Assembly (NCBI GenBank): GCA_910573755.1
Contig: CAJTBO010000017.1
Location: 40,266 to 104,265, forward strand
DNA: 64,000 bases
Direction of reading: 5' to 3'
Origin: Lachnospiraceae bacterium
GTDB taxonomy: Bacteria > Bacillota > Clostridia > Lachnospirales > Lachnospiraceae
Part shown: positions 1 to 64,000 of the stretch, in pieces
Position numbering within the stretch: position 1 is the stretch's first letter
Layout: every line of letters begins with the position of its first letter
Notes under the pieces: generated by a model
The model's database searches: none
What the model saw: only the letters and a program-made list of their open reading frames with translations
What the model was told of the DNA's origin: nothing
Translations under genes and position numbers: made by a program

Positions 1-1281
1 GAAATGAACAATGGCTCTACTAAGGACTCCGGTGCTGGTGAGATTTCCTTTGCAGAGACAGGCAAAGAGATTGATGGCTGGACATGGTACAATATCGATG
101 AAACGCTGACAGATATACCCAATGCCAATATGAGCGGCTTCAGTCATCCGCAGTTCATCGCTGACGGTCACAAATCCATCGGTCTGAGCAACAACTACGA
201 GCAGGACAATATGGTGACTATCACTGTCAGGTTTGTGGATGAGGAAGGCAACGTGGTTAAAAGCGTGACGATGGAAAATGTAAAGAAGGGCAGCGAGTAC
301 GATGTGGAGGAGGAGACCGAGAAGATTCCTGATGGCTACGAGAAAAACGGCGAGCCTATGGGCGATCCTGTATCCGGCATCGCTGACACAAACAAGACTA
401 TCATTGTTCCGGTGAAGACTATCACGTACACCGTGACCTATACGGACGGTGTGAACGGCACAGCGTTTACGGATCAAGTGACAACGGGCTTGAAAGAGGG
501 AGTTACGACTCCTGTATTTAGCGGAACACCCGGCCGAAGCGGTTATACTTTTGCAGGCTGGACACCGACGGTAGCGGAGATTGTGACAGGTAACGCAACT
601 TATACCGCACAGTGGACTTTGATACCGGAGAACCCGACCACCCCGACTACACCTTCCGGAGGAGGCGGTGGAGGCGGAGGAGGTGGTGGAACACCGGATC
701 CGACACCCGCACCTCCCACACCGGAGATCACACCGATCATACCGGGACCTGTTCCCACAGCGGGACCTACGCCGGTCGTTCCGACAGTAACACCTGTAGC
801 AGCTACACCGGCAGCACCGACACCGACTGCGGCGTTGGCAAGCCCGACACCGGAAGCGGTGGAGCTGGCGGATGAAGCGGTACCGCTTGCGGCGGAAGAA
901 GAAAAACAGCCGGAAATGAAAATGGTGGATGAAGAAGAGACACCGTTAGCAGGCGGCAAAGGAGCAGCCTGGGCACTCATCAACTTCGCATTGATGAATC
1001 TGGCAATCTTTGAATCGGTAATGCTTCTGATCGGTTACTTTGTAAAGACAAAGAATGATGAAGAAGAGGAGAAGAGAAAACTGAAAAAGAAAGGCATATT
1101 CCGAATTATCAGCCTTCCGGTAGCGATCATCTCCCTTATCGTATTCATTCTGACAGAGGATATCACCCTGCCGACAGCATTTGTTGATAAGTATACGATC
1201 GTTATGCTGATCATCGCAATTGTGCAGACGGTTATGGTAGCGCTCTCCAATAAGAAATATGCGGATGAGGAAGAAGCATAA
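1..1281 (+). CDS. Surface protein, C-terminal part (InlB-type repeat, membrane anchor)
   Basis: The reading frame is open from the first base, so the gene is cut by the window edge and its N-terminus and signal peptide are missing. Visible parts in order: a MucBP-like beta domain (motif ITVRFVDEEGNVV), one Listeria-Bacteroides (InlB B) repeat ending GYTFAGWTP and ATYTAQW, a 12-glycine run, and a long Pro/Thr linker. The end is acidic and hydrophobic: PLAGG, a membrane segment, a charged Glu/Lys stretch and two more membrane segments. There is no LPXTG sorting signal; this multi-span tail recurs in Lachnospiraceae surface proteins and probably anchors the protein directly in the membrane. The likely role is adhesion or a cell-surface scaffold; the ligand is unknown. 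Confidence 0.8.
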   Translation, partial: EMNNGSTKDSGAGEISFAETGKEIDGWTWYNIDETLTDIPNANMSGFSHPQFIADGHKSIGLSNNYEQDNMVTITVRFVDEEGNVVKSVTMENVKKGSEYDVEEETEKIPDGYEKNGEPMGDPVSGIADTNKTIIVPVKTITYTVTYTDGVNGTAFTDQVTTGLKEGVTTPVFSGTPGRSGYTFAGWTPTVAEIVTGNATYTAQWTLIPENPTTPTTPSGGGGGGGGGGGTPDPTPAPPTPEITPIIPGPVPTAGPTPVVPTVTPVAATPAAPTPTAALASPTPEAVELADEAVPLAAEEEKQPEMKMVDEEETPLAGGKGAAWALINFALMNLAIFESVMLLIGYFVKTKNDEEEEKRKLKKKGIFRIISLPVAIISLIVFILTEDITLPTAFVDKYTIVMLIIAIVQTVMVALSNKKYADEEEA

Positions 1282-1290
1282 AAACATATA

Positions 1291-1536
1291 TCATTTATAA
1301 CACAGCAACATGATAAAACCGGCGCCGGGGGAAACCCTGGAGCCGGTTTTATCATGTTGCTGTGTTGATTCTTCCTGTGCCGGATTTTCTATTGGAATCG
1401 GTTCTGTAACAGGAAGTGTTGACTGTTGCTGACTGTTGCTTCCGCATCCTGTTATGGTACAAGTTAATAGCAGTATAAAGCCAGTCAGTAAAACGATAGT
1501 TTTCCGATCTATGGCAGACAGGGGGAATTTTAACAA
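1291..1536 (-). CDS. Possible small lipoprotein or lipoprotein fragment
   Basis: The 81-codon reverse-strand frame has a lipoprotein signal (hydrophobic stretch, then ITGC with the lipobox cysteine) followed by a Ser/Gln/Thr-rich segment. Its last third runs through the terminator hairpin, and the only upstream start is a TTG without a clear ribosome binding site. It may be the 5' remnant of a lipoprotein gene whose 3' end was lost, or a chance frame. No function can be given. Confidence 0.3.
   Translation of the reverse strand: MLKFPLSAIDRKTIVLLTGFILLLTCTITGCGSNSQQQSTLPVTEPIPIENPAQEESTQQHDKTGSRVSPGAGFIMLLCYK
1299..1366 (+). terminator. Long inverted repeat / terminator after the surface protein gene
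   Basis: Two perfectly complementary arms of about 25 bases (1299-1323 and 1342-1366) enclose a GC-rich loop. The inner AAAACCGGC...GCCGGTTTT part looks like a bidirectional rho-independent terminator. The arms are much longer than a terminator needs. Confidence 0.7.
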
Positions 1537-1893
1537 AATTTTTTTTGAAATAATTTATTTGTTTGTTTCATTTTCTGTTACTCCTTTTATACCTATAAGT
1601 TTTGATTTATCGGTTTGCGCCGAGAAAAATTATAGCATGCTCAATTATGAAAAGCAATCTCCGCCCTAAGTCCGTTCCGACTATTGCAGCGGCTGCCGGT
1701 AGGTTTTGCGGTGGCTCTGGCTCTGCCCCTGCGCCCCTGACATCCCCCAAAGAACAGAATGGAGTGTTTTGCGTCAATAACTCAAAAAAACACTTGACAA
1801 AACGCTTCATGTTTCGGAAAAAAGGAAGCGGAGGAGTAAGCGGAAAAAGGATGCCGGACTGCATGCATGTTAAAAAAATATTCCCGTAAAGCA
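1537..1893. other. Intergenic stretch without recognised features
   Basis: Several short frames occur on both strands but none has a ribosome binding site or recognisable protein. Nothing here can be supported as a gene. Confidence 0.6.
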
Positions 1894-1922
1894 TTGACAT
1901 TTAGCAGAAGCGGTGTTAAGAT
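1894..1922 (+). promoter_or_regulatory. Promoter of infC-rpmI-rplT
   Basis: TTGACA (1894-1899), a 17-base spacer and TAAGAT (1917-1922) form a near-consensus sigma-A promoter. It leaves a leader of about 250 bases before infC. Confidence 0.65.
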
Positions 1923-2043
1923 ATCAAAGTGCGATGTGAGCCATATAACAATGTTTATATGGATGTCGTATAAAAACAAGCAGAGTATCCACTCTCACCC
2001 TGCGGCTTTGCTGGCAGGTGTTCAGACTTTTGATTTTCCGGGT

Positions 2044-2164
2044 CCGGCGTAAGGAATGCCGGATTTATTGAGAAGCTTGATCTGGTGGATAGCGCTGCTG
2101 TCCACTTTTTGCGTATAGAGAAAAGAAAAGTCGCTGGGGCGGGCGAAGCCGGCTTCAGATCAAG
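2044..2164 (+). promoter_or_regulatory. L20-type leader (attenuator) of the infC operon
   Basis: A hairpin CCGGC/GCCGG (2044-2062) is followed by a terminator-like hairpin GTGGA...TCCAC with TTTTT (2086-2110). The segment CTTGATCTG (2076-2084) is perfectly complementary to CAGATCAAG (2156-2164), which lies just before the infC ribosome binding site. The long-range helix and the terminator use neighbouring bases and would compete. In Bacillus the L20 protein controls this operon by binding such a leader and promoting premature termination; the same logic is inferred here from position and pairing only. Confidence 0.6.
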
Positions 2165-2179
2165 GGGGAGGGAAAGACC

Positions 2180-2686
2180 ATTAGCGATTATTTCATTAAC
2201 GAACAGATTAGAGACAGAGAAGTGCGTGTCATAGGTGAAGACGGCCAGCAGCTTGGCGTTATGTCATCCAGAGATGCTATGAAACTGGCGGAAGAAGCCG
2301 GTGTGGATCTGGTAAAGATTGCACCTACGGCAAAGCCTCCGGTCTGCAGGATTGTTGATTATGGAAAGTTCAGATATGAGCAGACCAGAAAAGAAAAGGA
2401 TGCTAAGAAGAAGCAGAAGACTACGGAAGTAAAGGAACTGCGGCTGTCTCCCAATATTGATACAAATGACTTGAATACCAAAGTCAATGCGGCAAGGAAG
2501 TTCCTGAGCAAAGGGGACAAGGTGAAGATCACCCTTCGTTTCAGGGGACGTGAGATGGCGCATATGAACAGCAGCAAGCATATTCTGGACGATTTTGCCC
2601 GGGCGCTTGCGGATATCGCGGTAGTTGACAAAGCGCCTAAAGTGGAAGGACGAAGCATGACCATGTTCTTGACACAGAAAAGGTAG
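2180..2686 (+). CDS. infC: Translation initiation factor IF-3
   Basis: IF-3 binds the 30S subunit, proofreads initiator tRNA and start codon, and prevents premature 50S joining. The protein begins ISDYFINEQIRDREVRVI, the normal IF-3 N-terminus, only if translation starts at ATT (2180), seven bases after GGGGGAGGG; starting at the first GTG (2222) would remove 14 conserved residues. Length 168 aa fits the family. The AUU start is the classic infC autoregulation device: IF-3 discriminates against its own mRNA. It is the first gene of infC-rpmI-rplT. Confidence 0.95.
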   Translation: MSDYFINEQIRDREVRVIGEDGQQLGVMSSRDAMKLAEEAGVDLVKIAPTAKPPVCRIVDYGKFRYEQTRKEKDAKKKQKTTEVKELRLSPNIDTNDLNTKVNAARKFLSKGDKVKITLRFRGREMAHMNSSKHILDDFARALADIAVVDKAPKVEGRSMTMFLTQKR

Positions 2687-2729
2687 CTTCCATCTATGGA
2701 AAATAATGAAAGTACAGGAGGAATGAATT

Positions 2730-2927
2730 ATGCCAAAAATGAAAACAAGCAGAGCGGCTGCAAAGCGTTTCAAAGTAACCGGAACAGGGAAACTGAAAAG
2801 AAATAAAGCTTATAAGCGCCATATCTTAACCAAAAAGAGCACAAAGAATAAGAGAAATTTAAGAAAAGCTGCAATGACAGATGCAACAAATGTAAAGAAT
2901 ATGAAGAAAATTCTGCCTTATCTGTAA
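2730..2927 (+). CDS. rpmI: 50S ribosomal protein L35
   Basis: A 65-aa, very basic protein with the family start [20 protein letters not shown]. It is a structural protein of the large ribosomal subunit. A good ribosome binding site (AGGAGG) precedes the ATG. It lies between infC and rplT, the standard bacterial order, and should be co-transcribed from the infC promoter. Confidence 0.97.
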
Positions 2928-3015
2928 AAAGACAAGCCCTGTGAAATGGAATACAGGGTGTATTTTTCGGGAAACTGGCAGAACAGTAAGTAATATCGGT
3001 TAGGAGGATAAAAGG

Positions 3016-3369
3016 ATGGCAAGAATAAAAGGCGGCATGAGCGCCAGAAGAAAACATAACAGAGTATTAAAACTTGCGAAAGGTTACAGAGGCGCAAGAT
3101 CAAAACAGTACAGAATTGCCAAGCAGTCCGTTATGCGGGCACTGGCAAGTTCCTACGCAGGAAGAAAAGAAAGAAAACGTCAGTTCAGACAGCTGTGGAT
3201 CGCCCGTATCAATGCGGCGGCAAGAATGAATGGTTTATCCTACAGCAGATTTATGCATGGCCTGAAACTGGCTGAGGTGGATATCAACAGAAAGATGCTT
3301 GCGGAGCTTGCGGTAAATGATGCGGAAGGCTTTGCTTCCCTTGCAGAACTTGCAAAGAGCAAACTGTAA
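3016..3369 (+). CDS. rplT: 50S ribosomal protein L20
   Basis: A 117-aa basic protein beginning [20 protein letters not shown], the L20 signature. L20 binds 23S rRNA early in 50S assembly and in Firmicutes also represses its own operon through the leader before infC. Ribosome binding site AGGAGGATAAAAGG. Last gene of the operon; a hairpin follows at 3463-3490. Confidence 0.97.
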
Positions 3370-3462
3370 GGCGGGGCTGCCGGAGGGCGGATAAAACTGT
3401 CTGTTGCTTTTCAGGTGGTACAGACAGGCGGGAAAAGTTCTATCATAAGATAAGAATAGAGG

Positions 3463-3490
3463 AAAATCGGGTGGGCAGCCACTCGATTTT
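3463..3490 (+). terminator. Terminator between rplT and pepD
   Basis: A 12-bp stem (AAAATCGGGTGG with CCACTCGATTTT, one G-T pair) and a GCAG loop. The T tract is contained in the stem's 3' arm. Confidence 0.5.
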
Positions 3491-3605
3491 CGCTTTATGT
3501 GCGGGTCCGTGCAGAGGAATGTGCGCTAAAGCGGTGCGCGGACCGCAGGGCAATACGGGAATGTTGCCGGATTTTAAATTTGATGGAAAGGAAGGGATTA
3601 TTTGT

Positions 3606-5048
3606 ATGGGAGTATTAGGAGAATTGGAGCCCAAGGCGGTATTTCGGTTTTTTGAGGAGATCTGCGCGATTCCTCACGGTTCCGGGAATGTGGACAGACT
3701 GAGCGATTATCTGGTTGCATTTGCAAAAGAAAGAGGGCTCGCCTGCAGGCAGGACGGGATGAAAAATGTCATCATATCCAAAGATGCGGCACCGGGCTAT
3801 GAGGAGCAGGAAGGTATCATCCTGCAGGGGCATATGGATATGGTGGCGGTGAAAAAGCCGGACTGTGATATCGATATGAGGACGGAAGGATTAAAGCCGG
3901 CGGTGGATGGCGACTATATTTACGCGGAACATACCAGTCTCGGCGGAGACGACGGTATCGCAGTTGCCTATGCGCTGGCGATCCTGGACGATGACAGCAT
4001 CCCCCATCCCCGTCTGGAGGTGATCATCACGGTGGATGAAGAAGTGGGAATGGACGGCGCCAAAGCCCTTGATCTGTCGGAGATAAAAGGAACAAGGCTG
4101 CTGAATCTGGATTCGGAGGATGAAGGATATTTTCTGACAGGCTGCGCGGGGGGAGCCAGTGTAAAGCATTTTCTGCCGGTGGCATGGGAGAAAAGAACCG
4201 GAACGCTCTATACCTGTAAGATCTGCGGGCTTGCGGGAGGGCACTCCGGCGGGGAGATCCATAAAGAGCGGGGGAATTCCAACAGCCTTGCCGGCAGGCT
4301 TCTTGCGGAAATGTCTGCCGTAACGGATATCGGTATCTGCGGGATAGAGGGCGGTCTGGCGGACAACGCGATCCCAAGAGAGACAATGCTTCGATTTGTT
4401 GTTTCCGGAAAGGAAGCAGAATTAACTGAATCAGTCAAACGTCTGGAAGAGGTATTACAGTCGGAATTTTCGACAAAAGATCCGGGCGTAAAAATAGTAT
4501 TGACAAAGGAAAAAACGGAGGAAGTTTCCTGTCTGGACCGGGCGTCCTGCGATAAAGTGAAAAATTTATTGCTGTTGATGCCGAACGGTGTGCAGGCGAT
4601 GAGTGCGGATATGCCCGGCCTTGTGCAGACTTCCCTGAACAACGGAATCATGAAACTGGAAGAACAGGATCTGACAATCGTAACTTCCGTCAGAAGTTCC
4701 GTTGCCAGTGAAAAGGAGGCGCTGATCACAAAAATCTCCGCCCTGACCGGCATTTTGGGCGGCAGTGTGGAGGTGACAGGCGATTATCCGGGCTGGGCTT
4801 ATAGAAAAGAGTCTCCGTTCCGTGATCTGTGCGTCAGGGTCTACGAGGAGATGTACGGAAAGAAACCTGAGATCCATGCGATCCATGCCGGCGTGGAGTG
4901 CGGTATCCTTCTGGAAAAACGCCCCGATCTGGACTGCATCTCTCTGGGGCCTGACATGAAGGATATCCATACGACGGAGGAGAAATTGAGTATTTCTTCC
5001 GCTAAACGGGTATTTGAGTATGTGTGCAGGGTGCTTGCGGAGAAATAG
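3606..5048 (+). CDS. pepD: Aminoacyl-histidine dipeptidase (peptidase M20C)
   Basis: A zinc-dependent cytosolic dipeptidase that hydrolyses Xaa-His and other dipeptides for amino acid recycling. From ATG 3606 the product is 480 aa and starts MGVLGELEPKAVFRFFEEI, as usual for PepD; the frame stays open upstream to 3471 but those residues do not fit the family. Metal-site motifs in order: GHMDMV (His, Asp), LGGDDG (bridging Asp), DEEVGM (catalytic and metal Glu), NLDSEDEG, and a C-terminal HAGVECG histidine. Ribosome binding site GGAAGG at 3588-3596. It stands alone between terminator-bounded units. Confidence 0.93.
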   Translation: MGVLGELEPKAVFRFFEEICAIPHGSGNVDRLSDYLVAFAKERGLACRQDGMKNVIISKDAAPGYEEQEGIILQGHMDMVAVKKPDCDIDMRTEGLKPAVDGDYIYAEHTSLGGDDGIAVAYALAILDDDSIPHPRLEVIITVDEEVGMDGAKALDLSEIKGTRLLNLDSEDEGYFLTGCAGGASVKHFLPVAWEKRTGTLYTCKICGLAGGHSGGEIHKERGNSNSLAGRLLAEMSAVTDIGICGIEGGLADNAIPRETMLRFVVSGKEAELTESVKRLEEVLQSEFSTKDPGVKIVLTKEKTEEVSCLDRASCDKVKNLLLLMPNGVQAMSADMPGLVQTSLNNGIMKLEEQDLTIVTSVRSSVASEKEALITKISALTGILGGSVEVTGDYPGWAYRKESPFRDLCVRVYEEMYGKKPEIHAIHAGVECGILLEKRPDLDCISLGPDMKDIHTTEEKLSISSAKRVFEYVCRVLAEK

Positions 5049-5147
5049 CCTGATATTTTTGAAAGATTGAGTGCCGGTGTTTTTCCATAGTTTTCACAGG
5101 ATATATTCCCGGTCATGCGGCGCGGCTTATCAGCGATAAAAATCCCC

Positions 5148-5176
5148 TTGTGAGATAAGGAAACTTCTGGTAAGAT
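5148..5176 (+). promoter_or_regulatory. Probable promoter of the fucU-like gene
   Basis: TTGTGA (5148-5153), a 17-base spacer and TAAGAT (5171-5176). It predicts a leader of about 95 bases with several GC-rich pairings (for example GGCAG/CTGCC), which matches no riboswitch class I can recognise. Confidence 0.45.
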
Positions 5177-5279
5177 AGTATTCAGGGCGGATCTGACAGG
5201 GGGCTGGCAGGTCCGGAACAGCAAAAACTGCCGGTGAGCTGAATGACTGCCGCCGGTACACCACGAAGGAGGTTACAAC

Positions 5280-5735
5280 ATGTTAAAAGGAATTCCTACT
5301 ATTATATCGCCGGAATTACTGAAAATTCTGGACGAGATGGGTCATACGGATGAGATCACCATCGCAGACGGCAATTTTCCGGGACATACCTACGGAAAAA
5401 AGGTGATCCGTCTGGACGGACACGGCGTACCGGAGATTCTGGATGCTATTTTGCAGTTAATGCCGCTTGATACCTATCCGAACGCAAAGGGCGAAGTTGA
5501 TCCGCCCTGTACGCTGATGGCAGTGGAGCCGGGGGATGACGCGAAAACACCGATCTGGGATGAGTATAAAGATATCGTAAAAAAATATGACGACAGAGGC
5601 GCCGACTGTTTTCAGGAAATCAATAAATGGGATTTCTACAAACAGACGCAGGAGAAATCCACCTGTGTTATCATGTCCACGGAGACGGCGATCTACGCGA
5701 ATATCATTTTGAGAAAAGGCGTTGTGATCGTATAA
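5280..5735 (+). CDS. fucU: RbsD/FucU-type sugar mutarotase (L-fucose mutarotase-like)
   Basis: Family members interconvert alpha and beta anomers of L-fucose (FucU) or ribopyranose and ribofuranose (RbsD). The 151-aa protein has the FucU pattern LISPELLKxLxEMGH near residues 8-21 (catalytic His), an ADGNFPGH loop and the C-terminal ETAIYANIILRKG, where FucU usually has YGNI. GAAGGAGG precedes ATG 5280. A strong terminator (5807-5842) separates it from the nickel transporter, so co-transcription with the lar genes is not implied. The actual sugar is unknown; no fucose or ribose catabolic genes are adjacent. Confidence 0.8.
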   Translation: MLKGIPTIISPELLKILDEMGHTDEITIADGNFPGHTYGKKVIRLDGHGVPEILDAILQLMPLDTYPNAKGEVDPPCTLMAVEPGDDAKTPIWDEYKDIVKKYDDRGADCFQEINKWDFYKQTQEKSTCVIMSTETAIYANIILRKGVVIV

Positions 5736-5806
5736 GACATTGTGATCCTGCGGAAAGATACTGCCTGAGAGGTTTTTGCGCTATGGCGGTATAAGACAGA
5801 GCGATG

Positions 5807-5842
5807 CTCCCCCGGCACGAAAAGCGTGCAGGGGGAGTTTTT
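5807..5842 (+). terminator. Strong rho-independent terminator before nikMN
   Basis: A 13-position stem with one mismatch (CTCCCCC-GCACG with CGTGC-GGGGGAG), a 5-base loop and TTTTT. It sits 30 bases before nikMN, so it either ends the fucU transcript or attenuates the nickel operon. An upstream ATACTGCC/GGCGGTAT pairing (about 5759-5790) could take part. Confidence 0.85.
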
Positions 5843-5871
5843 AAAAAAGACAAGAAAGAGGGATAATAGTT

Positions 5872-6867
5872 ATGCATATGGCGGATGCGTTGGTAGTGCC
5901 TGCTGTGGCGGGCACTATGTATGCTGCTTCCACGGCGGCGGCAGCTTATTCGATCAGGAAGGTACGGCTGGAGAATGAACCGAAAAAAATTCCGGCGATG
6001 GGAGTCATGGGTGCTTTTGTATTTGCGGCGCAGATGATCAACTTTACGATTCCGGGAACAGGCTCGTCGGGGCATTTGTGCGGCGGTATGCTGCTGACAG
6101 CCATGCTGGGGCCCTTTGCGGGCTTTCTGACAATGACGGGAATATTGCTGATCCAGTGTCTGGTCTTTGCGGACGGCGGCCTTTTGGCGCTGGGGTGCAA
6201 TATCTGGAATATGGCATTTTACGGCTGTTTTGTCGGCGGGCTTCTGATCTGGAAACCCTTTATGAAACGGAATATGACAAAAAGACGGATCACGGCGGTT
6301 TCCGTTGCAGCCTGTGTGATAACGCTGCAGATGGGGGCATTTTCCGTGACGTTGGAAACCCTAGCTTCCGGGATCACGGAGCTGCCGTTCTCTGTTTTTA
6401 TCGGCGCCATGCAGCCGATCCATCTGGCGATCGGACTGGTGGAAGGGCTGATCACGGCGGCAGTGCTTTTGTTTGTTTATGAAGCGAGGCCCGGGATGCT
6501 GTGGGCGGAGACTGCTGCGAAAGAGGAAGGAAGGTTCAGTTTCCGCAGGACGCTTGTTATATTGGCGGCGGCAGCCGCGTTTATCGGGGGCGTGGTATCC
6601 CTGTTTGCGTCCGCTCTGCCGGATGGACTGGAGTGGTCAATGGAACGGACAGCCGGTACGTCGGAACTGGCGGCATCCGGCGGTGCCTATGAACTGGCGG
6701 AGAGTATTCAGGGCACAACGGCTATTTTGCCGGATTATGCGTTTTCTTTCAGTGATTCCGCAGCGGGGACGACCGTTTCGGGGCTTGTCGGAGGTGTGCT
6801 GGTGATCGCGCTTTGTATAGCGGTATGTTATGGCATGAAATTTTTCAGAAAAGGGAAAAACGGATAA
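5872..6867 (+). CDS. nikMN: Nickel ECF transporter substrate-binding fusion NikMN (LarMN)
   Basis: The S component of an energy-coupling-factor transporter for Ni(II). The N-terminus is MHMADAL: family structures show the free amino group and the second-position His bind the metal, which fixes the start at ATG 5872. About seven membrane segments of CbiM/NikM type are followed by a C-terminal extension with the PDGLEW motif, the NikN/PDGLE domain that replaces CbiN in nickel systems. That motif, with larB, larC and larE downstream, argues for nickel rather than cobalt. Stop and the nikQ start overlap (TAATG). Confidence 0.9.
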   Translation: MHMADALVVPAVAGTMYAASTAAAAYSIRKVRLENEPKKIPAMGVMGAFVFAAQMINFTIPGTGSSGHLCGGMLLTAMLGPFAGFLTMTGILLIQCLVFADGGLLALGCNIWNMAFYGCFVGGLLIWKPFMKRNMTKRRITAVSVAACVITLQMGAFSVTLETLASGITELPFSVFIGAMQPIHLAIGLVEGLITAAVLLFVYEARPGMLWAETAAKEEGRFSFRRTLVILAAAAAFIGGVVSLFASALPDGLEWSMERTAGTSELAASGGAYELAESIQGTTAILPDYAFSFSDSAAGTTVSGLVGGVLVIALCIAVCYGMKFFRKGKNG

Positions 6868-7667
6868 TGGCGAAGCTTGGGAGAGCGATCCGTGAAATAC
6901 ATAGTCTGGAGAATCTGGCAGAGCGGAATACGTTTTTTAACAGGATACATCCGACGGCAAAGGTGCTTGTGACGATCTGGTATCTGATCCTGGTGATGAG
7001 TTTCGGAAAGTATGATGTGACCGGACTTTTCGGGATGTGCCTTTATCCGCTGATCCTGATGATATCAGGGGATATTTCCATAGGACAGGCAGTGCGGCGT
7101 CTGAAACCGGTGCTGCTTATGGTGTTTCTGATCGGGGCGGCGAATCCGTTTTTTGACAGGACGCCTGTTCTGGAAGCGGGAGGGATTACCGTCACGGCAG
7201 GGATGCTTTCCATGTTGACATTGTTTTGTAAGACAGGGTTTGCGGTTTTTGCATCCTATGTTCTGATTGCCACAACAACGATGGAGCAGATCTGTTATGC
7301 CCTGCGCAGACTCCATATGCCGCAGATACTGGTGACGGTGCTGCTGCTGATATACCGCTATCTGGTGCTGATGCTGAAAGAGGCGGACCGGATCACACAG
7401 GCTTATATGCTGCGCGCGCCCGGTGAAAAAGGAGTGAAAAAGAGCGCCTGGGGGCCTTTGGCGGGGCAGATGCTGCTGCGCAGTATGGACAGGGCGCAGA
7501 GAGTGTATGAGAGTATGACGATGAGAGGGTTTCGGGGAGAGTTTTTTCTGCGGGGGAGTTTTATCCCGCTGCGGCAGAGCGTTTTGTACGGGGTCATCTG
7601 GTATCTGGTGCTGGCGGTATTTCGGCTGGTGCCGGTGTTTGAACTGGTCGGGCGGATTTTTATATGA
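6867..7667 (+). CDS. nikQ: ECF transporter T component (NikQ/CbiQ)
   Basis: The transmembrane coupling subunit that links the NikO ATPase to NikMN. ATG 6867 overlaps the nikMN stop by one base; a longer frame to 6813 would run back inside nikMN. The 266-aa protein has about five to six membrane helices and two cytoplasmic coupling motifs near the C-terminus: YMLRAPGEKG and ESMTMRGFRGEF (the Ala-Arg-Gly-type motifs that contact the ATPase). It is translationally coupled to nikMN and followed directly by nikO. Confidence 0.9.
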   Translation: MAKLGRAIREIHSLENLAERNTFFNRIHPTAKVLVTIWYLILVMSFGKYDVTGLFGMCLYPLILMISGDISIGQAVRRLKPVLLMVFLIGAANPFFDRTPVLEAGGITVTAGMLSMLTLFCKTGFAVFASYVLIATTTMEQICYALRRLHMPQILVTVLLLIYRYLVLMLKEADRITQAYMLRAPGEKGVKKSAWGPLAGQMLLRSMDRAQRVYESMTMRGFRGEFFLRGSFIPLRQSVLYGVIWYLVLAVFRLVPVFELVGRIFI

Positions 7668-7720
7668 TAACGTGCGGCCCTCATGTTTTCGATCATAACT
7701 TTAATGAGGCAGGAAGGGAT

Positions 7721-8467
7721 ATGGATTCGATCATAGAGATAGAAGATCTGCGGTTTTGTTATCATGCGGACAGGTATGTTCTGGATGGCATCAACCTTGC
7801 CGTGGCGCCGGGGGAGTCGGTTGGCGTGATCGGCGCGAACGGTGTGGGAAAGTCCACGTTTTTAAAGATTCTGGCGGGGCTTTTGCCGGAATATGAGGGG
7901 AGTATCCGGATCGCGGATCATTTGCTGGAAAAGAAAAATTACGGGGAGATCCGGCGGAGGCTGGGATATGTATTTCAGGATTCGGACAGCCAGCTTTTTA
8001 TGAATACCGTGGAGGAGGATGTGGCGTTCGGGCCGCTGAATTACGGGTTTTCAAGGGAAGAGGCGGATAGGTCTGTGAAAGAGGCGCTCAGAAAGACGCA
8101 TATGGAGGGACTGGCGGGGCGGCATATTTACAGGCTTTCCGGCGGGGAGAAGAAGCTGGCGGCAATAGCGGGGATACTGGCGCTGCAGCAGGATGACGGT
8201 GTTATCCTGATGGATGAACCATCGGTCTCCTTAGATCCTGCAAACCGGGAAAATCTGATAGAGGTAATACGGGAACTTAAGGCCGCAAAACTTCTGGCAT
8301 CCCATGATCTGGACTTTATCTACGACACCTGTGAGAGAACGATACTGCTCTCGGGGGGAGAGGTTGTCTATGACGGAGATACAAAAAGACTGCTGCGGGA
8401 TAAAACGCTTTTGGAGGAGAACGGGCTGCGGCTTCCGCTGTCTTTCCGTTTTCCGGGGAATATATGA
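7721..8467 (+). CDS. nikO: ECF transporter ATPase (NikO/CbiO)
   Basis: The ATP-hydrolysing subunit of the nickel importer. Walker A GANGVGKST, Q loop (VFQDSDSQLF), ABC signature LSGGEKKLA, Walker B VILMDEPS and switch histidine in LASHDLD are all present. ATG 7721 follows AGGAAGGG and gives MDSIIEIEDLRFCY, the usual start; an in-frame ATG at 7664 overlapping the nikQ stop would add 19 residues without family support. A single ATPase gene implies a homodimer. A structured 330-base gap follows before larB. Confidence 0.92.
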   Translation: MDSIIEIEDLRFCYHADRYVLDGINLAVAPGESVGVIGANGVGKSTFLKILAGLLPEYEGSIRIADHLLEKKNYGEIRRRLGYVFQDSDSQLFMNTVEEDVAFGPLNYGFSREEADRSVKEALRKTHMEGLAGRHIYRLSGGEKKLAAIAGILALQQDDGVILMDEPSVSLDPANRENLIEVIRELKAAKLLASHDLDFIYDTCERTILLSGGEVVYDGDTKRLLRDKTLLEENGLRLPLSFRFPGNI

Positions 8468-8635
8468 TCCTGAAGGGCTATTATTGTGACAAGCAGGCGC
8501 GACTGTACGGCAGATAGGAAGATCTGCGCATAAGAGGGATAAAAGATAAAAGAAATGTTTCGGATATGCGGGCAGGAACGGCTGAAATGCGGAATTTGTC
8601 TGCGGTGTGATACATAGCGGCGGTTTGCGGGAATA

Positions 8636-8763
8636 GTGTGAGAAGTACTTCCAGAACTCAGCAGCAGAGGCTGCTTCGTTAAGAAGTACTAAGTCTCACA
8701 CAGGAGAATGCCCAAAATACGGGCATTCTCCGCACAGATTTGTGTCGCTGTGAAGCAGCGACA
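8636..8763. repeat. Cluster of inverted repeats between nikO and larB
   Basis: Three pairings lie in a row: GTGTGAG-AAGTACTT (8636-8650) with AAGTACT...CTCACAC (8684-8701); an 11-bp perfect hairpin GGAGAATGCCC/GGGCATTCTCC (8703-8731); and GTCGCTG/CAGCGAC (8744-8762). None has a T tract. The block resembles a small dispersed palindromic element or a processed RNA leader. The rest of the 8468-8799 gap shows no gene. Confidence 0.6.
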
Positions 8764-8799
8764 TGGAGGTTAGAATGAAGGGAATAAAGGCAGGGAACA

Positions 8800-9564
8800 A
8801 TGGAATTACGGGATATGCTTGAAAAAGTAAAGGCGGGCGAGGTATCCGTAGAGGAAGCGGAGAAATATTTTGCGCGGAAATCCTTCGAGGATATGGGGTA
8901 TGCCAAACTGGACACTTATCGGGAGATCCGTTCCGGTTATCCCGAGGTGGTTTACTGCAGCGGAAAGGCGGATCAGCATCTGCTGAAGATTTTTGAGACA
9001 TTGTATCGGGAAAACGGGGAAGTGCTGGGGACAAGGGCATCTAAAGAACAGTATGAACTGGTGAAAAAGAGCATTCCCGATATTTGTTATGATGCGGTGT
9101 CCCGCATTCTGAAAACGGAAAAGGCACAGAAGGAGCATACCGGCAATATAGCGGTCTGTACGGCGGGCACGGCGGATATACCGGTGGCGGAAGAGGCGGC
9201 CCAGACGGCGGAATATTTCGGGAATAAGGTGGAACGGATTTATGACGTGGGTGTCAGCGGCATACACCGCCTGCTGGCAAGAGTCGATGTGATCCGGGCG
9301 GCAAACTGTGTGGTGGCGGTGGCAGGTATGGAGGGCGCCCTTGCCAGTGTGATCGGCGGTCTGGTGGAGAGGCCGGTGATTGCCGTTCCGACATCCGTGG
9401 GATACGGGGCGAATATGGGCGGGATATCGGCGCTTCTCACGATGATCAATTCCTGTGCGAATGGGATCGCGGTGGTGAATATCGATAACGGCTACGGCGC
9501 AGGATACATGGCGTCCCAGATCAACCGGCTGGCGGTGCGGGGATGCGTGGAAATGAGGCAATAA
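8800..9564 (+). CDS. larB: Nickel-pincer cofactor biosynthesis protein LarB
   Basis: LarB carboxylates C5 of the pyridinium ring of nicotinic acid adenine dinucleotide and cleaves the phosphoanhydride, the first step to the nickel-pincer nucleotide. The 254-aa protein ends in a PurE-like domain: GTADIPVAEEAAQTAEYFG, the VAGMEGALASVIGGLV segment and GYGANMGGISALLTM. It is cytoplasmic. Start ATG 8800 with GGGAAC upstream is only a fair ribosome binding site. First of larB-larC-larE, downstream of the nickel importer. Confidence 0.93.
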   Translation: MELRDMLEKVKAGEVSVEEAEKYFARKSFEDMGYAKLDTYREIRSGYPEVVYCSGKADQHLLKIFETLYRENGEVLGTRASKEQYELVKKSIPDICYDAVSRILKTEKAQKEHTGNIAVCTAGTADIPVAEEAAQTAEYFGNKVERIYDVGVSGIHRLLARVDVIRAANCVVAVAGMEGALASVIGGLVERPVIAVPTSVGYGANMGGISALLTMINSCANGIAVVNIDNGYGAGYMASQINRLAVRGCVEMRQ

Positions 9565-9632
9565 CGATATGCGGCGGTCAGAAGCAGTATTTGAACATGT
9601 GAATAAATTTGAAAGTGATCGGGGGAAATGAG

Positions 9633-11378
9633 ATGGAACAACAGAAAAACACATTATATCTGGAATGTAACAGCGGGATCAGCGGGGATATGGCGGTGGC
9701 AGCTTTGCTGGATCTGGGCGCGGATAAGGAAGTACTGAAAAAAGCGCTGAAGAGTATTCCGATCCATGGATTTCGGATAAAGATCAGCAGAGTGAAAAAA
9801 GCGGGGCTGGATGTCTGTGATTTTCATGTTATTCTGGATGAGGCCCATGAAAATCACGATCATGATATGGCGTATTTATTCGGAGAGAGACACATGCATG
9901 CGGAGGAGCATGGGCATGGAGTGAGGCATGCGTATGCCGGTGAGAAGGCTCATAGTGAAAGGCATGGGTATACGGAGGAGCATGGGCATGGAGAGAGGCA
10001 TGCGTATGCCGGTGAGCAAAATCATAGTGAAAAGTGTGAATCAGCAGGGCTGCATACTTACAGCACAGAAGCACATATCCCTGCAGGAGAAGAACGGCGC
10101 CATGAGCACAGGCATAACCATCACGATCATGAATACGAATATGTTCATCATGGCCATGCCGGTCATGGACATGACCATGATCACGACCACGGCAATGCCA
10201 GCCACGGTCATGATCACGACCATACCCATCATCATGATCACGACCACGCTCATACCTATCATCATGAGCACAGGGGCCTGCCTGAAATTCTGCATATTAT
10301 CAGGCACACGCATATGACAGAAGGCGCCAGAGAAATTGCGGTACGTATTTTCAGGATTCTGGCGGGTGCGGAGGCGAAAGCCCACGGACTGCCTGAAAAT
10401 GAAGTGCATTTTCACGAAGTAGGTGCGGTGGATTCCATCGTGGATATCATTTCCGCTGCGGTATGTCTGGATAATCTGGGAATAACACGGTGCATCGTGC
10501 CGGGACTCTGTGAGGGAACGGGAACCATACGCTGTCAGCACGGTATTATGAACGTGCCGGTGCCGGCTGTGGTAAATATTGTACAGGCGCATCAGCTGAA
10601 ACTTTCCGTGACCGATATCAGAGGAGAACTTGTGACGCCTACCGGCGCCGCGATCGTGGCGGCTGTAAAAACGGCGGATGATCTTCCGGAGAGTTTTCGC
10701 ATTATAAAGACAGGTATGGGGGGCGGAAAACGCGCCTATGAAAGACCGAGCATTCTGAGAGCGATGCTGATAGAGGATCTGGATGAATCAGCCGGTCAGA
10801 AGGTGGATGATAAGGCGGAAAAGGCGGATAAGAACAGAGAATACAGCGGAGAAGATTCAGACGGCAAAGATGTCATTTACAAGCTGGAAAGCAATATTGA
10901 TGACTGTTCCGGTGAGGCATTGGGGTATGTGATGGACAGACTTTTGGAGGCAGGGGCGAGGGATGTGCATTATATGCCGGTCTATATGAAAAAGAACCGT
11001 CCGGCTTATCAGCTTAATGTGATCTGCAGGAAGGAGCAGATCCCGGAACTGGAAAACATTATTTTTGCGGAGACCACAACAATAGGTATCCGAAGGCAGA
11101 GAATGGAACGTTCCGTATTGCCGCGCCGCAGCGTGGAGATCATGACGGATTTGGGAGGAGCGGTGGTCAAGGAATGCCGCCTGCCGAAAGATGCGGGAGT
11201 AAGATACTATCCGGAATATGACAGTATAGTGAAGCTGTGCAGGATAAGCGGGAAATCTTATCAGGAAGTATATCATCTGGTACTGGAGCAGTGTAAAACG
11301 GGGAAAAACGGCGGGATAAAAAGAACGGAAAAGAGGAACGCGAAAGTACATCGCTTTTTCGGAAAAGCACAGAAGTAG
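9633..11378 (+). CDS. larC: Nickel insertion protein LarC with giant His-rich insertion
   Basis: LarC inserts nickel into the sulfurated pyridinium bis-thiocarboxylate precursor, a CTP-dependent cyclometallase step. Start ATG 9633 follows GGGGG at the right distance; the N-terminus is ECNSGISGDMAVAALLDLGA. Family motifs flank the insertion: HRGLPEILHIIR and ENEVHFHEVGAVDSIVDI; the C-terminal domain has LESNIDDCSGEALGYVMDRL. Residues about 72-214 are a run extremely rich in His with Asp, Glu and Gly, partly made by a 72-bp tandem repeat. LarC is usually near 400-420 aa; this one is 581 aa. Unlike Lactobacillus larC1/larC2 there is one uninterrupted frame. The insertion probably stores or delivers nickel (inference). 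Confidence 0.92.
   Translation: MEQQKNTLYLECNSGISGDMAVAALLDLGADKEVLKKALKSIPIHGFRIKISRVKKAGLDVCDFHVILDEAHENHDHDMAYLFGERHMHAEEHGHGVRHAYAGEKAHSERHGYTEEHGHGERHAYAGEQNHSEKCESAGLHTYSTEAHIPAGEERRHEHRHNHHDHEYEYVHHGHAGHGHDHDHDHGNASHGHDHDHTHHHDHDHAHTYHHEHRGLPEILHIIRHTHMTEGAREIAVRIFRILAGAEAKAHGLPENEVHFHEVGAVDSIVDIISAAVCLDNLGITRCIVPGLCEGTGTIRCQHGIMNVPVPAVVNIVQAHQLKLSVTDIRGELVTPTGAAIVAAVKTADDLPESFRIIKTGMGGGKRAYERPSILRAMLIEDLDESAGQKVDDKAEKADKNREYSGEDSDGKDVIYKLESNIDDCSGEALGYVMDRLLEAGARDVHYMPVYMKKNRPAYQLNVICRKEQIPELENIIFAETTTIGIRRQRMERSVLPRRSVEIMTDLGGAVVKECRLPKDAGVRYYPEYDSIVKLCRISGKSYQEVYHLVLEQCKTGKNGGIKRTEKRNAKVHRFFGKAQK
9901..10044 (+). repeat. 72-bp tandem duplication inside larC
   Basis: Two adjacent copies (9901-9972 and 9973-10044) begin CGGAGGAGCATGGGCATGGA and stay in frame, duplicating 24 residues of the type EEHGHGxRHAYAGE. 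The copies differ at several bases, mostly near their ends. Confidence 0.85.
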
Positions 11379-11391
11379 AAAGTGAGACGGG

Positions 11392-12321
11392 ATGGAGAAA
11401 GAGCTGGCAGAAAAATATGAAAAGCTGCAGAAAAAAATGGAAGGTTATCTTCCGGCAGGAATCGTTGTGGCTTTTTCCGGCGGCGTGGATTCGGCGCTCC
11501 TGTTAAAGCTGGCATGCAGCACGGCGGCGGGGAAGGGGAAAAAGGTATATGCCGTCACAATGCAGACAAAGCTTCATCCGGCAGGGGATCTGGAGTCGGC
11601 AGGGCGCTGTGCGGCGGAAGCAGGGGCGGTACACAAAGTGCTGCAGATCGATGAACTGATAGAAAGCGGTATAGAGGATAATCCTTTGAACCGCTGCTAT
11701 CTTTGTAAACGGGAAATTTTCCGGAAAATAAAAAAATTTGCCGGAGAACTGGGGGCAGGCTGTGTATTGGAAGGAACCAATGCGGATGACCTGCATCAGT
11801 ACCGGCCCGGGATCAGGGCGCTGCGGGAACTTCAGATCATCAGTCCTTTGTGTGAGTGCGGGCTGACGAAGGCGGAGATCCGGGAACTGGCGGGATATCT
11901 GGGGATATCCGCGGCAAATCGTCCCTCATCCCCCTGCCTTGCCACAAGGCTTCCTTACGGGACGAGGATCAGTTATGAATTGCTGGAGAGGATTGACGAA
12001 GGGGAACGTTATCTGCGTGATCTGGGATTTTATAATGTACGGCTGCGGGTGCATGGTTTGACTTCTGTAGTCAATACAGAGACGGAAGCTGAAGGCGGGG
12101 CGGCTGCGGAAAATATACCCTGCAGCGCACAGGTTTTGGAAAATGGAACAAACGAAGGGACAGAATGGCTTGCCCGTATTGAGGTTGACCGGGAAGATCT
12201 GCCAAAACTTTTAGATGTCCGGAAAGAATTGATTGAGAAGATAAAGAAACTGGGATTTAACAGGGTGACAGTTGACCTGGAGGGGTTCCGCTCCGGGAGT
12301 ATGGACCGGGTGAAGCCGTAA
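11392..12321 (+). CDS. larE: Pyridinium-dicarboxylate sulfurtransferase LarE
   Basis: LarE adenylates the carboxylates of the LarB product and exchanges them for thiocarboxylates. PP-loop SGGVDS (residues 29-34), GTNADD (128-133) and SSPCLATRLPYG with Cys182, equivalent to the sacrificial sulfur-donor cysteine of Lactobacillus LarE. A nearby RCYLC pair (Cys102, Cys105) could make a three-cysteine site as in the [4Fe-4S] LarE type. The gene starts 13 bases after larC with GAGACGGG upstream. It ends the operon; a terminator lies at 12431-12458. No larA is in the window. Confidence 0.93.
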   Translation: MEKELAEKYEKLQKKMEGYLPAGIVVAFSGGVDSALLLKLACSTAAGKGKKVYAVTMQTKLHPAGDLESAGRCAAEAGAVHKVLQIDELIESGIEDNPLNRCYLCKREIFRKIKKFAGELGAGCVLEGTNADDLHQYRPGIRALRELQIISPLCECGLTKAEIRELAGYLGISAANRPSSPCLATRLPYGTRISYELLERIDEGERYLRDLGFYNVRLRVHGLTSVVNTETEAEGGAAAENIPCSAQVLENGTNEGTEWLARIEVDREDLPKLLDVRKELIEKIKKLGFNRVTVDLEGFRSGSMDRVKP

Positions 12322-12430
12322 CAGAGAATCCGGTAGTATTTGCTGAACGAAATGTCAGGTTTGGTCTCACATAAATGAAAACATTGGGAATTTAAGGCGA
12401 AAAGCAAAAAATGGAGAATCCCTGTAACTC

Positions 12431-12458
12431 AAAAACACCGCATCTCTGCGGTGTTTTT
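12431..12458 (+). terminator. Bidirectional terminator (lar operon / tRNA)
   Basis: A 12-bp stem AAAAACACCGCA/TGCGGTGTTTTT with a TCTC loop works on both strands. It is about 110 bases after larE and, on the reverse strand, directly after the tRNA-like 3' end at 12461-12485. Confidence 0.85.
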
Positions 12459-12460
12459 TA

Positions 12461-12485
12461 TCGGAGTGACAAGATTCGAACTTGA
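12461..12485 (-). other. tRNA-Pro-like 3' end fragment: putative prophage attL
   Basis: Read on the reverse strand, a T arm with the loop TTCGAAT is followed by the acceptor strand CACTCCG and an A discriminator, then a terminator. That is the 3' end of a tRNA with a CGGAGTG acceptor, typical of tRNA-Pro. Homology to a tRNA stops after the T arm; the integrase gene lies 150 bases inward. This is the pattern left when a phage integrates into a tRNA 3' end. The restored tRNA is expected on the reverse strand at the far end, outside the window. Confidence 0.6.
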
Positions 12486-12638
12486 GAAGTGTAAGAACGA
12501 AAATACCCATAAAAGCGTGATTTTTTCAACAAAATCAAGGCTTTGCGGGTATTTTTCATCTGTTCTTAACAAGTGTTATTTTTGGTGTAAAACTGATATT
12601 TTTACAATTTTTTGTCATGGAATTTGTCATGAGAATTA

Positions 12639-13634
12639 CTATGAAAAAAGCGCATTCCTCAGCTTTTCAGAAGCCTCTCTTTTCGCTTTTTCTTCTTTAT
12701 CCATCATAGAATGGCGGTATACAGATTTCATAACATGATCGGTTTCCCATCCCCCCATTTTGAGGATGTCCGCTTCCGGTACACCGAGGGCAGACATCTG
12801 GCTTGCAAAATAATGTCTCAATTTATGCAACGAAAATGTTTCTATTCCAAGCTTCTTTTCGATTCTTTCCAGATAATGTGTTATAGATCCAGGATACCCT
12901 TTATATACATACCCCTGGGCCTTTATCTTTTCTGCAAGTTCTGCTGCTATGATGATATCTCTTGTACTCTCTGTAGTCTTTGTGCTTTTTAATACCCATT
13001 CCTTTTTTTCGTTCTGGACCAGCGCTTTGTTTATGTGTACTATATCGCCATCTATATCATCAATCGTGAGAGCACAGATTTCTGATCGGCGCATCCCATA
13101 ACAGGCTAAAGTTATTGGCACTTCAAAAGCACTTCCTTTTGCCGCTTCCAATATTCTTTTTACGTCATCCTGTGATGGCGTGTAAGGATCAGATTTAACC
13201 TTTTGTGGAAGAGTAGTAGAAATTCTAAGTGAAGGATAAAAGGTCCCCATCACAGCAGTTATCAGTCCATGATAATCACGTACAGTCTTTGGTGATCTGC
13301 CACATGATAATTCATTTACAAGCTTATTGATCTCTACTTGAGATATATCTGATATCGGAAGCCTGCAGAACCAATCGGGTAATCTGTTTATTTTTTCTGA
13401 ATATTCTTTTAGTGTTTTCGGGGAAAGTACATTTCTTTTCATATCGACATAGCTTTTAGCGGCTTTTTGAAAATCCATGTTTACTTTTGCTGTTTTTATT
13501 TTTTCCAGTTCTTTAGCCATAGCCATTACGGCTTCTTTTTGCGTTGGCTTTCCATCGAATGTAACAGTATAGGTTTGTCCCTTGTACATTTTCCGGATTC
13601 TGTAAGAGCCGGACGGTAGTTTTTCAATCTTCAT
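12639..13634 (-). CDS. int: Phage integrase (tyrosine recombinase)
   Basis: Integrates and, with an excisionase, excises the prophage at the tRNA site. The 331-aa protein has an N-terminal arm-binding domain (SYRIRKMYKGQTYTVTFDG), a SAM-like core-binding domain and a C-terminal catalytic domain with Arg in GMRRSEIC, HKLRHYFAS (HxxR), GGWET and the nucleophile Tyr in SVYRHSM. An AGGAGG site precedes the ATG. It points toward the attL fragment, the standard layout at the left end of a prophage. Confidence 0.93.
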   Translation of the reverse strand: MKIEKLPSGSYRIRKMYKGQTYTVTFDGKPTQKEAVMAMAKELEKIKTAKVNMDFQKAAKSYVDMKRNVLSPKTLKEYSEKINRLPDWFCRLPISDISQVEINKLVNELSCGRSPKTVRDYHGLITAVMGTFYPSLRISTTLPQKVKSDPYTPSQDDVKRILEAAKGSAFEVPITLACYGMRRSEICALTIDDIDGDIVHINKALVQNEKKEWVLKSTKTTESTRDIIIAAELAEKIKAQGYVYKGYPGSITHYLERIEKKLGIETFSLHKLRHYFASQMSALGVPEADILKMGGWETDHVMKSVYRHSMMDKEEKAKREASEKLRNALFS

Positions 13635-13683
13635 AGTATCATCCTCCTGTAATCTGGCAGCAGGGCATAAAAATGCCCGGCAC

Positions 13684-13802
13684 TTGCGTTTTTGCCGGGA
13701 GAATGATATAATTCACTTGCTTAGGGTGAGTTATATCGGTACTCCCGGTATAGTTCCGATCCGCTCCGGTGCTGGTAACACTGGGGCGGATTTTATTTTT
13801 TA
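13684..13802 (+). ncRNA. Candidate small RNA antisense/divergent to the integrase gene
   Basis: A forward promoter TTGCGT (13684-13689), a 17-base spacer and TATAAT (13707-13712) is followed only about 45 bases later by a 13-bp terminator stem (13759-13791, two G-T pairs) with TTTATTTTTT. There is no open frame between. A second hairpin (ATCGG 13735-13739 with CCGAT 13756-13760) overlaps the base of the terminator. The predicted transcript is about 80 bases and diverges from int. Confidence 0.4.
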
Positions 13803-13825
13803 ATAAAATACATTTTTGCCACTTT

Positions 13826-14752
13826 TCAAAAACACTGGCAACGCGAACTACTTTCATAATACGCTCCGTTCCAACTTCTTCTGGAACAGAATTGGCAAAC
13901 ATTCATATTATCTTCATTACGACAGTATCCATCAGACATAGGCAAGAAATAGTCTCCAGTTACTGGTGTTAGGTAACTAAATTTTTTAAAATCATACCGT
14001 GAATATATATCTAATAAAAGTGTTTGTAAAGTTGTTTCGAATTCTGAAAGGGAGTTATTTGAGTTTCTATATGTATCTAAAAATTTATTGTACCAATATT
14101 TAGATTGCGTATAATTTTTTTCAATACCTTGCCCCATCATGTATGCACAAGCAACTGATATTTGTGCTTCTCTATATCCGCCTTCAGCTGATTTTAAATG
14201 CCATTGAAAAGAAGCTATTTTATCACCTTTATTAAAATAATGAGAACCAACCCGAAATTCTGATTCGTGATCACCCTGAAGAGCTGATTTATAATACCAT
14301 TTTTGACCGTTTTCATTGTCTTGCATTACTCCATAGCCATTCGTATAACAATTTCCCATATATCTTTGGGCAGAACGATGACCTTTTTCAGCAGCAATTT
14401 GAAATAAGCTAAATGCTTTTGATAAATCTTGTGGCACTCCGCGACCGTAATAATACATCCAGCCCTGCGAAAAAATTGCTTCAGTGTATCCCAATGTAGA
14501 TGCTTCAGCGTATTTCTCAAATGCCATTGCATCATTTTGAGATTTCCCATTTCTGCCATAAAAGTATTCTTCGCCAATTATATATATTTCTTCGGCACTT
14601 TTAAAAGATGATAAAACAGATTCATTAGTTACATTTGTAGGTGCGTCATTTACTTCATGTGTTATGAGGTTATATCCACATCTCGGGCAAAAATTTTCAG
14701 GATTTACTATTGGTTTTCCACAATGCGGACACAGTATAGGTATATAACTCAT
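13826..14752 (-). CDS. Zinc-ribbon Sel1-repeat protein (prophage cargo)
   Basis: The 308-aa protein begins with a zinc ribbon (CPHCGKPI...CPRCGYN), continues with about five Sel1/TPR-like repeats of 36 residues (for example YYYGRGVPQDLSKAF and AAEKGHRSAQRYMGNCY), and ends in a Cys-rich tail with CQFC and CQC. Sel1 repeats form alpha solenoids for protein-protein contacts. It is AT-rich compared with the chromosomal genes and lies between int and the repressor, a usual place for lysogenic conversion genes. No clear ribosome binding site. Partner and function unknown. Confidence 0.7.
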   Translation of the reverse strand: MSYIPILCPHCGKPIVNPENFCPRCGYNLITHEVNDAPTNVTNESVLSSFKSAEEIYIIGEEYFYGRNGKSQNDAMAFEKYAEASTLGYTEAIFSQGWMYYYGRGVPQDLSKAFSLFQIAAEKGHRSAQRYMGNCYTNGYGVMQDNENGQKWYYKSALQGDHESEFRVGSHYFNKGDKIASFQWHLKSAEGGYREAQISVACAYMMGQGIEKNYTQSKYWYNKFLDTYRNSNNSLSEFETTLQTLLLDIYSRYDFKKFSYLTPVTGDYFLPMSDGYCRNEDNMNVCQFCSRRSWNGAYYESSSRCQCF

Positions 14753-14819
14753 TTTTACTTGTATGATGTTTATAGAAGCAAAACACCATAACTTCCTTTC
14801 TTTTTAATATCGTGGTTCA

Positions 14820-15161
14820 ATACAACTCAGATACTGTGGACTTTTGATTATTGCCCTGTAGCTTGACTACTCAACAGGAGTGTATTGCCACTGTCTTTAT
14901 CTGAATTGTTTATCTGCTGGATGAGCCGGAGCGTCTGTTCCTGAGTTCTTATTTCAATCAAGTCTACAATGATAATTGCCTGTGGATATCACGGTATCAG
15001 ACTTTATGAAAGGGAGGTACAACCTCATGATTTACGCAGGCATTGACATTGCCAAACTTAACCATTTTGCATCAGCCATATCTTCTGATGGACAAGAACT
15101 CATGAAGCCGTTCAAATGTCTTGTCAAGTATTCAAATGTATTAGAACTTATACAATTTTAG
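14820..15161 (+). mobile_element. Remnant of an IS110-family element (5' end only)
   Basis: At 15027 a frame with a good ribosome binding site (AGGGAGG) begins MIYAGIDIAKLNHFASAI, the N-terminus of IS110-type DEDD transposases, then loses similarity after LMKPFKC and stops at 15161. The roughly 200 noncoding bases before it correspond to the left end, where IS110 elements encode their guide (bridge) RNA. The rest of the transposase and the right end are gone, so the element cannot move by itself. Confidence 0.65.
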
Positions 15162-15194
15162 GATTTTTTATATTTAGTTGCGACGTCGCAACAG

Positions 15195-15965
15195 TTATAA
15201 TTTTCCAACAACCCTGCCCATACACAGAGAGTCCTCTGTAAGTGGGACATCACCATATCCCTTATTCAGCGATATAAGCTTATCTTTCCCAAGTTTTTTA
15301 ACATATGCTTGTCCATTGACGTTAAAGATACCAATCTCACCGATCTGAACCTCACAGGTAGGTTCGATCAGAAGGACATCACCATCATTATACAGTGGCT
15401 CCATGCTCCTTCCGTCCACTTTTACAGCATAAGCCACACGCCGGTACTCAGGGATGTCCGGCAGTGTGATGCGTTCAGAGTACACATCGTCAAAGATGAC
15501 TTCTCCAGATCCGGCAGACACGCTGCGATAGTAATCTATGAGGCGGCCTTTTTCATTGGAGCCGTTATGTAACTCGACGATGGCAGCAGGTGCCTGTTTT
15601 AGTTTTTCAGCAATAGCATACTCACGATTCAAAACGGTATCGACCACGACTGCGCCATCTGGAGATTCTTCAGTAATAAAACGGTATTTTTCGATTATAT
15701 CAATTTCTTTAATATTTAACTGTATACTTCCATCTTCATTATACCCGTTATACCCAAAGGTGTTAAGTACATTTTTAATACCGTAGGTTCCACACATTAC
15801 AAGAAATGCTCCAGGAGTGGGCTGACTATTTTCGTTTTCCCAACTATAGATTGTTGATTCAGATGCTTTATATCCTTTGCTTACCAGTATATCGGATATT
15901 TCTTTTACACTAATTCCAGATGAAATTCTGGATTCTTTTAAGATTTTTCCAATGTTTTTATTCAT
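15195..15965 (-). CDS. CI-type phage repressor (HTH + S24 peptidase)
   Basis: Maintains lysogeny by repressing the early promoter. Residues 1-65 are an XRE helix-turn-helix (GISVKEISDILVSKGY...STIYSWENENSQPTPG). The C-terminal half is a LexA/S24 self-cleavage domain: Ala-Gly cleavage site in SVSAGSGEV, catalytic Ser in GRSMEPLYNDGDVL and Lys in AYVKKLG. RecA-stimulated self-cleavage and SOS induction are inferred from the family. Ribosome binding site AAGGTGGTG. Its own promoter and operators lie immediately upstream at 15988-16095. Confidence 0.92.
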   Translation of the reverse strand: MNKNIGKILKESRISSGISVKEISDILVSKGYKASESTIYSWENENSQPTPGAFLVMCGTYGIKNVLNTFGYNGYNEDGSIQLNIKEIDIIEKYRFITEESPDGAVVVDTVLNREYAIAEKLKQAPAAIVELHNGSNEKGRLIDYYRSVSAGSGEVIFDDVYSERITLPDIPEYRRVAYAVKVDGRSMEPLYNDGDVLLIEPTCEVQIGEIGIFNVNGQAYVKKLGKDKLISLNKGYGDVPLTEDSLCMGRVVGKL

Positions 15966-15987
15966 ATTAACACCACCTTATAAATGG

Positions 15988-16095
15988 AGAATATCACAAG
16001 GATTTTGGCAAGTCAACAAAAAATCACGAGAATCTCAAAAAAAGTATTGACATCACAAGAAACTAATGATAATATGTGCAATATCACAAGAATCT
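15988..16095. promoter_or_regulatory. Lysogeny switch: divergent promoters with four operators
   Basis: Four copies of ATCACRAGRAWYT start at 15993, 16023, 16052 and 16083, about 30 bp (three helical turns) apart and all in the same orientation. The reverse promoter for the repressor is TTGACT (16016-16011) and TATTCT (15993-15988), spacer 17. The forward early promoter is TTGACA (16047-16052) and TAATAT (16070-16075), spacer 17. Operator 1 lies in the reverse promoter, operator 3 in the forward promoter spacer and operator 4 at its start point. Confidence 0.8.
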
Positions 16096-16114
16096 AATGA
16101 AAGGAGAAAGAGAG

Positions 16115-16333
16115 ATGGATATTCCTACAAAAAACTTAGGGGAATATGTTCGGGAGAAGGGAATCACTTTGACGAATATGTCAAGATGCACTGGAATTCC
16201 ATATGGAGCACTTTATGATAGCCTGCTTAGTCCAAAAAGAAAAAGAGATTTGCGACTTGGAGAAGCATTAGCGATATGCAAATTCCTCGGAGTAGATCCA
16301 ATGAAGTTTTCAGAGCATGAGGAAGGGAGGTGA
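16115..16333 (+). CDS. Cro-like HTH protein
   Basis: A 72-aa helix-turn-helix protein (EKGITLTNMSRCTGIPYGALYDSL), first gene of the early rightward transcript and divergent from the repressor. ATG 16115 follows AAGGAGAAAG. By position it should compete with CI for the operators and favour lytic growth; this role is inferred, not seen. Confidence 0.75.
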   Translation: MDIPTKNLGEYVREKGITLTNMSRCTGIPYGALYDSLLSPKRKRDLRLGEALAICKFLGVDPMKFSEHEEGR

Positions 16334-16341
16334 GAGAGGAA

Positions 16342-16545
16342 ATGATAGATGCAAAAAAGTATACAGATAAAGCAGAATTGATTGAGGATAAGATACAGCA
16401 GATTGAGAAGATTCTTATGGAAGAGGATATTACTTTTGGGGTGGCTAAGACTATTATCCAATCGATTGAGGCAGATCTTTTTAGAGATGGAGATACGTTT
16501 CTGAATAAGTCATCACTCAAAAACGTATTTCCACGTTGGGCTTAG
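16342..16545 (+). CDS. Small early phage protein, unknown
   Basis: A 67-aa, charged, mostly helical protein (MIDAKKYTDKAELIEDKIQQ). ATG 16342 is eight bases after GGGAGGTGA; the ribosome binding site overlaps the end of the Cro-like gene, so the two are coupled. No family recognised. Confidence 0.55.
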   Translation: MIDAKKYTDKAELIEDKIQQIEKILMEEDITFGVAKTIIQSIEADLFRDGDTFLNKSSLKNVFPRWA

Positions 16546-16547
16546 TT

Positions 16548-16760
16548 TCATCCATCACTGATATGACGAGAATGGTAAGAATACTGCAATTTTTGAACAA
16601 CATCATATAAGTCAGTTACCATTTCATCATAGTTTGGATTGGATAAGTCATGACTATGAGCAACAATCAAAGCGGCAAGAACGCCTAAACTGTCTCTGGT
16701 TACTACTGCAGGCTTTCTAAGAGCATGATCGTTGTCGTTGTAAAATTCCGAGTTGGACAT
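16548..16760 (-). CDS. Small reverse-strand phage protein, unknown
   Basis: A 70-aa acidic protein starting MSNSEFYNDNDHALRKP, with AAAGGAGAAT before ATG 16760. It converges on the preceding early gene with a 2-base gap. Its orientation matches the repressor, so it may be expressed in the lysogen. No family recognised. Confidence 0.5.
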   Translation of the reverse strand: MSNSEFYNDNDHALRKPAVVTRDSLGVLAALIVAHSHDLSNPNYDEMVTDLYDVVQKLQYSYHSRHISDG

Positions 16761-16883
16761 AATAATTCTCCTTTCTTTCATACTCAGGTATGCCAGTACC
16801 CTGTAAGTACAGTATAGGAAAGAAGGAAGAAAATGACAATATAGAATTTGCAGAGCAGGAGGAAAGGGGGTGAGGGAGATAAA

Positions 16884-17246
16884 TTATAATCCAAGATACT
16901 GGCGGAGGTAAGAAATAATAAGAGCACTAAGGATACCAAGTAAAAAGCCAAGCATACCATGAAGCAATGAAAATAGCTTTTTGATAAAAAAAGAAAAATA
17001 AGAGGTTTGCTTAATAAAAGCAAGACCGGCTTCAGAGACGATGATGTTTCCTGTTTTTTGAAAGTGATAGTTACCATTAACTGTTTGACAGCACGGAAGA
17101 TTTAAAACATATCCGTGTTCACAACAACAGAAAAGAGCATATGCCATATCTTTATCATGTTCGATATCGGGTAAATCATTGTTTTTTTTCAGATTAATAA
17201 GTATAGAACGCATAGTTGTTTTAAGAGAGTGAAGGTTTTTAAACAT
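16884..17246 (-). CDS. Winged-helix-like protein with C-terminal membrane helix
   Basis: A 120-aa protein; start ATG 17246 with TAGGAGAT upstream. The middle (HDKDMAYALFCCCEHGYVLNL and GNIIVSEAGLAFI) resembles the winged-helix tail found in DUF2513/YjcQ-type phage proteins, and the end is one hydrophobic helix (LLHGMLGFLLGILSALI). It may be a membrane-tethered relative of the DUF2513 gene next to it. Function unknown. Confidence 0.5.
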   Translation of the reverse strand: MFKNLHSLKTTMRSILINLKKNNDLPDIEHDKDMAYALFCCCEHGYVLNLPCCQTVNGNYHFQKTGNIIVSEAGLAFIKQTSYFSFFIKKLFSLLHGMLGFLLGILSALIISYLRQYLGL

Positions 17247-17343
17247 AAAAGTATCTCCTAATGTTTTAAAGAAGTATAGCATATTTGAAAAAGAAGAGCA
17301 ATGGAGATTGTAAGAAACGAAATGATATGAAGAGGTGAGGGAA

Positions 17344-17532
17344 ATGACAGTAGTATTGTTGATTATCATTTTTATTTTGGTAATAATGTTGATTTCCATA
17401 AAATTAGGCTTGACAGCCTATGTGGCGTGGATGGAAGAAAATCACTTCCGGCAACCATCCGAAAAAGACATACAACGGCTTATCGGATGGTGCGCCAAGA
17501 AGTACATACAGGATTTATTTAGAAAATCCTAA
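17344..17532 (+). CDS. Small single-span membrane protein
   Basis: 62 aa: an N-terminal hydrophobic helix (VVLLIIIFILVIMLISI) followed by a soluble tail. ATG 17344 follows GAGGTGAGG. Its end overlaps the convergent DUF2513 gene by 18 bases. Function unknown. Confidence 0.5.
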   Translation: MTVVLLIIIFILVIMLISIKLGLTAYVAWMEENHFRQPSEKDIQRLIGWCAKKYIQDLFRKS

Positions 17533-17898
17533 CTCATAATTGATTGCGGCGGTTGCAACACCTTCGGCTATTGCAGATATAATTTTGAGGCTTGCAAATC
17601 CGACATTAGAAGAAATGTCTTTAATCTTTTTCCAATTATTATCTTCTCTGATATTTGCAAGAAATTCATGGCCATCTGGTGTTAAGTCATAAGTATTTGG
17701 AATTGATTTGTCAGGGAGATATATCATTCCTTTCATTACAAGGTATCTTACATGATATAAAACTTTTCCTGTTTCCTTATACTTTTCCAATTTCTGGTAC
17801 TTATTAGCAGCGCCTATCATAAAACATCCTTTTTCAAAGGTAGTTTTTTCTTCAATAGTAAACAAAATATCACGCACACATTCGTTGTCAATTTGCAT
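17515..17898 (-). CDS. DUF2513 family phage protein
   Basis: 127 aa with the family pattern: MQIDNECVRDILFTIEEKTTF at the start, KVLYHVRYLVMKGMI (winged helix) and LTPDGHEFLANIREDNNW, then a small hydrophobic tail. Members are common in Firmicutes prophages and lack an assigned function; the fold suggests DNA or protein binding. Start ATG 17898 with AAAGGAGAAAG. Confidence 0.8.
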   Translation of the reverse strand: MQIDNECVRDILFTIEEKTTFEKGCFMIGAANKYQKLEKYKETGKVLYHVRYLVMKGMIYLPDKSIPNTYDLTPDGHEFLANIREDNNWKKIKDISSNVGFASLKIISAIAEGVATAAINYELGFSK

Positions 17899-17985
17899 GT
17901 ACTTTCTCCTTTCTTTTGTAATCAGCTCTGGCAGGGGCCTGTAAGGAAAGTATAAGGGAAAAAGCGGAAAAAGGCAATGAAAATG

Positions 17986-18017
17986 CTCCAAAGGTGGTAG
18001 CGCACCAAAGGAGCAGT
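17986..18017 (-). terminator. Hairpin upstream of the DUF2513 gene (attenuator-like)
   Basis: TGCTCC-AAA-GGTG...CACC-AAA-GGAGCA forms a stem with a symmetric internal loop. On the reverse strand it is followed by ATTTTC, so it could act as a weak terminator in the leader of the DUF2513 transcript. Between 17899 and 18108 nothing else was recognised. Confidence 0.35.
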
Positions 18018-18108
18018 AACCAGTAAACCAACATACCGGATATAGGTAGATTCTAGCATATCTCTCCTGATCCGGCAATAGAAAAGCGGAAAGAAAGGAG
18101 GGACAGGG

Positions 18109-18348
18109 ATGCCACGGGTATCAATCAATAAAAAAAAGTATCTGCAGACAGATTTGAGAGAGTGGATGAAAGGCAGAATGGACACTCTGGGGAAAAATCA
18201 GGCTTACATGGGAGAAAAACTTAATATTACCCAACAGGCATTTGGGTGCAGGCTCAGAAGAGGAGTTTTTGATAATACGCAGTTATATGTGATTTTCAAA
18301 GAATTGGAAGCTACAGGGGAAGAGATTCTTCGTTTAATGACACTTTGA
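18109..18348 (+). CDS. HTH transcriptional regulator
   Basis: 79 aa with a helix-turn-helix (NQAYMGEKLNITQQAFGCRL) after a basic N-terminus. AAAGGAGGGACAGGG precedes the ATG. It heads the long rightward early operon and may control it. Target unknown. Confidence 0.7.
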   Translation: MPRVSINKKKYLQTDLREWMKGRMDTLGKNQAYMGEKLNITQQAFGCRLRRGVFDNTQLYVIFKELEATGEEILRLMTL

Positions 18349-18400
18349 GAAAGGAGCCAGCCTCCGGCCGGGGCAACGTGTACACAGGCTTCTTGAAAAA

Positions 18401-19528
18401 ATGAGTGAGCAATATAAAAGCAGGGTATATACAGACAGGCCGGATTATGCGGATCTGGATGCACCAGAAAAATTTCAGGCGATATTAGGCATCATAATGA
18501 CGCATCTCAGGCAGCATCCAAGAGCCATATGTTCCTATTCCGGGGGGGCGGACAGCGACATCATGATCGATCTGATTGAAACGGCACGGGAGATCGTACC
18601 ATCACTTCCACCAGTAAAGTATGTATTCTTCAATACCGGATTGGAAATGAAAGCCACTAAAGACCATGTAAAAGCTACCGCGGAGAAATATGGAGTGGAA
18701 ATCGAGGAAGTCAGGCCAAAAGTCGGCATCGTTCAGGCGGTCAGGGAGCATGGTGTTCCATTTGTATCAAAGATAATGTCATCAGGACTGGAAGGATGGC
18801 AGAAAAAGGGAATCCCGCTATCAATAGCTGATGAATATGCGCAGGCAGAGGATAAGGCGACAAAAAGGCTGGAATTAAGTGAGAGGTTTCCCAAGTGTGA
18901 GAGCATAATCAATTTTTTATGCTGTTGCAATTCCGCGGGAGAGCCACGGCCTAATATTCAGCTAGTGATAAATTCATCAAAGTATATGAGAGAATTTATC
19001 AGCGAGAATCCGCCGGATTTTCGGATCAGCGCAAAGTGTTGCGATTATTGCAAAAAGCAAGTGGCGCATGAAGTACAAAAAGACTACGAGATGATTATCA
19101 CGGGAGAACGCCGGGACGAGGGTGGAATGAGGTCGGTGCCGCGGAAAGATAACACTGCGCTCTGTTTCACGGAAACCAGTGACGGGCAATATAGATTCAG
19201 GCCGCTTTACTACGTTACGGACAAAGATAAAGAATGGTACAAAGAACGATTTGAAATCAGATACTCAGATGCTTATGAAGTTTATGGTCTTACGAGGACA
19301 GGATGCTGTGGGTGTCCAATCTCGTATAAAGCGGTTGATGATCTGGAACTGATACGGCCACACGAGCCAAATGTTGTCAAGGCGGCGTGGAACATATTTG
19401 GGAAAAGCTATGAATACCGGAAAAAATACAATGACTATAAGGATGCCAGAATGAGGGAAGAGAAAAAAAGAAGGGCAAATATTGAAGGGCAGATGGATTT
19501 CTTTGACTTATTAGAGGGAAAATCATGA
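18401..19528 (+). CDS. Phosphoadenosine phosphosulfate reductase-like protein
   Basis: 375-aa member of the PP-loop PAPS reductase superfamily: SYSGGADSDIMIDL near residue 46, with Cys-rich motifs CCCNS, KCCDYCK and TGCCGCP that may bind a metal or Fe-S cluster. Phage members are not thought to work in sulfate assimilation; related enzymes (DndC) activate DNA for sulfur transfer. Here the stop overlaps the start of a cytosine methyltransferase (ATGA), so a joint role in DNA modification is plausible but unproven. The ribosome binding site directly before the ATG is weak. Confidence 0.8.
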   Translation: MSEQYKSRVYTDRPDYADLDAPEKFQAILGIIMTHLRQHPRAICSYSGGADSDIMIDLIETAREIVPSLPPVKYVFFNTGLEMKATKDHVKATAEKYGVEIEEVRPKVGIVQAVREHGVPFVSKIMSSGLEGWQKKGIPLSIADEYAQAEDKATKRLELSERFPKCESIINFLCCCNSAGEPRPNIQLVINSSKYMREFISENPPDFRISAKCCDYCKKQVAHEVQKDYEMIITGERRDEGGMRSVPRKDNTALCFTETSDGQYRFRPLYYVTDKDKEWYKERFEIRYSDAYEVYGLTRTGCCGCPISYKAVDDLELIRPHEPNVVKAAWNIFGKSYEYRKKYNDYKDARMREEKKRRANIEGQMDFFDLLEGKS

Positions 19529-21156
19529 AAAATAATATCATAATTGACTGCTTTGCCGGCGGCGGTGGTGCAAGCGTCGGGATAGAGATGGCGCTGGGAC
19601 GATATGTAGATATCGCCGTGAATCATGATCCTGAGGCAATCAGGATGCATACTGTCAACCATCCGAATACGCTGCATCTGACGGAAGATATCTTCAAAGT
19701 TGATCTGCAGAAGTATGTTAATGGACGCCAAGTGGCGTTGATGTGGGCAAGTCCGGACTGCACAAGCCACAGCAAAGCAAAAGGAGGCAAGCCGAGAAAA
19801 CATGGCCTGCGCATCCTTCCGTGGGCGGTGTATAAACATGCAAAGGCAATCCTTCCGGATGTGATAATCATGGAAAATGTGGAAGAGATACAGCAGTGGG
19901 GACCGCTGGATGCTGCCGGGCATCCGATACCAGAGAGAAAGGGAGAAGACTATAAGAAATTCATCACTGCGATGAAGTCGCTTGGGTATATATTTGACAG
20001 CAGGGAACTGGTAGCGGCAGATTATGGGGCGCCGACAACGCGGAAGCGCTGGTATGCTGTGTTCCGCAGGGATGGCAGGGAAATAGCCTGGCCGGAGCCT
20101 ACACACAGCAAAGGAGGTGTAAATGGCTTAATGTCATGGGAACCAATCTGCAAATATTTGGATTTATGGGATTTTGGAAAATCAATCTTTGGGCGTAAGA
20201 AGCCATTGGCAGAAAAGACCATGAATCGGATAGCAAGAGGGCTTGACAAGTTTGTATTCCAAAATCCGGAGCCATTCATCGTACAGGTGGATCATGGAGG
20301 TGATAACTTCCGGGGACAGAGCATCCATGAACCAATGCCGACCATCACATCAAAGCATGGATTCGGCGTGGTAACAGTGGAAACCGCGCCATTTATAGAA
20401 AAATCATATGGCGGAAATTATAAAGGATCTGGAAGCGGAGTGGAAAAACCGGTTCATACGATCACTACTGTAGACCATAACCATCTGGTATCTCCGCTGC
20501 TGATCCAGTATCACTCGGAGACCACAAAGAGCGGGGTAAGAGGGCAGAAAGTTACAGATCCAATCCAGACAATAGACACCAGCAACCGTTATGGTCTGGT
20601 AATGTCCTTTGTGACTAAATTTTATAAAAGCGGTACCGGTCAGAGCCTGGCAGAACCAATACATACCATCACTACATCCCCGGGGCATTTTGGAACAGTA
20701 TCTGTACTGGCGATGAACATGAGGGAACTGCAGGAAGCAGGAATTGATGAAGAAGCAGCGCGGAAATGTACCTGGGTGAGCCAGTTCGTGATGGAATATT
20801 ATAGCTGTGGAACCGGTCAGAGCCTGACAGAACCGCTCCATACTGTAGTCACAAAAGACAGGTTTGCGCTGATCACGGTACTTGGGAACGAATATGTGAT
20901 ACTGGATATATTCTTAAGAATGCTGAAGCCGGAAGAATTAAAGCTGGGGCAGGGGTTTCCGGCAGACTACATCATAGACCGCGACATTAATTACAGACCA
21001 TATCCGGCAAAAGAGCAGGTAGCAAGGATCGGAAATAGTGTGGTGCCGATCATGGCGCAGAAACTGGTGGAGGCGAACTGCGGATATCTGAAGGTGGGGA
21101 ACAGGGCACCATCCCTTAAATTGGATACAAGTGAACCCCAGATTAAATTTGCATAG
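19525..21156 (+). CDS. DNA (cytosine-5-)-methyltransferase
   Basis: Transfers a methyl group from S-adenosylmethionine to C5 of cytosine. Motif I DCFAGGGGASVG, motif IV SPDC with catalytic Cys79 (Asp inserted relative to the usual PC), motif VI ENVEE, motif VIII-like TRKRWYAVF, and motif X IGNSVVP. Residues about 264-445 hold five copies of a short module (P-x-x-T-I-x-T type) in the target-recognition region, longer than usual. It lacks a partner endonuclease and is most likely an anti-restriction or regulatory methylase. Coupled by ATGA overlap to the PAPS-reductase-like gene. Confidence 0.92.
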   Translation: MKNNIIIDCFAGGGGASVGIEMALGRYVDIAVNHDPEAIRMHTVNHPNTLHLTEDIFKVDLQKYVNGRQVALMWASPDCTSHSKAKGGKPRKHGLRILPWAVYKHAKAILPDVIIMENVEEIQQWGPLDAAGHPIPERKGEDYKKFITAMKSLGYIFDSRELVAADYGAPTTRKRWYAVFRRDGREIAWPEPTHSKGGVNGLMSWEPICKYLDLWDFGKSIFGRKKPLAEKTMNRIARGLDKFVFQNPEPFIVQVDHGGDNFRGQSIHEPMPTITSKHGFGVVTVETAPFIEKSYGGNYKGSGSGVEKPVHTITTVDHNHLVSPLLIQYHSETTKSGVRGQKVTDPIQTIDTSNRYGLVMSFVTKFYKSGTGQSLAEPIHTITTSPGHFGTVSVLAMNMRELQEAGIDEEAARKCTWVSQFVMEYYSCGTGQSLTEPLHTVVTKDRFALITVLGNEYVILDIFLRMLKPEELKLGQGFPADYIIDRDINYRPYPAKEQVARIGNSVVPIMAQKLVEANCGYLKVGNRAPSLKLDTSEPQIKFA

Positions 21157-21165
21157 GAGACAGAA

Positions 21166-21438
21166 ATGGAAAATAAAGACAAACTGGTAGAGAGTATGAC
21201 TATATTAGATTTTTCGGATATGAAACTACCTATGGTCGTAGTGTATGACCATCCGGCGGATTATCCGGATGCATATGTAGCGAGAGTGTGGGAGATGAAA
21301 GGAAATCTTCCGACCAATACATTCATCAAGATGGATACATTGGAGAAAATAAGAGAAGATGTACAGTCCGCAGGGTTTATACACTGTATACAGAGGGCAG
21401 TGGAAGATGATCCAGTTATTGTGGAAGCGTGGATGTAA
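21166..21438 (+). CDS. Phage protein of unknown function
   Basis: A 90-aa acidic protein (SMTILDFSDMKLPMVVVYDHPADYP). Start ATG 21166 with AGGAGA upstream, ten bases after the methyltransferase. Looks like a small globular protein; no motif recognised. Confidence 0.6.
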   Translation: MENKDKLVESMTILDFSDMKLPMVVVYDHPADYPDAYVARVWEMKGNLPTNTFIKMDTLEKIREDVQSAGFIHCIQRAVEDDPVIVEAWM

Positions 21439-21461
21439 TACAATTGAGAGGAGAAAAAGAT

Positions 21462-21926
21462 ATGGCTTATGCTGAAAAAACGTCCGTATCAGTCAGCAGG
21501 ACAAAAGCAGATATAGAAGATTTGGTACAGAAGCATGGAGCAGATCAATTTGTAAGTGGCTATAAGGGGGATATTGCTGTAATAGGTTTTTCAATGGAAG
21601 GAAGGCAGATACGGTTTTTCCTGCCTCTGCCAGACAAGAATGCCAGTGAATACTGGCATACGCCCGGGCGGGGACAGCGCCGGACAGAAGAAGGCGCGTA
21701 TGCGGCATGGGAACAGGCCTGCAGGAGCCGGTGGCGGGCCCTGTATCTGATCGTGAAAGCGAAGCTGGAAGCAGTAGAAGCGGGAATCAGCACAGTGGAA
21801 CGGGAATTTTTTTATGATATCGTCCTTCCTGACGGCCGTACCGCAGGGGAATGGATGGCGCCACAGATCGAGGAGGCATATCAGACCGGGCAGATGCCTG
21901 CAATGTTGCCGATGTTCAGTAATTAA
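21462..21926 (+). CDS. Phage protein of unknown function
   Basis: A 154-aa protein beginning MAYAEKTSVSVSRTKADIEDL, with GAGGAG before ATG 21462. Segments such as GRQIRFFLPLP and EEGAYAAWEQACRSRWRAL recur in early regions of Firmicutes phages, where the protein is uncharacterised. No catalytic motif seen. Confidence 0.7.
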   Translation: MAYAEKTSVSVSRTKADIEDLVQKHGADQFVSGYKGDIAVIGFSMEGRQIRFFLPLPDKNASEYWHTPGRGQRRTEEGAYAAWEQACRSRWRALYLIVKAKLEAVEAGISTVEREFFYDIVLPDGRTAGEWMAPQIEEAYQTGQMPAMLPMFSN

Positions 21927-21938
21927 GGAGGAGAGGAG

Positions 21939-22136
21939 ATGTCCAAATGTCACGATTGTGGAGCGGAGACGACCAATATAGTCTGGGAACCGAACATATG
22001 CGAACATATCCCGTTGTGCAATTACTGCAAAGATGCATTTTACAGGAAATGTAAAATATGTGGGCAATATTATCCGATTGGAAAGATCAATATGGTAACG
22101 TCGATTTGTGACTGTTGCAAGGAGGTGCCATGTTAA
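21939..22136 (+). CDS. Small Cys-rich zinc-ribbon protein
   Basis: 65 aa with four Cys pairs (CHDC, CNYC, CKIC, CDCC), probably two treble-clef or ribbon zinc sites. GGAGGAG precedes the ATG. Likely nucleic acid or protein binding; function unknown. Its end overlaps the next gene by seven bases. Confidence 0.65.
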   Translation: MSKCHDCGAETTNIVWEPNICEHIPLCNYCKDAFYRKCKICGQYYPIGKINMVTSICDCCKEVPC

Positions 22137-22435
22137 AAATTTGCTATTTATCTGACAATGAGCGCCGGATAATGAATTCCAGACGGATATTGGCGGAGAT
22201 GGAGACAGAAAATATATTGTACGAAAACAAAAGAGTATTTCGTACAGAAAATATGGAATATAGATTTGTAAATTGTGGGAATGAGGACAATTATATGGGG
22301 CTTTATGCAGATCAGGTAATTATCGATTTCAGGAATCCGATGATAGAAATCGCTCGGATAATAACTGCGGCATCATGCGTTCCGGATGAGTATAAAATCA
22401 TTGATGATCGAAAAATGGGAGTAACTGATTATTGA
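22130..22435 (+). CDS. Phage protein of unknown function
   Basis: 101 aa beginning MLKICYLSDNERRIMNSRRI. ATG 22130 follows AAGGAGGTG inside the end of the zinc-ribbon gene, so the two are coupled. No motif recognised. Confidence 0.55.
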   Translation: MLKICYLSDNERRIMNSRRILAEMETENILYENKRVFRTENMEYRFVNCGNEDNYMGLYADQVIIDFRNPMIEIARIITAASCVPDEYKIIDDRKMGVTDY

Positions 22436-22455
22436 CTTATGAAGGAGATGAGGAT

Positions 22456-22923
22456 ATGAGAGAAATTTTGTTCAGGGCAAAACATATTCACAAATTACCA
22501 CAGAACGAACATCTTAACGGGACATGGGTGTATGGTTATTTGTGTGATAAAAACTATATCAATTCGTCAGAATTGGAGGGTGAATTTCTGGTGGATCAAG
22601 ACACTGTCTGCCAGTACACCGGATTAACTGACAAGAATGGTAAAAAGATTTTTGAGGGGGATATTATGAAGCTGATTCTTCCGAGCGGAGAGATAAGATA
22701 TTTCAAGGTATCCATTAAAAGCGTTGTAAGAAAGGTTTTGTGTCACCCGGATTTTGAAGATGAAGTTTTAAGAGTTGAGATAACCGGCATAGTATTTGAA
22801 TGGAACGGGTATGAATTGTTTCCATGTATCGACACATATGAAGTGCCAGACTATAAGGTGATGGAAGTTGTCGGCAACATTTTTGACAACCCAGAACTCT
22901 TGGCGGAGGAATTTCATAAGTGA
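22456..22923 (+). CDS. YopX family phage protein
   Basis: 155 aa with the YopX signature: REILFRAKH...GTWVYGYL...VDQDTVCQYTGLTDKNGKKIFEGDIM and C-terminal VVGNIFDNPELL. YopX proteins are widespread in Firmicutes phages, fold as an SH3-like barrel and have no known role. ATG 22456 follows GAAGGAGATGAGG. The stop overlaps the GTG of the adenine methyltransferase. Confidence 0.85.
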   Translation: MREILFRAKHIHKLPQNEHLNGTWVYGYLCDKNYINSSELEGEFLVDQDTVCQYTGLTDKNGKKIFEGDIMKLILPSGEIRYFKVSIKSVVRKVLCHPDFEDEVLRVEITGIVFEWNGYELFPCIDTYEVPDYKVMEVVGNIFDNPELLAEEFHK

Positions 22924-23705
22924 AAACTGTGCTGAAATATCCGGGGGCAAAGAACAGAATAGCTGAGTGGATATGCAGCTATATCCCTCAGCATAATGTG
23001 TATCTGGAGCCATATGCTGGCAGCCTTGCGGTATTTTTCAATAAGTCTCCCTGCCATATAGAGACTGTGAATGACCTGGATGACGAGATCGTTAACTATT
23101 TCAGAGTTTTGCGGGAAAATACGGAAGCGCTGCGAACATTGATCAGGATGACTCCATACTCAAGGCGAGAGTATGAAAATGCATATGATCCGGCGAAGGA
23201 AAGTGTAGAACGGGCGAGGCGGTTCTGCGTGAGGTGTTTCATGGGGTTTGGGTGTGGAAATTTATACAAAAATGGATTCAAGACTGGCCAGCAGACTAAA
23301 TCACCAAATCCGGCAGAGGCCTGGGCGAAGCTTTCAGACATAATGAAAGAGGCGGCAGATCGGCTGAAAAATGTGCAGATAGAGCATATGCCGGCATTAG
23401 AGCTGATCAGGAGATATGATACAGAGGATGTATTCATGTACCTTGATCCACCATATCTGCATGGAACAAGAAAGAATTACTTATACAGGCATGAAATGGA
23501 TGACTATGAGCATGAGGATCTGTTGAAAGAGATCATATCTCATCCCGGGAGAATCCTTATATCTGGATATGATAATGAGATGTATAACGATTATCTACAT
23601 AATTGGCATAAGGCTTATAAAACGACAGTAGCTGAAGCCGGACAGAAAAGAACTGAAATCCTATGGATGAATTATCCGATGGAGCAGCAGATGACGTTAT
23701 TTTAA
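22920..23705 (+). CDS. dam: DNA adenine N6-methyltransferase (D12 class, Dam-like)
   Basis: Methylates adenine at N6 using S-adenosylmethionine. The 261-aa protein has motif X/I KYPGAKNR...YLEPYAGSLAVFF and motif IV DPPY (in MYLDPPYLHGTRKNY), the order of the D12 class. The start is GTG 22920 in a GTGA overlap with the YopX gene. Alone, without an endonuclease, it probably protects phage DNA from host restriction. Target sequence unknown. Confidence 0.9.
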   Translation: MKTVLKYPGAKNRIAEWICSYIPQHNVYLEPYAGSLAVFFNKSPCHIETVNDLDDEIVNYFRVLRENTEALRTLIRMTPYSRREYENAYDPAKESVERARRFCVRCFMGFGCGNLYKNGFKTGQQTKSPNPAEAWAKLSDIMKEAADRLKNVQIEHMPALELIRRYDTEDVFMYLDPPYLHGTRKNYLYRHEMDDYEHEDLLKEIISHPGRILISGYDNEMYNDYLHNWHKAYKTTVAEAGQKRTEILWMNYPMEQQMTLF

Positions 23706-23715
23706 GGAGGGAGCG

Positions 23716-24036
23716 ATGGGTTACAGACCAAAAATAATTAAGGGAAAGATAAAAAATACCGGATGGCCGATGGATGGACATACATTGATATTGTCTTTGT
23801 GGGATTATGATGATCATGAGGCTTACCATCTGACTGACTGGACGGAAGGATCTGAAGAGGCGGTCATTGAGACTATGTTTGTGACCGAAACAGAAGCTGG
23901 TATGTGTCTATATGATACATTGGAGGAATTCAGGGAACATTGGGATGAATGGGAACCGGAAGGAGTATTTTGTATTCCGCTAAGTAACGTTGAGGTTCAG
24001 GAGATTATTCAGGAGGAAATAAAGGGAGAAATGTAA
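23716..24036 (+). CDS. Phage protein of unknown function
   Basis: A 106-aa acidic protein (MGYRPKIIKGKIKNTGWPMDG). AAGGAGGGAG precedes the ATG, and it abuts the next gene. No family recognised. Confidence 0.6.
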   Translation: MGYRPKIIKGKIKNTGWPMDGHTLILSLWDYDDHEAYHLTDWTEGSEEAVIETMFVTETEAGMCLYDTLEEFREHWDEWEPEGVFCIPLSNVEVQEIIQEEIKGEM

Positions 24037-24738
24037 ATGAGCAGAGTATTACCGATTATTTTTAATACAGAGATGGTGCGGGCAATTGTGGATGACCGGA
24101 AGACGGTCACAAGGCGCGTGGTTAAAAAGTCACAGTGTACATTTTTCACAAAGAAGCAACCATCAGATTTACAAAAAAAGGATTTGTACTATCCATATGA
24201 TATCATGCCGGATGCGGAACTTATAGAAAGCACATATAAACATCCATATAATCCAGAGGATATCATGTATGTCAGGGAAACATGGGCATTTATTCCATGT
24301 ATAGGCTGTGACGGGAAATACAGAAGAAAAGGAGATCCTATAAATTGTTATGAATATCAGGCGGTTGAATATGATGATGGAGACAGTATTTTAGACGGAT
24401 GTTTTGTTTATAGGGCAGATTGTTCATGTCCGGAAAAAGTTTCATGGCATCCATCAATCCATATGCCGAAGGAAGCTGCCCATATATGGCTCAAAGTAAC
24501 AAATGTATACGTTGAGCAGTTACAGAACATGTCATTGGATGATTTCCTAAAAGAAGGAGTAGTCCTCCGGCCAGAGGCACTAAATGATCCTGAAAATGCC
24601 TATCAGCAGGCAAAAAACAAATTTAAACATATTTGGGATTCTACAGTCAAGAAACCGGATCAGGATACATATGGATGGGATGCAAATCCGTGGGTATGGG
24701 TAATAGAGTTTGAAAAATGCGAGAGGCCAGAGGAATAA
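24037..24738 (+). CDS. ASCH/PUA-like phage protein
   Basis: 233 aa with the pattern common in phage ASCH-type proteins: ILFN-like start, DDRKTVTRRVVK and DIMYVRETWAFIP, later PKEAAHIWLKVTNVYVEQLQNM. The ASCH fold is related to PUA RNA-binding domains and some members act on modified nucleotides. Start ATG 24037 follows the previous stop directly (GGAGAAATGTAA). Role in the phage unknown. Confidence 0.7.
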   Translation: MSRVLPIIFNTEMVRAIVDDRKTVTRRVVKKSQCTFFTKKQPSDLQKKDLYYPYDIMPDAELIESTYKHPYNPEDIMYVRETWAFIPCIGCDGKYRRKGDPINCYEYQAVEYDDGDSILDGCFVYRADCSCPEKVSWHPSIHMPKEAAHIWLKVTNVYVEQLQNMSLDDFLKEGVVLRPEALNDPENAYQQAKNKFKHIWDSTVKKPDQDTYGWDANPWVWVIEFEKCERPEE

Positions 24739-24924
24739 ATGATAGGGGAAATAGAGAACAATCAATTTACAGTTAATGACGCATGGAAAGAAATTGAAAT
24801 CATTGTCAATGCGGACATTAACGAATTGTGTAATCAAAATAGACATTCAGATGCAAACGATTTAGAAAATTGCAGGGATTATATAAAAACAGCATTGCTT
24901 ATGGCAGGTTATGAGTTGGATTGA
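24739..24924 (+). CDS. Small acidic phage protein
   Basis: 61 aa (MIGEIENNQFTVNDAWKEIE), starting directly after the preceding stop. Its second half is duplicated in degenerate form at 25111-25212. Function unknown. Confidence 0.5.
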   Translation: MIGEIENNQFTVNDAWKEIEIIVNADINELCNQNRHSDANDLENCRDYIKTALLMAGYELD

Positions 24925-24958
24925 CAGGCAGAAAACATTTGCAGATTGAGGTAAGAGA

Positions 24959-25096
24959 ATGGAAATGAATGAAGAAAAATATACAATAGAGCAAATTATT
25001 GATGCTATTGTGCAGGCCGATGATGAAATTATCTGTGCAATACAGTACAGAGACAGAGAGGAGCTGGAGAATGTATTGAAAGATTTTTTGCGCTAA
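24959..25096 (+). CDS. Very small acidic protein
   Basis: A 45-codon gene, MEMNEEKYTIEQIIDAIVQA at the start and ending KDFLR, with GAGGTAAGAG before ATG 24959. The composition (Glu/Asp/Ile-rich helix) resembles the neighbouring 61-aa protein. Function unknown. Confidence 0.5.
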   Translation: MEMNEEKYTIEQIIDAIVQADDEIICAIQYRDREELENVLKDFLR

Positions 25097-25110
25097 TAAG
25101 AGATAAAATG

Positions 25111-25212
25111 AATTGTGTAATCAAAATAAGCATTCTGATGCAGAAGATTTAGAAACTTGCAGAGATTGCATAAAATAGGCGTTGATAATGAGAGGATATA
25201 AGATTGATTGAG
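25111..25212 (+). pseudogene. Degenerate duplicate of the 24739 gene's 3' half
   Basis: The sequence from AATTGTGTAATCAAAATA onward closely follows 24824-24924, but a TAG interrupts the frame and there is no start. It is a decayed partial duplication. Confidence 0.65.
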
Positions 25213-25416
25213 GTGAGAGGGAATGGCGAGCAAAGAGATTTATCAGAAAAGAATAATGAAAAACGACGTATATATATCTGGGGGGGTGAAGATGAAATAC
25301 CAGGCCAGATGAATATATATGACTATGATGAATGGTTGTCAGAAGAAATGAAAAATGGGATAAGAAATGGAATATATCAAGGAAGTCGTGGAATATTTGA
25401 TGGGCAAGGAGATTAA
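25204..25416 (+). CDS. Doubtful small phage gene
   Basis: A 70-codon frame from a TTG, ending NGIYQGSRGIFDGQGD. An alternative start with a better ribosome binding site, ATG 25223, leads in another frame to MASKEIYQKRIMKNDVYISG and then stops. A seven-G run at about 25281 separates the two, so one frameshifted gene is possible. From 25417 to 25649 only hairpins are visible (AGCACAG/CTGTGCT; CCTTTAA/TTAAAGG). Confidence 0.3.
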   Translation: MIEVRGNGEQRDLSEKNNEKRRIYIWGGEDEIPGQMNIYDYDEWLSEEMKNGIRNGIYQGSRGIFDGQGD

Positions 25417-25649
25417 AAGGATATAATGTTTGATGAATATCAGATAAATTGATGGAAAAAACGGTTGCAGCCACAGAGAAGATAAAGTTTGTCCTAAGAC
25501 CAGAGAGTAAAAATGGGAAGGGGGTATGAGCATATGTTTAGAAATAAAAAGCACAGCGTGCAAAAGATTGGAACCCTGGCATACTGTGCTGGCTTGATGA
25601 TTTTGAATTAATCTGAAGCCTTTAATAATTTTAAAGGTTAAAAGAAAAA

Positions 25650-25886
25650 ATGTCAACAGATGAATTCTGGGGAAGAGAGCTATATTACATCGATGGCATC
25701 ACGAAAGTAACAGATCCTTTTTGGAAATCTGTCTGCAGAAAATGTGGACATACATATTTGGCGTGTCTTTCCACTACAGAATGTCCTCAATGTGGTGGTA
25801 TGGATGTTGACAGGTGGCTTGGTGGTGTCCCTTATGATCAGATTGTTGAGGAGAGAGGTAAAACCGTTTTTTCTGAATCAGAGTAA
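25650..25886 (+). CDS. Small zinc-ribbon protein
   Basis: 78 aa with CRKCGHTYLACLSTTECPQCGG: a CxxC...CxxC zinc ribbon. No strong ribosome binding site. The stop codon lies inside the first repeats of the partition site at 25878-25957. Function unknown. Confidence 0.6.
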   Translation: MSTDEFWGRELYYIDGITKVTDPFWKSVCRKCGHTYLACLSTTECPQCGGMDVDRWLGGVPYDQIVEERGKTVFSESE

Positions 25887-25957
25887 ATCAAAGTAAATCA
25901 GAATTAATCAGAATTTATCAGAGTTAGTCAGAGTAAATCAGAGTTTATCAGAATTAA
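25878..25957 (+). repeat. tubC: tubC-like centromere: eight tandem decamer iterons
   Basis: Eight head-to-tail units of exactly 10 bp with the pattern TCARARTTWA start at 25878 and repeat to 25957, ending 16 bases before the tubR start. Type III partition systems use such iterons as the centromere on which TubR assembles. The 10-bp period would put every copy on the same face of the helix. The array probably also contains or overlaps the tubRZ promoter, allowing autorepression by TubR (inference). Confidence 0.75.
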
Positions 25958-25972
25958 AGAAGGTGGTGAATT

Positions 25973-26221
25973 GTGAACAGGCTTGGTTTTATCATTTTAT
26001 CGATTCTATTCAAAGAAGAGGCTATCAGTAAGTTATCATCTATGGCAGTTCATGAGATAGCCTCTCTGGAGAATCTTGATTTGAAAGAAAATACAATTTA
26101 CAAAAAATTAAAAGATTTTGAAAGATCCGGTTACATATGCCGCGGACTGAAAGAGGGAAGGGCAGATACATATTTTATCACACCGGAAGGCATCGAATGT
26201 CTGGAAAGGGAAAGATCATGA
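25973..26221 (+). CDS. tubR: TubR-like winged-helix centromere-binding protein
   Basis: 82 aa predicted to be a winged-helix DNA-binding protein: LSILFKEEAISKLSSMAVHE, then ENTIYKKLKDFERSGYIC (recognition helix) and the wing GRADTYFITPEGIECL. It starts at GTG 25973 after AAGGTGGTG and overlaps the tubZ start (ATGA). Its place between a tandem iteron array and a TubZ GTPase is the tubC-tubR-tubZ order. It would coat the iterons and link the DNA to TubZ filaments. Confidence 0.75.
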   Translation: MNRLGFIILSILFKEEAISKLSSMAVHEIASLENLDLKENTIYKKLKDFERSGYICRGLKEGRADTYFITPEGIECLERERS

Positions 26222-27246
26222 AAAATAAAATTGCTTTTGTTGCTGTCGGACAGGCCGGTGGCAATATCGGAAAACTTTTAGAGGAAAAGGGATTTTCTGT
26301 ACTGTACATGAACACATCTAAAGAGGATCTTAACACGCTGGAGCATGTAAAATTCAAATATCATATTACTGGCGGCGAAGGCTGCAATAAAGACCGTCAT
26401 AAGGCAAAGCAGCTTATTGTCGATGACTTTGATAATATTGTCTCAGAAATCGAATCAAAGCTTAAAGCGGACATAATCTTTATTATTTTTGCAAGTGGCG
26501 GTGGGACCGGATCAGGTGCGGGACCGATGCTGACAGATCTCCTGCTGGATGAAGGCAAGACGATCGGCACGATAACAATTCTTCCTGCTCCGGAGGAAAG
26601 CGTAAAATCCCATATCAATGCATATGAGTGCTTTATAGAACTGACCGAGATAGGAGGAACCGGTGCCTGTTTTATTCTCGATAATGCGCGAGGAGAAAAG
26701 ATAAACCTGAATTCTCGGTTTGTGGATACTTTCACGGTTTTTCTTGAAATACCAGATAGACACAGAAGCATTAAAGGGAATGTTGACAAAGCAGAAATAA
26801 TGGAAACATTGAAGGCACATGGGATGGCTGTTGTGATGAGGGAAAAGTCTGATAGCAGTGAAGAAATGATAGCCTCTGTAAAAGAAAATATTTTTGCTCC
26901 GCTGGAAGCGGACAGGACAGTCAAGTATATTACTGCGTCTATGGCTGGAAATGTAAAGATGGCTGATCTGGAAAAGGCAGTCGGGATGCCGATTGATAAT
27001 TTTCAGACATACAACGACGAAGAGACTATCTGCTGCATGTCGGGGCTTACGTATCCGCAGACACGATTTGATGATATCTACAAAAAGGTATCTGAAAATA
27101 AAGACCTGATCAAGAAAAATCTGGCTGCCACGCATGAGAGTGGCATGAAAAGGGATATAAATTTTCTTGAGGAAATGAAACCTGAAAGAAAACAGGATAT
27201 CCAGAGGCCGAAATCAAGGCGGGATATCATGAGCAAATATTTATAG
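26218..27246 (+). CDS. tubZ: TubZ-like tubulin/FtsZ superfamily GTPase
   Basis: A cytomotive GTPase whose treadmilling filaments move TubR-bound DNA. From ATG 26218 it is 342 aa, near the short clostridial phage TubZ. Nucleotide-binding GQAGGN (residues 11-16), tubulin signature GGGTGSG (94-100) and a T7-like loop NVDKAE (188-193) with the acidic residues needed for GTP hydrolysis. The end is a basic tail (PERKQDIQRPKSRRDIMSKYL), as expected for TubR binding. It is not FtsZ: the FtsZ C-terminal FtsA/ZipA peptide is absent and it sits in a prophage with tubR. Coupled to tubR by ATGA overlap. Confidence 0.88.
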   Translation: MKNKIAFVAVGQAGGNIGKLLEEKGFSVLYMNTSKEDLNTLEHVKFKYHITGGEGCNKDRHKAKQLIVDDFDNIVSEIESKLKADIIFIIFASGGGTGSGAGPMLTDLLLDEGKTIGTITILPAPEESVKSHINAYECFIELTEIGGTGACFILDNARGEKINLNSRFVDTFTVFLEIPDRHRSIKGNVDKAEIMETLKAHGMAVVMREKSDSSEEMIASVKENIFAPLEADRTVKYITASMAGNVKMADLEKAVGMPIDNFQTYNDEETICCMSGLTYPQTRFDDIYKKVSENKDLIKKNLAATHESGMKRDINFLEEMKPERKQDIQRPKSRRDIMSKYL

Positions 27247-27262
27247 TCAGGAGGTGGTTCTG

Positions 27263-28360
27263 TTGGCAGATATAAGCTGGATAAAACTCAAGATAGACAT
27301 GTTCGACGATGAAAAAATAAAGATTATTCAATCTATGCCAGATGGAGATGCAATTCTTGTAATCTGGATTCGGCTGATAGCGCTGGCCGGCAAATGCAAT
27401 GCTAATGGCTTTATATTGGTCGATGATGAATTTCCGTATAGTGATGAAATGTTGTCGATTATATTTGGGAAACCATTGCCGACGATCAGGCTTGCCCTGC
27501 AGACATTTGAGAAATTCCACATGCTTGAAACCACGCAGAAAGGAATATACATAACAAATTTTGAGAAACATCAAAATGCAGAAGGCATGGATCGGATAAG
27601 GGAGCAGAACAGACTTCGAAAGAAAAGAGAACGGGAACAGAAAAAGATGCTTCTCCTGGAAGAGTCAGGACAGGGAAAAGAACTTTGTTCTGGATCAGAT
27701 CGGAATAATGGTCAGGATGTTTCAGACAGCGCCATGCATGGTGATTGTGACGAGTCGCGTGATGTCACAAATTTGTCACGTGACATGTCACGTGATGTCA
27801 CGCAACAGAGAGAGAATAAGAATAAAGAGAAAGAAATATATAATATATCTTCTAACGAAGATATTGTCGGCGGCAGGCCGACGAAACCTCCAGAAGCAGG
27901 CATGGAACGCATTATTTATGGGATGATCATGGACGACTATAACTGTACCTGTACTGATATGCCGGGAATCAGGGCTGTTTCAGATGCCAGAAAAAGAAAG
28001 ATCAAAACGCTTTTAAATGAACTGGAAAGATTGAAATTGCTTTCGGATCTTACACCTTATGACAAGCTGCATAAGATTTTTATGATGGCACAGGAAAGTG
28101 ATTTTCTTTCCGGCAGAAATCAGAAATGGCATGGATGTTCTTTTGACTGGCTGATAAACAAAGCAAATGCTCTGAAGATCCTTGAAGGAAATTATAAAAA
28201 TAAAGGGGGCGTAAGGGATGGACATAGTGCGAGAGACAGCAGCGGGCATGGGAATGACAGAACTGGTCAGCCGGAGGTTGGAAGAACTACGTCAGATGCG
28301 CTTGAAAGATATCGCCGGAACAACGGAGGAGCCAATGTACAGGTGTCAGAAGTGCCGTGA
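27263..28360 (+). CDS. Phage replisome organizer (Rep_Org N-terminal domain)
   Basis: Initiates phage replication by binding an origin, often inside its own gene, and recruiting the helicase loader. Residues 1-110 match the replisome organizer N-terminal domain (ISWIKLKIDMFDDEKIKII, then YITNFEKHQNAEGMDRIREQ), followed by a basic linker and a DnaD-like region. TTG 27263 is six bases after AGGAGGTGG; the in-frame GTG 27254 lies inside that site. A cluster of TGTCACGTGA-like direct and inverted copies at about 27762-27801 could be the origin. The 3' end overlaps the loader gene by 143 bases. Confidence 0.82.
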   Translation: MADISWIKLKIDMFDDEKIKIIQSMPDGDAILVIWIRLIALAGKCNANGFILVDDEFPYSDEMLSIIFGKPLPTIRLALQTFEKFHMLETTQKGIYITNFEKHQNAEGMDRIREQNRLRKKREREQKKMLLLEESGQGKELCSGSDRNNGQDVSDSAMHGDCDESRDVTNLSRDMSRDVTQQRENKNKEKEIYNISSNEDIVGGRPTKPPEAGMERIIYGMIMDDYNCTCTDMPGIRAVSDARKRKIKTLLNELERLKLLSDLTPYDKLHKIFMMAQESDFLSGRNQKWHGCSFDWLINKANALKILEGNYKNKGGVRDGHSARDSSGHGNDRTGQPEVGRTTSDALERYRRNNGGANVQVSEVP

Positions 28361-29111
28361 CACAGGCTGGGAAGAGGTGGATGGTGAAAATGGGGGCTAT
28401 TCCTTCATGCGTGAGTGCTCATGTGGATTATTAGACCGCCATAAATTGAAAATGCAGAGGAAGCTGAAGTTTGCAGCGATACCGAAAGAATTTGAAGATC
28501 TGACAGTCGATAGTTTCAAGATAGATTGTTATTCCACGCCATATTACCGGGAATTGGCACAGATGGCAAAAATGATAGCGAAACAATATGTGGAGCGGTT
28601 TCAGGAAATTAAAGACACTGGGAAAGGGTTATATTTTTATTCTTCCGTGAAGGGCTCCGGTAAGACGCGCCTTGCCGTATCTGTTGCCAATGATCTGATC
28701 CGCAAAGAAATGATACAGGTTAAATTTGCAACAACACTCCAGATATTGGATCAGATAAAGGCGACTTATGGGGAAAAGAAGAAGATAGAGGAAGGATCCG
28801 GCGGATCGGAACTGAATTTGATTCAGGATATCATTTCGGTTCCTGTATTAGTGTTGGATGATATAGGGGTTGAAAATGTGAGCAGTTGGGTGAATGAGAG
28901 ATTTTATAATATACTCAATGGGCGTATGATTGAAAAACGCATCACATTTTTTACGTCAAACTGCAGTATTGAAGATTTAAGGCTTGATGAACGTATCGTA
29001 AACAGGATTTTAAAAATGGCGCTGCCGATAGAATTTCCGGCTGAATCCATAAGGACATTATATGCAGAAAAGGAGAATAGCGATCTTCTGGACCGCTTGA
29101 TAGGGAAATGA
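28218..29111 (+). CDS. DnaC-like helicase loader ATPase
   Basis: Loads the replicative helicase onto the phage origin. A zinc ribbon CQKCRDTGWEE...CSCG is followed by an AAA+ domain: Walker A SSVKGSGKTRLA, Walker B VLVLDDIG, sensor 1 TSNCS and an arginine-finger region DERIVNRI. The start is ATG 28218 or, in frame, ATG 28335 after GGAGGA; the first overlaps the replisome organizer by 143 bases. 297 aa from the first start. The next gene overlaps by ATGA. Confidence 0.87.
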   Translation: MDIVRETAAGMGMTELVSRRLEELRQMRLKDIAGTTEEPMYRCQKCRDTGWEEVDGENGGYSFMRECSCGLLDRHKLKMQRKLKFAAIPKEFEDLTVDSFKIDCYSTPYYRELAQMAKMIAKQYVERFQEIKDTGKGLYFYSSVKGSGKTRLAVSVANDLIRKEMIQVKFATTLQILDQIKATYGEKKKIEEGSGGSELNLIQDIISVPVLVLDDIGVENVSSWVNERFYNILNGRMIEKRITFFTSNCSIEDLRLDERIVNRILKMALPIEFPAESIRTLYAEKENSDLLDRLIGK

Positions 29112-29800
29112 CAGAATCAAAAAATAGAGTTATTGATAAAATTGAAAAACTGTTAGCTCTTGCTGGATCAGATAATGAGAATGAAGCAAAAGCTGCTATG
29201 ATGAAGGCGCAGGAGCTTCTGGCAAAACATAAGATCGATAAAGGGCAGCTTGTGGGAAGGGAACAGGAGGAAAATCCTGTTATATACTTATCTGCTGGAC
29301 CATTCAAGGAAGAATGGACAAGCATGCTATCAGCAGTGATTTCAGATAATTTTCGTTGTCATAGTGTTTCGGCTTATAAAAATAAACAAACATTCAGGAT
29401 CCGGTTTTACGGGTATGAAGAAGATGCTGAAATATGTGTCAATATTTTTAATTATGCTATAAAAGTCATCAGAAAAAGATTTATGACATTGAAGGCGATA
29501 TATGCAGAGGCGGGGCGAAATTTTGAAAAAAATGAAAAAATGAATTATGTTTCAGGATTTTGTCAGGGCCTTGAGGAAAATTTTAAAGAGCAAAAAAATC
29601 AAAATGAGTTTTTTGCCCTAGCTCTGCTTGTACCGAAGGCAGTTAATGATTATGTAAATGCACTGCCTGGATTGATAGAACAGAAAGAATATGATTTTGA
29701 AAGAAACAGGGAGAACTACCTGCTGCGCCGGTATGGGTATGTGGATGGGAAATCGTTTCAGAATGCCGGGGATAAAGAAAGGCTGACTGGTGCCAGATAA
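29108..29800 (+). CDS. DUF2786 family phage protein
   Basis: 230 aa. Residues 1-45 are the DUF2786 motif (VIDKIEKLLALAGSDNENEAKAAMMKAQELLAKH), followed by a C-terminal domain frequent in phage members (FRIRFYGYEEDAEICVNIFNYA). It is coupled to the loader gene. Members lie near replication genes of many phages and have no defined activity. Confidence 0.8.
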   Translation: MTESKNRVIDKIEKLLALAGSDNENEAKAAMMKAQELLAKHKIDKGQLVGREQEENPVIYLSAGPFKEEWTSMLSAVISDNFRCHSVSAYKNKQTFRIRFYGYEEDAEICVNIFNYAIKVIRKRFMTLKAIYAEAGRNFEKNEKMNYVSGFCQGLEENFKEQKNQNEFFALALLVPKAVNDYVNALPGLIEQKEYDFERNRENYLLRRYGYVDGKSFQNAGDKERLTGAR

Positions 29801-29818
29801 AAGTGAGGAGGACAACAA

Positions 29819-29989
29819 GTGGATTTCAAGATGTGCAAAGAAAAATATTTTGTCATTGTTGAAGGGGACGAAAGAGCGATCATCCGGAATACGGCAGAAG
29901 ATGCTGAGCGGAAGAGGAAGAAACTGCTGAAATACAGCAAAGGTAAGAAGGTTTTGATCTTCAAGTCAGATCAGCGAAATGAAGGGTAA
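29819..29989 (+). CDS. Small basic phage protein
   Basis: A 56-codon gene from GTG 29819, seven bases after GTGAGGAGGAC (ATG 29831 is possible): EKYFVIVEGDERAIIRNTAE, then a Lys/Arg-rich end. Function unknown. Confidence 0.5.
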   Translation: MDFKMCKEKYFVIVEGDERAIIRNTAEDAERKRKKLLKYSKGKKVLIFKSDQRNEG

Positions 29990-29999
29990 TGGTGAAAGG

Positions 30000-30215
30000 A
30001 TGGAACAGGAAGAAAGGATAGCAGAATTTATGAAGCTTATGCAGGAAGCACTGGAGCAGACCGGGATTTCTGTCGCGGTGGAAGCCGGAAAGTGTCTGAC
30101 TGTATTTGATGCACGGACGAATGAAGTTCTGGAGTTAGAAATTAAAGTTGGGACAGAGGTTGTAAAAAAGAATGGGCGTACATCAATTACTACTTTCGAT
30201 TATTCAAATACATAG
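30000..30215 (+). CDS. Small phage protein of unknown function
   Basis: 71 aa (MEQEERIAEFMKLMQEALEQ). ATG 30000 follows GGTGAAAGG. The sequence suggests a two-layer alpha/beta fold; no family recognised. Its end overlaps the next gene. Confidence 0.5.
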   Translation: MEQEERIAEFMKLMQEALEQTGISVAVEAGKCLTVFDARTNEVLELEIKVGTEVVKKNGRTSITTFDYSNT

Positions 30216-30492
30216 TAACTATTTGGATAGTTGTAAAAAAATAGAGGAAATAGAAACAAGATATGGAGAGGAAGTATTTGAGACAATTAAAAAAATAAGT
30301 ATGGCTACGGGATTATCCATAAATGACATAGAAGATAATATGAATTCCTATTTATCAAATTATGGGATAAAAATTGAAGATGCAGTTAAAATGCGTGGGA
30401 TGATGCCAAATTATTTAGAACGAGATAGTTTATTTCGTTCCAATAACTGGAGAAAAATGCATGGAATGCCTATGCGCAGAAAGTATATTTGA
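30172..30492 (+). CDS. Small phage protein of unknown function
   Basis: A 106-codon frame overlapping the previous gene by 44 bases; no clear ribosome binding site, so the true start may be later. Helical, with ATGLSINDIEDNMNSYL. Function unknown. Confidence 0.45.
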   Translation: MGVHQLLLSIIQIHSNYLDSCKKIEEIETRYGEEVFETIKKISMATGLSINDIEDNMNSYLSNYGIKIEDAVKMRGMMPNYLERDSLFRSNNWRKMHGMPMRRKYI

Positions 30493-30519
30493 AGATAAAT
30501 ATAATTGCGAAGGTGGATT

Positions 30520-30798
30520 ATGAGGAAAAGTAAGAATGAGTTTATGGAACACATAATCATCTGCCAGGAGCTTGGAGAAAACGGTAGGATAGAAGTAACC
30601 ATTATTGATTCTGGGATAACAGAGCATCTGATCGATAAGCTGATCCGGATACATTCAAAGGACCCGGAAAAGAGATATTATATTTGCATGAAAAAAGATT
30701 ATCAAATATATGGTGCAGTATGGAAGAAACAGATCGCTATGACAGGTGAGATTAATTGTAAGTGTATCTTTGAGTTAGGTATTCAGAAAGGAAAATGA
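30520..30798 (+). CDS. Small phage protein of unknown function
   Basis: 92 aa; ATG 30520 with GAAGGTGG upstream. Contains KDPEKRYYICMKKDYQIYGA. No family recognised. Confidence 0.5.
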   Translation: MRKSKNEFMEHIIICQELGENGRIEVTIIDSGITEHLIDKLIRIHSKDPEKRYYICMKKDYQIYGAVWKKQIAMTGEINCKCIFELGIQKGK

Positions 30799-30799
30799 C

Positions 30800-31141
30800 A
30801 TGAAAGAAAAAGTATTCTATACTCTATTTCGAAGTGGTTACATAATACACGTTGTAAAACAGGATGGATTTCAATTTGTAAAAAGTGGGATACTGTTATA
30901 TATCTATCAGGAAGAAAATGGGTTTTGCCATGTTATAGATCCACTGACAGGTATGTCTATTTATGGTGGTTTTTTTGATATTGAGTACGTAGACTTATTT
31001 TTAACTGATGATGAAATTGATTCATTTGTGGAGAAAAAGGAAACTAAAGAATATGAAATGTTAAAGAGTATGTTTGCATCATATAAAAAGGCAGAAATTT
31101 TAAAAAGTAAATATATCAAATTCAAGAATGATTCTAAATGA
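30800..31141 (+). CDS. Small phage protein of unknown function
   Basis: 113 aa (MKEKVFYTLFRSGYIIHVVK) with GAAAGGAAAATGAC upstream. It has the look of a beta-rich N-terminus and a helical, Lys-rich C-terminus. Last gene before the palindrome at 31187. No family recognised. Confidence 0.5.
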   Translation: MKEKVFYTLFRSGYIIHVVKQDGFQFVKSGILLYIYQEENGFCHVIDPLTGMSIYGGFFDIEYVDLFLTDDEIDSFVEKKETKEYEMLKSMFASYKKAEILKSKYIKFKNDSK

Positions 31142-31186
31142 AAAAGAATGAAGCGCCGTTTCCAGCGCCCCACCCAACCTTTAATC

Positions 31187-31210
31187 ATTATACTGCATAT
31201 GCAGTATAAT
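31187..31210. promoter_or_regulatory. Perfect 24-bp palindrome before the late regulator
   Basis: The half-site ATTATACTGCAT is followed immediately by its exact complement, 18 bases before the ATG of the regulator at 31228. It includes TATAAT on both strands. It may be an operator, a symmetric promoter or the stem of a terminator for the early operon. Confidence 0.5.
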
Positions 31211-31227
31211 TTCAAGGGGAAGCAGAA

Positions 31228-31680
31228 ATGGCAGATCCTGTAAAAAAGAAAACAGAAAGGAATATTTTTAACGAGATCGACCTGGATATTATGCTGATCA
31301 ATGAGCGGATAAGGAATCACAGAAGATCTATTGAAAAAGTGAAAAAAATGTCGGGATGGAATGGACCGGGGGAAGTCAGCGGCATAGATTACAGCCGGGA
31401 ACCGGCTGCAGGAGTACATATTTCCTTTGCGGAAGGGATCAGGATGATTGAACTGGACGAAAGGAGAATCAGGGAATTGGAAGAGGATCGAAAGGAACTC
31501 CGGAAAAGTAAGAAACGAATCAAGAAGATATACCAAAACCTGACCGGTTATGAATCACAAGCATATTATTACAGGATCATCCGGAAAATGACGCAGGCAG
31601 AAGCGGCAGGAAAGATGGCTGTTTCGATCCGTCATCTGCAGAGAATTGAAAGTGAAATGAGGGAGCGAGGCCTGTTCTGA
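31228..31680 (+). CDS. Late-gene transcription regulator-like protein (coiled coil + HTH)
   Basis: A 150-aa basic protein. A long Arg/Glu/Lys-rich coiled coil (residues about 65-105) is followed by a sigma-like helix-turn-helix (MTQAEAAGKMAVSIRHLQRI). This layout and position, last early gene before the late promoter, match ArpU/RinA-type activators of Firmicutes phages. It probably acts on the repeats at 31784-31835; this is inferred. Confidence 0.65.
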   Translation: MADPVKKKTERNIFNEIDLDIMLINERIRNHRRSIEKVKKMSGWNGPGEVSGIDYSREPAAGVHISFAEGIRMIELDERRIRELEEDRKELRKSKKRIKKIYQNLTGYESQAYYYRIIRKMTQAEAAGKMAVSIRHLQRIESEMRERGLF

Positions 31681-31783
31681 TGCAAGCAAAAAGAAAATTT
31701 TTTAATTATAAAAAAATTCTAAAATTTGAACATGCCATTTTTAAGGAAATCTAGAATTTATGCGGGTTTGATCCATTTTTTCA

Positions 31784-31852
31784 TGTCGTGTTTTATGTCG
31801 TGTTTTTGTCGTGTTTTTGTCGTGGAAATGTCGTGTTGGTATGTGTTATAAT
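31784..31852 (+). promoter_or_regulatory. Candidate activator-dependent late promoter with five iterons
   Basis: TGTCGTG occurs at 31784, 31796, 31807, 31818 and 31829, 11-12 bp apart. An extended -10 element TGT-TATAAT follows (-10 hexamer 31847-31852). No -35 hexamer is present at the right distance, and the last repeats occupy that zone: the pattern of a promoter that needs an activator bound to phased sites. Confidence 0.6.
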
Positions 31853-31886
31853 AAGTATAGTTAAAGTTATGCAAAGCCGAAAAAAG

Positions 31887-31911
31887 GCGTCGCCACAGGC
31901 GGCGCTTTTTT
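31887..31911 (+). terminator. Terminator directly downstream of the late promoter
   Basis: An 8-bp GC-rich stem GCGTCGCC/GGCGGCGC, loop ACA, then six T. It lies about 30 bases after the expected start point and 25 bases before the small recombinase gene, so it may be an attenuator overcome by antitermination, or it ends a very short RNA. Confidence 0.75.
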
Positions 31912-31935
31912 CATGCCAGGAAGGAGGGATTTTCT

Positions 31936-32508
31936 GTGAATACTGTGGAGCCGATCCGGGATATGGATCTCGTTTGGGATGTGGCGGATTTTTTGAAAGC
32001 CAGGAACCAGAGGGATTATGTCCTTTTTATGTTTGGCATATACACAGGGCTCCGGATTTCTGACATCCTGAAATTGCGAGTTAGAGATGTTCGGGGCAGG
32101 AATCATATATATATCCGGGAAAAAAAGACTGGCAAGGAAAAGCGCTTTCTAATCAATGCAGAGCTAAAGCCTATCATAGAGGACTTTATCAGGGATAAAA
32201 AAGATTTTGAATTTTTATTCAAGTCTCCGGACTATCCGAATAAGGAAATCAGCAGGCAGCAGGCCTACAACATATTAAATGCGGCGGCTGATGCGGTGGG
32301 TATCAAGGACAACATAGGAACGCACACATTACGAAAGACTTTCGGTTATCATATGCACCAACAAGGGGTATCGTTGGCAACGCTCAAAGAGATATTCAAT
32401 CATTCAAGCGAAGCCGTGACAGCCAGATATATAGGCATCAACCAGGATATACAAGACATAAGCATAGACGGGTTGAGCTATCGCAAGGCGGGCAGGGGAA
32501 GGAGATAA
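31936..32508 (+). CDS. Small tyrosine recombinase (catalytic domain only)
   Basis: 190 aa with all catalytic residues: Arg in TGLRISDIL, Lys in the REKKTGKEKRF hairpin, THTLRKTFG (HxxR), NHSS and Tyr in TARYIGI. The arm-binding and most of the core-binding domains are missing, unlike the 331-aa integrase. Such short recombinases are often found just before terS in Firmicutes phages; whether they integrate, resolve dimers or regulate late genes is not settled. AGGAAGGAGGG precedes the start, which is GTG 31936. Confidence 0.85.
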   Translation: MNTVEPIRDMDLVWDVADFLKARNQRDYVLFMFGIYTGLRISDILKLRVRDVRGRNHIYIREKKTGKEKRFLINAELKPIIEDFIRDKKDFEFLFKSPDYPNKEISRQQAYNILNAAADAVGIKDNIGTHTLRKTFGYHMHQQGVSLATLKEIFNHSSEAVTARYIGINQDIQDISIDGLSYRKAGRGRR

Positions 32509-32871
32509 GGGGCGTTATTGCATGCTTATACATGGGGCAATAATGGGAAACCATATTCCTCTATGCCATTGACTTGACATATAAAAAGGCGTGTCAATTT
32601 ATGTGTTGATTTTTTGTTTGTATATAATTGAAAGAGAACACGCAGAGCGGGCTTGACACAATTATAAGATATAACAAGTGAATGGATCGAATGTGTGTTC
32701 TTTTTGAATGCAAAAGAAAGCCCAGACCAGACGGGAAAAAGATTTAGGTTCTTCTGGCGCTCCAAAATCTTATGCGAGCCGGTGAACCCCAAAAACTGGC
32801 TAGATAACAATCAGCAGAAATGAAAGTTGCCGTTTCCGATTTAGGGGTAAGAATACAGAAAGGAAAATGCT
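32509..32871 (+). other. Noncoding region before terS (possible packaging or RNA structure)
   Basis: About 360 bases without a convincing gene. Visible: an inverted pair TTGACA...TGTCAA (about 32575-32599), GAACAC...GTGTTC arms around an AT-rich stretch with TATAAT (about 32622), and nested pairings AAGATTT/AAATCTT and AGCCGGT/ACTGGCT (about 32740-32805). It could hold the cos or pac site, which often lies beside terS, or a structured leader. No class recognised. Confidence 0.4.
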
Positions 32872-33429
32872 ATGGCGAGAAAAGAAACAGAATCGACAAA
32901 AGTAACAGATATTGACAGCATGACGGTATCGGTTGGCGTGATGGCAAATATGTTCAGCCTATCAGAGCGCCGGATCCGCCAGATGGCAGAGGAGGGAATC
33001 ATCGTCCGTTCGGCAAAAGGACGTTATAAGCTTGTGGAATCTTTGAAAAATTATATATTAGCGTTGAAGCTGGCAGCAGAAGGTGTAAATACGGATAATC
33101 CTGATGGTGATGTCAGTATAGACGAAGAAAAAGCACTGCATGAGAGGGTAAAAAGGCACATTTCGGAGATGAAGCTGCAGGTAATGAAGGGTGAACTGCA
33201 TAAGGCGGAAGATGTGGAGCAGGTTATGATGGATATGCTTGCTTCTTTTAAAACAAGGGTGATGAATATTCCTTCAAAGGTAGCGCCGGTGCTTGAGAAC
33301 AGGGACGCGGCATACATTAAAGATCATCTGACAAAAGAAGTCATAGAGGTTTTGAACGAATTGAAAGATTATAACCCGAAGGATTTTTACAGTGATGACT
33401 ATTTAGAAGGTGATGTGGATGGAGAGTAG
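32872..33429 (+). CDS. terS: Terminase small subunit (Nu1-like)
   Basis: Recognises the packaging site on phage DNA and brings in the large subunit. The 185-aa protein starts with a winged HTH (VGVMANMFSLSERRIRQMAE), followed by a helical oligomerisation part (KRHISEMKLQVMKGELHKAE...MMDMLASFKTRVMNIPSKVAP), the Nu1/gpNu1 pattern of lambda-like phages. It overlaps terL by 11 bases. Confidence 0.85.
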   Translation: MARKETESTKVTDIDSMTVSVGVMANMFSLSERRIRQMAEEGIIVRSAKGRYKLVESLKNYILALKLAAEGVNTDNPDGDVSIDEEKALHERVKRHISEMKLQVMKGELHKAEDVEQVMMDMLASFKTRVMNIPSKVAPVLENRDAAYIKDHLTKEVIEVLNELKDYNPKDFYSDDYLEGDVDGE

Positions 33430-35284
33430 GAAGCCTGATTATAAAACATTAAAATTATTCGCATCCATTGCGCTGATTCTTGCACCGCCCCCAGTATTGA
33501 CGGTGAGCCAGTGGGCAGACAGGTACCGCAGGCTGTCGGCAGAGAGTGCGGCGGAGCCGGGGCAGTGGAACACAGACAGGGCACCGTACCAGAGGGATAT
33601 CATGGATGCAGTAAACGATCCGGTGTGTGAGCATATCATCATCATGAGTTCTTCGCAGGTAGGAAAGACGGAGATCATTTTAAACATCATTGGTTACTAC
33701 ATCGACTATGATCCTGCGCCGATCCTTGTGGTGCAGCCGACAGTCACGCCGATGGCACAGGATTTTTCGAAGGATAGGCTTGCAACAATGATCAGAGATA
33801 CCCCGGTTCTTTCCGGGAAGGTGCATGATGTAAAATCCAGAACATCCGGGAATACGATCCTGCATAAAACATTTCCGGGAGGACACGTTACGATCGGCGG
33901 GGCAAATTCGGCATCATCCCTTGCATCGCGTCCGATCCGTATAGTCCTGATGGATGAGATCGATCGTTATCCGGCATCTGCCGGATCAGAAGGGAATCCG
34001 ATCAAACTGGCAGAAAAAAGAACGACAGCATTTTGGAACAGGAAAAAGATCAAAGTCTCCACACCGGTAAATAAATCCACAAGCCAGATATATCAGGAAT
34101 GGCTGTCAGGCACTATGGAGGAATGGAGCGTAAAATGTCCATGCTGCGGGAAATTCCAGCCTTATGAGTGGCAAAGGATACGGCTTTCCGATGCGACGAT
34201 GCGCTGCATGTATTGCGATGAGTTCATATCCGAAATTGACTGGAAGCAGAGCGAATCCAAATATATAGCACAGCATCCGGAGCGGCACAGACGCCGTTCT
34301 TTTCATTTGAATGAGCTCGCGTCCCCGTGGGTGCATTGGAAAGACATCATTTCCGATTGGCGGGATGCCAATAAAGCTTATAAAGAGTATGGGGACACAC
34401 AAAAGCTGAAGACATTCGTCAATACAACGCTCGGGGAACCGTGGGAAGAGCGGGGAAAAGGAGCGGATGATGATGCCCTGATATCCAGAAGGGAGCGATA
34501 TATGGCAGAGATCCCAGATGGTGTCCTTGTTCTGACAGCAGCAGTAGACGTTCAGGATGACCGATTTGAAGTGGAAGTCATGGGATGGGGAAAGGGGTAT
34601 GAATCATGGGGCATTAAATATGAGAAACTTGCCGGCAACATGGAACTGGATGAGACATGGGACAAACTCGCTGAATATCTGGACAGAGAATTCTTTTTTT
34701 CCTCCGGATCAGGGCTCCTGATCGCTGCTACCTGTATCGATACAGGCGGCCACCATACGACCAAATGCTATCAGTTTTTGAAACGGATGGAAAAAAGGAG
34801 AAAAAGGATCTTTGGCATCAAGGGCATGAGCAGAGAGAAGGCAGGAGAGGGTATTCCGCTGATCCATATGCTGTCAAAGAACAATCAGTATGAAGTGGGG
34901 ATATTTATTCTCGGCGTGGATAATGGAAAGGAGATTGTCACAACACGGCTTGCAACGAATGATGAGGGACCGGGATACTGCCATTTTCCAATCAATAAGG
35001 AACTTGGCTATGATGAAACCTATATCAAGGGACTGAACAGTGAACAGAGGGTGACAGAAGTAAAGGATGGCCGTGCAGTGATCAAATGGAAAAAGAAAGC
35101 AGGAACCCGGAATGAGCCGCTTGACCTGAGAGTATATAACACGGCGGCTATTGAGATTCTCCGGCCTGATTTTGATGTATTGGAGAAAAAAGTAAAGGCG
35201 GGAATAAATTACATGAAGAAAAAACCGGTATCGGCCATAAAAAAGAAAAGAACAGGAGCCGTGAATCGCGGTATCCAGTTATAG
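33419..35284 (+). CDS. terL: Terminase large subunit (GpA-like)
   Basis: The packaging motor: ATPase plus nuclease that pumps DNA into the prohead and cuts it. The 621-aa protein belongs to the lambda GpA family: Walker A-type MSSSQVGKTE, Walker B IVLMDEIDRYPAS, a zinc finger CPCC...CMYC, and the RNase H-like nuclease half with AAVDVQDDRFEVEVMGWG and CIDTGGHHT. The start ATG 33419 follows AAGGTGATG. GpA-type terminases usually cut at cos sites, so cohesive ends are expected. Confidence 0.93.
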   Translation: MESRKPDYKTLKLFASIALILAPPPVLTVSQWADRYRRLSAESAAEPGQWNTDRAPYQRDIMDAVNDPVCEHIIIMSSSQVGKTEIILNIIGYYIDYDPAPILVVQPTVTPMAQDFSKDRLATMIRDTPVLSGKVHDVKSRTSGNTILHKTFPGGHVTIGGANSASSLASRPIRIVLMDEIDRYPASAGSEGNPIKLAEKRTTAFWNRKKIKVSTPVNKSTSQIYQEWLSGTMEEWSVKCPCCGKFQPYEWQRIRLSDATMRCMYCDEFISEIDWKQSESKYIAQHPERHRRRSFHLNELASPWVHWKDIISDWRDANKAYKEYGDTQKLKTFVNTTLGEPWEERGKGADDDALISRRERYMAEIPDGVLVLTAAVDVQDDRFEVEVMGWGKGYESWGIKYEKLAGNMELDETWDKLAEYLDREFFFSSGSGLLIAATCIDTGGHHTTKCYQFLKRMEKRRKRIFGIKGMSREKAGEGIPLIHMLSKNNQYEVGIFILGVDNGKEIVTTRLATNDEGPGYCHFPINKELGYDETYIKGLNSEQRVTEVKDGRAVIKWKKKAGTRNEPLDLRVYNTAAIEILRPDFDVLEKKVKAGINYMKKKPVSAIKKKRTGAVNRGIQL

Positions 35285-35294
35285 AGGGAAGATC

Positions 35295-35534
35295 ATGCTG
35301 AACAAATTGCAGAAAGAAAGACTGGAACGCTATAAAAAGCGACTTGAGATGTATTACAGAGCAGAAGAGGCAGTGCTTCTGAATCAGGAATATACGATCG
35401 GAACCAAAAGCCTGAAACGGGCAGATCTGTCAACGATACGGACGGCAATAAAGGATTTGGAGGGACAGATCACATCTCTTGAGATTATGGACGGCAAAAA
35501 CAAAGCTGGCAGATTTATTCCGAGGGACATCTAA
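35295..35534 (+). CDS. Small head protein (gpW/DUF6148-like)
   Basis: A 79-aa helical protein between terL and portal, the position of lambda gpW. Helices RLERYKKRLEMYYRAEEAVL and LSTIRTAIKDLEGQI, with KRADLSTIR resembling the DUF6148/gpW core. It probably stabilises packaged DNA in the head at the connector. Confidence 0.7.
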   Translation: MLNKLQKERLERYKKRLEMYYRAEEAVLLNQEYTIGTKSLKRADLSTIRTAIKDLEGQITSLEIMDGKNKAGRFIPRDI

Positions 35535-35545
35535 GAGGAGAAACA

Positions 35546-37225
35546 ATGAATTTTATTGATAAGGTTGTAGAGGTATTCAGCCCATCTGCAGCGCTTAGGC
35601 GGGAGGCTGACAGATATAAGCTGGAAACAGTGCGGTTAATACGAAATTCTGGATATGACGAGTCCGGTGCATCCAGAAGTAAAAATTCTATGAGGGGATG
35701 GCTGGCATCCAGCAAAACGCCGCAGGAGGATATTGATAAAAATATTCCTGTATTGAGACAGAGATCCAGAAGCCTTTACATGTCTGCTCCATTGGGAACA
35801 TCAGCAATCAAAACAAACCGGACGAACGTCATTGGGGAAGGGCTGAAGCTGAAGAGCTCCATTGATGCTGATTATTTGGGGATGACAACAGAGCAGGCGG
35901 CCGAGTGGCAGAGGACAGCGGAAAGGGAGTTCCGGTTATGGGCGACGTCAAAATTCTGTGACGCGACACGGGTTAATAATTTTTTCGAAATACAACAGGT
36001 TGCATGTATGTCATGGCTGATGAACGGCGATGCTTGTGTCCTTTTGGAGTATGAGAAGCCTACATGTAAGTTTCCATACGGGCTCCGGCTTCATCTCATT
36101 GAGTCAGACCGGATATCTACACCGCACAGTACAGGAAATAACGTATATCTATATGCCAGAAATCCGGATACTGGTAACAGGATCTTTAACGGTGTGGAAG
36201 TGGACGATAATAACAGGGTTGTGGCATACCATATATGCAATACATTTCCAAATAGTAATCTTTATACTCAAAAGAATTGGACAAGGATTACAGCTTTTGG
36301 AGATAGGACAGGAGAACCGGGTGTACTGATGATATATGAGACGGAGCGGCCTGAACAGTACAGAGGCGTCCCCTATCTTGCACCAGTCATAGAATCCCTG
36401 AAACAGCTTACGCGTTATAGCGAAGCAGAGATGATGGCTGCTGTTATTAATGGAATCTTTACTGTGTTTGTGACATCAGAAAAAGGAACATCAGGGATTG
36501 GATTTACAGGTGTTGTGGATGAAGATGAAAGGGTATCTGACGATGACGTGAATTATGAGATTGGTGCAGGAATGGTCAACGTACTGGAACCCGGCGAGAA
36601 GATAGAGATCGCGGATGCAAAACGTCCATCTACAAATTTTGACAGTTTTGTGACAGCTCTTGCAAAATATGTCGGGGCGGCGCTTGAGATTCCGGTGGAA
36701 GTCCTCACAAAGAATTTTGTTTCCAGTTATTCTGCTTCGCGTGCAGCGCTTTTGGAAGCGTGGAAAGCATTCCGCATGCGGAGATCATGGATAGCGGCTG
36801 ATCTCTGCCAACCTGTATATGAATTGTTTCTCAGTGAGGCAATTGCCAGGGGAAGGATACATGCACCTGGTTTTTTTCTGGATCCTGTTATTCGGATGGC
36901 ATATTGTGGCGCACAGTGGAACGGGCCGGCGCAGGGGATGGTGGATCCGGTCAAAGAGGTGTCGGCGGCGGAGAAACGGATAGCGATAGGCATTTCTACG
37001 AGGCAGCGTGAAACAACGGAAATGATGGGGGGAGATTTTGAGAGCAATGTGGTACAGCTTTCAAGGGAGAATGAAATGATGAAAGCTGCAGGCCTGACGG
37101 CAGGCGTGGCCAGCAGGAAAGAAAATGAAAAGAAAGAAGGAAGTGAGGAAAAGGAAGATGGAGAGGATGATGAGGAAAATGAGGGTGACAGCACAGGCAC
37201 CGCTGGCAAAAGCCAGAAGTTCTAA
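35546..37225 (+). CDS. Portal protein (lambda GpB family)
   Basis: Forms the dodecameric ring through which DNA enters and leaves the head. 559 aa; family features include GTSAIKTNRTNVIGEGLKLKS near residue 90, the WMNGD-type segment SWLMNGDACVLLEYE and the clip/crown region LEIPVEVLTKNFVSSYSASR. The C-terminus is very acidic (Glu/Asp-rich). It overlaps the protease gene by 47 bases. Confidence 0.93.
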   Translation: MNFIDKVVEVFSPSAALRREADRYKLETVRLIRNSGYDESGASRSKNSMRGWLASSKTPQEDIDKNIPVLRQRSRSLYMSAPLGTSAIKTNRTNVIGEGLKLKSSIDADYLGMTTEQAAEWQRTAEREFRLWATSKFCDATRVNNFFEIQQVACMSWLMNGDACVLLEYEKPTCKFPYGLRLHLIESDRISTPHSTGNNVYLYARNPDTGNRIFNGVEVDDNNRVVAYHICNTFPNSNLYTQKNWTRITAFGDRTGEPGVLMIYETERPEQYRGVPYLAPVIESLKQLTRYSEAEMMAAVINGIFTVFVTSEKGTSGIGFTGVVDEDERVSDDDVNYEIGAGMVNVLEPGEKIEIADAKRPSTNFDSFVTALAKYVGAALEIPVEVLTKNFVSSYSASRAALLEAWKAFRMRRSWIAADLCQPVYELFLSEAIARGRIHAPGFFLDPVIRMAYCGAQWNGPAQGMVDPVKEVSAAEKRIAIGISTRQRETTEMMGGDFESNVVQLSRENEMMKAAGLTAGVASRKENEKKEGSEEKEDGEDDEENEGDSTGTAGKSQKF

Positions 37226-38381
37226 TCCTGACAAATTCTGGAACTTTGTGGATAACGGAGATACGGCAGAACTACAGCTTTTTGGGACAATTGAATCGGA
37301 GGAGAGTTGGTGGGAAGATGACTGTGTGACGTACCGGAATTTCATCAATGAATTGGATGGGCTTGGAAAGAAAAAGGCAATAAATGTCATGATACACAGT
37401 GCAGGAGGGGATGTGTTTGCAGCCAATGCGATATATACAGCTCTTAAAATGAATTCGGCAGCGATCACAGGGACAGTGATAGGAATTTGTGCCAGTGCAG
37501 CAACTATCATCCTTATGGCATGCAATAACAGAAGAATTGCAAAAAACGGAATCCTGATGGCGCATAATCCTTCGATAAGTTTATGGGGTTCCTATCAGGC
37601 TGATGATCTGATGAAGCTGGCTGAAGTCACTAATACAGTCAAAAAAAGCATAGTGACAGCTTATATGGAACGGCTTGACAAGACAGAAGATGAGATCAGC
37701 AGGCTGATGGATGATGAAAGTTGGTATGTGGGACAGGAGGCGGTTGATGCAGGATTCTGTGATGAGCTGATAGAAGGGGATTTTCAGAACAGCGCACTTT
37801 TGAACAAGTTCATCGTGAATGGGATACCATATACGTTTAATAACTATCTGGAAACATTTGTCCCGGAGAACATACGGAAAAAGGTTCAGGATCTTTCTGA
37901 GTTGAGTCAGAAAGCATCAGGGACTTTTTTTAATACAAAAAAAATAAAGAAAGGAAATGAGGACATGGAGGAAGAAACAAAAACAACAGCACAGGATATC
38001 ACGGATGTGCAGGCTCTGAAAAGGGCATATCCTGCATTATGTGCACAGGTTGCGGAAGAAGCCGTTAACGAAGAGCGGGACAGGCTGAAAGCCATTGATG
38101 AGATTGCGGCAGGGATTCCTGCGGATGTTTTGGAAAAAGCAAAATATTCCAAGCCTGTCACGGCAGCGGATCTTGCGCTGGCGCAGATGAGGGCTAACAA
38201 CAGCGCCGGAGCAAAATTTATGGATGATCTGGAAAGAGATCTTACAGCGTCAGGTGCCGAAGCAATCAGAACAGAGCCGAATACAGGGTATGATCCGGCA
38301 GAAAAAGGACCTGAAGACGCCCAGAAAGTCAGCAGGCTGGCAGCAAAATTGAATCTTGACAAAAGGAGGGGCAGATCATGA
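37179..38381 (+). CDS. Head maturation protease (ClpP/S49 type)
   Basis: Cleaves scaffold and possibly portal during head maturation. ClpP fold: INVMIHSAGGDVFAANAIY, nucleophile Ser in GICASAATIILMACNN, His in ILMAHNPSI, and Asp/Glu in the region near EEISRLMDD. The C-terminal third is a charged, scaffold-like segment with its own internal start at 37965. ATG 37179 fits GATGAGG; earlier in-frame starts exist inside the portal's acidic tail. The stop overlaps the decoration gene. Confidence 0.88.
   Translation: MRVTAQAPLAKARSSNPDKFWNFVDNGDTAELQLFGTIESEESWWEDDCVTYRNFINELDGLGKKKAINVMIHSAGGDVFAANAIYTALKMNSAAITGTVIGICASAATIILMACNNRRIAKNGILMAHNPSISLWGSYQADDLMKLAEVTNTVKKSIVTAYMERLDKTEDEISRLMDDESWYVGQEAVDAGFCDELIEGDFQNSALLNKFIVNGIPYTFNNYLETFVPENIRKKVQDLSELSQKASGTFFNTKKIKKGNEDMEEETKTTAQDITDVQALKRAYPALCAQVAEEAVNEERDRLKAIDEIAAGIPADVLEKAKYSKPVTAADLALAQMRANNSAGAKFMDDLERDLTASGAEAIRTEPNTGYDPAEKGPEDAQKVSRLAAKLNLDKRRGRS
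37965..38381 (+). CDS. Nested scaffold protein (Nu3-like) within the protease gene
   Basis: An in-frame ATG (37965) follows a strong site AAGGAAATGAGG and would give a 138-aa acidic, helical protein (MEEETKTTAQDITDVQALKR). In lambda the scaffold Nu3 is made by exactly such an internal start in the protease gene C. The linker just before (TFFNTKKIKKGNED) marks the domain border. Confidence 0.65.
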   Translation: MEEETKTTAQDITDVQALKRAYPALCAQVAEEAVNEERDRLKAIDEIAAGIPADVLEKAKYSKPVTAADLALAQMRANNSAGAKFMDDLERDLTASGAEAIRTEPNTGYDPAEKGPEDAQKVSRLAAKLNLDKRRGRS

Positions 38382-38794
38382 ACATGTACAGACAGATCGG
38401 AGAGTTTAAGCCGGATTCCCTGATCGTATCGGGTGATTTTCCGATATTGACGGAAGGGATCGGACTGAAAGCCGGATATGGAGTATTGAAACGCGGTTCC
38501 CTGATCATGAAAGGGAGTGACAAGGCCGGCTATATAGCCGGAACCAAAGTGACTGTCACAGAAGGAGAATCGGCAAAAGAATCCGATATGGTAATGGCTG
38601 TTTTCGGTATTCTGACAGATGATATTGATACTGGAAGCGAAAAAAATGCGGACAACATACCGACCACAGTATACCAGTCAGGAGAATTTAACAGAGATGC
38701 AGTGATTGTTTCTGGGGAAACAGAAGTAAGTGGCTATGAGGATGACCTGAAGAAGATCAACATCTATCTTCGGAAGGTTCAGAAATATGAATAA
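38378..38794 (+). CDS. Head decoration protein (lambda GpD-like)
   Basis: Trimers of this protein stabilise the expanded capsid at threefold axes. 138 aa with the decoration family pattern: an early IVSGDFPILTEG, beta-rich repeats GYGVLKRGSLIMKG and a C-terminal region NRDAVIVSGETEV. The start overlaps the protease stop (ATGA). The family has the same gene order in lambda (protease, D, E). Confidence 0.87.
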   Translation: MNMYRQIGEFKPDSLIVSGDFPILTEGIGLKAGYGVLKRGSLIMKGSDKAGYIAGTKVTVTEGESAKESDMVMAVFGILTDDIDTGSEKNADNIPTTVYQSGEFNRDAVIVSGETEVSGYEDDLKKINIYLRKVQKYE

Positions 38795-38807
38795 GGAGGA
38801 TTAAGGG

Positions 38808-39848
38808 ATGCCTGATTACACTACAAGAGAGATGATGGAGGCTTACGATCAGACGCCTCCAGTCAGGAGTTTTTTTCAGAAGACATTTTTTCCGGGCAAT
38901 CAGACACATGTTTCAGAAAAAGTGGAATTTGATGTGAGAAAAGGAAAGCGCATTATGGCGCCGTTTGTCAGCCCCCGCAAAGGAGGAAAGGTGATTACCA
39001 GGCAGGGATTCCGGACAAATGAATTCACAACGCCGAAACTTGCCCCAGAAAGAGCACTCACGATTGACGATGTCAACAAACGTGGGATCGGAGAGAATAT
39101 CTATTCCAAGAAAACCCCGGAAGAGAGAGAAGATGAGCTTTTGGCAAAAGATATGACAGATCTGGAAGAATCCATTGACAGAAGAAAAGAATGGATGGCA
39201 CGTCAGGTTCTGTATGAGGGGAAACTGGATGTTGTTGATGAAGAAGAGGGGATTGATATCCAGATTGACTTTGGATTTACGAATATCTATGTCCTTACTG
39301 CGGACCAGCAGTTTGCTCTTGCGAGCGTAAATCCGATGAAGATTTTGCGCAAAATCCGGAAAAAAATCATCAAAAATACAGGGAAAGCTCCGGATATCAT
39401 GATCTTTTCATCTGATATCATCGAAGATTTTCTCGAAAATCCGTTTATTCTGAAAGCGATGGATGTGCGGAACATGAAGAATATTGTTATTGAACCCCGT
39501 GTCGTGGATTCTGCACTGACATTTTACGGCAGGATTTTTGAGCTTAATATGGATATCTATACTTATGATGAAAGCTTCCTGAATGATGATGGCGATGAAG
39601 AGGATATGGTTCCTTCCGGAACGGTGTTGATGGGACACTCAGATGGTGAAGGGCAGATCGAATATGGGCTTGTCACACAGATGGAAGATAAAAAATTCCG
39701 CTCCTATGAAGGTACGCTGGTGCCTAAAATCTGGGTAGATGAAAAAGACGAGGTGAAAAAAATAAGGCTGACATCAAGGCCGCTTCCCCGCCCTTTTGAC
39801 GTAGATTCATGGGCAGTTATTTACGCCAGACAGACAGCAGGAGCTTAA
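38808..39848 (+). CDS. Major capsid protein (lambda GpE family)
   Basis: The main HK97-fold shell protein. 346 aa beginning YTTREMMEAYDQTPPVRSFF, with the GpE-type segments FDVRKGKRIMAPFVSPRKGG and the C-terminal LTSRPLPRPFDVDSW. AAGGAGGATTAAGGG precedes the ATG. Confidence 0.93.
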   Translation: MPDYTTREMMEAYDQTPPVRSFFQKTFFPGNQTHVSEKVEFDVRKGKRIMAPFVSPRKGGKVITRQGFRTNEFTTPKLAPERALTIDDVNKRGIGENIYSKKTPEEREDELLAKDMTDLEESIDRRKEWMARQVLYEGKLDVVDEEEGIDIQIDFGFTNIYVLTADQQFALASVNPMKILRKIRKKIIKNTGKAPDIMIFSSDIIEDFLENPFILKAMDVRNMKNIVIEPRVVDSALTFYGRIFELNMDIYTYDESFLNDDGDEEDMVPSGTVLMGHSDGEGQIEYGLVTQMEDKKFRSYEGTLVPKIWVDEKDEVKKIRLTSRPLPRPFDVDSWAVIYARQTAGA

Positions 39849-39863
39849 TGAAAGGAGAATGTA

Positions 39864-40271
39864 ATGAAATACAGAACAAAGGTAGCTGTTGTAAAAAGCG
39901 GCAGGACATATGGGCCGGGCAGCATCCTTCCTGATGATATCTCAAAAGCAGATATGGAGTTTTTAAAGCGGAAGGGATTTTTGGAGCCGATTGATAATGC
40001 CGGGGTAGATTATGTCCTGCAGGAAGATGCAGATGATGCAGAGGAAGAACAGGAGGAATTTGATATAGCTGATCCAGAAAGGTTGAAGAGCCCGGAAGAG
40101 ATCCGGAAGATGAAGTCCAAAAAGATGGTCGCGGCATATGCAAAACGCATTGGGTTTCTGTTGGGGGAGGATTACGAAGGAAGGAGCCTGAAAGACCTGC
40201 AGAACGATCTGATCAATTTTCAGGATGAACAGATGGCAGGTGAAGGAGAAAATGGAACAGGACGGGAGTAA
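39864..40271 (+). CDS. Head-tail connector region protein
   Basis: 135 aa. A basic, beta-rich N-terminus (TKVAVVKSGRTYGPGSIL), an acidic linker, then a HeH/LEM-like helix-extended-helix end (KSKKMVAAYAKRIGFLLGED). Position right after the capsid gene corresponds to lambda FI. Function inferred from position. Confidence 0.65.
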   Translation: MKYRTKVAVVKSGRTYGPGSILPDDISKADMEFLKRKGFLEPIDNAGVDYVLQEDADDAEEEQEEFDIADPERLKSPEEIRKMKSKKMVAAYAKRIGFLLGEDYEGRSLKDLQNDLINFQDEQMAGEGENGTGRE

Positions 40272-40276
40272 CAGTT

Positions 40277-40603
40277 ATGATTTCGTTTGAAGAGCAGATA
40301 GAAAAGGATTTTGATGATACTTTTTTCAATCTGGATGAGTTTGCAGAATTGCATATGATCGATGGGAAGAAAATCCCTGTTGTCAAAGACAGTGAAACCC
40401 TTATGCAGTTAAATCTGGGAAAGACAGCACACTCAGACGGTATTTTTACGGACAGCATAGTTCTTTTTGTGCAAAAAAAGCATATGGAGTATGAACCGGT
40501 GATAGGGCAGATCATGGAATTTGACGGTGTAACGTATCCGATCGATAATGTCCTCTCAGATACCGGCGGCTATACCATTATTTTAAGGGGGAATGAAGGG
40601 TGA
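40277..40603 (+). CDS. Head-tail joining protein (lambda FII-like)
   Basis: 108 aa with the FII/head-tail attachment pattern: SFEEQIEKDFDDTFFNLDEF, HMIDGKKIPVV, then a beta C-terminus (VIGQIMEFDGVTYPID). It would cap the portal-connector and form the tail-binding surface. Confidence 0.75.
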   Translation: MISFEEQIEKDFDDTFFNLDEFAELHMIDGKKIPVVKDSETLMQLNLGKTAHSDGIFTDSIVLFVQKKHMEYEPVIGQIMEFDGVTYPIDNVLSDTGGYTIILRGNEG

Positions 40604-41190
40604 TCCATGAACAGATCAGGGTGATCGGTGCTGATGAGATAGAAGAGAAACTGGACGGCCTGAAAAAGAAAGCGCCAGTAATTTTGAGCCGAGCGATTAA
40701 TAGAGCGTCAGAAAAGGCCAGGACGGAAGCCAAGCGAGAAGTTTCTGAGAAATATTTCATATCACAAAAAAATGTCCTGAAAACCATACGTTTGAAAAAG
40801 GCTTCAAAAGCGGTATTGTCTGCAGAAATGATATCCAGAGGAAGCCCTATCGCTCTGTCAAAATTCAGAGTATCGCAGCGGCGGCAAGTTTCGAGGACAA
40901 AAAGAGGGAAAGCAAGCCCGTCTGTATATAAAGCGGGGGTAGAAAGGGCAGGAGGATTAAAACCATTAGATGGGAATCCAAAAGCCTTTTTTACGTCTGT
41001 AGGTTCTGGGCATGAGGGGGTGATGGAAAGGGTTTCAAGCCGCAGGCTTCCGTTAAAAGAACTTTATGGGCCAGCAGTTCCTTCGATGATCAAAAATGAA
41101 GAAATAATAGGAAGGATTCAGAAGGAAGCATCAGAGACTCTTGAAAAACGCATTGATGCGGAAATTAATAATATTTTGCAGGGAGGTTAA
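40600..41190 (+). CDS. Minor tail protein Z-like (tail completion)
   Basis: 196 aa, basic, starting at GTG 40600 in a GTGA overlap with the joining gene. The region KAPVILSRAINRASEKARTE followed by KYFISQKNVLKTIRLKKAS matches the lambda GpZ/minor tail Z family, involved in completing the tail end that meets the head. Confidence 0.8.
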   Translation: MIHEQIRVIGADEIEEKLDGLKKKAPVILSRAINRASEKARTEAKREVSEKYFISQKNVLKTIRLKKASKAVLSAEMISRGSPIALSKFRVSQRRQVSRTKRGKASPSVYKAGVERAGGLKPLDGNPKAFFTSVGSGHEGVMERVSSRRLPLKELYGPAVPSMIKNEEIIGRIQKEASETLEKRIDAEINNILQGG

Positions 41191-41192
41191 AA

Positions 41193-41714
41193 ATGCAGAC
41201 AGATGTTCATTTACAGAGGAGGCTGGTTGAAATTGTTAAGGATGAATTGAAAAATTATACATCCATCAATAATGAGGGAGAGTACCTTTATTTCAATGTA
41301 TATCCACAGAATCTTCCGGCGAAAACAGCTCGTGCTATGCCTCCTACAGCTGAAAACGGCGCAGTATCAAAAAGAATGGCAAAAAGCGATGACAGCCATT
41401 TTCCATATGTTCTGGTATGTCTGGATGAAGAGGAGATTAGCAGTGAATATGATAACTGGGCCGTTGCAGTGTATTTCCTTGTCGGAATCATCGATAGGAA
41501 TACGAATAATCAGGGGCATTTCGATGTGGCAGAAGTCCTGAACAGGATAACAATGCGCTTTTTAAAAGAACGGTTGGTAGCAGAAAGATACCGGATTAAT
41601 TTTCCGGTGACAAAGATATTCCAGAAAGAGGATACTTGGCCCAAATTTTTGGGCGGGCTGTCTACTGTCTGGACGGTAGAAGCACCAGAAATGGAGGAAA
41701 CAGAGTATGACTAA
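41193..41714 (+). CDS. Tail terminator-like phage protein
   Basis: 173 aa in the position of a tail terminator (gpU/gp17-like) between the connector proteins and the sheath. Segments FPYVLVCLDEEEIS, WAVAVYFLVGIIDR and FDVAEVLNRITMRF suggest the alpha/beta terminator fold. Identity inferred mainly from synteny. Confidence 0.6.
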   Translation: MQTDVHLQRRLVEIVKDELKNYTSINNEGEYLYFNVYPQNLPAKTARAMPPTAENGAVSKRMAKSDDSHFPYVLVCLDEEEISSEYDNWAVAVYFLVGIIDRNTNNQGHFDVAEVLNRITMRFLKERLVAERYRINFPVTKIFQKEDTWPKFLGGLSTVWTVEAPEMEETEYD

Positions 41715-41970
41715 TATGTTGTATATAGGACCGTCTATACGGAGTGTCGTGAGATACGGTTCCGTATTCAGTAGCGGGATTCCTGCCAGATTGGAAAAGC
41801 TGGTAGAGAAGAAACCTATTATTAAAAAATTAATAGTTCCCGTTTCGGAGATGGAGGAAGCTGTCAGATCCTCCAGAGAGGAAGGATCAGTTATTGCAGT
41901 CGCATATGACCGCGTTTTGGCATTATCTGAAGCGGAGATTGAGGAGATTATGAAGGAGGTGAAAAAGTAA
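41707..41970 (+). CDS. Small phage protein before the sheath gene
   Basis: 87 aa (MTNMLYIGPSIRSVVRYGSV), overlapping the preceding gene by 8 bases and abutting the sheath. Proteins of this size with the same YGSVFSSG-type motif precede the sheath in several clostridial myophages; function unknown. Confidence 0.6.
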   Translation: MTNMLYIGPSIRSVVRYGSVFSSGIPARLEKLVEKKPIIKKLIVPVSEMEEAVRSSREEGSVIAVAYDRVLALSEAEIEEIMKEVKK

Positions 41971-43443
41971 ATGTCTAATTATGATCATGGTATTAGTACA
42001 AAGCTTCTAGCAACAAATATAGCAGTACCGATTAAATCAGATGGATGTATCCAGTGTATTGTAGGTACGGCACCGATTAATCTGGCAAAAGATCCTTATG
42101 ATACGGTGAACAAGCCGTTTATGTTTGCTAATAAGTCAGCAGCAACAGCAGGGCTTGGATACAGCACAGATTTCAAAAATTATACATTATGTCAGTCTAT
42201 GTATGCTTCTTTTGATGTTTTTGCGGTTTCGCCCATTGTTATGATTAATGTCCTTGATCCCAAAAAACATGTGAAAGCAGAGCTGTCCAAGACATATGAG
42301 GTTACCAACAAAAGAGTCCGCATTGATGAAGCGGGAATCCTTCTGGATAAGCTCAAGATTGAATCAGCAGGGGAGCCTGGGACAGTATATGAAGCAGAAG
42401 AGGATTATGTGGCATCATTCAATTCGGATGGGACAGTGACGGTCGCACTTATCAGTACAGCTGCGGCTGCAGAGACAAGCCTGAAAGCGACATATGTGCA
42501 GATAGATCCTTCAGCAGTAACTTACGAAGATGTGATCGGATCCTATGATGTGGCAACAAAGAAAAGGACTGGAATGGAACTGATCGGGCGCATATACCAA
42601 AAACTGGGGATTGTGCCGACGCTGCTTCTGGCTCCCGGCTGGTCTCATATACCAGCAGTGAACCTTGCACTGAATGCAAAAGCAAAGCTCATATCATCCC
42701 TTTTTACGGCAAAGGTAATATCAGACTTAGACTCATCTGAGGGGAAAGCGGATTCTGCGGAAAATGTCAGGGAATACAAAGATAAATCGGCATATTCGGA
42801 CCGTGATACTATAGCAGTCTGGCCGATGGTGGGTGTCGGTGAATATCGATATTATTTCAGCGCACAGCTTGCTGCCATGATGGAGTATATGGCCGGCAGT
42901 AATGGGGGAGTTCCCTCAAAATCTCCTGACAATAAAGATTTAAAGATAACCGGGCTCTATACCGCTGATGGGGAAGAAGCTATCATGGATATGGATGAGG
43001 CGAATGATTATCTGAACGCCTGCGGCGTTGTAACGGCGATCAACATGAACGGGTGGAAATGCTGGGGCAGCAATACGGCGGCTTATCCGGGTTCTTCAGA
43101 TCCGGTAGACAGGTGGATCAATATAGCAACAATTTTTGATTATATCCAAAATAATTTCAAACTGACGTTTTTTCAGAATGTCGGAGATCTGACAAGTTAC
43201 CGGATGACAGACGAAGTTGTTTCTGGATACAATATGCAGCTTAACGGGCTGCAGGGATCAGGTGATATAGCAGGAGGGGAGATTATATTTGACCATGAAG
43301 AAAATCCGATAACCGAGATTCTGAATGGACATATTAAGTTCCACACCAGGATAGGGGGATTTATTCCGGCAGAAAATATTGAAAATGACTTTGAGTTTGA
43401 TCCTACTATAACTGAGGCAGCTTTGAGGGGAGGTGCTGAATAA
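41971..43443 (+). CDS. Contractile tail sheath protein
   Basis: 490 aa. The N-terminus (ISTKLLATNIAVPIKSDGCI) and the C-terminal half, with GNSG-like FNCWGSNTA-type segment (AINMNGWKCWGSNTAAYPG) and DRWINIATIFDYIQNNFK, match the P2-FI/gpFI tail sheath family. A sheath means a contractile (myovirus) tail even though the head genes are lambda-like. GGAGGTG precedes the ATG. Confidence 0.92.
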   Translation: MSNYDHGISTKLLATNIAVPIKSDGCIQCIVGTAPINLAKDPYDTVNKPFMFANKSAATAGLGYSTDFKNYTLCQSMYASFDVFAVSPIVMINVLDPKKHVKAELSKTYEVTNKRVRIDEAGILLDKLKIESAGEPGTVYEAEEDYVASFNSDGTVTVALISTAAAAETSLKATYVQIDPSAVTYEDVIGSYDVATKKRTGMELIGRIYQKLGIVPTLLLAPGWSHIPAVNLALNAKAKLISSLFTAKVISDLDSSEGKADSAENVREYKDKSAYSDRDTIAVWPMVGVGEYRYYFSAQLAAMMEYMAGSNGGVPSKSPDNKDLKITGLYTADGEEAIMDMDEANDYLNACGVVTAINMNGWKCWGSNTAAYPGSSDPVDRWINIATIFDYIQNNFKLTFFQNVGDLTSYRMTDEVVSGYNMQLNGLQGSGDIAGGEIIFDHEENPITEILNGHIKFHTRIGGFIPAENIENDFEFDPTITEAALRGGAE

Positions 43444-43444
43444 T

Positions 43445-43963
43445 ATGAATGGTTATAAGATTCCTACGTTACTGAATAATTTTAACACATATACTGCAGG
43501 GCACAAATATGTAGGCGTATCTTCAGAAGCAACACTCCCGGAGTTTGAGTATTTGACTGAGACACTGGAAGGCGCCGGTATTGCAGGGAATATAGAAGAA
43601 GCTGTGGAAGGATGTTTTGATTCTTTAGAATCTGAAACATCCTTTCAGAATATTGGGGAAGAATACTTTCATTTCCTTGCCAATACGGGGATTGTTACTT
43701 ACCGTGGTTCAATGCAGGTGTTGAACACTGCAACGCAGACAAATGATTTCGAGAGTGTTGTTGTCACGACCAAAGGCAGAGTAAAATCCTTTGAATTAGG
43801 AACCCTGAAGCGGGGAGGAAAAGGAGAACCGAAGATTGTCAGGGAACTGACTTATGTGAAGATAATGATTGGCGGACAGAATGTGCTGGAGCTGGATAAA
43901 TTTAACATGATCTGGAAGGTAAACGGTGTGGACCGGCTTGAGAAAGTCCGCTCACAGATATAA
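43445..43963 (+). CDS. Major tail tube protein (P2 FII-like)
   Basis: 172 aa, the inner tube around which the sheath contracts. MNGYKIPTLLNNFNTYTAGH at the start, a beta-barrel core and the typical end YVKIMIGGQNVLELDKFNMI. ATG 43445 follows GGGAGGTGC. Confidence 0.9.
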   Translation: MNGYKIPTLLNNFNTYTAGHKYVGVSSEATLPEFEYLTETLEGAGIAGNIEEAVEGCFDSLESETSFQNIGEEYFHFLANTGIVTYRGSMQVLNTATQTNDFESVVVTTKGRVKSFELGTLKRGGKGEPKIVRELTYVKIMIGGQNVLELDKFNMIWKVNGVDRLEKVRSQI

Positions 43964-43981
43964 GGAGAAAGGATATAAGAG

Positions 43982-44407
43982 ATGAAAAAAAATATGGAAA
44001 ACTATGAAGAAATGAACAGGGAAGACTTTCCGGGAACAACGGAGATTCCGGTAGCGCAGGTATCAGAAGGGGAGGCTGACAAACTCCTTCCGGCAGATGG
44101 AACAGAGGAAGAAGAGAATTATCTGCATATTATTTTTGAGAAACCTTACAATTTTGAAGGGACTATGTATGACTCCATTGATCTTTCCGGGCTGGAAGAT
44201 ATCAAGGGAAGGCAGCTTACGGCAATCGAGAAGGCATATGGAAAGACCAGTGTAATAGCATCCGTGCCGGAAACAACCAACACTTATGCCAAAATTGCCG
44301 CGGCTGCGGTAACGGGCCTTCCGGCAGAATTTTTTGAAGATCTCCCCGGGAAGGAACTTCGGAAAATGAAAACTGCTGTAACACGTTTTTTCTACGGAGA
44401 AGATTAA
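43982..44407 (+). CDS. Tail assembly chaperone (gpE-like)
   Basis: 141 aa with the chaperone family pattern YDSIDLSGLEDIKGRQLTAIEKAY. It coats the tape measure protein during tail assembly. Close to its stop there is a slippery T-TTT-TTC heptamer (44386-44392) feeding a -1 frame that continues to 44586, as in P2 gpE/E'. Confidence 0.85.
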   Translation: MKKNMENYEEMNREDFPGTTEIPVAQVSEGEADKLLPADGTEEEENYLHIIFEKPYNFEGTMYDSIDLSGLEDIKGRQLTAIEKAYGKTSVIASVPETTNTYAKIAAAAVTGLPAEFFEDLPGKELRKMKTAVTRFFYGED

Positions 44408-44586
44408 GATATGATGACGGACAGGCTATTCAAAAAAGCGCTGTCCGTCTTTCTTTGTCGCTCAGTACAGATTACATGAAACTTATAGATCTTCCAGTAT
44501 TTGATTTTCTGGAGATAGCGCAGGAGGTGGCCGAAATTGGCAGGGAGCAAAAGTCAGCACGAATTAATGATAGAAATTGCCGGTAA
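44386..44586 (+). CDS. Frameshift extension of the tail chaperone (gpE'-like)
   Basis: After a -1 slip at CGT-TTT-TTC (44384-44392) the ribosome would continue through 64 further codons to TAA 44584-44586. The extension contains RLSLSLSTDYMKLIDLPVFD, a pattern typical of the second chaperone protein, and has no start codon with a ribosome binding site of its own. It overlaps the tape measure start. Only a small share of ribosomes is expected to shift. Confidence 0.75.
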   Translation, partial: FFLRRRLRYDDGQAIQKSAVRLSLSLSTDYMKLIDLPVFDFLEIAQEVAEIGREQKSARINDRNCR

Positions 44587-47500
44587 GATAGCATCTTCTT
44601 TCGGCGGTGCGATCGGTAATGTCAATAAGCAGATGGCCACGGTCGGCAAGGTGGCAACAAAGGCGGCAAAATTAACAGCACAGGGAATGATGATCGGCGG
44701 GGCCGCTATCGTAGGAGTTGCGGCGGCATCCGCCAATGTCGGTACGGTTTTTGAATCGCAGATGTCGACTGTGGCTGCCATTTCCGGCGCTGTAGGGGAC
44801 GAGTTTGTAGCACTGGAAGAAAAAGCAAAAGAAATGGGGGCGACAACGCAGTTCTCGGCAACAGAAGCGGGACAGGCTATGGAATATATGGCTATGGCCG
44901 GATGGAAATCATCTGATATGGTAGATGGCATAGCGGGTATCATGAACCTTGCGGCAGCATCAGGAGAAGACCTGGCATCTACATCCGATATCGTAACAGA
45001 TGCTCTTACGGCATTTGGAATGACCGCATCAGAGAGCGGTCGGTTTGCAGATGTACTGGCGGCCGCATCCTCCAATGCCAATACTAATGTATCGATGCTA
45101 GGTGAATCCTTTAAGTATGTTGCGCCGCTTGCGGGGACACTGGGATATACAGCGGAGGATACATCCATCGCACTGGGGCTTATGGCAAACGCCGGCATCA
45201 AAGGAAGCCAAGCCGGGACGTCACTGAAGACGGCGATTGCAAATATGTCGGCACCGACAGCAAAACAGGCGGCGGCAATGCAGAAATTGGGGATATCCCT
45301 ATTGGACAGTGAAGGCGGCATGAAAGATCTGCGTGAAGTCATGATGGACATGCGTACACGTTTCGCAGGATTGTCCGAATCTGAACAGACAGCGGCTGCC
45401 AGCATGATTTTTGGGAAAGAAGCAATGTCCGGAATGCTTGCCATTATCAATGCCAGTGAAACGGATTTTGGCAAATTGACGGCTGCCATAGATGATTCAG
45501 CAGGCGCAGCGGAGAGGATGGCGGCAGTCCGGCTGGATAACCTGGAAGGGGATATCACTCTTTTAAAGAGCGGGCTGGAGGGGCTCGGAATTGAAATTTA
45601 TCAGGGAATGAATGCCCCTATGAGGGAAGCGGCGCAGAAGGCATCGAAGTATATTGCACAAATGAACGAGGCATTCCAAAAAGGCGGATTTTCCGGTATG
45701 GCGGAAGAGATAGGGAATATTGCATCAGATGCCATGCTGAATATAGCAGACAATGCGCCGGAATTTATAGAGGTTGCGGCGGTATTGATAGACAACTTTG
45801 TAGAAGGGATAGAAAAGAATTCTTCCGAGATCGGTGCTTCTATAGGAAGGCTTATCACTATCTGCGGCTCTGCGATTATACGGCTTTCACCACGCCTTGT
45901 GGTAGCGGGGGCACATCTGTTGGTAGAGATTGCAAAAGGAATTATATCCAATCTTCCGGAATTGAAATCAGCTGCCAGTGAAGCAATTTCGTATCTGATG
46001 AATGCGGCGAAAGAGGCTTTTGCGGATTATGCGAATTTTCTTGGAAATGATGAAGTAAAACCATTCGAAAAATTTATAGCATTGCTTCCGGCTGTAGCAG
46101 CAGGATTTGCTGTATTTGGCGGGATCAGCGGTGTAACAAAAAAAATATCCGGGTTTATTGGAAACATAAAAAAAGCCGGAAAATCGGTATCAGGATTTAC
46201 GCAGACCAGTAATGAGATGTCAGCAGCTGCGAAAAATATGGCAGCCGTAGGTGCGGGGATTGCTCTTGCGGCAGCAGGGTTCTGGTTATTGGCGGATGCG
46301 GCGGTACGGATCACACAGGCAGGACCGGAGGCGGGTATCGCTCTTGCAGCAATGGCAGCAGGAATTGGTGCCCTTATGGTAATCGCATCGAAGATGGGAA
46401 CGGAATTAAATTCTGCAAAGAGTGGGCTGATTGCATTTGGGACTGCGGTTCTGATGATATCTGCAGGGATGTCATTGATGGCATATGCTGCCGGGCAATT
46501 AGCGGCAGCTGGTCCTTCTGCATTGGCGGGGCTTATTATTATGGAAGGCGGCATGATCGCAATGATGGTTATTGCAGATACATTCGGGAAAAAGCTGACC
46601 AACGCAGCTCCTGGACTTTTAGCGTTCGGAGCCGCTATTCTGATGGCGGCTGCCGGGATGTCATTAATGGCAGTAACAGCATCACAGTTAGGATCGGCCG
46701 GGACAGGGGCAGTCGTTACTCTGGGGCTTATGGTGGCAGGATTGGCCGGATTTATGGCAATTGTGGCGTTGATGGGACCGCAGATGACAGCTGCATCAGT
46801 CGGTTTAATTGCATTTGGTGCAGGGATTGCACTTGCTTCTGCAGGAATTTATGTTATGGCTCAGGCGGCAATACAGCTTAGTGCGGCAGGAGCACCAGCG
46901 CAGATAACAATGGCTATTCTGGCGGTGGGCTTGCTTGCATTTGGTGCGGCAGCCGGTGCACTGGCGCCACTTCTTTTGGCCGGAGCAGCCGGACTTGCGG
47001 CATTTGGCGCGGCTCTTGTCATTGTCAGCACAGCGGCTGTTATAGGATCAGCCGCATTACTTATCGTGGCAAAATCTCTTCCGGTGTTGTCAGAATATGG
47101 CATGTCCGGAGCAGTAGCAATATTGGGACTGGGAACGGCCATGACAGTATTTTCGGCCGGAGCAGCCCTTGCAGGAACTGGAGCGGCAGCGGCAGGGCTT
47201 GGATTCGGAACACTTGCCATTGCAGCAGCAGCGGCAGACATTGCATTTGCTCCATTAGCTGTCGAAATGGCGGCGGTAGCGGCGGCCATTGCTGTTATAG
47301 CCGGAAGTGCAGGAGCCGGAGCAGATGGAATCCGCTCCCTGAAAGAATCATCGTCAGGCATAGTCGTAGAAATGGGGAAACTGGCAGTGGCATTTGTGCC
47401 TGCTATAGCGGCGATAACTCCTTTTGCCGGGGTGGCAACAGTAACAGCAGCAGCGGTGGTTGCCCTTTCTGTGTCCCTCGCAGGAACAGGAGCGGCTCTG

Positions 47501-48634
47501 CTTTTGGTAGGTAGTACAGCAACAGCAGCAGGAGCAGGATTTCAAATAATGACTGTTGCGCTCATGGTGTTCCGGAACGCAGCAATTGGTATGGGGGCAT
47601 CCGCTGCTATACTTATGCAGGCATTACTTTTGTCAGCAGCAGGAGCAGTGCCTGCAGCAGCGGCTTTCTTACGCCTTGTACCGTCTATGGCGATGGCAGC
47701 AGCGGCATCTGTGGTCCTTGCTACAGGAATTGCAGTTATAACAGCAGCATTTGCTCCATTGGCTATCGAAACGGCTGCGGTAGCAGCATCAATAGCAGTG
47801 ATAGCAGCCGGTGCAGGAGCAGGCGCTGATGGTATCAATTCATTGCGGGAATCTTCTGTTGGCATGATAACTGCGATGGGGAAATTAGCTGTTGCATTTG
47901 CGCCGGTAGGGGCATCCATTTCTATGCTTGTTGTGCAATGGCGTGCGAGCCAGCAGCAGATTACTGCAATATGGCTGTCCTATCGTACATCTTTTGCCAG
48001 CGCATGGAGCAGTGTACATTCCTATGCTGTAAATGCAGCAAAGGATACGGCGCAGCAGATCAAGGAAGCGTTTGAACAGATGACGATCACTGTGCCAAAA
48101 CCGCGCCTGCCACATGTATCAACTTCGTTCAGCACGCAGAACATGGAAGGTGTGCAGACAAGAGTGCCTCAGTTTTCTGTATCTTATTATGCAGATGGAG
48201 CGATCATGAAAGATCCAACACTTTTCGGCATGGTTGGAGGAGAAAAAGGACCGGAAGGGATTATTCCATTAGATCCATTCTGGAATCATCTGGACAGTGG
48301 CATTGCGGCTGCTGTTGCAGGAAACATTGGCGGATTATCCAGAGTTTCACAGGACGCAGAAGCGTTATCAGGGATGGGTTTGCAGACAGACAGGACTGGA
48401 TCCAGAGCAAAAGAGATTTATCAGGAGATTACAGCAGGAGGTATGGCAGAAAACGTGCTGAATGATAACCGGACGGCTGATTCATCAAAAATAGTTTATT
48501 CTCCTCAGATAATAATCCAGGGAAATGCGGATAAGAATGAGGTACAGTCGGCAATGACCAGATCACAGGAGGAATTTAACCGGATGATGGATGAATATAA
48601 TTGGCAGAATGGAAGGACATCTATGAGTAGGTAA
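44537..48634 (+). CDS. Tail tape measure protein
   Basis: 1365 aa; its length sets tail length. Starts at TTG 44537 after CAGGAGGTGG. Residues about 60-340 are the conserved tape measure region (GTVFESQMSTVAAISGAVGD, EMGATTQFSATEAGQAMEYM). The middle (about 520-1140) is an unusually Ala/Gly/Met-rich, repetitive hydrophobic stretch with near-repeated units (LMVAGLAGFM, LIAFGAGIALA), fitting a membrane-inserting channel. The C-terminus carries DGAIMKDPTLFGMVGGEKGPEGIIPL, the common end motif. Confidence 0.93.
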   Translation: MAGSKSQHELMIEIAGKIASSFGGAIGNVNKQMATVGKVATKAAKLTAQGMMIGGAAIVGVAAASANVGTVFESQMSTVAAISGAVGDEFVALEEKAKEMGATTQFSATEAGQAMEYMAMAGWKSSDMVDGIAGIMNLAAASGEDLASTSDIVTDALTAFGMTASESGRFADVLAAASSNANTNVSMLGESFKYVAPLAGTLGYTAEDTSIALGLMANAGIKGSQAGTSLKTAIANMSAPTAKQAAAMQKLGISLLDSEGGMKDLREVMMDMRTRFAGLSESEQTAAASMIFGKEAMSGMLAIINASETDFGKLTAAIDDSAGAAERMAAVRLDNLEGDITLLKSGLEGLGIEIYQGMNAPMREAAQKASKYIAQMNEAFQKGGFSGMAEEIGNIASDAMLNIADNAPEFIEVAAVLIDNFVEGIEKNSSEIGASIGRLITICGSAIIRLSPRLVVAGAHLLVEIAKGIISNLPELKSAASEAISYLMNAAKEAFADYANFLGNDEVKPFEKFIALLPAVAAGFAVFGGISGVTKKISGFIGNIKKAGKSVSGFTQTSNEMSAAAKNMAAVGAGIALAAAGFWLLADAAVRITQAGPEAGIALAAMAAGIGALMVIASKMGTELNSAKSGLIAFGTAVLMISAGMSLMAYAAGQLAAAGPSALAGLIIMEGGMIAMMVIADTFGKKLTNAAPGLLAFGAAILMAAAGMSLMAVTASQLGSAGTGAVVTLGLMVAGLAGFMAIVALMGPQMTAASVGLIAFGAGIALASAGIYVMAQAAIQLSAAGAPAQITMAILAVGLLAFGAAAGALAPLLLAGAAGLAAFGAALVIVSTAAVIGSAALLIVAKSLPVLSEYGMSGAVAILGLGTAMTVFSAGAALAGTGAAAAGLGFGTLAIAAAAADIAFAPLAVEMAAVAAAIAVIAGSAGAGADGIRSLKESSSGIVVEMGKLAVAFVPAIAAITPFAGVATVTAAAVVALSVSLAGTGAALLLVGSTATAAGAGFQIMTVALMVFRNAAIGMGASAAILMQALLLSAAGAVPAAAAFLRLVPSMAMAAAASVVLATGIAVITAAFAPLAIETAAVAASIAVIAAGAGAGADGINSLRESSVGMITAMGKLAVAFAPVGASISMLVVQWRASQQQITAIWLSYRTSFASAWSSVHSYAVNAAKDTAQQIKEAFEQMTITVPKPRLPHVSTSFSTQNMEGVQTRVPQFSVSYYADGAIMKDPTLFGMVGGEKGPEGIIPLDPFWNHLDSGIAAAVAGNIGGLSRVSQDAEALSGMGLQTDRTGSRAKEIYQEITAGGMAENVLNDNRTADSSKIVYSPQIIIQGNADKNEVQSAMTRSQEEFNRMMDEYNWQNGRTSMSR

Positions 48635-48646
48635 GGAGCTTGGTAT

Positions 48647-48856
48647 ATGGATGAAAACAGAATGTATACAACAGTTCAGGGCGATATGTGGGATTATATC
48701 GCTTGGAAATTTTATGGAGATGAAAAGTATATCAGCTTTCTTTTTGCAGGGAATCCGGATCTTTTGGAAATAAGTGTTTTCTCTGCCGGGACAAAAGTAT
48801 ACATTCCAATACTTCCAGAAGAAGTGGCGGAGGACATGCCGGAATGGAGGCTGTAA
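48647..48856 (+). CDS. Tail protein X (gpX-like, LysM fold)
   Basis: 69 aa with the gpX/LysM-like pattern YTTVQGDMWDYIAWKFYGDE...NPDLLEISVFSAGTKVYIP. P2 gpX is an essential tail protein near the baseplate hub. The stop overlaps the hub gene start (TAATG). Confidence 0.88.
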   Translation: MDENRMYTTVQGDMWDYIAWKFYGDEKYISFLFAGNPDLLEISVFSAGTKVYIPILPEEVAEDMPEWRL

Positions 48857-50100
48857 TGGAGGCCAGACGATCATATGTTGTAGTAAAATACAACGGGAAA
48901 GATATATCGAAGACGATAACAGATTATATAGAAGGATTCTCGTATATAGATAATGCTTCGGGAAAAGCGGATACAGTAACATTGAAGCTGAATGACAGAA
49001 GTGGAAAATGGTCTGGGAGTTGGATTCCAGTACAGGAGGATTATGTGGAAACAACGATCCGGTTGACGAACTGGAGCAAAGAAGGAGAAAATAGAAAGTA
49101 TAATTGTGGCTTTTTTATGATAGATGACCTTGAATTTTCAGGTCCGCCTTCTGTGGCTTCTATTGGCGGCATATCTACACCAATCAATGCTGATTTTAAC
49201 GTAACAGAGAAATCAAAAACGTGGAAAAAGACCACTGTGAAAGGAATTTTGGAAAAAATAGCAGAGTCGGCTGGAATCGGTCTGTATTTTTCAGGGGAGG
49301 ACTATCTGATAGATGAATTGGAACAGTCAGGAGAAACCGATCAGAATTTTGCTTTTAAAGTCTGTAGTTCTTATAACCTTGCGATGAAACTGTATAACAA
49401 AAAGATTGTAGTTTTTGATCAGACGGAATATGAAAAGAAAGAGACAAATCTGACGATCAATAAGAAGGACTGCAAGAACTGGCGTTTTAAAAGGAAAATG
49501 ACAAAGGCCTATGATGGTGTATTGATCAGCTATACGGATTCCAAAAAAGATAAAACGTTGAAATACAAATTTATGCTCAATAATGGAAACCGTATTTTGA
49601 AAATGAATGAGTCGGCAGAGAGCCTGCAAGATGCAGAGATCAAAGCGAAGGCAAGATTGCTGGAACATAACCGCTCATGCCAGACTGTAACACTGAATGT
49701 AAAAGGTGACACGAAGTATATATCAAGTAAATGCTGTTATCTTTCTGGATTTGGGAAACTGGATGGAAAATACTATATCGATACAGTCAAGCATGTGAAA
49801 GATCCGGGCGGTGGATATACGTGTACACTGGATATGCATTTGTGCATTGTTATAAACGGGGTATCAGTAGCCACGGTCACCCAGATTAAAAAGGCTGATT
49901 CCGGGGAGAAAACCTATACAATTGTCTCCGGAGATACATTATGGAAAATCAGCGCAAAGTTTCTGGGATCCGGCGCAAAGTATATGCAGATATATAATGC
50001 AAACTCTGGGACGATTGAAGATGCGGCAAAATCACATGGGAAGTCATCATCTAGTAATGGACATTGGATATATCCCGGCACGACGCTGGCTATTCCATAG
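48856..50100 (+). CDS. Baseplate hub protein D with C-terminal LysM domain
   Basis: 414 aa. The GpD-like hub region covers most of the protein (YVVVKYNGKDISKTITDYIE; FFMIDDLEFSGPP; LTINKKDCKNWRFKRK). Residues about 355-414 form a LysM domain (TYTIVSGDTLWKISAKFLGS...YPGTTLAIP) that binds peptidoglycan. So the hub may grip the cell wall on contraction. ATG 48856 overlaps the gpX stop; an in-frame ATG 12 bases earlier is less likely. Confidence 0.88.
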   Translation: MEARRSYVVVKYNGKDISKTITDYIEGFSYIDNASGKADTVTLKLNDRSGKWSGSWIPVQEDYVETTIRLTNWSKEGENRKYNCGFFMIDDLEFSGPPSVASIGGISTPINADFNVTEKSKTWKKTTVKGILEKIAESAGIGLYFSGEDYLIDELEQSGETDQNFAFKVCSSYNLAMKLYNKKIVVFDQTEYEKKETNLTINKKDCKNWRFKRKMTKAYDGVLISYTDSKKDKTLKYKFMLNNGNRILKMNESAESLQDAEIKAKARLLEHNRSCQTVTLNVKGDTKYISSKCCYLSGFGKLDGKYYIDTVKHVKDPGGGYTCTLDMHLCIVINGVSVATVTQIKKADSGEKTYTIVSGDTLWKISAKFLGSGAKYMQIYNANSGTIEDAAKSHGKSSSSNGHWIYPGTTLAIP

Positions 50101-50110
50101 GAGAAAGAAA

Positions 50111-50548
50111 ATGTCTGATTTGATAAGAACTGGCTATATATCAGCCATCAACTACGAAGAAGGAACGGCTCAGGTGGTATATAAAGACCGGGATGATGCC
50201 GTGTCCCCATATATGCCATTATGGTCGAATGAATACAATATGCCGGAGATAGATACGCTAGTGTATGTCTTGCATCTGCCGAATGGTGCTACCAGAGGAA
50301 TGATCCTTGTTCCACCATACACAAATGAAAATCCGCCTGTTGAGGGGAAAAAAGGTATCTGGAGAAAGGATTTTGGAGACGGATCCTACATTAAGTATGA
50401 TTATGAGCAAAAAAAGCTTGAAATAGTGTGTGATTTTCTTCAAGTCGAATCGATAGAGTGTGAATCACTTGAGACGAAATCCCTGACTGTTTCAGGGAAT
50501 GTGCATATTGGCGGAGATCTTACTGTTGATGGCAGTTACCCTGGATAG
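50111..50548 (+). CDS. Baseplate spike protein V
   Basis: 145 aa. An OB-fold N-terminus (GYISAINYEEGTAQVVYKDR) and a repeating beta-helix-like end (CESLETKSLTVSGNVHIGGDLTVDGS) are the gpV needle pattern. It forms the cell-puncturing tip. ATG 50111 with GGAGAAAG. Confidence 0.9.
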   Translation: MSDLIRTGYISAINYEEGTAQVVYKDRDDAVSPYMPLWSNEYNMPEIDTLVYVLHLPNGATRGMILVPPYTNENPPVEGKKGIWRKDFGDGSYIKYDYEQKKLEIVCDFLQVESIECESLETKSLTVSGNVHIGGDLTVDGSYPG

Positions 50549-50564
50549 AAAGGAGGAGATACAG

Positions 50565-50954
50565 GTGATAGGATATTTTGGAGGCGTGATCTTTGAAACG
50601 TCAAGTCAGAAGATATGTACTTTTCATAGTCTGACACGTTCCATATCTGGAAAATATTCTGTCCATGAACGGTACCAAAAGAAAGCGGAACGTGAATTTG
50701 AAGGCCCTGAAAACCAAACGGTTTCATTTAAAATGAAATTTATCGCGGGGTATGGTGTGAGCCCGAGGAAAATGGTACAGAAAGTGGAAGATTATTGTGA
50801 AAATGGAACGGTATGTTCATTTGTGATCGGCGGACACAAGATTGGGGACGGGAGATGGACTATTGATGATATCGATGAAGATTACAGGGAAATCTGGAAC
50901 CACGGTGAGCTTGTTTCTGTGGAAATCACTGTAAAAGCTACAGAGTATCATTAG
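50565..50954 (+). CDS. Phage tail protein U (gpU-like)
   Basis: 129 aa starting at GTG 50565 after AAAGGAGGAGAT. The pattern IGYFGGVIFETSSQKICTFH...REFEGPENQTVSFKMKF and DDIDEDYREIWNHGE is that of P2 gpU, a tail protein required for tail completion. Confidence 0.87.
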   Translation: MIGYFGGVIFETSSQKICTFHSLTRSISGKYSVHERYQKKAEREFEGPENQTVSFKMKFIAGYGVSPRKMVQKVEDYCENGTVCSFVIGGHKIGDGRWTIDDIDEDYREIWNHGELVSVEITVKATEYH

Positions 50955-50965
50955 AAAGGGGATAT

Positions 50966-51280
50966 ATGTTAGTTATTGATGGAATTCAGATAGTATTAAA
51001 CGGCGTCTATGAAATCGCGCTGAGAAATGAGATATTGGATAAATGCAAATTTCTTTTGACGATGATAAAAGGGACGGTTCCAATGAACCGAAATATAGGG
51101 CTGGATCCAGATATCATTTCTCAGCCATCTTATATCGCGCAGCAGAAATATACAATGGGAGCAATAGAGCTGATAAATGAATACGAACCGCGCGCATATG
51201 TTGAAGAAGTTCAGTTTGAAATATCCGGAATATCCGGAAAAATGATTCCAAAGGTGGTGCTTGCATATAATGGCGAATGA
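50966..51280 (+). CDS. Baseplate wedge protein W (gp25-like)
   Basis: 104 aa with the gp25/gpW lysozyme-like wedge pattern: GVYEIALRNEILDKCKFLLT, TVPMNRNIGLDPDIISQP and an AIELINEYEPRA segment. It links the wedge to the sheath and starts sheath polymerisation. Overlaps the next gene by 11 bases. Confidence 0.88.
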   Translation: MLVIDGIQIVLNGVYEIALRNEILDKCKFLLTMIKGTVPMNRNIGLDPDIISQPSYIAQQKYTMGAIELINEYEPRAYVEEVQFEISGISGKMIPKVVLAYNGE

Positions 51281-52427
51281 TATTCAAAATTTGTACGATC
51301 TGCCGGAAATATCTTTCATTGAAGGAATAAGTTACGAGCAGATATTGGATGAAATGGTTAAGGACTATGAATCAAAATATCAGGAAATAACGAAGAAGAA
51401 GATAATTCTTCGCCCTGGGGATAAAGAACATATCCATTTAAGGATTGCGGCAAGTCAGTATTTCCAGATGTATCATATATTGGATAATGCTGCGAAAATG
51501 AACCTTTTGAAATATTCAAATGGTTCATTTTTGGATCATTTGGGGGCTCTTAAAAAAACATTCCGGCAGAAACCAAAGGAGGCCGTTGTCACGGCAAGGT
51601 TTATCCTTTCGGAAATCAGAAAGGACGTTGTCTATATTCCGCAGGGGACGAGGATTACGGCAGGCGATGGAATATACTTTAAGACAGATGATTATGCAGA
51701 AGTGAAAGCGGGCGAATCATATGTCGATGTTGACTGTACCTGTGAAACTGCGGGAGAAGTTGGAAACGATTATGCGGTTGGCCAGCTAGAGGTTATCGTA
51801 GATCCTGTTCCGTATGTTGCATCCGTTAAGAATATCACTGTATCAGAAGGTGGAGCAGAGGAGGAAACGGATAACAGTTTCAGGGAACAGGTATATTTGG
51901 CACCCTCATCATATTCCGTGGCAGGCCCCGGGGACGCATATGAATATTGGGTGAAAGAATATAACAGCGCAGGAATAGAAGATGTTAAGATTTATGATCC
52001 AGACGACTGTACCGTTGATATAAGAATTCTCCTAAATGGAGGAAGGCTTCCGACAGAAACGTTTTGTACAAAGGTTCTGGAGTATCTGAAGGAAAATCCT
52101 ATTATTCCGTTAACTGATAGAGTATATGTATCTGCTCCGGATGTTGTAGAGTATGACTTGAAGGCAACATACTATATCTCACGTAGCGATATCCGGAATA
52201 TGGGAGCAATTCAGCAGTCTATCGATCAAGCAAAAGATACCTATATTTTGTGGCAGAAGACGAGGATTGGGCGAGATATAAATCCAGATGCGCTTACAGA
52301 GTTTGTCAGGGCAGCGGGAGGAAAGAGGATTGTAATAGAATCTCCTTCTTTTACAGTTATACCGGAAACTTCTATTGCAATGGAGAGGACTGTTACATTC
52401 TCATACGGAGGAATAGAAGATGATTAA
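51270..52427 (+). CDS. Baseplate wedge protein J
   Basis: 385 aa of the GpJ/Mu gp47 family: YDLPEISFIEGISYEQILDE at the start, FLDHLGALKKTFRQKPKEA, the beta domain with IPQGTRITAGDGIYFKTDDY and EETDNSFREQV...SYSVAGPGDAYEYW. It forms the wedge ring of the baseplate. ATG 51270 after AAGGTGGTG. Confidence 0.92.
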   Translation: MANDIQNLYDLPEISFIEGISYEQILDEMVKDYESKYQEITKKKIILRPGDKEHIHLRIAASQYFQMYHILDNAAKMNLLKYSNGSFLDHLGALKKTFRQKPKEAVVTARFILSEIRKDVVYIPQGTRITAGDGIYFKTDDYAEVKAGESYVDVDCTCETAGEVGNDYAVGQLEVIVDPVPYVASVKNITVSEGGAEEETDNSFREQVYLAPSSYSVAGPGDAYEYWVKEYNSAGIEDVKIYDPDDCTVDIRILLNGGRLPTETFCTKVLEYLKENPIIPLTDRVYVSAPDVVEYDLKATYYISRSDIRNMGAIQQSIDQAKDTYILWQKTRIGRDINPDALTEFVRAAGGKRIVIESPSFTVIPETSIAMERTVTFSYGGIEDD

Positions 52428-53076
52428 GTTATCGGATTATCTTACAGAAACAGCTTTTCCGCCAGAAATGAAATCTCCAGAAAGGATTGCTTTGGCATAT
52501 GCATTTGATATACAGAAGAAAAAATTTCTGGAGCATATAAAAAACGTGTATTTGTGGGCTGACATTAGTAATGTAGATGAAAATAAACTCGATTTTTTAG
52601 CAGTAGAAAATCGGGTTTTATTTTATGACTCAAGTTTTCCTGCGGATACAAAGCGTAAACTGATAGAAAATTCTGTATACTGGCACATGATTCTTGGCAC
52701 GCGCCAATCTATGGAAGAGATCATTAATATTATTTTTGATAATGAAAATACAGCAATCGAAGAATGGTATATGTATGGAGGAGATCCATATCATTTCAGG
52801 ATATTAATAGATTCCTCCAACAAAAATATCATGATAGATATGAGTGATATTGAACATAAGATTAAGTTGTATAAGCGGCTGAGCGCACATCTTGATTCGA
52901 TTAATATTAGAAAAGTCAGGAAAGGTATCTTATATGTTGCTAATAATACAGAAATTTTTGTGAAATCCAATATAAAGGTATATCCTCGCCAAAGAGAGAT
53001 TAAGAGAACAGCAGTGGTAAAGATTATATCGAGAAGTATGAGATATATAAAAATTATCTATAGAAAGCAGGTGTAA
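52420..53076 (+). CDS. Tail protein I
   Basis: 218 aa with the GpI family pattern: RIALAYAFDIQKKKFLEHIK, ALVENRVLFYDSSFP-like (DFLAVENRVLFYDSSFPAD) and HMILGTRQSMEEIINIIFD. It connects the baseplate to the tail fibres. Overlaps J by eight bases; the C-terminus is basic. Confidence 0.88.
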   Translation: MIKLSDYLTETAFPPEMKSPERIALAYAFDIQKKKFLEHIKNVYLWADISNVDENKLDFLAVENRVLFYDSSFPADTKRKLIENSVYWHMILGTRQSMEEIINIIFDNENTAIEEWYMYGGDPYHFRILIDSSNKNIMIDMSDIEHKIKLYKRLSAHLDSINIRKVRKGILYVANNTEIFVKSNIKVYPRQREIKRTAVVKIISRSMRYIKIIYRKQV

Positions 53077-53078
53077 AA

Positions 53079-54110
53079 TTGACTGGGACAATAATAACAA
53101 AAAAGGGAATACAGTTACTCGTAAAATTGATGGCAACAAAGGGAGAACTTGTATTTAATCGTGTTGGCATCGGAATCGGGCTCCTTCCCACAGGATATGA
53201 TCCGGCAAGCATGATAGATCTTGTTAATTATAAAATGGATGGTGCTATATCAAGGTGTGAAGCAGATTCAGATGTTGCTAAAATAACTATGCAGGTTAGT
53301 TCAATCGGTGTAGAAACAGGATTTACAATGACCGAAATAGGAATTTTTGCCGAAGATCCAGATGTGGGAGAGATCCTGTATTCGTATTTGGACTTGCAGG
53401 AAGATCCACAGTATATCTATGCAGAAGGAGGAGACGCGGAAAAGTACATTGAAATAACGCTTGAAGTAGCAATAGAAGAATCCACTAAGGTTAGCGCTTA
53501 CATAAATCCGGATAGTTTGGTTACAAGACAAGAATTTGAAAAACAGCTTTTAAATTTTAAAGAAGAAATAAAAGGAGGACTGGAAAAGATTGATTTTGAC
53601 GATTCAGGAGAGATAGAAGGAATAGAATCTTTTACAGATTTTATGTCTTCGTTTGTGAAAGGGACAAATATATATCAGTTTTTTTCGAACTTGAAGGCCG
53701 GGCTGAATTACGTCTTGCACGCCGGTCAGCTTGTCAACAGTGGTATGTGTGAAACGCCGGGTATGTTCCCGCTGGACGCCGCTTTTGGGAAAACCTTGCA
53801 GGACCAGATTACTGGGTTATATAGTGAGATAGATTTCAAAACATTATTGGTTGGGCAACAAGTACGCCCTGATAAGCTTAACACATTAATAGATGTCGAT
53901 ATTACTGATTTATATAATAAGCGTATGTCCGGAAAAAAATCTATATATGAAGTTCCTTATATTTCGTACATCGAAAATCCAGTGCAGATGTGTTGGTACT
54001 ACTATATAGGGAGTGGGCGTAAAATATTCAGGTATGCAGTAACCAGAGAATCTGATTTGCATTCAGCAATTAATTTAAATTTGGCTATATTGTATCGCGA
54101 TATTAGCTAA
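53079..54110 (+). CDS. Tail fibre protein (constant N-terminus, switchable C-terminus)
   Basis: 343 aa, start TTG 53079 two bases after gene I. Residues 1-150 are the phage tail-collar fibre domain (GTIITKKGIQLLVKLMATKG; GVETGFTMTEIGIFAEDP) that attaches to the baseplate. A linker ends FPLDAAFGKTLQDQITGLYS. At residues 247-251 (DNA 53817-53830) lies the recombination-site sequence; everything after it (94 residues, here starting IDFKTLLVGQQVRPD) is the currently expressed tip. The tip should bind the host surface; it can be exchanged with three other encoded ends by inversion. Confidence 0.88.
   Translation: MTGTIITKKGIQLLVKLMATKGELVFNRVGIGIGLLPTGYDPASMIDLVNYKMDGAISRCEADSDVAKITMQVSSIGVETGFTMTEIGIFAEDPDVGEILYSYLDLQEDPQYIYAEGGDAEKYIEITLEVAIEESTKVSAYINPDSLVTRQEFEKQLLNFKEEIKGGLEKIDFDDSGEIEGIESFTDFMSSFVKGTNIYQFFSNLKAGLNYVLHAGQLVNSGMCETPGMFPLDAAFGKTLQDQITGLYSEIDFKTLLVGQQVRPDKLNTLIDVDITDLYNKRMSGKKSIYEVPYISYIENPVQMCWYYYIGSGRKIFRYAVTRESDLHSAINLNLAILYRDIS
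53817..53830 (+). repeat. Shufflon site A (in the expressed fibre gene)
   Basis: TTATATAGTGAGAT, read in frame as L-Y-S-E-I. Shares the core TATAGTGAKAT with sites B, C and D, always in the same codon phase. Confidence 0.75.
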
Positions 54111-54274
54111 TCACATATACTATATGCCCATAATACCATCCGCTTTGTGTAATATTAGGAAAAAGTTAAATATCTCCACGCTGTCCAATTTGTAGTACCA
54201 GTTATTTGACTGTTTGTCGCCGAATTGCAATCTTGTCGCTCCAAAAACCTATAGCGATTTGTGTAGCGTAGTTT
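54111..54274 (-). pseudogene. Decayed fibre C-terminus fragment(s)
   Basis: Reverse-strand pieces in different frames look like fibre ends: NYATQIAIGFWSDKIAIRRQ, then TGTTNWTAWRYLTFS with a stop, then SGWYYGHIVYVIS with a stop at 54111. Frame changes and internal stops show it is not one working cassette. It lies tail-to-tail with the expressed fibre gene. Confidence 0.5.
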
Positions 54275-54559
54275 TTATGTCATAGCAACCCAGTTTATGG
54301 AATATGGGCAGTCACTAACATATTCCGTTTTCAAATAAACAACAAATTTATTTTTGGTTTTTTTTTGGTCGCATATAGAGAGGTGTGTTATACCGTAACC
54401 TTCAAAATTTTTATTTGGTATCCCTAAACTAATTACAATAACTGGCATTGTGTTAAATGGATGTGGATATGGTATTTCTATTTCGTATTCGCCAGGTGCA
54501 TGTGAAATAAATACATATTGACCAAACTGTAGTTTTTTATATCCGATATCACTATATAA
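54275..54559 (-). other. Silent fibre C-terminal cassette B
   Basis: Starting at site B the reverse frame reads PLYSDIGYKKLQFGQYVF and continues for about 95 residues to a stop at 54275, including PFNTMPVIVISLGIPN and the end YSINWVAMT, a common fibre tip pattern. There is no own ribosome binding site. Inversion between sites A and B would fuse it in frame to the fibre N-terminus. Confidence 0.75.
54546..54559 (-). repeat. Shufflon site B (inverted)
   Basis: Reverse complement of TTATATAGTGATAT: differs from site A at one position. Codon phase L-Y-S-D-I. Confidence 0.7.
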
Positions 54560-54706
54560 CGGAGTATTTGGTGTCGAAAAAAGATATTGTATGCGGTGTG
54601 GCGGATATGCTATAATCCCGGTATGGGAAAACCAGAGAGCCAAAGGCGGCTTACCCTCCATCTCGGAGGGGCTACCCTCCAGACGAAAGAAAGGAGGGCG
54701 ATGTCA

Positions 54707-54799
54707 ATGTATGTTACATATCCGGATCTGATCCAGTTTTGTATCTTCATTGTCGCCCTTGTTGGTCTGATCTATCAGATTTTCAGGGGAAGAAAATAG
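54707..54799 (+). CDS. Small hydrophobic type I toxin-like peptide
   Basis: A 30-aa peptide, MYVTYPDLIQFCIFIVALVG then LIYQIFRGRK: one transmembrane helix and a basic end, the form of holin-like/TxpA-type toxins. ATG 54707 is eight bases after AAGGAGGG; ATG 54701 is too close. It is folded into a self-paired mRNA and has an antisense RNA candidate at its 3' side. Its location inside the invertible region is unusual. Confidence 0.65.
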   Translation: MYVTYPDLIQFCIFIVALVGLIYQIFRGRK

Positions 54800-54838
54800 C
54801 CGCCACTACTTCCGATAGTGACGGCTGTTTACAAATAA
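54790..54838 (-). ncRNA. Candidate antisense RNA antitoxin
   Basis: A reverse-strand -10 TATAAT (54850-54845) would start a transcript near 54838 that ends at an 11-bp hairpin (AGCCGTCACTA/TAGTGGCGGCT, 54826-54798) followed by ATTTTCTT. It overlaps the toxin's stop and 3' untranslated region. No good -35 is visible. Confidence 0.35.
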
Positions 54839-54974
54839 CAGTCAATTATACTTGAGGGTAGCCGCTTCTCTGGCTTTCCTTTTTTTAATATAGCATATGG
54901 AGCAGTAAGATTCAAGATTTTTTCTGCATTGAGTGATGATTTGCTCTAAAATAAAGACGGAGGAGGATATCATC

Positions 54975-55994
54975 ATGATAGAAAAAATATTGGAAAAAGT
55001 GCTAGATGCGATGACACCGCATCTGGACGATGAACAAATTGAAAAACTGAATAATGTGCTGTACCTAAACTTTCATGGCATTGAAGTGAAGGAAGAATGC
55101 TATGAACTGAAACCTACTGGATTAAGCGGGAATGCTGCCAAACTGGATCTGTTTGTGAAAAGTAAGCTGGCAGTGAATCGGCAGAGCGGCACCATGAAGC
55201 AGTATGCCAGAGAAATTTGGGCAGCACTGAATTTTATTGGAAAGGATATCAGTGATATCAAAGCGGCAGATGTAAGGTATTATTTCGGATATCTGCGAGA
55301 AATTAAGAAACTGAAAATGTCTACCATTCAGACCAGAATGCATTATCTTAGCAGTTTCTGGGATTTCCTCACAGCGGAAGAACTTACGCAGGGAAATCCT
55401 ATGAAAAAAATAGGGAAGATTAAGGTTGAAAAAATCATAAAAAAACCTTTCAGCGTAAGGGACATGGAAGCCCTGAGAAGTAGCTGCAAAAGAGTAAGAG
55501 ACAGGGCCTTGATTGAATTTCTGTATTCGACTGGAGTTAGGATATCAGAGGCTGTTGCTCTTGATGTAGGGGACATAGATATGGCGCATCTGGAAATGGT
55601 AGTGTATGGAAAAGGGAGCAAGGAACGGAAAACATATTTGACCGAGAATGCAAAATTCTATCTGGATAAATACCTGAAGGAAAGATGCTTGCGCGAGCGG
55701 ATTACATATGAAGAATTAAAGAAGAGACCATTATTTGTGAGCAATGATAAGAATCACAGAAGAATAACTGATAACGGAGTGCAAGACATGCTGCGAACGC
55801 TGGGCAGGAGAGCAGGCGTGGAGATGGTTCATCCGCACCGGTTCCGCCGGACGATAGCAACAGATCTGCTCAGCCGGGGGATGCCGATCGAGCAAGTCCG
55901 TGACTTTCTGGGACACGAAAAATTGGACACGACGCTGATTTATTGCACGGTCCAGGCAGAGGAGGTTAAGGCATCTCATAGAAAGTGCGCTTAA
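54975..55994 (+). CDS. Shufflon tyrosine recombinase
   Basis: 339 aa, XerC/D-like. N-terminal SAM-like domain (FVKSKLAVNRQSGTMKQYAR...FIGKDISDIKAADVRYYFGY) and catalytic domain with Arg in STGVRISEAVAL, Lys in YGKGSKERKTY, HPHRFRRTIAT (HxxR), LGHEKLDTT and nucleophile Tyr in TTLIYCTV. Start ATG 54975 seven bases after GGAGGAGGAT. It is flanked on both sides by fibre cassettes with inverted sites, the place of Rci-like shufflon recombinases. It is the third tyrosine recombinase of this prophage. Confidence 0.88.
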   Translation: MIEKILEKVLDAMTPHLDDEQIEKLNNVLYLNFHGIEVKEECYELKPTGLSGNAAKLDLFVKSKLAVNRQSGTMKQYAREIWAALNFIGKDISDIKAADVRYYFGYLREIKKLKMSTIQTRMHYLSSFWDFLTAEELTQGNPMKKIGKIKVEKIIKKPFSVRDMEALRSSCKRVRDRALIEFLYSTGVRISEAVALDVGDIDMAHLEMVVYGKGSKERKTYLTENAKFYLDKYLKERCLRERITYEELKKRPLFVSNDKNHRRITDNGVQDMLRTLGRRAGVEMVHPHRFRRTIATDLLSRGMPIEQVRDFLGHEKLDTTLIYCTVQAEEVKASHRKCA

Positions 55995-56104
55995 TATAGC
56001 GGGTAGTATAGCCAGAGGCAGGCGGAAACGGCTGTCTTATTAAGTTTACACATTTTTAAAGCAATTATCAAAAAATACTGAAAAGAGGAGGTCTGAGAAA
56101 AAGT

Positions 56105-56398
56105 CCTGAATATAGTGAGATTGCAGAACCTAAAATTGGATTCAGTTCATTGCCTGGAATGACATTGTGGGATTCAAATATACAAAAATGTATTTTATTT
56201 TTTCCGGTTCGGTATTTCAACATGGAAAAATATAACATTGTTCCCGTTCGGGCATATATTTCTGGAATTACATCTTCAATTGATGAAAACCCGAGATTAG
56301 CGCTTGGTGGTCATTATATAGTAGCGTACACAAATGTAATAGATCCTGAATATGAAGGGCACTATGCGATTTTGCAAATTAATATTTCCCATAAGTAG
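56105..56398 (+). other. Silent fibre C-terminal cassette C
   Basis: From site C the forward frame reads PEYSEIAEPKIGFSSLPG and runs to a stop at 56398 (ending YAILQINISHK). There is no fibre N-terminus or proper start upstream; 55995-56104 holds no gene. Because site C has the same orientation as A, cassette C would be expressed only after two successive inversions. Confidence 0.75.
56108..56121 (+). repeat. Shufflon site C
   Basis: GAATATAGTGAGAT, identical over 14 bases to site D and sharing ATATAGTGAGAT with site A. Codon phase E-Y-S-E-I. Confidence 0.75.
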
Positions 56399-56432
56399 CA
56401 AGGCTATTATCATTTTATTTGTATCGCGATAT

Positions 56433-56783
56433 TTAGCCAACCACATAAAAAACATCAGCAAAAATCCAATTAAGTCCCTCTTCTGTAGCTATGATATTTA
56501 TAGATCCATCCTGCTTAATTTTCAAGATGCCAGTTCCATTTTTCGCAGTGCCAGACGCAAAAGCGGCTACTGCAGTTATTTCCACGCTTGGGATAAAAGC
56601 GGGATCTGTTATTTTAGCATAAATATTTACGCCTAATTGATACGGACATGTCCCGTGTAAATGAGCATGTATAATAGGACCATACTTGACAAACGTGCAA
56701 TTAGTGTATTCCAAACCAGATACTAAGTATGTGAGGATGCCATCATCTTTTGTTCTTACAACAGGAGTTATCTCACTATATTC
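56433..56783 (-). other. Silent fibre C-terminal cassette D
   Basis: From site D the reverse frame reads PEYSEITPVVRTKDDGIL and ends NWIFADVFYVVG at 56433, about 117 residues, with VEITAVAAFASGTAKNGTG typical of receptor-binding tips. No own start with ribosome binding site. Its 3' end faces that of cassette C; the bases TATCGCGATA near both 3' ends (54093-54102 and 56421-56430) are the same in cassette A. Confidence 0.75.
56770..56783 (-). repeat. Shufflon site D (inverted)
   Basis: Reverse complement of GAATATAGTGAGAT. Outermost right site; inversion with A would flip about 2.95 kb including the recombinase gene. Confidence 0.75.
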
Positions 56784-56814
56784 TGGGCAATTTTTAATAA
56801 AATCGAAAAAAATG

Positions 56815-56834
56815 AGACCATTTTGGTCTTTTTT
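56815..56834 (+). terminator. Weak terminator at the right border of the shufflon
   Basis: AGACC/GGTCT stem, ATTTT loop, T run. Just outside site D and before the DUF4376-like gene. Confidence 0.4.
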
Positions 56835-56864
56835 AATATATAAATATACTTTAAGGAGGTTTTT

Positions 56865-57614
56865 ATGGAAAAAATTAAAATCGGAAAAAGGAAAGAACTG
56901 TATGAGATTGAAAGTATCATGCAGCATGATCATGGCATCCTGAAAATCATCTTTCCAGAAGGAATGAAGATTCCTGAGAAGTGGAACGGTGATATCTCCA
57001 TCTGTACGGCCGGAGGAATCCCGTACGCAGTCAAATCAGGATATGAAACTGTATACCTGCAGGAAGGGCAGACCGTATACCTGTCCAACGATGGCAGCGT
57101 ATATGTCCCGCCCGCGCCGCCAGAGCCGGTCCCGGAGCCGGAACCGTATGTGCCAACGATAGAAGAGGTTAAGGCAGCAAAGAAAGCGGAAATATCGCCA
57201 ATATGTGAGCAGGTTATCTATTCGGGATGTGATGTGACTCTATCAGATGGAGAGTTACATCATTTTTCGTTGACAATAAGGGATCAGGTCAACCTTTTCG
57301 GCAAGCAGGCCCAGCTGGCGGCAGGGGTAGAGAAGGTGGAGTATCATGCGGACGGCCATCCGTGCCAGTATTACAGCGTAGAGGACATGGAAAATATCAT
57401 TGGATCTGCGATGTGGTATGTGTCGTACCATACTACATATTGTAACGCACTCAATATGTGGATTGCGGGGTGCCATACGGTGGAGGAAGTACAGGAGATC
57501 TATTATGGTGCAGATGTACCAGAGGAGTACAAATCAAAGGTCTTGCAGGCATATCTTATACAGATAGCCGAGATGGCGGGAGGAAAAAAAGAAGATGAAG
57601 AAAGTGATATGTAA
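56865..57614 (+). CDS. Fibre-associated DUF4376-like phage protein
   Basis: 249 aa, RBS AAGGAGG. A beta-rich N-terminus (GKRKELYEIESIMQHDHGIL), a Pro/Glu linker (PPAPPEPVPEPEP) and a helical C-terminal domain (VKAAKKAEISPICEQVIYSG...LFGKQAQLAAG) that resembles DUF4376, often coded right after tail fibres. It may be a fibre assembly protein or a second virion tip protein. Being outside the invertible region, it stays constant. Confidence 0.65.
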   Translation: MEKIKIGKRKELYEIESIMQHDHGILKIIFPEGMKIPEKWNGDISICTAGGIPYAVKSGYETVYLQEGQTVYLSNDGSVYVPPAPPEPVPEPEPYVPTIEEVKAAKKAEISPICEQVIYSGCDVTLSDGELHHFSLTIRDQVNLFGKQAQLAAGVEKVEYHADGHPCQYYSVEDMENIIGSAMWYVSYHTTYCNALNMWIAGCHTVEEVQEIYYGADVPEEYKSKVLQAYLIQIAEMAGGKKEDEESDM

Positions 57615-58014
57615 GTATATGACGTTGCTGCTTACCGGAGGCGGACTCTATGTGCTGGTGGAACTGATCTGGCGCGGCAGGAGTCACTGGACAATGTTTT
57701 TGCTGGGTGGATTGTGTTTTATAGGCATCGGTCTGATCAATGAGATCATACCGTGGGATATGCCATTGTGGCAGCAGATCATCATCGGAGCCGGCATCAT
57801 TACAGCGTTGGAATTTCTGACAGGATGCATAGTCAATCTGTGGCTCGGATGGGATGTCTGGGATTACAGCGGTCTTCCGGGAAATATACTTGGCCAGATA
57901 TGCCCACAGTTTTTTCTGTTGTGGGTGCCGATAGCACTGGTGGCAATTGTATTGGATGATTGGCTCCGGTATTGGCGGTGGGATGAGGAGCGACCGCATT
58001 ATAAAATATTGTAA
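57595..58014 (+). CDS. Four-span membrane protein (CmpB / PF06541-like)
   Basis: 139 aa with four predicted membrane helices and the family motif GLPGNILGQICPQFFLLWVP. Such putative ABC-transporter type IV proteins are also found in chromosomes; in prophages they lie near lysis genes. Overlaps the preceding gene by 20 bases. Function unknown. Confidence 0.65.
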   Translation: MKKVICKYMTLLLTGGGLYVLVELIWRGRSHWTMFLLGGLCFIGIGLINEIIPWDMPLWQQIIIGAGIITALEFLTGCIVNLWLGWDVWDYSGLPGNILGQICPQFFLLWVPIALVAIVLDDWLRYWRWDEERPHYKIL

Positions 58015-58079
58015 AAATGAGTCGGGGCAGAAGATGCACCTGGCTCTTTTAAATTGAGCAGAGAAAGGAGGTGAGACAG

Positions 58080-58403
58080 GTGAATATGATAGCAGCATTT
58101 ATTGCAGCAATGTGCATCCCGTCAGGGATTACAGGTTTTTGCTTCTGGATTTTACAAAGCAAACTGGACAAAAGAGAAGCAAATCGTGAAAAGAAAGAAA
58201 AGATCAGGGAAGAGCAGGAATATCTTCTGGTCAAAAGCATTGGAGCCGCTATTGCTCTTGGCGAAGCAACGGCAGAAGCAGTTGCCAGAATTCCGGATGC
58301 ACACTGTAACGGGGATATGCATTCAGCGCTGGAGTATGCGCGGAAAGTGAAACATGATCAAAAAGAATTCCTCACGAAGCATTGTATAGAAGCTATATAC
58401 TGA
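58080..58403 (+). CDS. Membrane-anchored phage protein near lysis genes
   Basis: 107 aa: one N-terminal membrane helix (MIAAFIAAMCIPSGITGFCF) followed by a Lys/Glu-rich coiled coil (SKLDKREANREKKEKIREEQ). GTG 58080 follows AAAGGAGGTGAG. The layout is like a spanin- or holin-accessory protein, without sequence proof. Confidence 0.55.
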   Translation: MNMIAAFIAAMCIPSGITGFCFWILQSKLDKREANREKKEKIREEQEYLLVKSIGAAIALGEATAEAVARIPDAHCNGDMHSALEYARKVKHDQKEFLTKHCIEAIY

Positions 58404-58453
58404 TGTGCTTTATGAACAAAAACAATATTTTTTAGAGAAAGAGAGGATTAAAA

Positions 58454-58777
58454 ATGAATATGGAACTTATGGTGCAGTATATTACTTATGGGCTGATGGC
58501 ATTGGGGGTGCTGTCTTTTTTGGTGGCGGTAATTGTTCAGGTTATTAAAGAATTGCCAAGACTGAATAAGATCCCGACTAGTGTGGTGGCACTGGTGGTA
58601 TCTGTGGTTCTGTGCCCGTTGGCAGTAATCATTGCCTGTCAGTATTACAAGATAGTTATTGTTTGGTATTATGTTTTCGCCGCTTTTCTTGCAGCTTTTG
58701 TGGTGTATGTGATTGCGACCGGGGGCTGGGAGAAGGCATCGGAAATATGGAACAGGACTAAGTATAAAAAGAAATGA
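58454..58777 (+). CDS. Phage holin
   Basis: 107 aa with three hydrophobic helices (YGLMALGVLSFLVAVIVQVI; VVALVVSVVLCPLAVII; YVFAAFLAAFVVYVI) and a charged C-terminus. Directly precedes the lysin, so it is the likely membrane pore that releases it. RBS AGAGAGG. Confidence 0.8.
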   Translation: MNMELMVQYITYGLMALGVLSFLVAVIVQVIKELPRLNKIPTSVVALVVSVVLCPLAVIIACQYYKIVIVWYYVFAAFLAAFVVYVIATGGWEKASEIWNRTKYKKK

Positions 58778-58779
58778 TA

Positions 58780-58797
58780 TGGGGGCTTAGGCCCCCA
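58780..58797 (+). terminator. Hairpin between holin and lysin
   Basis: TGGGGGC/GCCCCCA with a TTAG loop and ATTTTATT after it. A second dyad GCTCAC-A-GTGAGC follows at 58806-58818. It may reduce lysin expression relative to holin. Confidence 0.6.
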
Positions 58798-58832
58798 ATT
58801 TTATTGCTCACAGTGAGCGGAAAGGAGCATAT

Positions 58833-59744
58833 ATGAGAAAAATAATTGATGTATCAAGTTATCAGGGAAGTATCAATTGGAAAAGTGTAAAGAATGCAGG
58901 GATTGAAGGGGCTATCCTCAAGGTCATTCGTAAGGATCTTAATCCGGATAAACAGTTTGAAGCAAACTGGAAGGAATGTATGGAAGCAGGCATGCCTGTT
59001 ATAGGAGTATATAATTACTCTTATGCGACCACAGAGGCAAAAGCGATGGCCGATGCTTTAAACGTTGTTCGGATCTTGAATGGGCGAAAGACCAAAGTAT
59101 GGCTGGATGTAGAGGATTCTTGCCAGAAAGGACTCGGAATGAAGCTGATCAGCATCATCAAGGAGTACCAGAAAACAATAGTAAGTGCTGGTCTGGAATT
59201 CGGTGTGTATACAGGTCTTTCGTTCTATAACAGCTACGTCAAACCGTACAGAACGCTTTTGGACTGTAATTTCTGGATTGCTCGTTATCCGTCAAGTAAG
59301 AAATTATATGTAACATCAATGCCGGAAGACAAATATATGCCGGCTATCATGCACACGCTGGAAGGATGGCAGTTCGGCAGTACGGCGAGGATATCGGGTA
59401 TCAATGGGGATGTAGATATCAACCTCTGGTACGAAGAGAAATATTTTACAAAAACAGTATCTACAGTATATGGCGGTCTGGACTATGCATTGGTATTCGA
59501 TGCGTCATATTACGCTGAAAGATACAGGGATCTGAAAGCCGCTTACGGCACGGATGGAGCATTGCTGTTTTACCATTTCATAGCGCACGGGATGAGCGAA
59601 GGAAGACAGGCAATTGATACATTCAGTGTACAGGCCTACAAAGCCAGATATCAGGATCTGCAGAAAGCTTTTGGAGAGAATCTTCCGCTTTACTATCAGC
59701 ACTATATCCGGTTTGGCGCAGCAGAAGGACGAAAGGCGTTGTAA
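58833..59744 (+). CDS. Endolysin: GH25 lysozyme with C-terminal repeats
   Basis: Muramidase cleaving the MurNAc-GlcNAc bond for host lysis. Residues 1-205 are the GH25 barrel: IIDVSSYQGSINWKSVKNAG, catalytic acids in VWLDVED, and WQFGSTARISGINGDVDINL. Residues 220-303 contain two copies of a motif (FDASYYAERYRDL...HGMSEGRQA and FSVQAYKARYQDL...GAAEGRKA) that is probably the wall-binding part. No signal peptide, so it depends on the holin. RBS AAAGGAG. Confidence 0.93.
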   Translation: MRKIIDVSSYQGSINWKSVKNAGIEGAILKVIRKDLNPDKQFEANWKECMEAGMPVIGVYNYSYATTEAKAMADALNVVRILNGRKTKVWLDVEDSCQKGLGMKLISIIKEYQKTIVSAGLEFGVYTGLSFYNSYVKPYRTLLDCNFWIARYPSSKKLYVTSMPEDKYMPAIMHTLEGWQFGSTARISGINGDVDINLWYEEKYFTKTVSTVYGGLDYALVFDASYYAERYRDLKAAYGTDGALLFYHFIAHGMSEGRQAIDTFSVQAYKARYQDLQKAFGENLPLYYQHYIRFGAAEGRKAL

Positions 59745-59772
59745 GTGGCATCATAAAAAAGGGCGGTAGGTG

Positions 59773-60123
59773 TTATCCTGCCGCCTGTTCTTTAAGTAAA
59801 TCAATCCATTTCTGATTAGGGTTCATCCATTCTCCGGCATTGATATAAAATTCTAGGTGTAAATCCGGCATTGCGTGTTTATCATATCTGACTTTGCCCT
59901 CAACCACATCAAATGTATTGCATCCATGCCATTCTCTTGTTTTAGTATTAAAATAATTTTCATAAATGAGAATGTGCCGATTGCCAGAAATGGACATCTT
60001 TTCAGCTTGTTTAAGAGCCTTGTCAAATTCATCAAAGAGATAATAGTCGAAGTGCATATTATCCCTCACAAGGTATTCAAACAGCGGTCTATCAGTTTTA
60101 TTTTTCATTGGATACTTTGTCAT
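59773..60123 (-). CDS. Small phage protein of unknown function
   Basis: 116 aa from ATG 60123 (GAGAAGGAT upstream): YYLFDEFDKALKQAEKMSIS and HLEFYINAGEWMNPNQKWID. First of six reverse-strand small genes (59773-61368) converging on the lysis genes. No family recognised. Confidence 0.55.
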   Translation of the reverse strand: MTKYPMKNKTDRPLFEYLVRDNMHFDYYLFDEFDKALKQAEKMSISGNRHILIYENYFNTKTREWHGCNTFDVVEGKVRYDKHAMPDLHLEFYINAGEWMNPNQKWIDLLKEQAAG

Positions 60124-60170
60124 ATCCTTCTCGCTTTCTCCCTGCATTACCCGGCAGGAACGGGGTAAAA

Positions 60171-60368
60171 TTATCTGCTTACAGCATAATTAGCAAATTC
60201 TTCCGGTGTTATGCAAAGGGTGGCAATAGCGAGGCTGTAAACCCATTTTTCTGCCGCTTCTTTGCTTTCTTTATGGAGTATTTCAAGCATTTTCTTTTGG
60301 ACTTCCTCTTTTTCGGTAAGCTCCATCACTCTAGCTCCTAAAATTTTGTATGCTTCATTATCTGTCAT
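60171..60368 (-). CDS. Small phage protein of unknown function
   Basis: 65 aa from ATG 60368 with GAAGGGAAGAT: MTDNEAYKILGARVMELTEK, helical and acidic. No family recognised. Confidence 0.5.
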   Translation of the reverse strand: MTDNEAYKILGARVMELTEKEEVQKKMLEILHKESKEAAEKWVYSLAIATLCITPEEFANYAVSR

Positions 60369-60411
60369 ATCTTCCCTTCTTTCTCCCGGCGCATCCCCGC
60401 CGGGTGGGTGA

Positions 60412-60636
60412 TTATTCATTAACGATTATTTCCCCAGATTCCAAAGGTCTCAATCCAACGCATACCTTGTATTTTATCCCAGTTTTTTCTGGTCTAGAAA
60501 GGTATTCCAAAAGCATTTTTTCTGCCTCAAAAGAATCATTTGCTAATAATTGGAAATGCCAATATTCAGTATCGCGAACATTATCGCTTTTCTGTAAATT
60601 GGCCAAAAAATTATATGTAATTCTTTGTGTTATCAT
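60412..60636 (-). CDS. Small phage protein of unknown function
   Basis: 74 aa with CAGGAGGATATA before ATG 60636: ITYNFLANLQKSDNVRDTEY and a beta-like KVCVGLRPLESGEIIV. No family recognised. Confidence 0.5.
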   Translation of the reverse strand: MITQRITYNFLANLQKSDNVRDTEYWHFQLLANDSFEAEKMLLEYLSRPEKTGIKYKVCVGLRPLESGEIIVNE

Positions 60637-60648
60637 TATATCCTCCTG

Positions 60649-60852
60649 TTAAAAAATAGAATGTTTTTCAAGTAATTCTTCTGCACATACATCCGGAATT
60701 GTAAGATTTTCTGGCATTGTCACATCGCACAATGCAGAATAAATCCTGCATGCTCCTAAAGCATCTTCTTCTGTCTTATAAAAAAGATATGTTTCTCCGA
60801 ATATCCCTCGCATGCCTGTTAAAGTTATTTTATATATTGTTTTTTTCTTCAT
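60649..60852 (-). CDS. Small phage protein of unknown function
   Basis: 67 aa: MKKKTIYKITLTGMRGIFGE, then FYKTEEDALGACRIYSALCD. Its start overlaps the stop of the upstream gene by four bases. No family recognised. Confidence 0.5.
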   Translation of the reverse strand: MKKKTIYKITLTGMRGIFGETYLFYKTEEDALGACRIYSALCDVTMPENLTIPDVCAEELLEKHSIF

Positions 60853-61100
60853 CTTGCATGCACCACTTTCTTTGCCTTTTTATAATCGTAAACGAGATCA
60901 AGATATTCATCTTTTCCCAAATATAAAGGTATAGTTATAAATCCCTCTTCACAGAAACACTTCCATCCTTCTTTTTTGAGTAGTTCTGCAAGATCATCTG
61001 CTTTTTTAGTTTCTTCCTTATTATCCTCATCATACCAAATCCATGCCTCTGGGTTCTTTCGTTCTTCCTCTATATTTCTTCCTTTATACTGTATTGTCAT
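60849..61100 (-). CDS. Small phage protein of unknown function
   Basis: 83 aa; ATG 61100 lies eight bases after GGAGG (61106 is too close). Acidic middle (WIWYDEDNKEETKKADDLAE), then FITIPLYLGKDEYLDLVYDY. No family recognised. Confidence 0.5.
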   Translation of the reverse strand: MTIQYKGRNIEEERKNPEAWIWYDEDNKEETKKADDLAELLKKEGWKCFCEEGFITIPLYLGKDEYLDLVYDYKKAKKVVHAR

Positions 61101-61119
61101 TTCCATGTCCTCCATAAGT

Positions 61120-61368
61120 TTATAAATTATTAGTTGCCAGTAAATACATTCTCTGATCTCTTGATAATTCAAAAGATGTGATTGATATCCCGCTTTTCAT
61201 CTCTTCGTTTGGGACTTCTTTTACAAAAATCATCTGACCATCTTTAGCCCTGTAAAATACTCTTGTGAGACAGCTTTCACAATCATCAAACCGAACCACA
61301 TATTTATCTCCGAGGATATCCTGTAATTCATTTGCTATTATCATCTGCTTTTGTTCTTCTTTTGTCAT
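61120..61368 (-). CDS. Small phage protein of unknown function
   Basis: 82 aa: MTKEEQKQMIIANELQDILG and FDDCESCLTRVFYRAKDGQM, with a CxxC pair. GGAGGACACGG upstream. It is the first gene of the reverse-strand set; its promoter should lie between 61369 and 61517, shared with the divergent HTH gene. Confidence 0.5.
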   Translation of the reverse strand: MTKEEQKQMIIANELQDILGDKYVVRFDDCESCLTRVFYRAKDGQMIFVKEVPNEEMKSGISITSFELSRDQRMYLLATNNL

Positions 61369-61517
61369 GTTCCGTGTCCTCCGTTCCTTTTATAAGTCTA
61401 ATATACACTATTTTTTATATACTGTCAACACTTTTTTATAAATAATTTTATATGAAATAAATTGAATAATTGACTAAATATAAATTATAGTGTATTCTAT
61501 TGCAAAGGAGGTACGGC

Positions 61518-61736
61518 ATGAACGTGAGGGAATACATTAAACTATGTTGTGTGAAAAAAGGAAATATATCAGAAGCGGAACTTGCTAGACGGACGGGGCA
61601 GACGCCGCAAAATATGAATAATAAGCATAAGCGGAATACATTCAAAATTTCTGAATTGGAGAAAATAGCAGAGGCATTGGATGCTGAATTGAAAATTTCA
61701 TTTATTGACAAAGAAACTGGGGAGCCTATTATATAA
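61518..61736 (+). CDS. HTH (XRE) regulator
   Basis: 72 aa with an XRE-type helix-turn-helix (EAELARRTGQTPQNMNNKHK; FKISELEKIAEALDAEL). ATG 61518 after AAAGGAGG. Divergent from the reverse-strand gene set, so it probably controls that set or itself. Confidence 0.75.
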   Translation: MNVREYIKLCCVKKGNISEAELARRTGQTPQNMNNKHKRNTFKISELEKIAEALDAELKISFIDKETGEPII

Positions 61737-61754
61737 AATCTCCCACGACAAGGG

Positions 61755-61776
61755 GCGGCAGTGATGCCGCTCTTTT
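61755..61776 (+). terminator. Terminator after the HTH gene
   Basis: GCGGCA/TGCCGC stem, GTGA loop, TCTTTTT. Confidence 0.75.
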
Positions 61777-61961
61777 TGCGCTTAACTTTGGTACAACTCC
61801 CAATGCAATCTGTTTTATAATTATATCGTGAGGATAGCCTGACGGAGCGAAAGCGGCAATCCCTAGCCGTTTGGAAGTTCTGTTTTTAATTTTGTCCTTT
61901 TCTGGTTCTCATATTTTCCGCCTTTCCGGCCAGCGGCTTCAGACCGCCGGCCCTTACTATT

Positions 61962-62420
61962 TTATGCTTTTGCCAGGATAGCGGCCGAAATGCTTTTATA
62001 AAATCCTTGAATATTGATTTGCTTCTTCACGATTTCGCTATCTTCTCCAAAATTCCAGGAATCGCGGCAGATCCTTTCGGTAAGTTCTCCGGCTTTCTCT
62101 TTGAAGAATTCGACAACTTCCGCCCGGCTGATTCCGGTCTTGACTTCAATTTCGGCGTGTTCCTTGTTCCACTTGTTAGCTTCCGCCGTTTTCGCCCGGT
62201 CACTTACAAAAACCGCAATCGGCCAGAAACAAAGGGTTTTCTTCGCCTGGCTGATTTTGCCACGCTTCGATATTTTACGAAGGCAGTAGTCAGAGCCAGA
62301 CCAGCCCGGATCCCCGTTTGAATACTCCACGAAGTAAAGCCCGTTATCAGTTTTGAAATATGATCCAGTGATTTCTACAATGTCGCCCGTTTTAATTTCG
62401 ATTCCGTTTTTATCTGTCAT
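61962..62420 (-). CDS. Phage protein of unknown function
   Basis: 152 aa. The N-terminus (MTDKNGIEIKTGDIVEITGS) resembles the SH3-like start of YopX-type proteins; the C-terminal half is helical (SRAEVVEFFKEKAGELTERI). GGAAAGGAAGG upstream. Divergent from the regulator at 62563 with operators between. Confidence 0.6.
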   Translation of the reverse strand: MTDKNGIEIKTGDIVEITGSYFKTDNGLYFVEYSNGDPGWSGSDYCLRKISKRGKISQAKKTLCFWPIAVFVSDRAKTAEANKWNKEHAEIEVKTGISRAEVVEFFKEKAGELTERICRDSWNFGEDSEIVKKQINIQGFYKSISAAILAKA

Positions 62421-62457
62421 TTTTATTTTCCTTCCTTTCCTTTGATAAGTTCATTAT

Positions 62458-62506
62458 AAACCAATATTAGTTTAATATCAAGGGGATTTTAAACTTTTTT
62501 TGGATT
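62458..62506. promoter_or_regulatory. Operators between divergent genes at 62420 and 62563
   Basis: AAACCAATATTAGTTTA (62458-62474) and an inverted copy, reverse complement of AATCCAAAAAAAGTTTA (62490-62506). Same element recurs at 62764 and 62798. Confidence 0.6.
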
Positions 62507-62562
62507 ATTTTTGTTGACTTTTTTTAGAAGTCAAATTAAAATAAGGAAAAGGAGGTTTTGCT

Positions 62563-62781
62563 ATGCTCGTATATAAAATAGATGTAATAGAAACATTGAA
62601 GGAGTCAGGATATAATAGCACCAGGATATTAAGGGAAAACATACTTAGCCAGTCCGCTATGCAGAAGCTGAGAAAAGGGGATATGGTGGGCATAAAGACG
62701 TTAGAGCAACTTTGTGAGTTATTAGATATGCAGCCAGGTAACATTATTAAATATGTGGAAGATAAACCAAAAAAAGTTTAA
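62563..62781 (+). CDS. HTH (XRE/HTH_26) regulator
   Basis: 72 aa: NSTRILRENILSQSAMQKLR and KTLEQLCELLDMQPGNIIKY, the short Cro/HTH_26 type. AAAGGAGG before ATG 62563. Operator-like copies lie before the gene, across its stop codon and inside the next promoter, so it probably autoregulates and controls the genes after it. Confidence 0.75.
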   Translation: MLVYKIDVIETLKESGYNSTRILRENILSQSAMQKLRKGDMVGIKTLEQLCELLDMQPGNIIKYVEDKPKKV

Positions 62782-62818
62782 AAAATGCATTGACAATAAA
62801 CCAAAAATAGTTTATAAT
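62764..62818 (+). promoter_or_regulatory. Consensus promoter with operators
   Basis: TTGACA (62790-62795), 17-base spacer, TATAAT (62813-62818). AAACCAAAAATAGTTTA (62798-62814) fills the spacer; another copy (62764-62780) lies just upstream, over the regulator's stop. Confidence 0.8.
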
Positions 62819-62876
62819 TGTATTATCAAGTGAAGCAAAGCTTGGTAATACCTCGAAAGGGGAGAAAGGAGAACAG

Positions 62877-63023
62877 ATGGAAGATATGACGAAAGAAGAA
62901 ATGCAACGTTTCTTGAACCGTGAAGCAGAAAAGGGAAGTACAGAATATGAAGCTTTGAAGGCATTAGCGGACATTCTGGGAATTGAATTTCCAGAACTGA
63001 AACAAAAGAAAAGGGCTGAATGA
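62877..63023 (+). CDS. Small acidic/basic helical protein
   Basis: 48 aa, MEDMTKEEMQRFLNREAEKG then EYEALKALADILGIEFPELK. AAAGGAGAACAG precedes the ATG. Driven by the strong operator-containing promoter. Its stop overlaps the next start (ATGA). Function unknown. Confidence 0.55.
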   Translation: MEDMTKEEMQRFLNREAEKGSTEYEALKALADILGIEFPELKQKKRAE

Positions 63024-63208
63024 ACAGCCCCAAACACAAAACTAAAAAGGGCGGCAGACCAGCCGCCCGATTCAAAAAGAATTATAGCAAAATAAAGATT
63101 GGAAAGCAAATAAAAAAAGAAAAGAGATCATCTATAATCACATACAATAAAGTCTCTGGTGATGACATAGTATACATCACTAGTACAGCATTGCTTAAAT
63201 ATCAGTGA
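63020..63208 (+). CDS. Small basic protein, possibly cut by an IS
   Basis: 62 aa, very basic (MNSPKHKTKKGGRPAARFKK), coupled to the preceding gene. Its last codons lie at the border of the IS630-type element, so the natural C-terminus may be lost. GC-rich hairpins GGGCT/AGCCC and GGGCGGC/GCCGCCC lie at its 5' end. Possibly nucleic acid binding. Confidence 0.45.
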   Translation: MNSPKHKTKKGGRPAARFKKNYSKIKIGKQIKKEKRSSIITYNKVSGDDIVYITSTALLKYQ

Positions 63209-64000
63209 TTAAATTGCCAATGGTATACCGGCATATGTCCACTTAAATGGATGTGCCGTAAGATTGTATTGTTCAATAAAGCGCAGGATGCTGGCTTCCA
63301 GTTCTGCTATTGACAGGTAGCTTTTCCGCTTCAGCAGCTTCCGGTTAATGATGCCAAACCATATCTCAATCTGGTTCATCCAGGAACTGTGTTTCGGAGT
63401 ATAGACAAAGCGGATCCGGTGGGAAGGGTCATGCAGGAAATCCGCCCGGCTTTCCATACTTTTAAGGATACCTGTTTTCCCTTTTTTGCCCAGTTCCACG
63501 CCAGGGGCACAGGCTTCTGCCACAAAGCGCACAAGGGCTTCTGATTTGTGGGTGTTCAGGCCATCGCATATAAATGTCCACGGGGCTTGCGGGTCTGTCC
63601 CTGTCAATGCTTTTACGGCTTCCACAAAATCATCTTCTGTGCGTGTGGAGTTTAGATACGGCATTTCCATACGGCCTGTCGCAACATCAAAGAATCCGAT
63701 GAGGCTGGTCGTGCCATGGCGGATATACTCAAACTCCATTTTGGCGCACTGGCCGGGTAATGGGAGCTTATCGGGATATTTATGTTCCAACGCCTGTACC
63801 CCGGTCATTTCATCCGTGGAAACAATGTGCGCGCCTTCCCGGCTTTGTTCCCGGGCACTCTGGTAGAGGCCGCAGATTTCGTTTACTTTCCGCGCAAAAG
63901 ATTCCGGGGCTTCTGCCTTTTCCGAAGAATGAAGCCAGTAACGAATTTTGTGGGGATGTAAATCTACCTCATTTTTAAAAAACGGCTGACAGATTTCTCA
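63185..64000 (-). mobile_element. IS630-type insertion sequence, partial
   Basis: The element begins just right of about 63185-63208 and extends past the right edge. IS630 elements insert at TA dinucleotides; the exact end and inverted repeat cannot be fixed with only one terminus visible. Confidence 0.7.
63209..63997 (-). CDS. IS630-family transposase, DDE part (orfB)
   Basis: The reverse frame is open from a stop at 63998-64000 to TAA at 63209; the first ATG is at 63808 but homology (LHPHKIRYWLHSS, then IVSTDEMTGVQALEHKYPD) begins before it. Catalytic acids of the DDE domain: Asp in VSTDEM, Asp in FICDGLNTHKS, Glu in NQIEIWFGIINRKLL. In the neighbouring frame an upstream orf ends SVSRFLKMR; the heptamer T-TTT-TTA (63982-63976 on the reverse strand) at that point would join both by -1 frameshifting. 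The 5' part is outside the window. Confidence 0.85.
   Translation of the reverse strand, partial: EICQPFFKNEVDLHPHKIRYWLHSSEKAEAPESFARKVNEICGLYQSAREQSREGAHIVSTDEMTGVQALEHKYPDKLPLPGQCAKMEFEYIRHGTTSLIGFFDVATGRMEMPYLNSTRTEDDFVEAVKALTGTDPQAPWTFICDGLNTHKSEALVRFVAEACAPGVELGKKGKTGILKSMESRADFLHDPSHRIRFVYTPKHSSWMNQIEIWFGIINRKLLKRKSYLSIAELEASILRFIEQYNLTAHPFKWTYAGIPLAI

What the first reader, a model, noticed from the sequence alone, without database searches (positions are those of the whole stretch)
53817..56783. Shufflon-like switch of the tail fibre tip with its own recombinase
Four short sites share TATAGTGA(G/T)AT: A (53817, forward, inside the fibre gene), B (54546, reverse), C (56108, forward) and D (56770, reverse). 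All are read in the same codon phase (Y-S-E/D-I), and each is followed by a different fibre-like C-terminus ending in a stop. Only A is joined to a fibre N-terminus; B, C and D have no start. A tyrosine recombinase lies between B and C. Inversions A-B or A-D would put cassettes B or D on the fibre; C needs two steps. This predicts four alternative receptor-binding tips in one prophage. The R64 shufflon and phage G-loop/Min systems are the known precedents; a tyrosine recombinase with cassettes of this layout in a lambda-head/P2-tail prophage is the part that may be undescribed.
Basis: partly seen in the sequence, partly recalled or inferred. Interest (0 to 1): 0.93.

Follow-up and report, generated by a model that had tools for sequence, protein, structure and literature searches.

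The report
Four-tip fibre shufflon with central recombinase
A prophage of a Lachnospiraceae bacterium carries a tail-fibre gene with one tip, three spare tips, and a recombinase that likely flips DNA at four short sites to change the tip; public sequences already hold the same fibre stem joined to one of the spare tips.

Summary
In detail: four TATAGTGA(G/T)AT sites, alternating in orientation, flank a XerC/D-like tyrosine recombinase, and each opens a 93-115 codon tip in one codon phase; 0.003 exact sites are expected per 3 kb. A database protein joins the window's fibre stem (247/247 residues) to the window's silent tip C (95/95); two more join the same stem to other tips. Two prophages on one contig of another genome differ by an inversion of the C-D segment, with ends at the sites; in a further relative the block is turned round. 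The layout A> <B rec C> <D was catalogued in 17 loci, the window included. So this is a tail-fibre shufflon. It is not a new kind: Rin of bifidobacterial prophages (PMC6109161, 2018) already is a phage receptor-binding-protein shufflon with a tyrosine invertase. New, as far as my searches go, are the recombinase-centred alternating layout, its spread in Lachnospiraceae, and a topology in which every deletion between direct sites removes the recombinase. Flipping in this strain, biochemistry and host range are untested.

The parts
53079..53819 (+). constant part (247 codons) of the tail-fibre gene; N-terminal tail-collar fibre domain
   Evidence: PF12571 E 5e-4 (20.5 bits, cut-off 23), phrog_30004 E 2.8e-64, phrog_7037 tail fibre E 2.8e-38; AlphaFold: residues 1-140 pLDDT 78-92; the joint lies at the end of a low-confidence helix 234-249
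53812..53830 (+). site A, 19-bp conserved unit, core ATAGTGA
53820..54110 (+). tip cassette A (96 codons), the one joined to the stem here
   Evidence: same tip on other stems in P0005 (100%) and P0009 (97%)
54275..54556 (-). tip cassette B (93 codons), silent here
   Evidence: a 71% homologue on the identical stem in P0002; 98% on other stems in P0024 and P0123; homologue joined to the stem in L006
54546..54564 (-). site B
54600..54920 (.). type I toxin-antitoxin-like block in the central segment, toxin ORF 54701-54799 (+)
   Evidence: PF16935 Hol_Tox E 2.6e-5 (24.4 bits, cut-off 23.3); block also between site B and the recombinase in L035, L044, L045; the antitoxin was not looked for
54975..55994 (+). 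tyrosine recombinase, 339 aa, XerC/D-like, no arm-binding domain found; predicted invertase
   Evidence: PF00589 E 6.8e-36, PF02899, PF13495; all 11 NCBIfam matches are below their cut-offs; R189, K213, H286, R289, H314 and Y323 invariant in 5 aligned sequences, the window's included (catalytic roles recalled)
56103..56121 (+). site C
56111..56398 (+). tip cassette C (95 codons), silent here
   Evidence: P0004 carries it, 95/95, on the identical 247-aa stem
56433..56780 (-). tip cassette D (115 codons), silent here
   Evidence: no match in the 396 other family genomes searched nor among 123 proteins
56770..56788 (-). site D
56865..57614 (+). next tail gene (DUF4376-like); marks the fixed flank beyond site D
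   Evidence: PF14301 E 1.5e-4 (22.6 bits, cut-off 25), phrog_1348 tail fibre protein E 8.5e-11; DNA match in the same place beyond D in L005/L029 and L030

Best explanation
This is a tail-fibre shufflon: one fibre stem and four tip cassettes meet at four 19-bp sites, and the tyrosine recombinase in the middle likely inverts DNA between oppositely oriented sites so that another tip is joined in frame to the stem. Layout: stem-A> a b <B recombinase C> c d <D. Inversion A/B would expose b, A/D would expose d, and a further inversion would expose c; C/D and B/C inversions would rearrange the silent part. Shown directly: the sites, the phase, the open tips, natural proteins that join the same stem to other tips exactly at Y-S-(E/D)-I, and, in relatives, inverted segments with breakpoints at the sites. 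Inferred: that this recombinase does it, that it is active in this strain, that the tips bind receptors, and that switching changes host range. By enumeration, in all 16 inversion states the sites stay +,-,+,-, so every reaction between direct sites (A/C or B/D) would remove the recombinase and leave a fibre with one two-tip pair.
For: Exact sites far beyond chance, one phase. P0004 = same stem 247/247 + window tip C 95/95; P0002 and P0003 = same stem 247/247 + two other tips. Of 123 proteins held, 52 had a joint I could place; 9 of the 10 stem clusters (97% identity) with two or more members carry two or more tips. L032/L033, two prophages on one contig: recombinase segment 97.5% same strand, C-D segment 98.8% inverted, ends at the sites. 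L044 against L045: recombinase block turned round relative to fibre stem and downstream genes, ends at sites. The 4-site layout with in-phase frames passed a strict scan in 12 of 32 recombinase loci; none of 93 shuffles scored as low. Five loci were added by eye, giving 17, all with one phase at the four sites. 47 distinct sites from 12 loci share 19 positions and little outside. Silent tips match stem-joined tips of other loci (window B to L006 A, 71%). In 397 family genomes the 19-bp pattern occurs twice or more in 4, all recombinase carriers; its reversed control in 1.
Against: No reads or experiment show flipping in this strain. P0004's arrangement could also arise by one A/C deletion, and its contig and source are not visible. 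The protein database is clustered at 90% identity, so fibres alike in stem and tip are merged and the '9 of 10' is biased upwards. No natural fusion with tip D was found, and tip B on the identical stem is only a 71% allele. Tips have no family or confident fold. The strict count is soft for two loci: L042 reaches 3, not 2, mismatches with its likelier site A, and in L037 C and D are copies of A and B. Three of the four multi-site genomes (not G160) supplied sites to the consensus, and two of six carriers (G298, G414) have fewer than two matches. Seven phage records with a more distant recombinase (L098-L104) showed no convincing site set.
Confidence: 0.93

Rival explanations
1. The tips are exchanged by homologous recombination and gene transfer between phages, and the short sites are only conserved linker codons (Y-S-E/D-I) of the fibre stalk.
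For: Conserved codons at a joint can be kept by protein function; the same tips sit on different stems, and the last part of the stems is similar between clusters.
Against: The conserved DNA reaches to -8 also at silent cassettes that have no stem; silent cassettes keep alternating orientation around a dedicated recombinase in 17 catalogued loci; the C-D segment and the L044 block are inverted with ends at the sites.
Confidence: 0.04
2. The system is a shufflon but is now locked in this prophage (decayed relic). This does not exclude the best explanation; it concerns present activity only, so its odds are not to be added to the others.
For: Activity is untested; decayed or partial copies exist in relatives (L028 recombinase broken; L027 pair without a recombinase beside it).
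Against: The recombinase frame is intact with its putative catalytic residues invariant, all four tips are open, and stem plus tip C exists elsewhere with 100% identity.
Confidence: 0.15
3. The recombinase is an ordinary integrase or Xer-type resolvase that lies by chance between fibre fragments.
For: Best models are XerA/XerC/XerD and integrase families.
Against: Below every NCBIfam cut-off; its relatives form a supported clade (20 rows, 100/100) of which 15 have the site set, one of them with three sites before the contig ends; all 4 family genomes with two or more 19-bp sites carry it, though 2 of 6 carriers have fewer.
Confidence: 0.02

Closest known systems
Rin shufflon of Bifidobacterium prophages (PMC6109161; section 8 read in full)
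   Same: Phage receptor-binding protein with constant N-terminus and 95-100 residue variable C-termini, short asymmetric repeats (11 bp), predicted XerD-like tyrosine recombinase without arm-binding domain, inversions seen between prophages and in virion DNA.
   Different: In Rin the cassettes lie between the constant gene and a recombinase at the edge and are called tandemly oriented; here the recombinase sits inside, between two tail-to-tail pairs, with alternating sites. The repeat (TTCCCTAACCC) differs. How deletion is avoided is left open for Rin; here every direct-site deletion would remove the recombinase.
Rin-like locus of Eggerthella lenta prophages (PMC8778435; passages read)
   Same: Tyrosine recombinase beside small tandem C-terminal cassettes.
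   Different: Cassettes downstream of, not around, the recombinase; other phylum.
Min, Gin, Cin fibre inversion systems of p15B, Mu and P1 (as described in PMC6109161)
   Same: Alternative fibre types switched by inversion.
   Different: Serine recombinases; here a tyrosine recombinase.
R64 PilV shufflon with Rci (recalled)
   Same: Several cassettes, short repeated sites, tyrosine recombinase.
   Different: Pilus adhesin of a plasmid, recombinase outside the shufflon.

Membership tests
Shufflon (multi-site inversion system exchanging C-termini) | One constant N-terminal gene and several further C-terminal cassettes at shared sites, in phase | tested here: met
Shufflon (multi-site inversion system exchanging C-termini) | Different C-termini found on the same N-terminus in nature | tested here: met
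   P0001-P0004 share 247/247 residues and have four tips
Shufflon (multi-site inversion system exchanging C-termini) | Segments inverted between sites | tested here: met
   L032/L033 and L044/L045; in relatives, not in this strain
Shufflon (multi-site inversion system exchanging C-termini) | Site-specific recombinase required for inversion | not testable with these tools
   association only
Rin shufflon (phage, tyrosine invertase) | Tyrosine recombinase with core-binding and catalytic domain but no arm domain | tested here: met
   SAM-like core-binding models plus PF00589 only
Rin shufflon (phage, tyrosine invertase) | Cassettes between constant gene and a recombinase at the edge | tested here: not met
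   recombinase lies between sites B and C
Rin shufflon (phage, tyrosine invertase) | rix repeat TTCCCTAACCC | tested here: not met
   the repeats at the cassettes are CTNNNTNAWATAGTGAKWT-like
Rin shufflon (phage, tyrosine invertase) | Recombinase orthologous to Rin | not tested
   Rin sequence not fetched
Min/Gin/Cin serine inversion systems | Serine recombinase | tested here: not met
   PF00589 tyrosine recombinase
R64-type shufflon | PilV adhesin target | tested here: not met
   target is a phage tail-fibre gene

The most novel reading that the evidence does not exclude
A widespread family of prophage fibre shufflons in Lachnospiraceae in which the recombinase rides inside the switch between two tail-to-tail cassette pairs. 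Alternating sites keep all 16 states productive and make deletion self-terminating, because every direct-site event ejects the recombinase, and with it the toxin-antitoxin block where one is present. Since unlike prophages share the core ATAGTGA, the same sites also serve as ports through which prophages trade fibre tips.
Probability: 0.5. Interest if true: 0.75.

Novelty: new variant of a known kind. Interest (0 to 1): 0.62.

Why it matters
It extends tyrosine-recombinase fibre shufflons from actinobacterial prophages to a group of Lachnospiraceae prophages and gives a testable answer to a question left open for Rin: how inversion is kept without destructive deletion. It also offers a visible joint at which gut phages seem to exchange tips, so fibre variation can be read from sequence.

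Tried and rejected
DNA comparison with 50,697 phage records found no match. Viral contigs searched with the fibre stem gave no relative. A search of viral contigs for the A-side joint found only a contig already held (L105, the contig of L005). Phage records with a more distant recombinase (L098-L103 from human faeces, 31-46% identity; L104, 33%) had no convincing site set: L099 and L104 gave only weak three-copy repeats. A general k-mer detector was too noisy and was replaced by a recombinase-anchored scan with a null. L083 first looked like a different site, but its repeat follows the same core ATAGTGA. Site A of L042 was first set 27 bases too late; the phase is the same, but its mismatch total is then 3. 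AlphaFold gave no confident tip (pLDDT per ten residues 27-48 for tip A, 42-71 for a B-type tip); the fold search had no match at E 0.001, the best being a tail chain of Haloferax tailed virus 1 at E 0.0037; solved structures gave no match to the B-tip fibres. Rfam: no match. The idea that the toxin-antitoxin block is a dedicated deletion guard was not adopted: of the 17 catalogued loci only the window, L035, L044 and L045 have it between B and the recombinase; it also lies in front of the recombinases of L047 (reversed) and L051, where no site set could be read, and of L096, a recombinase without sites; and related blocks occur without this recombinase in more than ten other genomes. Rows dropped: L051, L089 and L102 were too short for the tree; L005, L029, L030, L031, L040, L041, L043, L049 and L050 duplicate other loci; 71 of 123 proteins had no joint that I could place.
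Full report
Observation. The four sites are present at the stated places, are the only exact copies in the window, and alternate in orientation: A 53820 (+), B 54556 (-), C 56111 (+), D 56780 (-). A first-order model expects 0.003 exact copies in 3 kb; with one mismatch allowed over 64 kb the five matches are not unusual (10 of 100 shuffles). All are read in one codon phase and open frames of 96, 93, 95 and 115 codons. Between B and C lies a 339-residue tyrosine recombinase; its closest solved relatives by sequence are a XerC-like recombinase, XerD and XerA.

Setting. The window holds a prophage with gpA-type terminase, lambda-type portal, capsid protein E, tail sheath and FII tube, P2 gpU, baseplate J and gpI, and a glycosyl hydrolase family 25 protein. 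Its family handle f1 also holds G414, whose contigs of 27,058 and 19,003 bases equal those of Lachnoclostridium sp. An14, a member of Lachnospiraceae.

Natural products. A search with the whole fibre returned 144 proteins, 120 listed; a second, with the tip of the L006 fibre, returned 7, three of them new. P0002, P0003 and P0004 share all 247 stem residues with the window and then diverge exactly at Y-S-(E/D)-I. P0004 continues with 95 of 95 residues of the window's silent cassette C; P0002 with a B-type tip, 71% like window B and identical to the tip of L006; P0003 with a 35-residue tip identical to the L006 B tip. Of the 123 proteins, 52 had a joint that I could place. They make 36 stem clusters at 97% identity; 10 have two or more members, and 9 of these 10 carry different tips. 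The database is clustered at 90% identity, which merges fibres alike in stem and tip, so this fraction is biased; what counts is that near-identical stems (97.9-100%) change only after the joint. The source of P0004 is not shown, so it may come from a near relative or the same species. No protein with tip D was seen among the 123, and of 397 family genomes, the own one included, only the window's has D.

Natural inversions. In G054 (one contig; listed contamination 8), two prophages (L032, L033) share the recombinase segment at 97.5% on the same strand and the C-D segment at 98.8% on opposite strands, while the flank beyond D is collinear at 84%; the inverted match ends at the two sites. In L044 the genes that in L045 lie beyond D lie before A, and the fibre stem joins at D: the recombinase block is turned round, with ends at the sites. 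L093 also has the stem at D. Of the 17 catalogued loci a stem of 77 codons or more is at A in 11, with L084 (82 codons, gene not scanned) as a likely twelfth; in L042 and L082 the part before A is short (about 40-50 codons) and no longer than open starts before some silent tips, so its role is less sure; the stem is at D in 2 and not identified in L037.

Family. A scan anchored on the recombinase asked for four matching 11-mers in the order +,-,+,- with in-phase frames of at least 60 codons. In 12 of 32 loci the total of mismatches was 2 or less, against none of 93 shuffled sequences (two-base blocks; minimum 3, without the frame demand). Two of the 12 are softer: L042 has 3 with its likelier site A, and L037 contains a tandem copy, so C and D repeat A and B. 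Five more loci (L006, L032, L046, L084, L092) were added by inspection; L006 and L032 each have one short tip (35 and 45 codons) and L092 is the weakest. In 17 of 17 the longest frame after each of the four sites has the same phase, and 66 of 68 frames reach 60 codons; the scan had asked for phase and length in those it found. The 47 distinct sites of 12 loci define 19 conserved positions, from -8 to +10, with little conservation beyond. As a wider check the pattern CTNNNTNAWATAGTGAKWT was sought in 397 family genomes: 19 have a match, mostly single and at background level (the reversed control is in 30); 4 have two or more (control 1), and all 4 carry the recombinase. Three of the 4 had supplied sites to the pattern; G160 had not. 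Two of the six carriers have one match or none. In the recombinase tree a 20-row clade (support 100/100) holds the window; 15 of its rows carry the layout (L048 with three sites before the contig ends). Of the other five, L047 could not be judged, L038 and L085 show repeats in other arrangements (tandem in L038), and L039 and L086 no clear set. Three more distant loci (L091-L093, 37-38% identity) have the layout with other site sequences, so the layout is either old or arose twice.

Exchange between prophages. L027 carries a 97% copy of the window's A-B segment (53817-54558) behind another fibre stem and, in the 18 kb read, without a recombinase of this kind. Its sites look like hybrids: the left arms resemble those of the other site group, the right halves are the window's (by eye). 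A B/D deletion, or cassette exchange at the core, would leave this; it is inference. L037 (a MAG contig) shows a tandem copy of recombinase and cassette pair with a period from site to site, which would fit a direct-site event but may be an assembly effect.

Topology. Enumerating inversions gives 16 states, each tip exposed in four; b and d need one step, c two. In every state the sites remain +,-,+,-, and all 32 direct-site deletions lose the recombinase and leave one cassette pair. For Rin the authors ask how deletion is avoided (PMC6109161, section 8 read in full); here deletion would be self-terminating. This is a property of the layout, not a measured outcome.

What is known. Rin (PMC6109161) is the precedent for a phage-encoded tyrosine invertase that shuffles receptor-binding protein tips; a Rin-like locus is reported in Eggerthella prophages (PMC8778435, passages). 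PMC5903667 mentions inversions in prophage regions, particularly tail fibres, of four Proteobacteria species (passages), and PMC2647930 an Rci-like integrase in a Pseudomonas prophage (passages). Eight searches of the open library showed no title or abstract start on such a system in Lachnospiraceae or on a recombinase-centred layout; 'shufflon' with 'Lachnospiraceae' gave no paper. I read from four papers only; others in the lists, among them PMC13418256 and PMC10939037, were seen as listings, one search listed 20 of 32, and subscription papers and preprints are not held. Priority is therefore not established.

Verdict. It works like Rin but is not shown to be a member of it. I file it as a new variant of a known kind.

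Noticed in passing
window 26137-27246 (+): Gene with a weaker match to phage tubulin PhuZ (phrog_4733, E 1.2e-11; best match phrog_17961, unknown function, E 4e-37), next to a DnaD-like helicase loader.
   Followed up: no
window 31936-32508 (+): A second tyrosine recombinase, 190 aa, phrog_216, near the terminase.
   Followed up: no
window 54600-54920: Type I toxin-antitoxin-like block (PF16935) between site B and the recombinase; also in L035, L044, L045 and, in front of recombinases without a readable site set, L051, L047 (reversed) and L096; related blocks elsewhere in more than ten other genomes.
   Followed up: partly
L042 and L082 (Lacrimispora celerecrescens and G041): Four-site loci whose stem gene is very short (ORFs of 126 and 147 aa, no PHROG match) and which in L042 stand beside penicillin-binding-protein-like genes rather than a tail module (names of the neighbours by eye).
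   Followed up: partly
L037 / L031 (G008:C46): 2592-bp tandem copy of recombinase and cassette pair, period from site to site; the contig ends inside it.
   Followed up: partly
L028 (G001:C113) 6509-7591: Decayed copy of the window's B site, toxin block and recombinase near a contig end.
   Followed up: no
L094 (G134:C7): Recombinase of 36% identity with a repeat CAATAATTTA at three forward and one reverse place, each before an open frame: perhaps another shufflon.
   Followed up: no
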